In this document: positions 1-31,917 of the stretch, in pieces
How positions within the stretch are numbered: the first letter of the stretch is position 1
Layout: each line of letters opens with the position of its first letter
Assembly (NCBI RefSeq): GCF_000003605.2
Contig: NW_003107093.1
Coordinates: 15,923 to 47,839 of the forward strand
Reading direction: 5' to 3'
Origin: Saccoglossus kowalevskii
Lineage: Eukaryota > Hemichordata > Enteropneusta > Harrimaniidae
DNA: 31,917 bases
Notes under the pieces: generated by a model
What the model saw: the letters and a program-made list of their open reading frames with translations, nothing else
Database searches by the model: none
Told to the model about the DNA's origin: nothing
Program-made: the position numbers and the translations under genes

Positions 1-225
1 TATTGATTTCATGCATATATTATGTCTTATAACAATGTGACATGGCCGACTGGCTGCCATTTTAGTCCTATAATACCTGCCTACATGCAGATTTTATTAG
101 TTGGCATAAATAACTACAAATCATTTTGTATACTCAACAATCAATGTATACAATCTGACTTTTATGAATTTACAAGTGCTTGTGGTTATCATGATTTATC
201 ACAATGTTAATTATTCTGTTCACAG
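1..225 (+). other. Intron upstream of the first visible SFMBT exon
   Basis: AT-rich sequence ending in the acceptor at 224-225. Its short open frames resemble no family and have no splice-consistent link to the next exon. Confidence 0.6.
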
Positions 226-3200
226 AGTATCAGGTAAATCGACACCTCTCAGCCCTGGTAGAGACTTGTATCAGAAGATGAAAGAAGGGCCACCAAGAAC
301 TGATGAATCTGGAGAAGAAGGTGAGCAAGGGCACATTGGTTTCATGCAGCCATTATTGTGGTTAACCAACCATGATTAGTCCCCGTTCGAACGCAGTCTG
401 CTTTGACCTCTGTGCTTCCGTGCGTGCATGCGTCCAGACCTGTATCTTAGAAATGCCTGAACCATAAATGTGGTTCTCGTGCCATATCTCTGACTTGCTG
501 TGACTGATTATGTAAAAAATTTTAAATATTCATTATACATCATGTCATAGATATACAGATATATTGGTTTGACGATCCTATTAAAAATGGGCCGAATGGT
601 GGCCTTTTTTGTGCTAAAAAATCATCAAATATCAAGCATTTCTGGGATTTATGGATGGATTTTGTTCAAACTTGGTACATACATTCGACATTACAGGTTC
701 CTGATGCACGTCATTATATTTTTCAGATCAGATTCAAAATGGCTGACTAGTGGCGATTTTGTTTTAATGAATGGACTTCTAGAGCCATATCTTTGACATG
801 CTTTGACTGACTGTTCAAATTTTATATATTCATTATACATGTATTCAAAATGGCTGATTTTGTTTTAATTAATGCTGTTCCAGAGCAATATCTCTCAATA
901 CTCGTTTGACGATCAGATACAAATGTCAATCATTTAAATGTTAAACCATCATCATAATCATATTCCTGACATGTTTATATTCCACCTATATTACTATAAA
1001 CAAAACTATATATCTTAAATTTGATAACTAACGGGGACTGTTCCGTGCATGGCTTGTTGTATGTTGAATTTCTCTCAATTACCGAAGTTGAAAATCTTAA
1101 GTCAGTCTCTAGGTCTTGATTTTCAGGAATATGTAACAGGCGAGGAATGAACTCAAGTAACGAGTAGAGTATTATTTTTAGAATATTATTTTAGAAGAGT
1201 ATGTAGTCAACTGAACAATTTCTACTTCTATGTGGAAATATTTAGTTGCTAATAGGTGAAAATGTTCGTAATAGATCTCTCATTAATATGTGTTTAGTGT
1301 CATCAAGTTAATCATAATCATGGCTAAATGTGACAGATTTTAGAGAACCTGAAAAATATTCCCAAGCGTTGTCGCCCAGTGTCTTAAACCTGTGCATCCT
1401 GTGAAGTTGCATCTTCATTCAATTTGTCATTCAACATTATCAGTTCCTTTTTTTTGTGTTGTATATTTATTAGGTAAAGCCTCGCATTGGAGTCCCAAGA
1501 TTTACTTCAATCATAAATGTTTTTCTGGGCCATACCTTAATAAAGGCCGTATTGCTGAATTACCACGGGCTGTGGGTCCTGGTATTGTTACCTTAGTGCT
1601 AAAGGAAGTAATATCACTGCTTATCAATGCAGCATATAAACCACCCAGGGTTCTTAGAGAGTTACAAGTACAACATGAAGAAACTGCTGGAATGAATGGA
1701 CATTTACAAGTCATGAAAGCAAAGTATGTTTTAATTTCTTTCTTAAATATCTCAAGATGCAAGCAATTGATAGTGCTCAATGACTTGTTTTACATAATAT
1801 TTCACAAAAAACAATTGCTATTGATCTTGAAAACCAGTTGGTTATGATCAAATCTAAATTTAAATCTTTGTTAATGTACAAAATTTCTGAGAACACTTGT
1901 ACAATTGCAAACTATGTGTTTGTAATTAAAGAATGTACATTTTTACAGATATAAAAGTAAAAGTTACAGAGCAATGGTTGAAATCTGTAAAAATGCTGAC
2001 GAGGTTGAGAGTTTCTGTAGAGATATGTGTATAAAGTTAGAATGTTGTCCAAATTTGGTTGCATTGGACCAGATAGAAGACAACTGCCCAGAAAACTGTT
2101 CAACACTCACAAAGACAAAATACAGTGAGTAATGCTTAATTATTTATTTAATAAATATGAATATTTGACTACTATACCGGTCTATCTAAGCTATCACCTG
2201 ATGTATAGGTGGTTGTAGTAGTATGCTTAGTGAGCTTTAGAGAATATCTGAATCACAGGTTTTTAACTCATTTGTCATTGTTGGTATATTAAAGCACAAG
2301 GAAAATATTGTCATAAATCAAGTGCCTATAACGTTTCTAACTAATTTCATCCAGCACACTATTATGGGAAGAAAAAGAGAAGCAGGGTTGGTAGACCTCC
2401 GGGCGGACACAGCAACCTTGAATATGGACCAAAGAAACCAGGCAAGAGAAGGAAAAAGAGAAAGCCGTTTGTACACAGAAAGAAAAGAACATCATCCAAT
2501 GAGGAAGCTGGAGGAGGTTTGGAAAATGGTGAAGAAGAGGAAGTTAGTGAAAATGAGGAAGAAGATGAAGAGGCATTAGCCATAAAGAGGAGAAAGAAGG
2601 AAGAACGCAGGAAAGAAAAAGAAAAGAGGATGGGATTGAAAAGACCACTAATCATGACAAGAGCCAAAGCTCTGTTGGAATCAGCAAAGAGGGCCAAGGT
2701 AAAATAGATCATACTAATCAGATAGAGGGCCAAGGTAAAATAGATCATACTAATCAGATAGAGGAAGATATCTACATTGCCCATCTGTCTGTAACTTTAA
2801 ATATCCATCATAGGATATTAATCAAACATGCATTCTAATTTTATTTTGAATTCAGCTTCCACACAAGATGGTTTTACCTGATAGAGAACGTGGAAAGAAG
2901 ATGAAAACTCGGTTTGGACACATTCATAAAAGTCATCATCATCATCATCACCATCACCATGCAGGCAGTAGCAATGTCACTCATAAAATCAAAAGTGAAA
3001 CTAGAGTAAGTTGTAACTCAGTTAATTACATTTTGAATCTAATTTAACATAATTTTCGATAATTTCAATGTAAGAACATCCATAGTGTTAAAAATATTCA
3101 GTGTTGAACTAGTGTGTTCTACCAAGCAAGCTCAGTATAATTTTATAACAACCTGTTTGTTGATGATTTTCTGATTTCAGGATAGAAATAACGAAGATTT

Positions 3201-3555
3201 CTTGCAGTTAGACAGCAATCCACTTCATTGGAGTGTACAAGTTGTGGTGGATTTCATCAAAAGTACAGACTGTGCCCCGTTGGCTAAAATATTTAAAGAG
3301 CAGGTGAGGAAGTTATTTGTCTCATTAAGGCCTGCTGTCACAGAATGTCTATTGATCTTTGCTCCATTAAGTCTTCTGGTTAATTTAAGTTTTTTGTTTT
3401 GATTTGATTTTCAGGAGATCGATGGCCAAGCTTTACTTTTACTTACATTACCCACAGTTCAGGAGTGTATGGAGTTAAAACTGGGACCAGCTATAAAATT
3501 ATGTCACCACATTGAAAGGGTCAAGATTGCATTTTATGAACAGTATGCAAAATAA
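226..3555 (+). CDS. SFMBT: SFMBT (Scm-like with four MBT domains), C-terminal seven exons
   Basis: Polycomb-group chromatin protein; family members read methylated histones through MBT repeats and act with Pho/YY1 (family knowledge). Exons: 226-320, 1474-1723, 1949-2124, 2355-2698, 2856-3005, 3181-3303 and 3415-3555 (stop TAA 3553-3555). All introns are GT-AG and the phases agree, giving 425 residues of C-terminus; MBT repeats and start codon lie left of the window. Exons 2-3 encode the SLED domain ([20 protein letters not shown], then LECCPNL and NCPENC). Exon 4 gives [10 protein letters not shown], a basic stretch, an acidic E/D run and a K/R/E-rich helix. Exon 5 has nine consecutive histidines. 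Exons 6-7 form the SAM domain ([38 protein letters not shown]), ending within a few residues of the stop as in SFMBT1/2. The first acceptor could shift by 2 nt (CACAGAG). Invertebrates usually have one SFMBT gene, so I give no 1/2 number. Identification is firm; the transcript is predicted. Confidence 0.93.
378..1039 (+). repeat. Interspersed repeat with short terminal inverted repeats in an SFMBT intron
   Basis: The block starts with AGTCCCCGTT (378-387) and ends with its exact reverse complement AACGGGGACT (1030-1039). Inside, a diverged unit is repeated: GCCATATCT...TTCATTATACAT occurs near 481-540 and 785-840, and a TCAAAATGGCTGA/GATTTTGTTTTAAT segment occurs near 735 and 844. A related segment lies in reverse orientation near 13085-13245 in RFT1, showing that the family is dispersed. 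I see no coding capacity and no clear target-site duplication. The rest of this intron (321-377 and 1040-1473) is featureless. Confidence 0.65.
2688..2764 (+). repeat. 36-bp tandem duplication spanning an SFMBT splice donor
   Basis: A 36-bp unit is repeated exactly, about 2.1 copies. Each copy contains AAG|GTAAAA, so the donor of exon 4 (after 2698) is duplicated at 2734. The second donor would read GTA AAA TAG in frame and end the protein early, so only the first gives full-length SFMBT. Confidence 0.95.
2934..2960 (+). repeat. CAT/CAC codon run encoding nine histidines in SFMBT
   Basis: Nine consecutive His codons in exon 5 (KS-H9-AGSS). Mixed CAT and CAC codons indicate a somewhat aged trinucleotide expansion in the disordered linker between the SLED and SAM domains. 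Confidence 0.95.
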
Positions 3556-4843
3556 ATGGAAATTTCGACTGTCAAGCCATGTGTTTGACGTAGACTACAA
3601 TTATATTTTAAAACATCTATATCAAAGTGTTTTGGATTAATACTGCGGTTATGGGTTTTGTAACGTAGAAGTTAGTTAGAAAGCACATGTAACATGTTGA
3701 GTACATTGTTTATGCAGCATGGCATTAAAAATATACTAATGTAACATTACATTAATTGCAAAATTGCAAACAGACTGGGCTTAGCCAATATGTTGTAACA
3801 AGGAAATATCAAATTGTAAAAAAATATTACACCACCATGAAATGGTTTGGTAAAATGCACTAATTTAATGCAATTTGCAGTTATTAGTTGCCATGACAGC
3901 AAGCTGTTATGCATGTTGATGGAGTGACTCTATAAAATAGAAATGATGCATAGTTTACTAATGACAAGATCGGTTAAAATAAAAGTAACCAGTTTCCTCA
4001 TGGACTATAAAATAAATGTAATTTTGTAATATAAATTAATGTACAGGTAGTTAGGAAAACCTATTAATCCAGTATCTGCTTGAATTGTGTGGTGTATTTG
4101 TATTTTATTACTAGTATCCAAAATACACTGGACACTTTGTTAGTTAACGGCTTATTTTTCAGAAACAACCAAACAATATATGAGAAGGGGAGAATTATAG
4201 TCACATCATGATTTAAACAATTATTTGCAAAACTATGATTACTTAATCTGTTTTGAATGAACTATTGTTTTTGTAATCAGGAGTGCATTGGTAACTGAAC
4301 AATCTACTTAGAGTTCTTTTAACGTCACATCACAAGGTCTTGCTTCAACAATGCTTAATGAAGAAGAAATACGTCTATTTATAATTGGAATTGTTTTATT
4401 TTTATGAAAACTGTATATTAGTCCATTGTGATATTTTCACTGGTGTGTCGTGCATTTTTTTACACGCAGTACAGAAAAGAAACTACTTTAGTTCCAAGTA
4501 AAAAAAAAAAATTGTCTACAAAAAATAATGTGACTAAGTACTATTAACTCTAGAATTGATAGTGTATTTAAAAATGTTTATTTCAAGAAGTGGATTTAAC
4601 TTGAATTTAAAACTTTAATAATAAAACAGCCACTGCCATATTTCATAAATTTGTATATTAGATGTAATGAAAACCACATATTGGTTGATCGGATACCGGT
4701 ATTATGATTTTATTAAAGTGGAAGTCTAGGCAAACAACATGAAAATGCTCCACAAATTAAGGAGAATGCAATTTACAGTTATGTTAATATAATTTTTCAT
4801 TCTCTAGATGTTCAACTTTTATTCAATATTGTGTAATCCACCA

Positions 4844-5314
4844 CCTTGATTCTCCAGGAGAGGATTATGGGTAAAGTGTGACATCATAGTCACTGTTGTG
4901 AAAAATTAAGAAATTTATTTCATCTATAACTTACTAATGCAAATTAGTTCAAAATTATAACAATAGAAATTAGAATGTTACAAATACACAAAAAGTAAAG
5001 GTGTTGCCATAAACATGTAAAATAATCATTTTGGTCATTAAAAGTAGAATAACACTTTATTGTTCCTTTTTTTGTCATCAACGGTTTATATATAACCTGG
5101 ATAACCCCCTCTCATTGGTAAAAAATGAATATCTTCAGTTCTGTTGCCATGCCAACTATTTTGTATGTATGGTTGGGAAGGACACGTGTATATTGCTACT
5201 ATGTTGTGAACTTTCAAACAATTTGAAGTTAGACATGAAATCTTTTTTCAATTTCTCAAGAGGGAATATGATGTCCTATACTTTACCCATAATTATTTGT
5301 TGGAGAATCAAGAT
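4844..5314. repeat. Inverted (foldback) repeat downstream of SFMBT
   Basis: Arm 4844-4887 (CTTGATTCTCC...ATTATGGGTAAAGT...ACATCAT) recurs as its reverse complement at 5268-5314, with a central spacer of about 380 bp. Similarity seems to continue inward at lower identity. If this lies in the SFMBT 3' UTR, the RNA would form a long stem. Confidence 0.75.
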
Positions 5315-7147
5315 AGTTGACTACATAATACTGATGAAAAATTATATAAAAAACTGTAAATTGCCTTTCCCCACATTTGTAGAGCTCTTTCATCTGGGAG
5401 CATTGTTAGCCTGGACTTAATCCATGAACTGACTATACAAGTGCTGTAAATATTACAGCAACTTTAAATAAAAATAGTTTTCATTTGAAAATAAAATAGG
5501 ATAAATGTAATTTTCATTGAGAACTGTCCCGATTGAAAAGGGATTGTTTTTATTCTTGTGTTATTTGTCAATGAAATGGGTAAATATCTTTTCGTTTCAT
5601 CAAAATTTTAAAAGAGTACATGACATAAACATGGCATGTTGGAATAGAGGATTCTATGCAAGTGAATTGAGGTCATGTGTAGTTAGGTACAACCTTTGAC
5701 CCTTTTGCTTTCCATGCAAAATTTTAGTGCAAACATTTTTGCAGTTCCTTAGTTGTCTTTTAATTGTGACCCAAGGAACTTTGTGTACAGGTTGTGGTTG
5801 CAAGTCCTGATTGAATTAGATTATTGAATAGATTCAGAACATACTGAGAATTAAGGCGAGGAAAAAGGGTCAATGGTTGCAACTGGCTGTACATCTGTTT
5901 CTCAGAATCTTTTTTTTTTTTTAATGAACTCAACTTGTAGTTGGTTTATGAAATGATTCAGAAACTGCTTACAGAAGGCGACTCATTGATAGAGATGAGT
6001 CTGTTTTGTACAGTTATTAATGAAATGTTAGTGCCTTTATGATTCATGCTTTTCAGAAAGAAAGAACCATATATGTGTTGAGTAAGATAGCATTGGTGTA
6101 TCTTAAGTAAAAGGGTGGGTAGTTTGATATGTGCCGTCGTTTTGGATATCTCCCTAATAATTATAACAATATTTCTAACCCCAAACCTAAGTAAGCCCTT
6201 GTACAATATTGACTCTAATCTACCCAAACTTTAATTTTTTTCCAGAAGCATTTAATCAAAAATTGTGTTTCTATGACAATAATTACTACACCAGTGCCAT
6301 ATTAGTATTAATGTGGATCTGAATATGTTTTGTGTGCATAGCCATGAATATCTTAGACTAATTGGCCGACAATATAGCTGAGCTGCTTTCAGGAAGCCAA
6401 GAGATGATTATCAGATTTGGAGGCAACATTGCTTGCAACATCGCTGCCAATTAGCTTACTATATTGCTGGCTTGGTTTATGAAACATTTACGGTCACAGT
6501 TAAAATATCAGAGGGGAGTTTTGCTTTGACCATTCTGTGTTGTAACTTTTTAAGTCAAGTGAACAATAACTGTTTTTTTAAGATATCCTGCTGATTTGTT
6601 ATTTCTGTTCACTTTTCATTACTTTCAGTATTTAGATAGCCTAAAATGATTGGGGGGGGGGGTTCCTAACCTCTGAAATTTGGTGGCATGTGAACAAAAA
6701 ATTGGGTCGCTGACAACATCAAAAGGTAGTACAGAACTATGTAAATATATGACAGTTACAGTAGTTAATACATGGAAGATAGAAAGTATTCTGATGTGAG
6801 AATATGTGTGCATTTACTCACCCATATTTGTGACACTATATTGATAAACTTAAATTCTACTTTGCAGTGTGGGTTTTCAAGTTATAGTGCCAGATTACAA
6901 CAACAAAAAACTACCAATAATCAAAATTACAGTTTAGATATAGATGCTTAGTGTGAATAGAACAATGCTACTACATAAATGTTTAGAAATAATTCATTAG
7001 CTTTATTTTGCAAAAAAGTTTTCCAATAAATATTTCCATTGAGGGGGGAATATAAAGTATATTTTTGAATTTGTAAGTTTCAAGAGAAATTGCATTGTTT
7101 TTGTAAAGATGAGATTCTGGGATGGTAAACATGCCTGTATGCAGCTA

Positions 7148-7153
7148 AATAAA
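7148..7153 (+). terminator. SFMBT: Candidate distal SFMBT polyadenylation signal
   Basis: AATAAA followed within 25-45 bases by T- and GT-rich sequence (GTCTTTGTATTTC, TTTATGTGTG), a typical downstream element. Several earlier AATAAA motifs compete, so usage is unknown. Confidence 0.3.
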
Positions 7154-7244
7154 AATTAATTTTGCCACAAGTCTTTGTATTTCTTTATGTGTGATACTGC
7201 CTTTAGTGACAAACAATGGCAGGACTATTTACTGCCGATGAGTC

Positions 7245-7483
7245 AATAGACCACTTTCCCGGAAGTAGCAAAACTGGGGTGCAAAAATACTCTGCTTTGT
7301 CATGGCGGAAAATACAACCATGTCAGTTTACTGATAGTCGATAGAAAAGAATTTTATTTTTGTTACGTCGATTGGTACACACAGGAGCACAATATCACGC
7401 GTGCAAGTTTACGTTACACCCCAATTTCGCATGCGCACCCATGCAAAAAGTCAGTTCTTCGACTTCCAGGAAAGTCGTCTATT
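7245..7483. mobile_element. MITE-like element, 239 bp, with inverted termini
   Basis: Left end AATAGACCACTTTCCCGGAA and right end TTCCAGGAAAGTCGTCTATT are reverse complements with two mismatches. Without the outer bases, both ends can be read as flanked by TA. The inside is richer in CpG than its surroundings and has CGCATGCGCA (NRF1-like) near 7429. There is no coding capacity, so it would be non-autonomous. Confidence 0.65.
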
Positions 7484-8900
7484 CACATTTAAGATGCTGC
7501 AGTTATCGCTGACTATTTGCATTCAAACCCTCACTTTCAAATTGATGGAACATATCTGTGGAGAATCAATGCAGTGAGTCTGAAATTGGAACATAGTCGG
7601 CAGTGGCATGACAATAGCAAATTCTGTTGTGGTGGAGGATATAGAACAGTTTACAAGTTTGTCTCTTGGTATTCATTAGAGGGGCAACAGCCAAGAAAAT
7701 CAACTTTGTCGGTGCACAAATTAAGTACTTTACAGAAATTTCATAAACATTGATGTCTACAATACAGAAAGGTTCTGCACAGAAACTGCATTATAATAAA
7801 GACACTAGAAAATAGTGTCCAGTTAGTTATAACCAGCCTGCCCCTTTCTCCTAGTCTTATTCTTGGTTTAGAAAAAATTAAAATGCAGTTATTTTAAATT
7901 GCTCATTAACAGGTTGTGATTAATGGAAACTAACTCCATAAACGAGAAATTAATGCAATTTACTTTGCTTCATAAATGGAAGTGGAATAGTCAACACAAA
8001 AGGTTGAATTCAGTGCTTTGTTGTACACTCGCATCATGTGATGGTGAATGTATTTTTCAAATGTTTTTATTTGTATACCTATCTCGACCAAATCCTTCAG
8101 AATATGAGTATTGGTACAGAGTGCCAAAGCATGGCATGGTTGAAACCAAGCTTGGCCAAGTTTTTTACCCTTTAAGCTTTAGGTTCTGGAATGCCGTACT
8201 ACATGTATTCACTAATCAAACATGGATAAAGTATGTGAACTAATAATCTACATATGTATGAACCAAATCTTAGGGTGTTAAATATATGTATATGAAAAAC
8301 TAATATGGACTGATAAAAAAAATGGCGATTACTAATTACCAAATTCTAAATGTGGAGTTACTGAAATAAATACACGGCCAGGACAATTGGTCACATGACC
8401 ATGAGTGATAGAAAACACATCTATTTATCTCAGATCTCAAGAACCTGTTATACTGATGATTTTCACAAGATATCCCTCAAGCCATGAACGATAATTATAA
8501 TCAGATAAGGTAGTTCCTAAATTTCATGATTAGTTATTCCTGAAGATGTACAACTCAAAGAAATAGGTACATGAAAAAAAAATAGCGACACACATATTTG
8601 TAACTTATGATGTTGAAATAATTTAATAAGGACAATAAACTTTCCTTGGCATTCACAACAAATCACTGAAAAGCCATAGCTTGGTGTTGAATAGCTTTAA
8701 ACATTTCACACCCTGAACAGTGTCCTATGATAACATTGCACTATTGTACAACTGACGGAGTTAGTTACCTGTATGTGGAATTAATGAACACTACAAAAGA
8801 CAGACTTATATATTTATAAATGATATTTAAAATTCATATACAGTCAAAATGAATAAGATTTCTCTTTAAGATAAATTTATAAAAAAAAATTCTATTTTTA
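7484..8900. other. Non-coding stretch between the MITE and the RFT1 stop
   Basis: It probably includes the RFT1 3' UTR (minus strand) on its right side. Minus-strand poly(A) candidates are AATAAA overlapping the stop (8897-8902) and ATTAAA at 8622-8627. The + strand open frames at 7517-7753 and 7923-8243 show no recognisable domain. Confidence 0.4.
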
Positions 8901-11900
8901 TTATTTTATTTTCTTCTCGCTTGTAGCTTTTCTTCTTGTTATAAATTGTTGTGCTATGAATTCAATCATATCGTACTCTGAAAAATATACAGTTATTGAT
9001 ATAACTACACAACATATACCACCTATTGCAATATGTAGTAGCCGAAATAATATTCCTTTATCGCAGCAGAGTTTGGTCTGAAAGAAATACAATTATATGG
9101 TCAGAATTAGAAGAAATGCATACTGACTACCATTGCAGGAAATTAGGAAAGTTCTGCCCAAATTTAAGATTGTAATTTTTTATTTATGCTTTCATTATTA
9201 TATGGGTTAAAGCCATTAAGTACAGATTCAATAACAAAATATGAATAATAAGAAATATTGATGGTTTCTACTATATCTACCTAGCAGTAATGATATAATA
9301 AATGGCATTCAACTATTTATGGCACAAATTGCAAACTATTTTCACTGATTCAAAAATCAATGAAATCTGATGTATAATGGGTGCAGCACAACCTAGTATG
9401 CAAATTAAATTAATTATCATTCAAACATTCTGCCAGTATTTTACTTATTAAAGAAATTTTCTGAAAAGAATACCATTTCACAGTAAATTAGTTATGTTTT
9501 GATTGACTTGAAGTGAAATATTGTATTTCCTCTATTGGAAACGCACATGATCAAAGAATTGTTTATACTGTTCACTGGATCGTTAGAATACGACTATTTG
9601 TGTCACACCTCTATCATTTACATAATAAGCATATGTGCTACTAATAGAGCAATTACGGTAAGTGCAAAGTTGTACACCCTTTCATATAGTTGTTTGAATT
9701 TTGAGCAAGAACAGAGCGTAGTGTGGACAACATTTGTTTTGAACCAGACAGAACCAGAGCAAAGATCAGGAGTGGAAAAGAAGGTCAATTTTTTTGCTTA
9801 CCTCAGAAACTGCTGTGATAACAAGTGCTAATGAATAGACAACCAGTACCATAAGGGATGGTATGATTCCTTTTAGTGGTCTATATTCTGTATCTTTATA
9901 ATAATTAAGTGTATAGTAGATACTGAAAAAGGAAATGACAAGTATTTCTTAATCTCTTATCTCAGAGGTGTTTTGTTTAATATTAAATTTTTGTCATTGA
10001 ACTTGAGTGTGCCTTTTCACTACAAGTTATAAAACAGATACTCAGAATCAGAGTTTAGTGTTGCAGTTATATGCACATAATAAACTTAACTGAAGCTAGA
10101 ATTAGAACAAAATAAAATTTCTCCCAACCAATTTGACAAAAATAAATTATCTGGATACGTATACATGTATGATAGGAACCATGTCTTGGATTTAAGCAGT
10201 GTTTGAAATTTATCAAAACTGTTTAACAGAGAACAGGGCTGGTAACTTTCAAATTTTATCATCCCTGCCAGAAAATAACGAGCCCTGGATTAAAGATTAT
10301 TTGCACATAATTCCAAGCCAGCATACCAAGTCACATTATTTAGCAGTAGACAGTGACTATAATGAACTAAATGATGTCAGCGTTTCTTTATTCATCACTT
10401 GTATTTACATCTGAGAAGTCGGATGTATATAAGAATCTAAAATAATGAATTTCCATAGTTTGAATTCAAGCAGACCATGAAAAACCTTTCACCAGACCAC
10501 TAGGCATGAAAATTGTAATTTTTATAAGACCAACTTGATTGTTAACCAGCCAGGGCATATGGGTGGCCAGTAATTTCAAACACTGCTTTATGGAAAGCAT
10601 ATGTACCCTGAACAATAATCTGTGAGTATATCCATGTCACTGTTGTGCCAACCAATTACATTGATGCACTGAGAGAAACCACTTTTATTTTCATTGACCT
10701 GAATTCCCTACGATTGAATATGACGGTATTCACTGTACATAAAATATATTCATTTAAGACTAACATACAATTTACACTTAACATAACTGACTAAGTGTAA
10801 TAAGCATTAATAACCAAGGCAGGTGGTAGTTCAAGGAAAACAACCATTCATGTCAGACATTCTTATTTCTCCCTAGATACCACAATAGATTAAACATACC
10901 TGTGTAGGATTCTAACAGCTATATTGATACAGTTTGCCAATATGAATCCAACTGAACCCAATACCTTTGCAAAATACCACGAAAAGAACATGAATATGCC
11001 AGAAAATACCAGCAATTTATGGTTGAATCTGAAAATAGAATAGAAAAAATTGACATGCAGCATGACACCTGTTGTGACTGAAATAGTCAGAATTTATACA
11101 AGTGCATGTTATTTCCTGCTTTTTGAACAAAATGTCCAGGACTGCAAGACAACTTATGTGTGAATCTATAATATCTAGGTTGGCAAAAGGTAAAGCAAAA
11201 CCATACACAGATTAACTTTCATTGATCAGTTAGAACATAATTGTCTTTGTACCATATTTTGAGATATAAGCAAATACATATAAGCAAAACTGAAAAAAAA
11301 AAAAAATTGACAATTGCTGCCAGTTGACCATTCTGGATTGGATACGAATGTAGCAAATTTTCTGTTTACCAAGCTTGAACTTTTGACAAATTTGAGATAC
11401 AACAGAGTTGTGCAAAAAAGATGACATTTATTGATATTTGACAAACAAATTAGATAGGATTGCGGCAAAAATCAGCTTGCATCTTTTTGAATGAATACAT
11501 TGCCTCTGTAGCAATTCTGAATGAACTTAGTGATTGCATCTGAATTACCAAAAATAAGTATTTTTGATGTACAAAAACAATCAGGAGCACATGTATTTCA
11601 TTCTATATCAACTACCATATGTACCAAAACTAGAGATGTGTCGGGGCGAGATGCAAATCATAGGTGTGTTTGTTAATTAAGTTTGAATTGTCTAGTTAGA
11701 CTTCAAAATGTTTTCTATAATTAATATTCAATTCGCTGTATTATTTCTGTTCAGCAATAGCTTTGACGTTTAAATTCGATTATTCGTATTACTATTATAT
11801 CATACAAGTTGTATTTGACCTATGATGTTATTACCGCGATCAGTGATTGGTTTAGAACCGATCTATCACAACTTGAGTTTTGTGTCATGTGACACTTGAG

Positions 11901-14900
11901 GTCCTCGCGCCATTGTTATCATTATTAAATAAATGTCAATCCTGACATGAGACTTTCAAACTTCATGAATTGTTCCGACCAATAGTGTACAGTGGCTATA
12001 CTTCGAGCCAAATCACAGCCACAAGATAAAAACTTTAGGAATTTAGGAAAATGTGAGAATGAACATTAATGCTTCCACCAGGATAGCAACTTATTTCCAA
12101 TGGAATCCACAATGATGCACCAATAATTTTACACATGCTAGAATATCTCACCTGTCTACATCTGCGGTTGTCATGGCAGCAAAAACAAATGCTTCAGTAA
12201 CACCATTAACAGACAACAGAAGCACATACACACAATACCATCGTAATAGTGTTGGTCCTGTAAAACAACATAACATAGTGAGTTTACATACATATTTTGT
12301 ATAAAGGATTTATAAGTCTAGAGATAAGAATTGCAGGATCTATCTGTTTTCATGTAATGCTTCTTGTTTTTGATTGCACAAATACAAACACTCACAAATA
12401 AAAATACATGTTTCCACTATTTTGCATATTGCATCACAGAAAAACAGAGAAGCAGAAAACAAGGAAATGAAATATAAACTCAACAACAAGGAGACTGAAA
12501 TCTGTACAAGCAGAACACCAAAGAATAAAATCTGTATAAACAGAACACCAAAGAGACTAAAGTTTCTCTAAACTGAACATCAAGAAAGACTAAAATCTTT
12601 GTACACTAACAACAACAAAATGAAAATCTCTAGACTGAACACCAAAGGGACTGAAATCTATCTAAACTGAACACCATTAAGGTCGAAATTTTTCTAAACT
12701 AAACACCAAAGCAACTGAAATCTCTCGAACTGTTCATTAAAGCAACAGAAAACTGTCTAAACTGAACACCAAAGAGACTGATATCTTTCGAAACTGAACA
12801 CTAAAGACACTAAAAACTTTCTAAACAGGACACAAAAGGGACTGAAATCTAAAATAAAAGGAGACAAGTCATTGTCAAAGTCCCTCTAATACAGAAGTGA
12901 GATATTTAATATGACCTGATGTATGTGTGAAATTTAATCGTCATTGGCGCGGGTATGAATAAGGTATGGCTTTGTGGAACAGCATTCGTTTTAAACAAGA
13001 TTGCAGCTAATTGGATTTAATAGTGACAAGAATGCACATGTGTTTGTTTGATGTGTTGTCTGATGTATGTGTGAAGTTTGAATTTTTGAACGATCCAGGC
13101 ATGTCGAATATATGTATCATAAATAGCTTTATATGAAAAATGGCCACCAGTTAGCCATTTTGAACCCTTATGCATAAAATAAAATGACGTGCATCAAGGT
13201 CCCATTATGTTCAATGTATATACCAAGGTGTAAACGGGGACCATTAAAATATTGTGAGGTAATAGTGGATTCCCATGGATACGGTTTACAATCAGTATAT
13301 AATTATTAAAATAATATAATATTTAGAAACACAAAATTGCAGTTGAAAACTATTCGAACAATCACATCCACGGTGATTTTGCAGATTTAAATTCAAATCA
13401 TTGTGTAAATATTCACAAAGATTGGCATAGATGCCCCAAAATGAGAGTTCATTTTATACATGCTTGAGTTAACATAATTAACCCTAAACTTTACAGTACC
13501 AGGAATGATAATAATACCCTAGAATTATAATTCAAAAATAACTTTAAAAATTTATTTCAGGGCATACAGTGGAAAATAATATTAATACTGTGACAGTAAA
13601 AACATGATACATGAACTCTTTGTTTATTCTCACCTGGTCCATTACTTAAATCATCACCACCATAAAGGTGTAAGAGTAGATGTGAGTAGGAATATCCAAA
13701 CACTGCTATTGTTAGACCAATAATAAATACAAACCCAAGTAAATACTCCAACACTTTGCTTGCTAAATCCATCGATTTCTAATCAAATTAAAACAAAATA
13801 TCATTAAGCCAGGAAGGCTGACACACCATCTACAAATAATAACTACTGTAAAATACTTTATTTTCGCTGAAAAGGCTCTTTGGGCGTTTTATATGGAATT
13901 TATTTTCCCTGATTTTTGATGAGTTTAATGCGAAATATAGGAAAAAAAGTATATTTGCTGGATTTTATTTTCACGAAATCATCCCTTCAGTGAAAATAGC
14001 GAAAATAAATTCCAAGCAAAAATATAGTATTCTACAGTATTTTTTTTCATTTCGTAGTCATCAGAAAATTAATAATCAAGACATCTGTTTTTCCATTGCA
14101 AGTAAAAGTTGTAGCATATAAAAAAAGCACTAGAACATCAGAATGAAAATGACACACCCCCTCCACAATGAAAAAAATATCTGCTTCTAAAAATACACCA
14201 TGACACACTAATAACAGTACCAGTATGTTTCAGTTATTCCTATGTAGAGGCATAACAAACAACAGATTTGTGTTTCTGGTGTTCATGCACATAAGCAAAT
14301 TGTTAGCATATAATTTTTTTTTATTGGCATTTTAATTTCTAATATAAGTTTGTCCTCCATGATAAAATACCAAAACCACTTTTTTTATGCATATATAATT
14401 TTGTATTTTATTGCTGCAACAATTAATAACTATTAAAATACATCTGTCAACGTAACGCCATAAGTTACAGCTGTAATTTTGCGGCATTTTACAGGGTATT
14501 TTCATCCTACCATATTAGGAAATGAGAGTTCCAAATATGGAACAATTACACAGGTACCGGTAAGCGCCCTCTAATAATAAAAACAAATATGGTGGCCAGA
14601 CCCCATACAAAAAGGTTCGCTAAATCTATTCTGAACTTTTTGGATTTCGGCATTCCCATGATGTATCATTGTGAGGAAAAGATGTATAAAAATAAGGTTA
14701 TTACGAGGATACCGCAAAGTATGCACTCAGACAGTACGCTGTCACATCGACCTCCATTGCGCATCGAGCGATACTCCCACTGTACTGTCTTCATGCATAC
14801 TTTCATAATATTAACACTGGTGCATCACAATGCAGCAGTCATTCACATTATTTGGATTCAGTTAAGTGAATTTAAACTGTTAGTTAGAAAAACTTTTCTC

Positions 14901-17900
14901 CATGACCTTTGTCACCCAATGAATACAGGTCAACATTTTTGAAAGAATATGGAAAAAATATGTGTGTCTATTTCAAAAATGCTGAAAACATTAGATTTTA
15001 AATTGAAATCTCATTGAAATTAGTACCTAATTTATCCCAAATTTGATGTAGAACATTTTGAATAAGCTACGTACTTTTGGTTGATCTTTCACTGGAATAC
15101 CACGTTCAAGAGTTTGTGCAAAGAACAAATATGCGCTATCCTCCAGAGGAAAAAATATGAATCTAGCGGCGAGGGATCCCAAGTTACTGATAATGTCATA
15201 GACTCCCTGCTCACTGAAATTTATTGTCCCAAAAAATGTCATGATGTATCTTTCACCTGTAAAAAATGTAAAATTAATCATATTAATAAAAGAGTCACAG
15301 TCAATAATTTTTATGTCTTTAAAAAATAAGCCTAAAGTGAAGGTAAGAGACAGTAACATTGGTCCAGAGAAACAGGAACTTCTGCCATCTTGAATAGAAT
15401 CACAACAAATAAAAATATTCAAATCGCCCCAGTCATCTCCGAGAACAGGCTGCAAATAAGTATTAAAATGTAATGTATTACCGTACAAAAATAATAACAG
15501 TCAGATGCAAACATATCATGTGATATAACCAAGTTTGAACATAATTAATCATAACATGCCAGGGAGGCAGGCATGCAGGCAGGCAGGCAGCAGGCAAGCA
15601 GGCAGGCAGGCAGGAAAATAATGAAAAAACAAAATGGTCATTGGTTGGCCATCTTAAATCAGATCTCCAATCTAATAACCTGCAACCAAATATATCTTGT
15701 CATTCTATCAAGTTTGATTGGAATTGGCCAAGTCGTCTGTTACAACTGATTGTGAGCATGTTCAGGCATTAAGACTTAGCGCAATTCAATTTGAAGAAAT
15801 ACATTTTGTATCATAGTTGAGCATGCACCACATGATGATAGTAAATCAGTAAGTGCTCTTGTCTTACCTTCTGTTAAAATCTGTTTCATAAAACCTTGTT
15901 TGAAAAAGCTCCAAGTTAACTTTGCTAGAGTATGATCAGTCCATTTCTTTGAAAAGGAAAAAAAATACAATAAGAAATAAACCTTCTAGATATACGGGTA
16001 TATGGATATATATTATCCATGTTAGTGATTAGAATCCAAGTAATAGATAAAACCAGTATTGAAAAGTGTTACAGATGTTTTAAATAATACACTATGAAAG
16101 TATGCAATTATTTTTTCCATTATAGATGAAAACACTATCAACTAATAGTTTAATCAAACATAATTGTTTTGTTATATATTTCAACGAACTAAAGCCGATC
16201 ACTGCAACATGAATGCTGTAATTTTTTTCTTGCCCTGGGTACATTGACAGCACTCAGAACAGGCATTTTTACGTTTCATTCTCCACCTTGAATGCCACCA
16301 GCCTGGCACGAAAGCAATATGGTTTTTAACGTTGGGCAGCCAACATTGGAGTCAACTCCGCTTCTGGTCAAGCAGATAACCTTATTCACTACGGTATATT
16401 CAAATATCATTCAAAACACTGCTCAAATGTAAAATGAGATGAATTGCTGTATCTGTACTCACATGACCTGGGTTCCTTTTTGGAAAAATATCTCTAGTGT
16501 TCTTGAGTGGAAAAGATTTATCCCCTGATGTTTTGATATAGTTTATAAAATATGCATAGTATAATACAACATACAGAATGGTGAAGGCGAGCTGAAACAG
16601 ATCAGATGATATCATAGTACTCGTATATATGCATCAATATCTATTTGTAGTGATTTTGTAAGGGAAAAACCTCAAGCAGTGAGATAAGTACACAAGTAGA
16701 CAATTATATGCAGTTTTATGAACCATATAAAGCAAATCTGTTCAAATACTATTATACAAATTTCTTATTGATTGAGAATTTATACAAGAAATCATAGTTA
16801 GTGCTTTTACTATATTAGTTTTACCATATACAACCTCTTACCTGTGCCCAACAGAAGGTAATGATACCCCAGTGTGGGAAGAATAATACTAATATTACTG
16901 TTAACACTGATCTAAAGAATACAGCCAAGCCTTCAACAATAACCTGGTATGAAAGAGAAAACGTGCATGTTATAGATTTTGTAATAACATATTGTACATA
17001 CAGTTTTCAGTACACAAATATTAATATGCCATGCTTGTAATGCACAAGTTATTCTAAAAAACAAACAAATACACAATATCTAAGTTAAAGAGAGAAGACA
17101 ATGTTATGTCTGTTATAAAGCATACACATGACCACAGTCCCTCTATCATAGATAGAGGGACTGTGACATGACCAACAAGTCTGCACAGCAAATGGCTGAT
17201 ACTTCCATGTATCCATACACATAAAGGGTTGTGTTAGAATTCCTGCGAGTGGAATACCACATATCCCAGAATAGACTTTTGACCTGCTTAAGTCCTTTAA
17301 TAAATCTCATTTTTAGTTTCACTCCATTTTGCAGTAAATTTCACTAACATTTACAACATCAGTGAATACTTGATAGTTGATGCATATCCTGCTATTTTTT
17401 CATTTACTTCAAGTCATGTTTACCTACCTTAAGTTTCACAAACAACAGCACCTGTGCTATCACATAGAGTGGTTCTGCTAACAGTTCCAAGACAGCTGAT
17501 AAAGTGTAAACTACAACGCCTACAGAATAATTAGGTATTGTTTCAGGATTTGGAACTTCCAGGAAATACACCCAGAAATACGCCAGCGATAAACCACATG
17601 CCAATCCCAGTAGTACTCTGGAAACAAATAAGTTAGGAATATTATTAGGGCTATGGTAAATACCATGCTACACATTTATTTGTTTTTCTGTGTGATGACA
17701 TCTACCATTAAAAGAAACCTTATTGTAATTTTATTCTCCTTTAGATCTTAATTGTATACAATTTATTGAACTACAAATGTTTATAGAATGAGATGAAAAA
17801 AATATTAAGGTTAATTAAAAATGTATAAATAAATTTAAATATTTTGTTAAATCCACTAAGGGAAAAAGAATTCTGGTCCTGAGAATAGTATTATTTTTCA

Positions 17901-20757
17901 ATATTTTAGAAGAAATTGACAAAATAAATATTTTTTTGTTGGCAACTCACGAACATGCTTAAATGAAAGAGCAGTCCTGATTGGTTCAAAGAATTGAGAG
18001 CAAAACTTACGTGCACCAGAGCAAATTAATTATTTGCATCCACTTAGCATTAGATGTTTTACTAAAACAAGCTTTACGGAATGCTTCTCGGGCAACAAAC
18101 AAAGTTGTTGAATAGAGTAAAGTTAATCTGTTGAAATAATTCAGAAAACATAATGAAATCAATAGATTATAAAAATATATGTTGAATCAGATTCCTAGAA
18201 TTATATAACTTCAGAACATATACTTGTGTTTACACTACACTGTTGCTACACTGTTCTCCATGAACAGATCAGAATATGTATGACCTTTGTACTGTGAACA
18301 GCAGCCAATCACAAACCCCCAGTAGATGCACATGATGCAAACACATGAATAAATTGGTTGACATATTTGGAATAGGGCAAGTAAAGGCAGATCAATGATC
18401 AATGCAGGATACATATTTATGTGTCTTTGTTTTGATACAGTAGCTGTACTGGATTTCAAATTATAACTTGTGAATAAGTGTCTTAAATTTAATATGGAAG
18501 AAGTATCAACTTTGACAAGACACTCCCCCATCATCCATAACTTGCCCCTCCCCATCATCCAGATCCATATCACCCCATAACTTACCCTTCCCAACACAAG
18601 ATCCCCATCATCCAATAACTAGACCCTTCCCCCTCCCCAACACAAGATCCCTATCCCCCCATAACAAGATTTCCATCTCACCTGACATTGACAACCCCAA
18701 GCATTTCTTTTGAGATGTATCTTACAACAAATGCATTCAAAGCAAATGTTGTCATGCGAAATATCACCTGTAAAACAGACTACATTACTAGCATGTATGG
18801 ATGAACAGATACAATGTAACATTATATTTAAATTTGGTTTCTGATTTCACTGTCAGCAAGGCACTTTTTCCTTAAATAAAGACATTCTCCCATTACTGTA
18901 ACACTGTAAATTATCGAGAGAATATCTCCCAATCACATTTACTCTTCATTATCCCATATGAACATTGGTAACCCACACTTAAAAGAATTGTAATTTTGAA
19001 TGTTCTAAAAGCACATAGACCTCATAAATTTTGCAACCTGGAGTCATCACAAAATGTTTCCATATTGAGTAATTATCTCCTGACATTAGAGAATTCACTC
19101 TTAAAAACTGTTCATTTTCAAATCCTAGATGCATACCATCAACATAACATATGCAGAGACTGACATTGGATTATTTGGAGGCAGAGAATTCAAAGAAGTA
19201 TTTAGGAATGTCATCAGCTGACATCCATGCCTGAATATCCTTGCATTGAAAGATATAGAGTCCTGTATATTACAAGCTGTGACTCATGAAATGTGAACAA
19301 ATAAACGCTATGACGAGACAATAAATTTAAGCTTGTAAACATGTAGAAACATGTATGATAAAAATATTAGAATTTACAAAAAAATCATTCACTTCTGATT
19401 TTTCACTTTATTTGGTATGTCCAATTTTATTGTCTGTTCATTGTTTTTTGCATACCCAAAATAAATGTCTTGAAACATGGCTTGTGAATGGTTTAATTCT
19501 TACATATATTCTTCTATATTGACAGCCAATCAGAACCAGCCTTATAAAATGTGTTCTTTAAAACAAACAAGGCAACCATTCAGATAAATGTGTGAGATTT
19601 TATGACTGTACATGTAGGTTGTGTGTGTTAATTATTATACAATCCTCCCTCAGCTTTCATGCTTAACTGCTATTTAAGTAATTCAAAAAATCTACACATT
19701 GTGAAGATCTACTCCTTTGCATGATTGTCGAAAAACCTTGCATATGTAAACATACCATCTACACTCATTATTACGTAAAATGTGGCTGCATCCAATAAAA
19801 TCTAACTGCATGAACGTATGAAACTAATTTTAGTGAGCATTAGAGTACACATTGGAGTACAGGCAGACCATAAACACCATAGTCAGGTTTTTGGATAATA
19901 ATTTTGAGAACAAATCACATTCGTACACCAAATTGCACGTCCACCAAAAATAAAGTGTACAGACGAGGTGCATAGATGTCTATTGTACAGAAATGGTTTT
20001 CATTGTTTTAGTTACGGTATGAATCGTTATTCAATGGGGCTTGGAAACATCTACTATGCAAGCCATTCAAGGGCCATTGTGAAATGAAAGGGCGAGAACG
20101 CTTTCTTTTTTTTCCAAGAATTTGATTAACACACAACAAAGATTTGGTTCGAGAGAATAGCATTTGAATCTGATGTTTAGAACTATAGCAGAAACCATTT
20201 CAGTACCCATCTGTACTCCATGAACCTACAAACCACAAGCAAATGGCAGTCACAATTGTGTGCCACCCTGTCCTCATCTAAGTGATGCAGCTGGAATCAT
20301 ATAGACAATTACATATGTTCAATTGTGATGACATGGTCACACCATATGGATATCCACAATATATAACAACCCGTTTGAGTTGTATTAAATTACAGTACTT
20401 CGACGTGTTGTCCCCCCCCCCTTCCTTCGCTTTATTAACTGTACATATTTGACTGTCTTTTTAGCACGTACTAGTATTCTATAGATGGGTTAGCTGCAGT
20501 TCTAGATGGGTGCGTTTATGGCTTTAGTACCTGTACATTCATGTACATTCATTGTCATAGCTTTACTCACAAAGTAACGGTGCTTTACATTGGTGTACAA
20601 TGGGTCCAGATTGCGGGACTGTGATACACCGTACACGAACTCGGAGATCCATGATCTGATACAGAGGACTGCGATAATAGATACGTACCTGCAAAACCAT
20701 GTTATAAGTTGCCGATCGAGCTGCACTCGCCAGTGTCTTACTACTATCTGCCGCCAT
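8901..20757 (-). CDS. RFT1: RFT1 homolog, ER membrane protein for N-glycan lipid-linked oligosaccharide assembly (complete, 13 exons)
   Basis: Exons in transcript order: 20757-20689, 18767-18682, 18127-18011, 17617-17428, 16943-16842, 16591-16463, 15946-15868, 15256-15075, 13778-13634, 12257-12152, 11028-10900, 9922-9802 and 9077-8901 (TAA at 8903-8901). All junctions are GT-AG with matching phases, total 1632 nt or 543 aa; human RFT1 is 541. Family signatures in order: [24 protein letters not shown]-type [103 protein letters not shown] and [10 protein letters not shown]. These cover a polytopic protein with many hydrophobic segments. RFT1 is required for N-glycosylation at the ER; it was proposed to flip Man5GlcNAc2-PP-dolichol, a direct flippase role that is disputed. 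The ATG at 20757 fits (GGCGGCAGAT context, CGGCG before it). The gene is tail-to-tail with SFMBT. No frame breaks are seen. Confidence 0.96.
9078..12151 (-). other. RFT1 introns 12, 11 and 10
   Basis: Introns 9078-9801, 9923-10899 and 11029-12151 are AT-rich with poly-A/T runs (for example 11294-11306). A TATGCAAATTAAATTAATTA segment near 9399 resembles the octamer-bearing repeat at 26165-26425. Nothing else is recognisable; the small open frames have no domain. Confidence 0.5.
12479..12860. repeat. Degenerate minisatellite, about 12 units of ~32 bp
   Basis: Units of 29-35 bp repeat across RFT1 intron 9. The consensus begins CTGAACACCAAAGAGACTG and continues AAATCTNTCTAAA. Clear unit starts occur at CAGAACACCAAAG, CTGAACACCAAAG, CTGAACACCATTAAG and CTGAACACTAAAG. 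Copies are diverged by substitutions and small indels, so the array is old. A short open frame at its left edge is a by-product. Confidence 0.85.
13085..13245 (-). repeat. Reverse-oriented relative of the 378-1039 repeat
   Basis: The reverse complement begins GGTCCCCGTTTACACCTTGG and runs through TGATGCACGTCATT and TTCAAAATGGCTAACT. This matches in order CTTGGTACATACATTCGACA, TGATGCACGTCATTATATTT and TTCAAAATGGCTGACTAG at roughly 672-750 in the SFMBT intron. The end motif AACGGGGAC is shared too. Confidence 0.7.
13846..14037. mobile_element. TA-flanked MITE, 192 bp, in RFT1 intron 8
   Basis: The ends CTGTAAAATAC and GTATTCTACAG are near-perfect inverted repeats, each bordered by TA (13844-13845 and 14038-14039). 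Subterminal TTTATTTTCGCTGAA pairs with TTCAGTGAAAATAGCGAAAA, so most of the element folds back. No coding capacity. The TA duplication and short inverted ends suggest a Tc1/mariner-mobilised MITE. Confidence 0.8.
14716..14803. repeat. Inverted repeat, 22-bp arms, in RFT1 intron 8
   Basis: Left arm 14716-14737 (AAAGTATGCACTCAGACAGT, plus AC) and right arm 14782-14803 are reverse complements at 18 of 22 positions, with a 44-bp centre containing CpGs. It could be the core of a decayed foldback element. The rest of intron 8 (13779-15074), apart from the MITE, shows nothing recognisable. Confidence 0.6.
15561..15614. repeat. (AGGC)n microsatellite, imperfect
   Basis: Interrupted tetranucleotide run of GGCA/AGGC in RFT1 intron 7 (15257-15867). 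It reads as GCAGGCAG repeats on + and CCTG repeats on the RFT1 sense strand. Confidence 0.9.
17126..17172. mobile_element. 33-bp perfect hairpin insertion with 7-bp target duplication
   Basis: Arms CACAGTCCCTCTATC (17133-17147) and GATAGAGGGACTGTG (17151-17165) are exact reverse complements around the 3-nt loop ATA. The direct repeat ACATGAC lies immediately on both sides (17126-17132 and 17166-17172). It sits in RFT1 intron 4. The ends match the second hairpin at 20824-20843. It is read as two terminal inverted repeats joined with almost no interior. Confidence 0.8.
18528..18660 (-). repeat. C/G-asymmetric tandem tract with G-quadruplex potential in RFT1 intron 2
   Basis: The + strand is C-rich, with an imperfect repeat (CCCAACACAAGATCC twice, about 45 bp apart, and CCCATCATCCA units). 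On the RFT1 sense strand this gives GGGGGG-ATA-GGG, a 10-nt loop, then GGGG-A-GGGGG-AA-GGG. The tract starts about 21 nt after the exon 2 donor. Confidence 0.7.
18768..20688 (-). other. RFT1 intron 1
   Basis: A 1.9-kb AT-rich intron. It contains a C homopolymer (C10) near 20412-20421 and a T run near 20105. No exon or known repeat is recognised. Its right end near exon 1 is richer in CpG, consistent with promoter-proximal sequence. Confidence 0.5.
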
Positions 20758-20931
20758 GTTTAGGCAGTTACAATCAACCTCGTGTAGTAAGTCTAAACTG
20801 GAGAAATATCACATAGAACAAACCACAGTCCAGAGGGACTGTGAACAAACGAAAACAAATCAGCGATCAAACTGCCATCTATAAGCTAGTGCAATCACGT
20901 GTACGTCCCACCTGATTTGAGTTGAAAGGTC
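20758..20931 (-). promoter_or_regulatory. RFT1: RFT1 5' UTR and promoter region
   Basis: Immediately upstream of the RFT1 ATG. No TATA box is seen on the minus strand. It contains the short hairpin insertion at 20824-20843. The next + strand ATG with a hydrophobic leader lies at 20932, so the interval could be a bidirectional promoter if that frame is real. Confidence 0.4.
20817..20850. mobile_element. 20-bp hairpin insertion with 7-bp target duplication
   Basis: CACAGTCC (20824-20831), spacer AGAG, GGACTGTG (20836-20843). The direct repeat AACAAAC immediately flanks it (20817-20823 and 20844-20850). Its termini equal those of the hairpin at 17133-17165, but its flanks differ. It lies 67-86 bp upstream of the RFT1 start codon, probably in the 5' UTR or core promoter. 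Confidence 0.75.
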
Positions 20932-21168
20932 ATGCTTGTTATATTGTTGTGCGTTGTTCTCACTGCAGCGTGGCTTGCTCCGTCAAACGCGAAGATGATA
21001 TATTCATTATATAGCGTAAAAAGTGTAATGACGAAACCGAATAAAATAATTCACAATGAGCAATACAATAATTTGAAAAGGAAATGGCTTTTTAATTTTT
21101 TAAAACACGGCAAATACATTTTATTCCGCATATTTCAAACACTAACCGTGTTTCAAACAAACGAATAA
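20932..21168 (+). other. Open frame with signal-peptide-like start, divergent from RFT1 (doubtful)
   Basis: 78 codons starting MLVILLCVVLTAAWLAPSNA, which looks like a cleavable signal peptide, 175 bp head-to-head from the RFT1 ATG. The remainder is Lys/Asn-rich and resembles no family. A possible donor (GTAAAA) lies at 21016, so it could be the first exon of an undetected gene or simply chance. Confidence 0.2.
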
Positions 21169-21340
21169 ATGCAAAAAAAAAGAAGGTCACTGGGACTTTA
21201 TAGAATGTATAGATGATATTTTTCTTATTGGTCGAAAAAGTTAATTCAAATCTGTTGCTTTTACTATAATTTCGCGACGTTAATGTTTCCAGTGGTTGAG
21301 TAGTTACACGACTGAATGGTGTACTGGACAAGTTTCGTCC

Positions 21341-21410
21341 TACAATAGTACTATTGTAAAACCCTTGTTTTACTGATTACAGATTTTTGATTATCTGTAA
21401 TTAGCGAAAC
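21341..21410. repeat. 18-bp perfect palindrome next to an 18-bp hairpin
   Basis: TACAATAGTACTATTGTA (21341-21358) equals its own reverse complement. Directly after it, 21367-21384 (GTTTTACTGATTACAGAT) and 21393-21410 (ATCTGTAATTAGCGAAAC) pair at 16 of 18 positions with an 8-nt loop. No function is known. Confidence 0.8.
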
Positions 21411-21547
21411 GAGCCATATACGTATTAAATATTATTATTTTCGGCAATTAATTTGTAAATATTGTGCGTATAAAACCCATTTCGTTTCGTTTCTTCAATT
21501 ACAATAAGTCGACGGTACCTAATCCTGGCCTGTGGTGGCCAATGCTA

Positions 21548-21814
21548 TCAAAGCATGAGGCCATGTCGGTCGAGAACTTGCTGGCATATTCCCCCAATGA
21601 TTCCCACGGCGACCCCTTCCTCTTCCGAACGGAAACACCGACTCAATTCATCTCTGATCTCTCGAGAACGCCGTGCGGAGAGTGTATGCGCCGAAGTCAC
21701 CGCACGCGACGAGGAGCTCCCATTTGAAGCAACTTGAACATTCTGACCGGGATTTGTTTCAACCGGCAGCGGCGATCGTGACGCTGTTCCAGCATCGGTC
21801 GCTGAAACAGCTTG
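21548..21814 (-). other. Unassigned coding-like frame in a GC-rich patch
   Basis: A patch at about 21500-21890 is clearly more GC- and CpG-rich than its AT-rich surroundings. The minus frame is open for 88 codons between stops: a Ser/Thr/Pro-rich part, then REIRDELSRCFRSEEEGVAV and GIIGGICQQVLDRHGLML. It has no ATG at its left end, but a possible acceptor (CTGTTTCAG) lies at 21802-21810. + strand frames over the same DNA are also open, one running into a donor-like GTAATA at 21882. It could be an internal exon, a retroelement relic or chance; I do not recognise the product. Confidence 0.3.
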
Positions 21815-22124
21815 CTATAACAACAATCTTGCATCGCGCAAAGTATGACATGCTCCCCCAATTTTGGTCACTTTTACCGAAGGTAATACCACTTACCACC
21901 ATCTACTATAATTAGCTTCGACTTTTTTTGGTAAATTCGCTATGAATACTTGACAGTAGATAAAATAAAGCTCATGTTTATGCCGCATTAGTACACTGGG
22001 ACATAAATACAAGATATATTCATGCCACAAACGCGTAGTTTCAAACCAAGGACAACTACTCGCGCCTCCGCTGATCTAGGGAGTTTGTTCACCTTGCATA
22101 AATTATCATAATTAGACAGATAAA

Positions 22125-22315
22125 CATGTCAAATAATGCTAACATAATGCTAACATAAAGACAAAATAATATATAAATGTGAACAAAATGATGAAATAAT
22201 GTAAAAATGCTAGCTAAACGAAAACATAATGATAAAATAACGATAAAAATGTGAACATAATAATGAAATAATTAAAAAAAAAGATTGTGAACATAATGGT
22301 AAAATGCTAAGAGAA
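22125..22315. repeat. AT-rich degenerate tandem sequence
   Basis: Variants of GTGAACATAATGATGAAATA and CTAACATAATG recur irregularly. It is low-complexity sequence between RFT1 and the next gene. From 22316 to 23065 I see only the probable 3' flank of the secreted-protein gene, plus a CpG-containing patch with CGCGCATGCG (NRF1-like) near 22597. Confidence 0.5.
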
Positions 22316-23065
22316 ATGTTTTTGGTACTGCTCTCACCCCATATGTTTCGCCTGTTTGTATGTACTTAGTTTTGTATTGATGTTTTAGTTGTCATCCTTA
22401 TTTAATTGTTTTGCTATTCTTGACTATATAAATATTTTAAGTGTAAACTGCCATGTTTTGAAATTACTTTCACCAGTGTGCTGAGTTTATTTTATTCAAG
22501 TGTGTGTAGTCATTGGTTGATGACGGTTACAACTGCTTATTTTGCTTATTGTGTAAATCGTTTTCGCCATGTTTGTTCATATGAGTCCATGTCTCGCGCA
22601 TGCGTGTTGCGACGAACACCGCCCTTTCATAGGAGCAGTGGAAACATTGCTTTGTGCATGCAAATACGCTACTGATAACCTCTAACTGCAAGAGATAACG
22701 TTCAAATTCGCCTCGTGATGCAATATTGAGGTTTCTTCTGTTGAACCCAAAGAATGTTTACAAAATGTGAGTGTGTAAGCTTTACAGACTTCATTGCCGT
22801 ATAGACATCTTTGTTTAGTTGAGCAATCTCAAACAAAGTGCAAAACGTTTTAATCTGAGTGTTATCATAAATGCCAAATTGTTGTCTAATTGAACAATAT
22901 TTTAATGAGCCTTTGACTTATAACAAATTTACACATATGAGATTTTTCATTCATACTGATTACCGGATACCACTCTGAAATAAATACAGTCAGATAGTTG
23001 CGGCGAATATTGAAACATATGTGCACTTCCAGTTGACTCGTAAACTTAAATTGACTTAGTTCTGA

Positions 23066-26000
23066 CTATGATTGAACTTCCTCTTCTTCGATAATTGGCC
23101 TTTTCATTATTATAGGATCTGAAAATATAGTTACATGAAGAAAAATAGGTTATGATCAATACCGCCCTATCAACGGCGCCCTCTAGTGACAGAGCGCTTC
23201 AAATCAATGTCGTCCCATAAAATATACTTCGTTGTGTGGTCATTTAGAATTTAAAATTTTTTTCAAAATCACATTTTTTATTTATTTACAGTGTCTCTTT
23301 TACACCCTGCTACACACACCCGCCACGTCACTAAAGCGTATAATCGCTAGATAGCGCAATTTATTTGATAGGCCAATAACATCGTTAAGAAATAAATTTA
23401 GTATTGTTATTTCTACATTTGAGGTGGTTACAAGTGTATTTGTAATTGATTATCTCACCGCAGTTCATAATTGTACACGCCCACTTTCCGTCTTCCTGGC
23501 AATAACTGCAAATAAAACGTATATCAATGATACATTATCATGTTATGACAATATAGCGAATGGCGAGATTGTTGGTCTCACGTTTCAATCAGATCACCAT
23601 CCCCTCTGTCCAATATGTTTTAGATAAACACAGAAAAACTAGATATTAATTTGCAAGATAAGGGATGATTTTCATGATAAGGGATCCTTTAGATTTTAAA
23701 AGTTTACGACTTACATCCACCGCAAACGTGATACAGGGAATCAGTGTGAATTATTTTGGGAGACTTGTTGAATTACTGGTACACATCATTCGTGATTTGA
23801 TCCGAAACGTATTAAACTCATGTTGTGTCCCACAAAACAACCATAGACCTTCGAGGTCAAATCTAGAGTGAGTGTACAGAAGGAAGTGTTCCCTGCCGGG
23901 TAAACGTGCTGCAATATGTATATTTGATATAGGTGGTATTCACTCGCAGACACCATAAATCTAACGCCAAAAGCTACACTGCCAAATTTCAAGATAAATC
24001 GTTCTCATTTATGTTAATTTCGTATGGACGTGTATAATGACTGCATTGTAGGGATCACATGATTACAAAGTCACGTGAGATTTGTTTATTTCACATTCAA
24101 ACTCAGATAAACCGAAGACTTGTAAGGATGTGTTTTACCATATTCCAAATGTCCGATTATTAATAAATGGACACACCTGTGTCAACACCACGCTTTCCAG
24201 TGAAACTTGAATTTTTTTCTTTTACAAGTAATGGTCTAATATTTGCGTTTTAATATGTACTCACTGATGATGAATTATAATTTGGTAGCTTATTTCGATA
24301 GGTATGTGAGGTATATTTCTTATCAAATGTATTTGCCTTATGGCAATGTTAATTGATATTAATGACGTGTTACTGTGAATATATAAATCTACATAGCCTA
24401 AAGCTCTTACCATATCTCAAAATTTCATTTGGTTACATGTGGTGAAAAATCGTGTGTAATGACAAGATGTATGTCAGTAATTATTAGACCATTCTTATGA
24501 TTACTATTATTTTGTCTGAAATTATAATATTTCAGTTTAACATGGCTTTCTATTAATTTTTTTAAATGTCTATTTTGACTCATTTTATGCAGTTTTTCTC
24601 AAAAAAATACTTTATAATGGAAACAAATTCGAATAGTTGATGACGTGTCAAAATCAATAATTATGTAACGAAACAAATATTGGCGAAGAACAGAAATTAC
24701 AGACTATTTCTTGTTGAAGGCGAATGGTGAGATATTGATTCGAAAGTTGTATTATTACTTGTTGTAATTCTAATAATGAAACATGCAGGTAAAAGCGGAC
24801 ACCATTTCTGTTTATTTATTTATTATTTAATTTATGTATCGGCAACAACTCTTTCTCAAACTATATTATTGAATATAATATATATAATTAAATTATTAAT
24901 TAGTCTAAGATCTATCTTAAATTCGGTTTTGGTGTGACCGTAAAAATCCCAATTGGAAAACATCGATTGTACTTGATACGTGAAGTAAACCATTATACAG
25001 GCTGTACTGTGTATGAGACTGATATCTGGTTATTGCTCATATTAATTGAATAAGTTGTTATAACTGTAGTGTCTGATGAATTTCATCTAAACTTTCCAGT
25101 GACCAGATAGTAATTTGACAGGTTGTAATTGAAATGTGCACGTGCATGTGACTAAATACAGTAACCTGACGATAATTGAAGTTACCTGCCAGATGTAACA
25201 TATTATTTAACCATACGTTATATAAGATGAGGTGATATGTTATAAAGTTCAGAAGAGGTGCAAGGTATATCCAGGTAGCATCGTTATATTGGTATATTAC
25301 ACTCACCACGTGTTACAATCTTCTTTGCGAGTTTCACCGTACTGATATTGCTTCCCATCATGCACACACAGGTGTACAGGCTCCATGCACGCTGTTCCAC
25401 AGTTACTGCCACTTGGACAACATTTCTCACTTCCTGGACAATCAAAGTCAGTTTGACATTTGTAAAAGCAAAATCCTTTTGGATTGGTTTCCAGTTGATA
25501 GCCGGGTACTAAGGGACACTCGCCGGATTTCTCGGTAGCATCTGAAAAAAAAAACACGAAGCTCGTCGAATATAATTATTCATTTATAATGTGAAGCCCT
25601 TCCTCACCCAACCCCAGATGAAACTGAATTGATTGTTGAATAAATATTGCCGAATTTAAATTATTTACATTACCTAGTATTATAAAATAGCTTAACCACA
25701 GAATTATAATAATTATTTTTTTTAGTTTAAAAAAAAAGCAAGAAAGTTTAGAAATAGGTAAAAATAGGGTATATTTTTAAATATCTAAAAATTAGCTCTT
25801 CAAACAAGAAACCTGGCGACTACTAACTGTGATTTATTCCATGTTTCATTTGAATCGATATTATACTTGTTTTAGAGAAATTCGACTAAACATGTATCTG
25901 TGGAAAAGCTAAAGATAGGCTAACTTATGTAAATTAGATTATTAAATACATAGCAGTAACCAGGGTTTGGGTCTAATGCCACGTGGTGTAAGAGCTATAC

Positions 26001-28634
26001 ATCATATACATCATATATTATAATGTTAATTTACAGTTTACAGTTGAATTCAGTGAATTAGATATGCTGACATAATGAATTAGATCATGTGACATAAATG
26101 GTCAGTTGATATGTTAGCCATATGTCTTGTCCGATGCCTTGATTGTTGCACTGGTCACATGCAGGCTTTTGAAAAAACAGATGAAAACGCTAAAAACTGA
26201 ATAATTAGTATGCAAATTAGATAATTAATATGCACATCGTGCAACCCAAAACTAATCAGACCTGTGGATCATCCGAGAATCTGTGTGTCATTGTAATATG
26301 TTATTAAGCGATTTCCGAGAAACAAGCGAAAAAGCTTAAAATTGGTAAATTAATATGCAAATTAGGTAATTAATATTTACTTTACAGCTTGCTACCAAAA
26401 TTACTCGGTTCTCCGAATTATTCAAGAGCCTCTGTACTGCGGGAATTGTTAAAAAGAGTAGGTCCATGTTCAAGAAGGGAAGAATAAACCGCGTATGAAC
26501 TGCAACTGCAAGATGAACTGCAAGATGACTTTATTGAACGAACTGAAGAAGAGAGGTTCGTTTCCTACTTGCCCTTGAACATGACTGGTTACAATGGATA
26601 TGGCCTTGTACATATTGACGAAAAATAAACGAGTTGATTGGTCATGATGATTTTAACGAGCTTGACATTTGGTTGAAATTAAATCAACCTCATTGGCTGG
26701 ATAATTCTCAGTCAGAATCCTAAATTGTTATAAAGCTCGGTAATTTTCCGATATAATAATTATACATTAAGGTAAAATAAGTGGTTCTTGAGATATCAGT
26801 GAACAGTCACTCAAACTTGCACACATAAATATAGACACACTAACTGAAAAGCCCCCCCCCCCTCCCAAAAAAAAACAAAACAAAACAAAACAAAAAAAAC
26901 ATATACATACAAAACTAAATTATGGAATGGCGATAATCATATTATAATAATGATAATAGTAATCTGTCAATCTGACAGTTATACACTGAAACGCATTGCA
27001 ATATTAGTACACGACTTATATTGGTGGGCAACAGCAAATCATTGTATGCATTATGTCTGGGGAAATTATTGGTTTATATATTATACACTATGAAGAAAAT
27101 TGGCACTTTGTTAAATCGCCAATAAATTATTTAGGCCACGGTGTCGCTAACTATTGGGAAAATCAAGTACTTTTAGTTCAGTCAGGGAGTAAAATACGTG
27201 GTAAAATATAATTGTACAAACCATCACAGCAGAATCGTACTTTGTAGTCTTGGCAAACGCCGTCGGGTTGATCGTCATTAATACAAGCAAAACCGCGAGT
27301 TGGACTCATGAACAGAAATACTTCACCAGTCTGGTCAGCCGGAGTTCCATCCAACGTGACTACATCAATGCTAACTGGGTTATCACACATTGTACCAGGA
27401 AACGCATCTTCCAAATCAGGTAATGTCTCCCAGTCACCTGTCTTACTAGAATCGTCTTTGTCCATCCATTTGGTCCAGTGTTCACATTCGATGATTTCTG
27501 TTGAAATATGGTATGCGTTTACGCATGTACTATGACTAACCGACATTGCATTTAGTATACACGCTCCACAAGAAGTTGAATTGAACATAACAATTCAATG
27601 TAAAAGTATGATTTAACAAAAAATATGCGTAATCTAGTAAAACATGGAATGAAATGATATATTAATGAATTTAAATACTGTGTGTAATAATGGTTACCTG
27701 GGCAACAGAACCTCACTTTGTAGTTGTCACACAAATCGTCATCTTGATCGGCGTTCAGGCAAGCAAATCCGTTGATTACGTCATAGCTGAAGATTACGTC
27801 ACTGGTCATATCAGCTGGTAGTCCGCTCGTTATTGAAACAGCTTGGATTTTACTCGGACGTTCACATATTTCGTACTCGTCACATAAACGCGACAAAGTT
27901 TCAATGTCGCCTAGCTCATCGACTGTAGGGTCATCCACGTTAATCCACTCTGTCCATTCACCGTCACAGGGCGGAGGTTCAATCTCGTCTATATAAATAA
28001 ATAAAAAGCAACACTTACTAGTAATTTAACACACCAATTTACGAATAGAACGCTTAAAACTCCTCGGAAGGAATTAAAACAAAGAAAACACATACAAAAC
28101 AAAACTCACAAAATATACGAAAAATAATTACAAAAAATACAATTATAAAATGCAGAATTCAAGATATAACACTGCAATAGGCAAAAAGATAATGGTAGTT
28201 GTTGGTAGTGGTATCTATAAATTGAGCCATTGGCCATTAGACGCCACATATGAAATATTACTACGTATTTTACTAAATTAGTTTGTTTAAAACATGATTT
28301 ATGTTGTTTTTCAGCAACGGTTCGCTACATAATTGATTCATAATAATACTATATATATAAGCTCTAATATGTAACAATTAAACTTTCTATTTAATTTTAA
28401 TTAATATGTTAATTTGCGAAGCTTATAATGCATGCTCTTTGGTGCAGTGAATTATTAAACATAAAGCTCCTGATGAGTGAGGTACTTGTACCTTACGAAA
28501 CAGTGCTGTCGAGTTTCAATATTCATGTAGTTGTGTATTAATTCCTCTGTCACCGTATTCACCCGCTCTACATATACTTTGTATTGAGCACTTTTGTTTT
28601 GGAATAATCGACTTTCGTATTTACATATATTTCG

Positions 28635-28685
<51 letters not shown>

Positions 28686-30304
28686 ATCTATATATATATA
28701 TGTGTGTAAAAATGTCAATTTATTACATGTGGAATACACAAAACGAAAAAAAAAAAAAAACTTCGCAAGATGATATACATGAAAATCGAGTGAAAATAAA
28801 ACATTTACAGTACAACTCCGAGTCATTTTCGGCGATCTCGCGAGAAAGCAAAAGGTTTGATACAGCGCATGATACTGAGCATGCGTGTATTAGTAGTGCA
28901 AAGTAAACTAAATACAGCCACCGAAACTAAATATCTCGATGTATATTTTAAAGTAGAATTTAAATTGCATTATTAGAAGCCAGTTTGAGGGACATTTCAG
29001 TTTTTGGTAAATTAAAGTAAACTGTTAAAACATGACATCGTATAATTAAGAGTTACCATGGCAACAAAACCTGACTTTGTAATCTTCACAATATCCTTCC
29101 GCTTGTTGACTATTTCTACACACGAATCCCACCAATGGGCTATACTGTGAAAATATGTCACCGGTGCTCGATGCGGGGTTATCATCAAGAGTCTGTACCT
29201 CCAAAGCATAAGGTCGTGGGCAGAGGGCGCTGTTTGGATATTGACTGATTAGATCAGTTAACATCTCCCAGTCACCAGTGCCAGATGGATTGTCACGATC
29301 GAACCACTGAGTCCAGTCATCTGGACATTCTGTAATAAATAACGATGTGCGTTAAAGCTAAGTTTTTGTGCACAATTTTTCACATTGGTATGAACCAAAT
29401 AATTTTGAGGCAAATTAAAATCAAGTTAAAATTTTGGCTTTAATTGTGATATTTTTCAAATGTTTAATTAGTCCCAGACACAGACTCTTGTACTACAATA
29501 TATCTCGATATTTAAAAATGTAATTTTCTGAGAATACATTCTTTACCAAAGAAACTGAACCCATCCCTAGGACAATTAAAACGACTAACGCTACAGAGGG
29601 GGGAGGGGGCAAGGGTTATTTTCGCTCAACGTAATTGCAATATTTTTTTGTTCGTACAACGTAAGTTGATAAAATAAATTCCGTAATTCTGTAATCATAG
29701 GCTAGACGTACAACGTAATCAATCAAATATTTTGTTCGTACACTGTAAAAATGTGTCATTTTTCTCGGTACGTACAAGAATCTACTTCCAAATAAAAAAG
29801 TCGTAAAGAATAATCCAGGGAAATTACGTTTTCGAAACTGTAAACGACTAGATTCACTACAAAATTCTGCCCTGCCCCCTACAAACGACATTGTAATAAT
29901 GACACTCTCACTTATCGACTGATATGTTCAATAAACCAATTTTACAAAGCGCTATCGTACAAGGATTCAAGATACCTGTGTCCAATTATCATACCTGTTC
30001 TAGGGCAGCATATGCCATCGTTACATGTGAATCCATGAGAACACGTGTTATTGGCTTCACATTGTAGTACGTTTCCATCGGAGCCAAGTAGCGGCAAACC
30101 TTCTGGGCAGCTCATGTTGTTCACAATTTCCGGTTGTGTGATCTCAAATTCATCTGTTTCATTAATTTCCAAATTTACTTCTTGGTATTTATGCCCTGTG
30201 GTTAGCTTGGCTGCTTCTGGGCTGGAAATCTCAATTTGACTGATTACATTTGGTGTTAATAATAATACACATGCCACAAACCGATGAACGTTATTGGCAA
30301 CCAT
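23066..30304 (-). CDS. Predicted secreted multidomain protein: lustrin-type, three WxxW, WAP and VWC/pacifastin-like modules (complete, 494 aa)
   Basis: Exons in transcript order: 30304-29995, 29329-29057, 27988-27698, 27497-27222, 25541-25307, 23505-23459 and 23118-23066 (TAG at 23068-23066). Phases agree at every junction. Residues 1-23 form a signal peptide (FVACVLLLTPNVIS core). Residues 66-101 hold six Cys in a lustrin-type pattern (CPEGLPLLGSDGNVLQC...CNDGICCP). Three WxxW domains (the Mucin-2/CILP repeat) start at DDWTQW (109), EWTEW (206) and HWTKW (299), each ending YKVRFCC. Residues 392-435 are a WAP four-disulfide core with eight Cys (CPGSEKCC). Residues 442-477 are a six-Cys module matching CNxCxC...G...CTxxxC, as in VWC or pacifastin domains. 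An acidic tail (EEEEVQS) ends it. Three N-glycosylation sequons lie at 48, 63 and 85. The donor after exon 4 (GTTTGT) is weak. I chose the ATG at 30304 because the frame upstream has only TTG and crosses a splice acceptor. WAP and pacifastin modules hint at protease inhibition in the extracellular matrix or mucus; that is inference. Confidence 0.87.
23175..23190 (-). promoter_or_regulatory. CTCF-like motif (weak)
   Basis: The reverse strand reads GTCACTAGAGGGCGCCG, close to the core CCASYAGRKGGC of bilaterian CTCF sites. It lies in the last intron of the secreted-protein gene, near the boundary with RFT1. A single motif match is weak evidence. Confidence 0.2.
23506..25306 (-). other. Intron 5 of the secreted-protein gene
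   Basis: It interrupts the six-Cys module inside the CNTC motif (phase 2). AT-rich, with no second module found. Open frames at 23665-23871 and 23786-23992 show no domain. Intron 6 (23119-23458) contains the CTCF-like motif only. Confidence 0.5.
26165..26425. repeat. Two diverged ~146-bp tandem units with an octamer-like core
   Basis: Unit A (from about 26165) and unit B (from about 26310) share GAAAA(C/A)GCT(A/T)AAAA, then TATGCAAATTAGRTAATTAA, then a (C/T)CGAGAAT/CTCCGAAT tail with a CTCTGT/ATCTGTGT end. ATGCAAAT is the POU/octamer motif, here part of a repeat. A similar core lies near 9399. Confidence 0.55.
26852..26900. repeat. Poly-C plus (CAAAA)n tract
   Basis: A C run with one T interruption (26852-26866) is followed by A-rich CAAAA repeats to about 26900. 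Confidence 0.85.
27989..29056 (-). other. Intron 2 of the secreted-protein gene
   Basis: AT-rich, holding the (TCTA)n microsatellite and an A run near 28748. No missed WxxW exon was found in it. Intron 3 (27498-27697) is short and featureless. Confidence 0.5.
28636..28699. repeat. (TATC)n microsatellite with (TA)n tail
   Basis: An uninterrupted TCTA tetranucleotide run of about 12 units passes into TATATATATA and ends before GTGTG. Confidence 0.98.
29627..29748. repeat. Two copies of a ~38-bp unit spaced 84 bp
   Basis: CAACGTAAT...CAATATTTTTTTGTTCGTAC...GTAA at 29627-29664 recurs with substitutions at 29711-29748, and GTACAACGTAA occurs three times in the region. It lies in intron 1 of the secreted-protein gene (29330-29994), which also has a G-rich run at 29597-29609. 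Confidence 0.6.
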
Positions 30305-30345
30305 CGCGTTCTTCAAACTATGTATGGAATTCAGAGATTGAGAAA
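30305..30345 (-). other. 5' UTR part of the first coding exon of the secreted-protein gene
   Basis: The minus strand has an acceptor TTTTGTTGACAG just before 30345, so the ATG-bearing exon is probably preceded by a non-coding leader exon. The context at the ATG is ACGCGATGG, favourable for initiation. Confidence 0.5.
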
Positions 30346-30731
30346 CTGTCAACAAAACCAATGTTCAACATATCTCAAAATAATGATTGGACCAGATGGA
30401 GATGGTTAGGATAAGAGTTGTCATGCCTGGGTTGGTTTCTACTAGTATCATTGATAATGGTAGCTTATCAAACAATACAAAAACACAAATCCTTATTAAA
30501 CAAGTGGTGCGAAATTTCCGATCAAAGTGTCTTGGAATTGGAATTGTTGGATTAGTATAAAACTTCCCTGAAAAAATAAAAACACACATAACGGGGAGGG
30601 GCTTTGGTCGTCAATATTCGAGCCATGATGAAGTATATATAGATTTTGGAAGGTTCTGGTCAAGTGGAAAAATATAGGATTACAGACCCCTTTTGGATAC
30701 AGCAAGCAATAGAGTACACTACAATACTTAC

Positions 30732-30789
30732 GCTTGTGACTGTCACACTCGTCCAACTGACACGTGGTCTGTAATATCGGGTATATATA
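30732..30789 (-). promoter_or_regulatory. Candidate TATA promoter and leader exon of the secreted-protein gene
   Basis: TATATATA at 30782-30789, followed on the minus strand about 50 bases later by a strong donor, GTAAGTATT, after 30732. This fits a short leader exon (roughly 30755-30732) spliced to 30345. The transcription start is not visible in sequence; this is a prediction. Confidence 0.35.
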
Positions 30790-31917
30790 GAAGCGACAGA
30801 AAGTCACCGAGTTTTTTGCTATAGCAATCATAATGTTAATACAGTTTGTGATTGGTATTATTAAACGTCATATGCACGTCATATCATATGGTGTGACTAG
30901 ATGTAATTACGCTAAGTGTGGACTGAAAGTAAAGAGTTTTGATTGCTATAAATATGATCCATCCGGTTTCGTCGTATAAGTTTGTTGTGTTGCCTTGAAT
31001 TCGAGTTTGATTGACTATTGTAAAATGATGCGGTTGATATTGTGAATGGATACAAACAAGAGAGCATGGTTTGTTGTAAAACATTTTTTTTTTTTTTACG
31101 GCAAACATAATTACAAATCACTCTTTTTTAAATTATGGGTACGCATTGTTTCTATGTGTAACAATGTCAAACATCCCTGCTTTTCAAGGGTTTACATTGT
31201 CGTCTATGGTAAGTGTATGACTTCTATTAATACTATGGTATGTCGTTGATAAAGAACGTGTTTTCGTGAGTTTAAAGGGCGATCGTCGCGCAGCGCGTGT
31301 TCGAATTTCATGTAAATAAACAATGTAATTTACACGCGTTGTATACGTCGCTATGAGTCCCATATCGAACAGGACGCGACACGACGATTGCCACCCTTTA
31401 ACATTATCGGCGTCTCTTTGGTCTGCCAACGACAGATGCATTTGGGAAACATGCCACATTCTGCAACTGTTATGCGTAAAAAATCACACTACTCCGAACA
31501 ATCACATGGCAATTTCACGCATAAATGCGCAAATAAAATAGAAAACAAAACAACAACATTGAAGTACACGTTACGGTGGATGAATTTCATCTCACTAATA
31601 ACTTATAATTAATATCAATTTTAGCGTGTCTTAATATAAAACAAATCATTATAATAATGGCTGGACGTAGAGTTAAATTTTCAAATATGGTCTTCACGGT
31701 GTACAGATGTCCGTCACATACATTACAATGCATTTTCATCACATGTGGAAAAGTAATTATTGTTCAGGTAATTAAAAATATTCCCAGTCATGTTTCTCTG
31801 AATGTGACATGTGCTTTTCGGGTATTTTACCATTCAGAACCGCACGAATACAAAAACACACAAACAAGACTGCTATTTGTTTAACGAACCATGTGTTTTG
31901 CTGGAAATAATTACTGT
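30790..31917. other. Right flank of the window
   Basis: Upstream of the secreted-protein gene. Apart from the TTAA MITE I see no gene; the open frames at 31353-31541 and 31657-31884 are short and unlike any family. A T run lies near 31085-31097. Confidence 0.5.
31272..31401. mobile_element. TTAA-flanked MITE, 122 bp
   Basis: TTAA lies at both ends (31272-31275 and 31398-31401). The ends are imperfect inverted repeats: left AGGGCGATCGTCGCGC..GTGTTCGAA, right (reverse complement) AGGGTGGCAATCGTCGTG..CTGTTCGAT. It is CpG-rich with no coding capacity. A TTAA target fits piggyBac or Kolobok transposases. Confidence 0.75.

What the first reader, a model, noticed from the sequence alone, without database searches (positions are those of the whole stretch)
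17126..17172. Transposon reduced to almost nothing but its termini (33-bp hairpin with 7-bp duplication)
The 15-bp arms are perfect, the loop is only 3 nt, and a perfect 7-bp direct repeat (ACATGAC) abuts both ends. This is the mark of an insertion, yet there is essentially no interior. It could be a minimal mobile unit, or the remnant left when the interior of a larger element was lost and its ends joined. The start CACAG and 7-bp duplication do not match a superfamily I can name with confidence (hAT normally makes 8 bp).
Basis: partly seen in the sequence, partly recalled or inferred. Interest (0 to 1): 0.75.

Follow-up and report, generated by a model that had tools for sequence, protein, structure and literature searches.

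The report
Scars left by departed P-type transposons
The tiny hairpin looks like the scar left when a jumping gene of the fruit-fly P-element kind cut itself out and the cell glued the break shut; this genome holds hundreds of similar hairpins, which still show how the enzyme cut and how the cell repaired the break.

Summary
The genome held (572 Mb) has 630 hairpins of 16-46 bp with these ends; the reversed control pattern has 1. Of 53 sites read with flanks, 47 have a 7-bp duplication with at most one mismatch, all different. Yet 49 of 53 hairpins differ from each other, which copies of a mobile master would not. The part kept from each transposon end stops at 17 nt (101 of 104 ends), and numbers fall steeply beyond 34 bp. 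P-element transposase cuts 17 nt inside its ends (PMC7776569, passages), which predicts this. A 7.9-kb element with ends of this kind encloses a P-type transposase, though that copy lacks a matching duplication. Best reading: excision footprint of a P-superfamily transposon, sealed by end joining; not a minimal mobile unit. Such footprints are known from Drosophila; a large natural series showing the 17-nt rule with 7-bp duplications is the new part.

The parts
17126..17132 (.). left copy of the 7-bp target site duplication, ACATGAC
17133..17165 (.). excision footprint 1, 33 bp: 16 nt of one transposon end, 2 nt filler, 15 nt of the other end; perfect 15-bp arms
17166..17172 (.). right copy of the 7-bp duplication, ACATGAC
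20817..20823 (.). left copy of the 7-bp duplication of footprint 2, AACAAAC
20824..20843 (.). excision footprint 2, 20 bp: 8 nt of one end joined to 12 nt of the other, no filler
20844..20850 (.). right copy of the 7-bp duplication of footprint 2, AACAAAC

Best explanation
Each hairpin is the excision footprint of a P-superfamily DNA transposon. The transposon inserted and duplicated 7 bp of target (shown by the duplications). Later a P-type transposase cut it out, cutting one strand at the element boundary and the other 17 nt inside, so that up to 17 nt of each end stayed on the chromosome with the duplications (inferred from the cap at 17 per end and 34 in all; established biochemically for Drosophila P). 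The broken ends were trimmed and joined, with little or no microhomology or with filler, some of it copied from the ends (shown in the sequences; the repair pathway is inferred). The two matching end pieces back to back read as a hairpin. Window copy 1 is 16 + 2 filler + 15; copy 2 is 8 + 12. The hairpin probably has no function of its own (inference).
For: Genome-wide: 630 sites of 16-46 bp, control 1; with CACC-type ends 111 sites of 16-34 bp, control 0. Duplications: 33 perfect and 14 with one mismatch of 53 sites, 47 different target sequences of 47. Middles differ: 49 distinct of 53. Cap: retained end length at most 17 in 101 of 104 ends, exactly 17 in 13; the longest filler-free footprints are 34 bp, as 17+17 (L010, L035). 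Sites by length: 564 at 16-34 bp, 66 at 35-46 (minus 97), 32 at 47-64 (minus those), 13 at 65-94; by subtraction, and nested sites can count twice. For family B the cap is not where the two ends stop matching: in the transposase-bearing element both ends agree for at least 25 bp, and of the 12 sites assigned to that family among the 53 none keeps more than 17 (11; C71 read). Templated filler: 6 of 27 sites with 4 nt or more of filler at p<0.05 by shuffling. Parent: inverted ends at C1630:10113 and 18054 enclosing exons that match the P-type domains RNaseH_N, GTP-binding insertion and RNaseH_C in order. A 318-bp element of the window's subfamily with 17-bp ends and a perfect 7-bp duplication. 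Passages read: P cuts 17 bp inside its ends (PMC7776569); Drosophila P breaks are end-joined from a 17-nt 3' overhang with microhomology and insertions (PMC5466332); Galileo of the P superfamily makes 7-bp duplications (PMC2775673).
Against: The C1630 element has no matching 7-bp duplication (AGTGGGT against GCAATAC), so its two ends may not come from one insertion. Its ends are of the AACACC subfamily; no transposase was found between ends of the window's own TATCAC subfamily, whose ends in the one complete copy read agree for 17 bp only, so for that subfamily the cap rests on lengths. Twelve ten-kb stretches cover all 13 P-type RNase H hits; only C1630 shows clear ends of this kind, L077 a weaker trace, and six of the 12 contain runs of N. 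One 59-bp site (C1346:213943) has a perfect duplication yet keeps more than 17 nt of one end. Six of 53 sites lack a clear duplication. A few identical hairpins occur at different sites. Five of the six templated fillers come from sites picked or noticed for being long. No empty site or intact allele was compared.
Confidence: 0.88

Rival explanations
1. Minimal mobile unit: the hairpins are very small non-autonomous elements that themselves jump with the help of a transposase.
For: Matching ends at hundreds of sites and 7-bp duplications at 47 of the 53 read. A few identical hairpins lie at different sites: one three times and two twice among 53.
Against: 49 of 53 are distinct, with joints at many positions and site-specific filler; a mobile unit would share its middle. 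Some identical cases are expected when few joints are possible (inference). Two transposase-bound ends on 20 bp is sterically unlikely (inference).
Confidence: 0.05
2. Interior lost by aborted gap repair or replication deletion rather than by end joining after excision.
For: Longer products exist: 32 sites of 47-64 bp and 13 of 65-94 bp; C1346 keeps more than 17 nt of one end.
Against: Deletion endpoints should be spread out; instead retained ends stop at 17 nt and the number of sites falls sharply after 34 bp.
Confidence: 0.04
3. Footprints, but of a transposon outside the P superfamily that also leaves long end remnants.
For: The window's own subfamily was not tied to a transposase here, and the C1630 copy has no duplication.
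Against: The end CAC[A/C]GTCCCTCAACACC is found in footprints and at both ends of an element with P-type domains. By recall, hAT, Tc1/mariner and piggyBac excision leaves no such long remnants.
Confidence: 0.03

Closest known systems
Drosophila P-element excision footprints
   Same: Up to 17 nt of each end left at the break and joined with microhomology or insertions (17-nt overhang and joining: PMC7776569 and PMC5466332, passages); duplications kept on both sides (recalled).
   Different: 7-bp rather than 8-bp duplications; other end sequence; a series preserved in one genome rather than recovered from laboratory crosses.
Galileo/Newton/Kepler (P superfamily, Drosophila)
   Same: 7-bp duplications (PMC2775673, passages: consensus GTAGTAC); the symmetrised consensus of 32 perfect duplications here is roughly RTYNRAY, agreeing at the outer positions.
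   Different: Galileo has long repetitive inverted ends (start of the abstract of PMC3573991 in the listing); here 17 to at least 25 bp. Transposases were not compared.
Zebrafish Pdre2/THAP9
   Same: P-type element outside insects with short ends starting CA (13 bp, CATACCTGTCAAC; PMC10983969, passages).
   Different: 8-bp duplications; no footprint series in the passages read.
MITEs
   Same: Short inverted ends with target duplications and no coding capacity.
   Different: MITEs share an interior copied from a master; these do not.

Membership tests
P-element excision footprint | Target duplication on both sides of the remnant | tested here: met
   47 of 53 sites with 7 bp at no more than one mismatch; both window copies perfect
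P-element excision footprint | No more than 17 nt of each end retained | tested here: met
   101 of 104 ends; length classes 564/66/32/13; one clear exception read, C1346
P-element excision footprint | End-joining marks (variable joints, filler, templated insertions) | tested here: met
P superfamily (parent element) | Transposase with RNase H split by a GTP-binding insertion domain | tested here: met
   C1630 element: PF21787 1.1e-27; PF21788 3.7e-6 in one exon and 6.7e-5 in the next (the latter just under Pfam's cut-off); PF21789 1.2e-6; in order on one strand
P superfamily (parent element) | Inverted ends around the transposase | tested here: met
   C1630:10113 and 18054, identical over the 25 bp read
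P superfamily (parent element) | Target duplication round the transposase-bearing copy | tested here: inconclusive
   absent at this one copy; a 318-bp element of the window's subfamily has it
P superfamily (parent element) | THAP DNA-binding domain at the N terminus | tested here: inconclusive
   no THAP hit in the 610-aa frame; upstream exons were not resolved
P superfamily (parent element) | GTP-dependent, 17-nt staggered cleavage | not testable with these tools
   needs purified protein
hAT superfamily | 8-bp target duplication (recalled) | tested here: not met
   abutting 8-mers differ at 4 or more places at each of 40 sites
Transib/RAG | 5-bp target duplication (recalled) | tested here: not met
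   7 bp
MITE (mobile in itself) | Interior shared between copies | tested here: not met
   49 of 53 hairpins distinct

The most novel reading that the evidence does not exclude
The genome keeps a natural archive of several hundred germline cut-and-repair events by P-type transposases, in which footprints may well outnumber surviving elements (surviving elements were not counted here). It shows that the 17-nt stagger, biochemically known from Drosophila P, holds across the superfamily, including elements with 7-bp duplications. The sites could be read as a germline record of end-joining choices.
Probability: 0.65. Interest if true: 0.7.

Novelty: new variant of a known kind. Interest (0 to 1): 0.6.

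Why it matters
The unusual 17-nt stagger of P transposase rests, in the passages I read, on Drosophila work. Hundreds of hairpins that stop at 17+17 suggest that it also holds for elements with 7-bp duplications in another animal, without an enzyme assay. The joints are a sample of natural germline break repair (overlap, filler, templated insertions). In practice, such 17-34 bp hairpins can be recognised by rule: target duplication plus at most 17 plus at most 17. No paper describing such a genome-wide set showed up in the listings, which cover open PubMed Central papers only and of which I saw only the top rows.

Tried and rejected
Prokaryote and virus collections: no hit among viral contigs for the 11-bp-arm hairpin. 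Three loci in genome contigs were looked at in part and set aside: one hairpin lies upstream of what I take for a ribosomal-protein gene (recalled, no call names it), two lie in the same larger palindrome with the same neighbouring sequence; by eye none has the 7-bp duplication.

No Rfam match in the window at the gathering threshold. Paper search for the end sequence: 0 papers. Transib/RAG was considered because of the CACAG start and dropped because of the 7-bp duplication. The C2789 pair of ends 2,405 bp apart was dropped as a parent: its flanks do not match, and the sequence just inside recurs elsewhere without the 17-letter end. The C4133 copy has one end but no second end where I expected it. 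A scan for ends plus 7- or 8-bp duplications at 11 of the 12 ten-kb P-type stretches found none. PDB sequence search with the transposase frame: no hit at 0.001.

Weak spots. The family-C reference ends had tails that I made up past the known letters, so the single 19-nt value there means nothing; two 18-nt values can be chance. Family-A tails came from L088 and L090, and part of the L090 tail belongs to another repeat. Pattern searches demand 8 exact letters at each end, so decayed footprints are missed. Eleven of the 53 sites were taken from a search for sites of 35-64 bp, which raises the share with filler: among the other 41 sites, 17 have no filler and 24 have some; all 11 long ones have some. 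The mismatch rate of 4.3% between duplication copies is among pairs already limited to one mismatch.

Full report
What is there. The finding is correct to the base: ACATGAC, a 33-bp hairpin with perfect 15-bp arms, ACATGAC. A scan of the window for inverted ends of 8 bp or more with abutting direct repeats returns this site and one more, 20824-20843, CACAGTCCAGAGGGACTGTG between two copies of AACAAAC. The same 8 letters at both ends, at another target and with another middle, is the first sign of a family. In shuffled windows two such hits within 60 bp occurred in 0 of 500.

Where it lies. The window looks like animal DNA (inferred from its genes; no call names the species). An Rft-1 domain and frames consistent with RFT1 (the N terminus is recognised from recall) put hairpin 1 in an intron of an RFT1-like gene. 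Hairpin 2 lies 67 bp upstream of its likely start codon (20757, minus strand). On one side is a gene with a SLED domain (SFMBT-like, name inferred), on the other one with Mucin2_WxxW and lustrin-type domains. The genome held for the window is 572 Mb in 4,830 contigs, unnamed.

A genome-wide family. CACAGTCCN{0,30}GGACTGTG has 630 sites; the reversed control has 1. One search listed 50 of them, 48 outside the window; I fetched the first 40 in list order. From a search for sites of 35-64 bp 15 loci came back: 10 new sites and 5 already held, one of which (L009) is better read in its longer form (L048). With 39 + 11 sites, the two window copies and one CACC-type site fetched later the set is 53. 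A 7-bp duplication is perfect at 33, has one mismatch at 14, and is absent or unclear at 6. All 47 good duplications differ. Their two copies differ by 4.3% on average, so the set is not brand new, although pairs with more mismatches were left out of that figure.

Not a small mobile unit. The ends are constant but the middles are not: 49 of 53 hairpins are distinct when the two strands are folded together. Each divides into a piece of one end, a piece of the other, and often filler (52 sites): 17 have no filler (overlaps of 0-2 nt) and 35 have 2-36 nt of it; without the 11 sites chosen for length, 17 and 24. In 6 of 27 sites with 4 nt or more of filler, the filler shares a longer run with the ends or near flanks than shuffled filler does (p<0.05); five of those six are among the sites chosen or noticed for length. 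This is what end joining of broken DNA looks like.

The 17-nt rule. Retained end lengths pile up at 16 and 17 and then stop: 16 ends at 16, 13 at 17, 3 above, of 104. Whole lengths follow: 564 sites at 16-34 bp, 66 at 35-46 (minus), 32 at 47-64 (minus those), 13 at 65-94. The longest without filler are exact 17+17 joins (L010, L035). I wrote this expectation in the notebook before the genome search first answered, from the known cut of P transposase: at the boundary on one strand and 17 bp inside on the other (PMC7776569, passages). Drosophila P breaks are joined from such a 17-nt overhang, with microhomology and insertions (PMC5466332, passages).

The parent. Thirteen matches to the P-type RNase H domain lie in the genome; 12 ten-kb stretches cover them all, six of them with runs of N. 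In one, L076, an end CACCGTCCCTCAACACC stands upstream of the transposase; it is the family-B footprint half with one letter changed. A search for that end found its inverted partner on the same contig, giving C1630:10113-18054, 7,942 bp. The two ends agree over the 25 bp read. Between them lie, in order, exons matching TNP-like RNaseH_N, the GTP-binding insertion domain and RNaseH_C. With 236 such 17-mers in 572 Mb, two in the right orientation round a P-type gene is very unlikely by chance (inference). Because these ends agree beyond 17 bp while the 12 family-B footprints in the set stop at 17 or before, the cap looks like a cut position and not the end of similarity. Against: this copy has no matching 7-bp duplication. 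For the window's own subfamily I have a 318-bp element with 17-bp ends and a perfect duplication, ATTTCAC, but no transposase.

Counter-evidence kept in view. C1346:213943-214001 is 59 bp, with a perfect duplication GTAGAAC, and keeps more than 17 nt of one end (not among the 53); it may be a small internally deleted element. Six of 53 sites have no clear duplication. The other fetched P-type loci do not show these ends clearly. Three hairpin sequences recur at two or three sites.

Comparison. It works like a Drosophila P footprint, and the parent meets the transposase and inverted-end tests for the P superfamily. The 7-bp duplication matches Galileo (PMC2775673, passages) rather than P itself (8 bp, PMC7776569, passages) or zebrafish Pdre2 (8 bp; PMC10983969, passages). 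hAT (8 bp) and Transib (5 bp) fail on duplication length (family values recalled).

Verdict. An excision scar: a known kind of event, with a mechanism known in a fly element, found here as a large natural series in another genome. New variant of a known kind; interest 0.6.

Noticed in passing
G000:C1630:10113-18054 (L076 7535-8590 and 9452-9802, minus strand): The P-type element carries, opposite to the transposase, an open frame of 351 aa without Pfam match at 0.001 and a C2H2-like frame; it could be an accessory gene or a nested element.
   Followed up: partly
C8 (two pairs) and C170 (one search list): Footprints cluster: 3 pairs within 5 kb among the 50 listed sites, against 0.25 expected, as local hopping or insertion hot spots would give.
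   Followed up: partly
L077 4137-4148 and 6909-6920: A second P-type transposase hit lies between inverted copies of CCCTCAACAAAG, resembling inner letters of the family ends; possibly a decayed relative.
   Followed up: partly
C532:541895-542212, query 17-79: A stretch of about 60 bp inside the 318-bp element recurs elsewhere, in places in tandem (for example C650, C3): another repeat family.
   Followed up: no
window 20616-20623, minus strand: A third exact CACAGTCC (13 of 15 letters of the longer end) without a partner or duplication seen nearby; may be chance.
   Followed up: partly
window 4814-5343: Inverted arms of 64 nt (78%) and 24 nt (83%) around about 350-400 bp, possibly an older MITE-like element.
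   Followed up: no
window 378-387 and 1030-1039: AGTCCCCGTT and its inverse AACGGGGACT about 640 bp apart (read), possibly the ends of another element.
   Followed up: no
window 12475-12867: Degenerate minisatellite with a unit of about 32 bp.
   Followed up: no
window 2688-2759: Exact 36-bp tandem duplication in or near an exon of the SFMBT-like gene.
   Followed up: no
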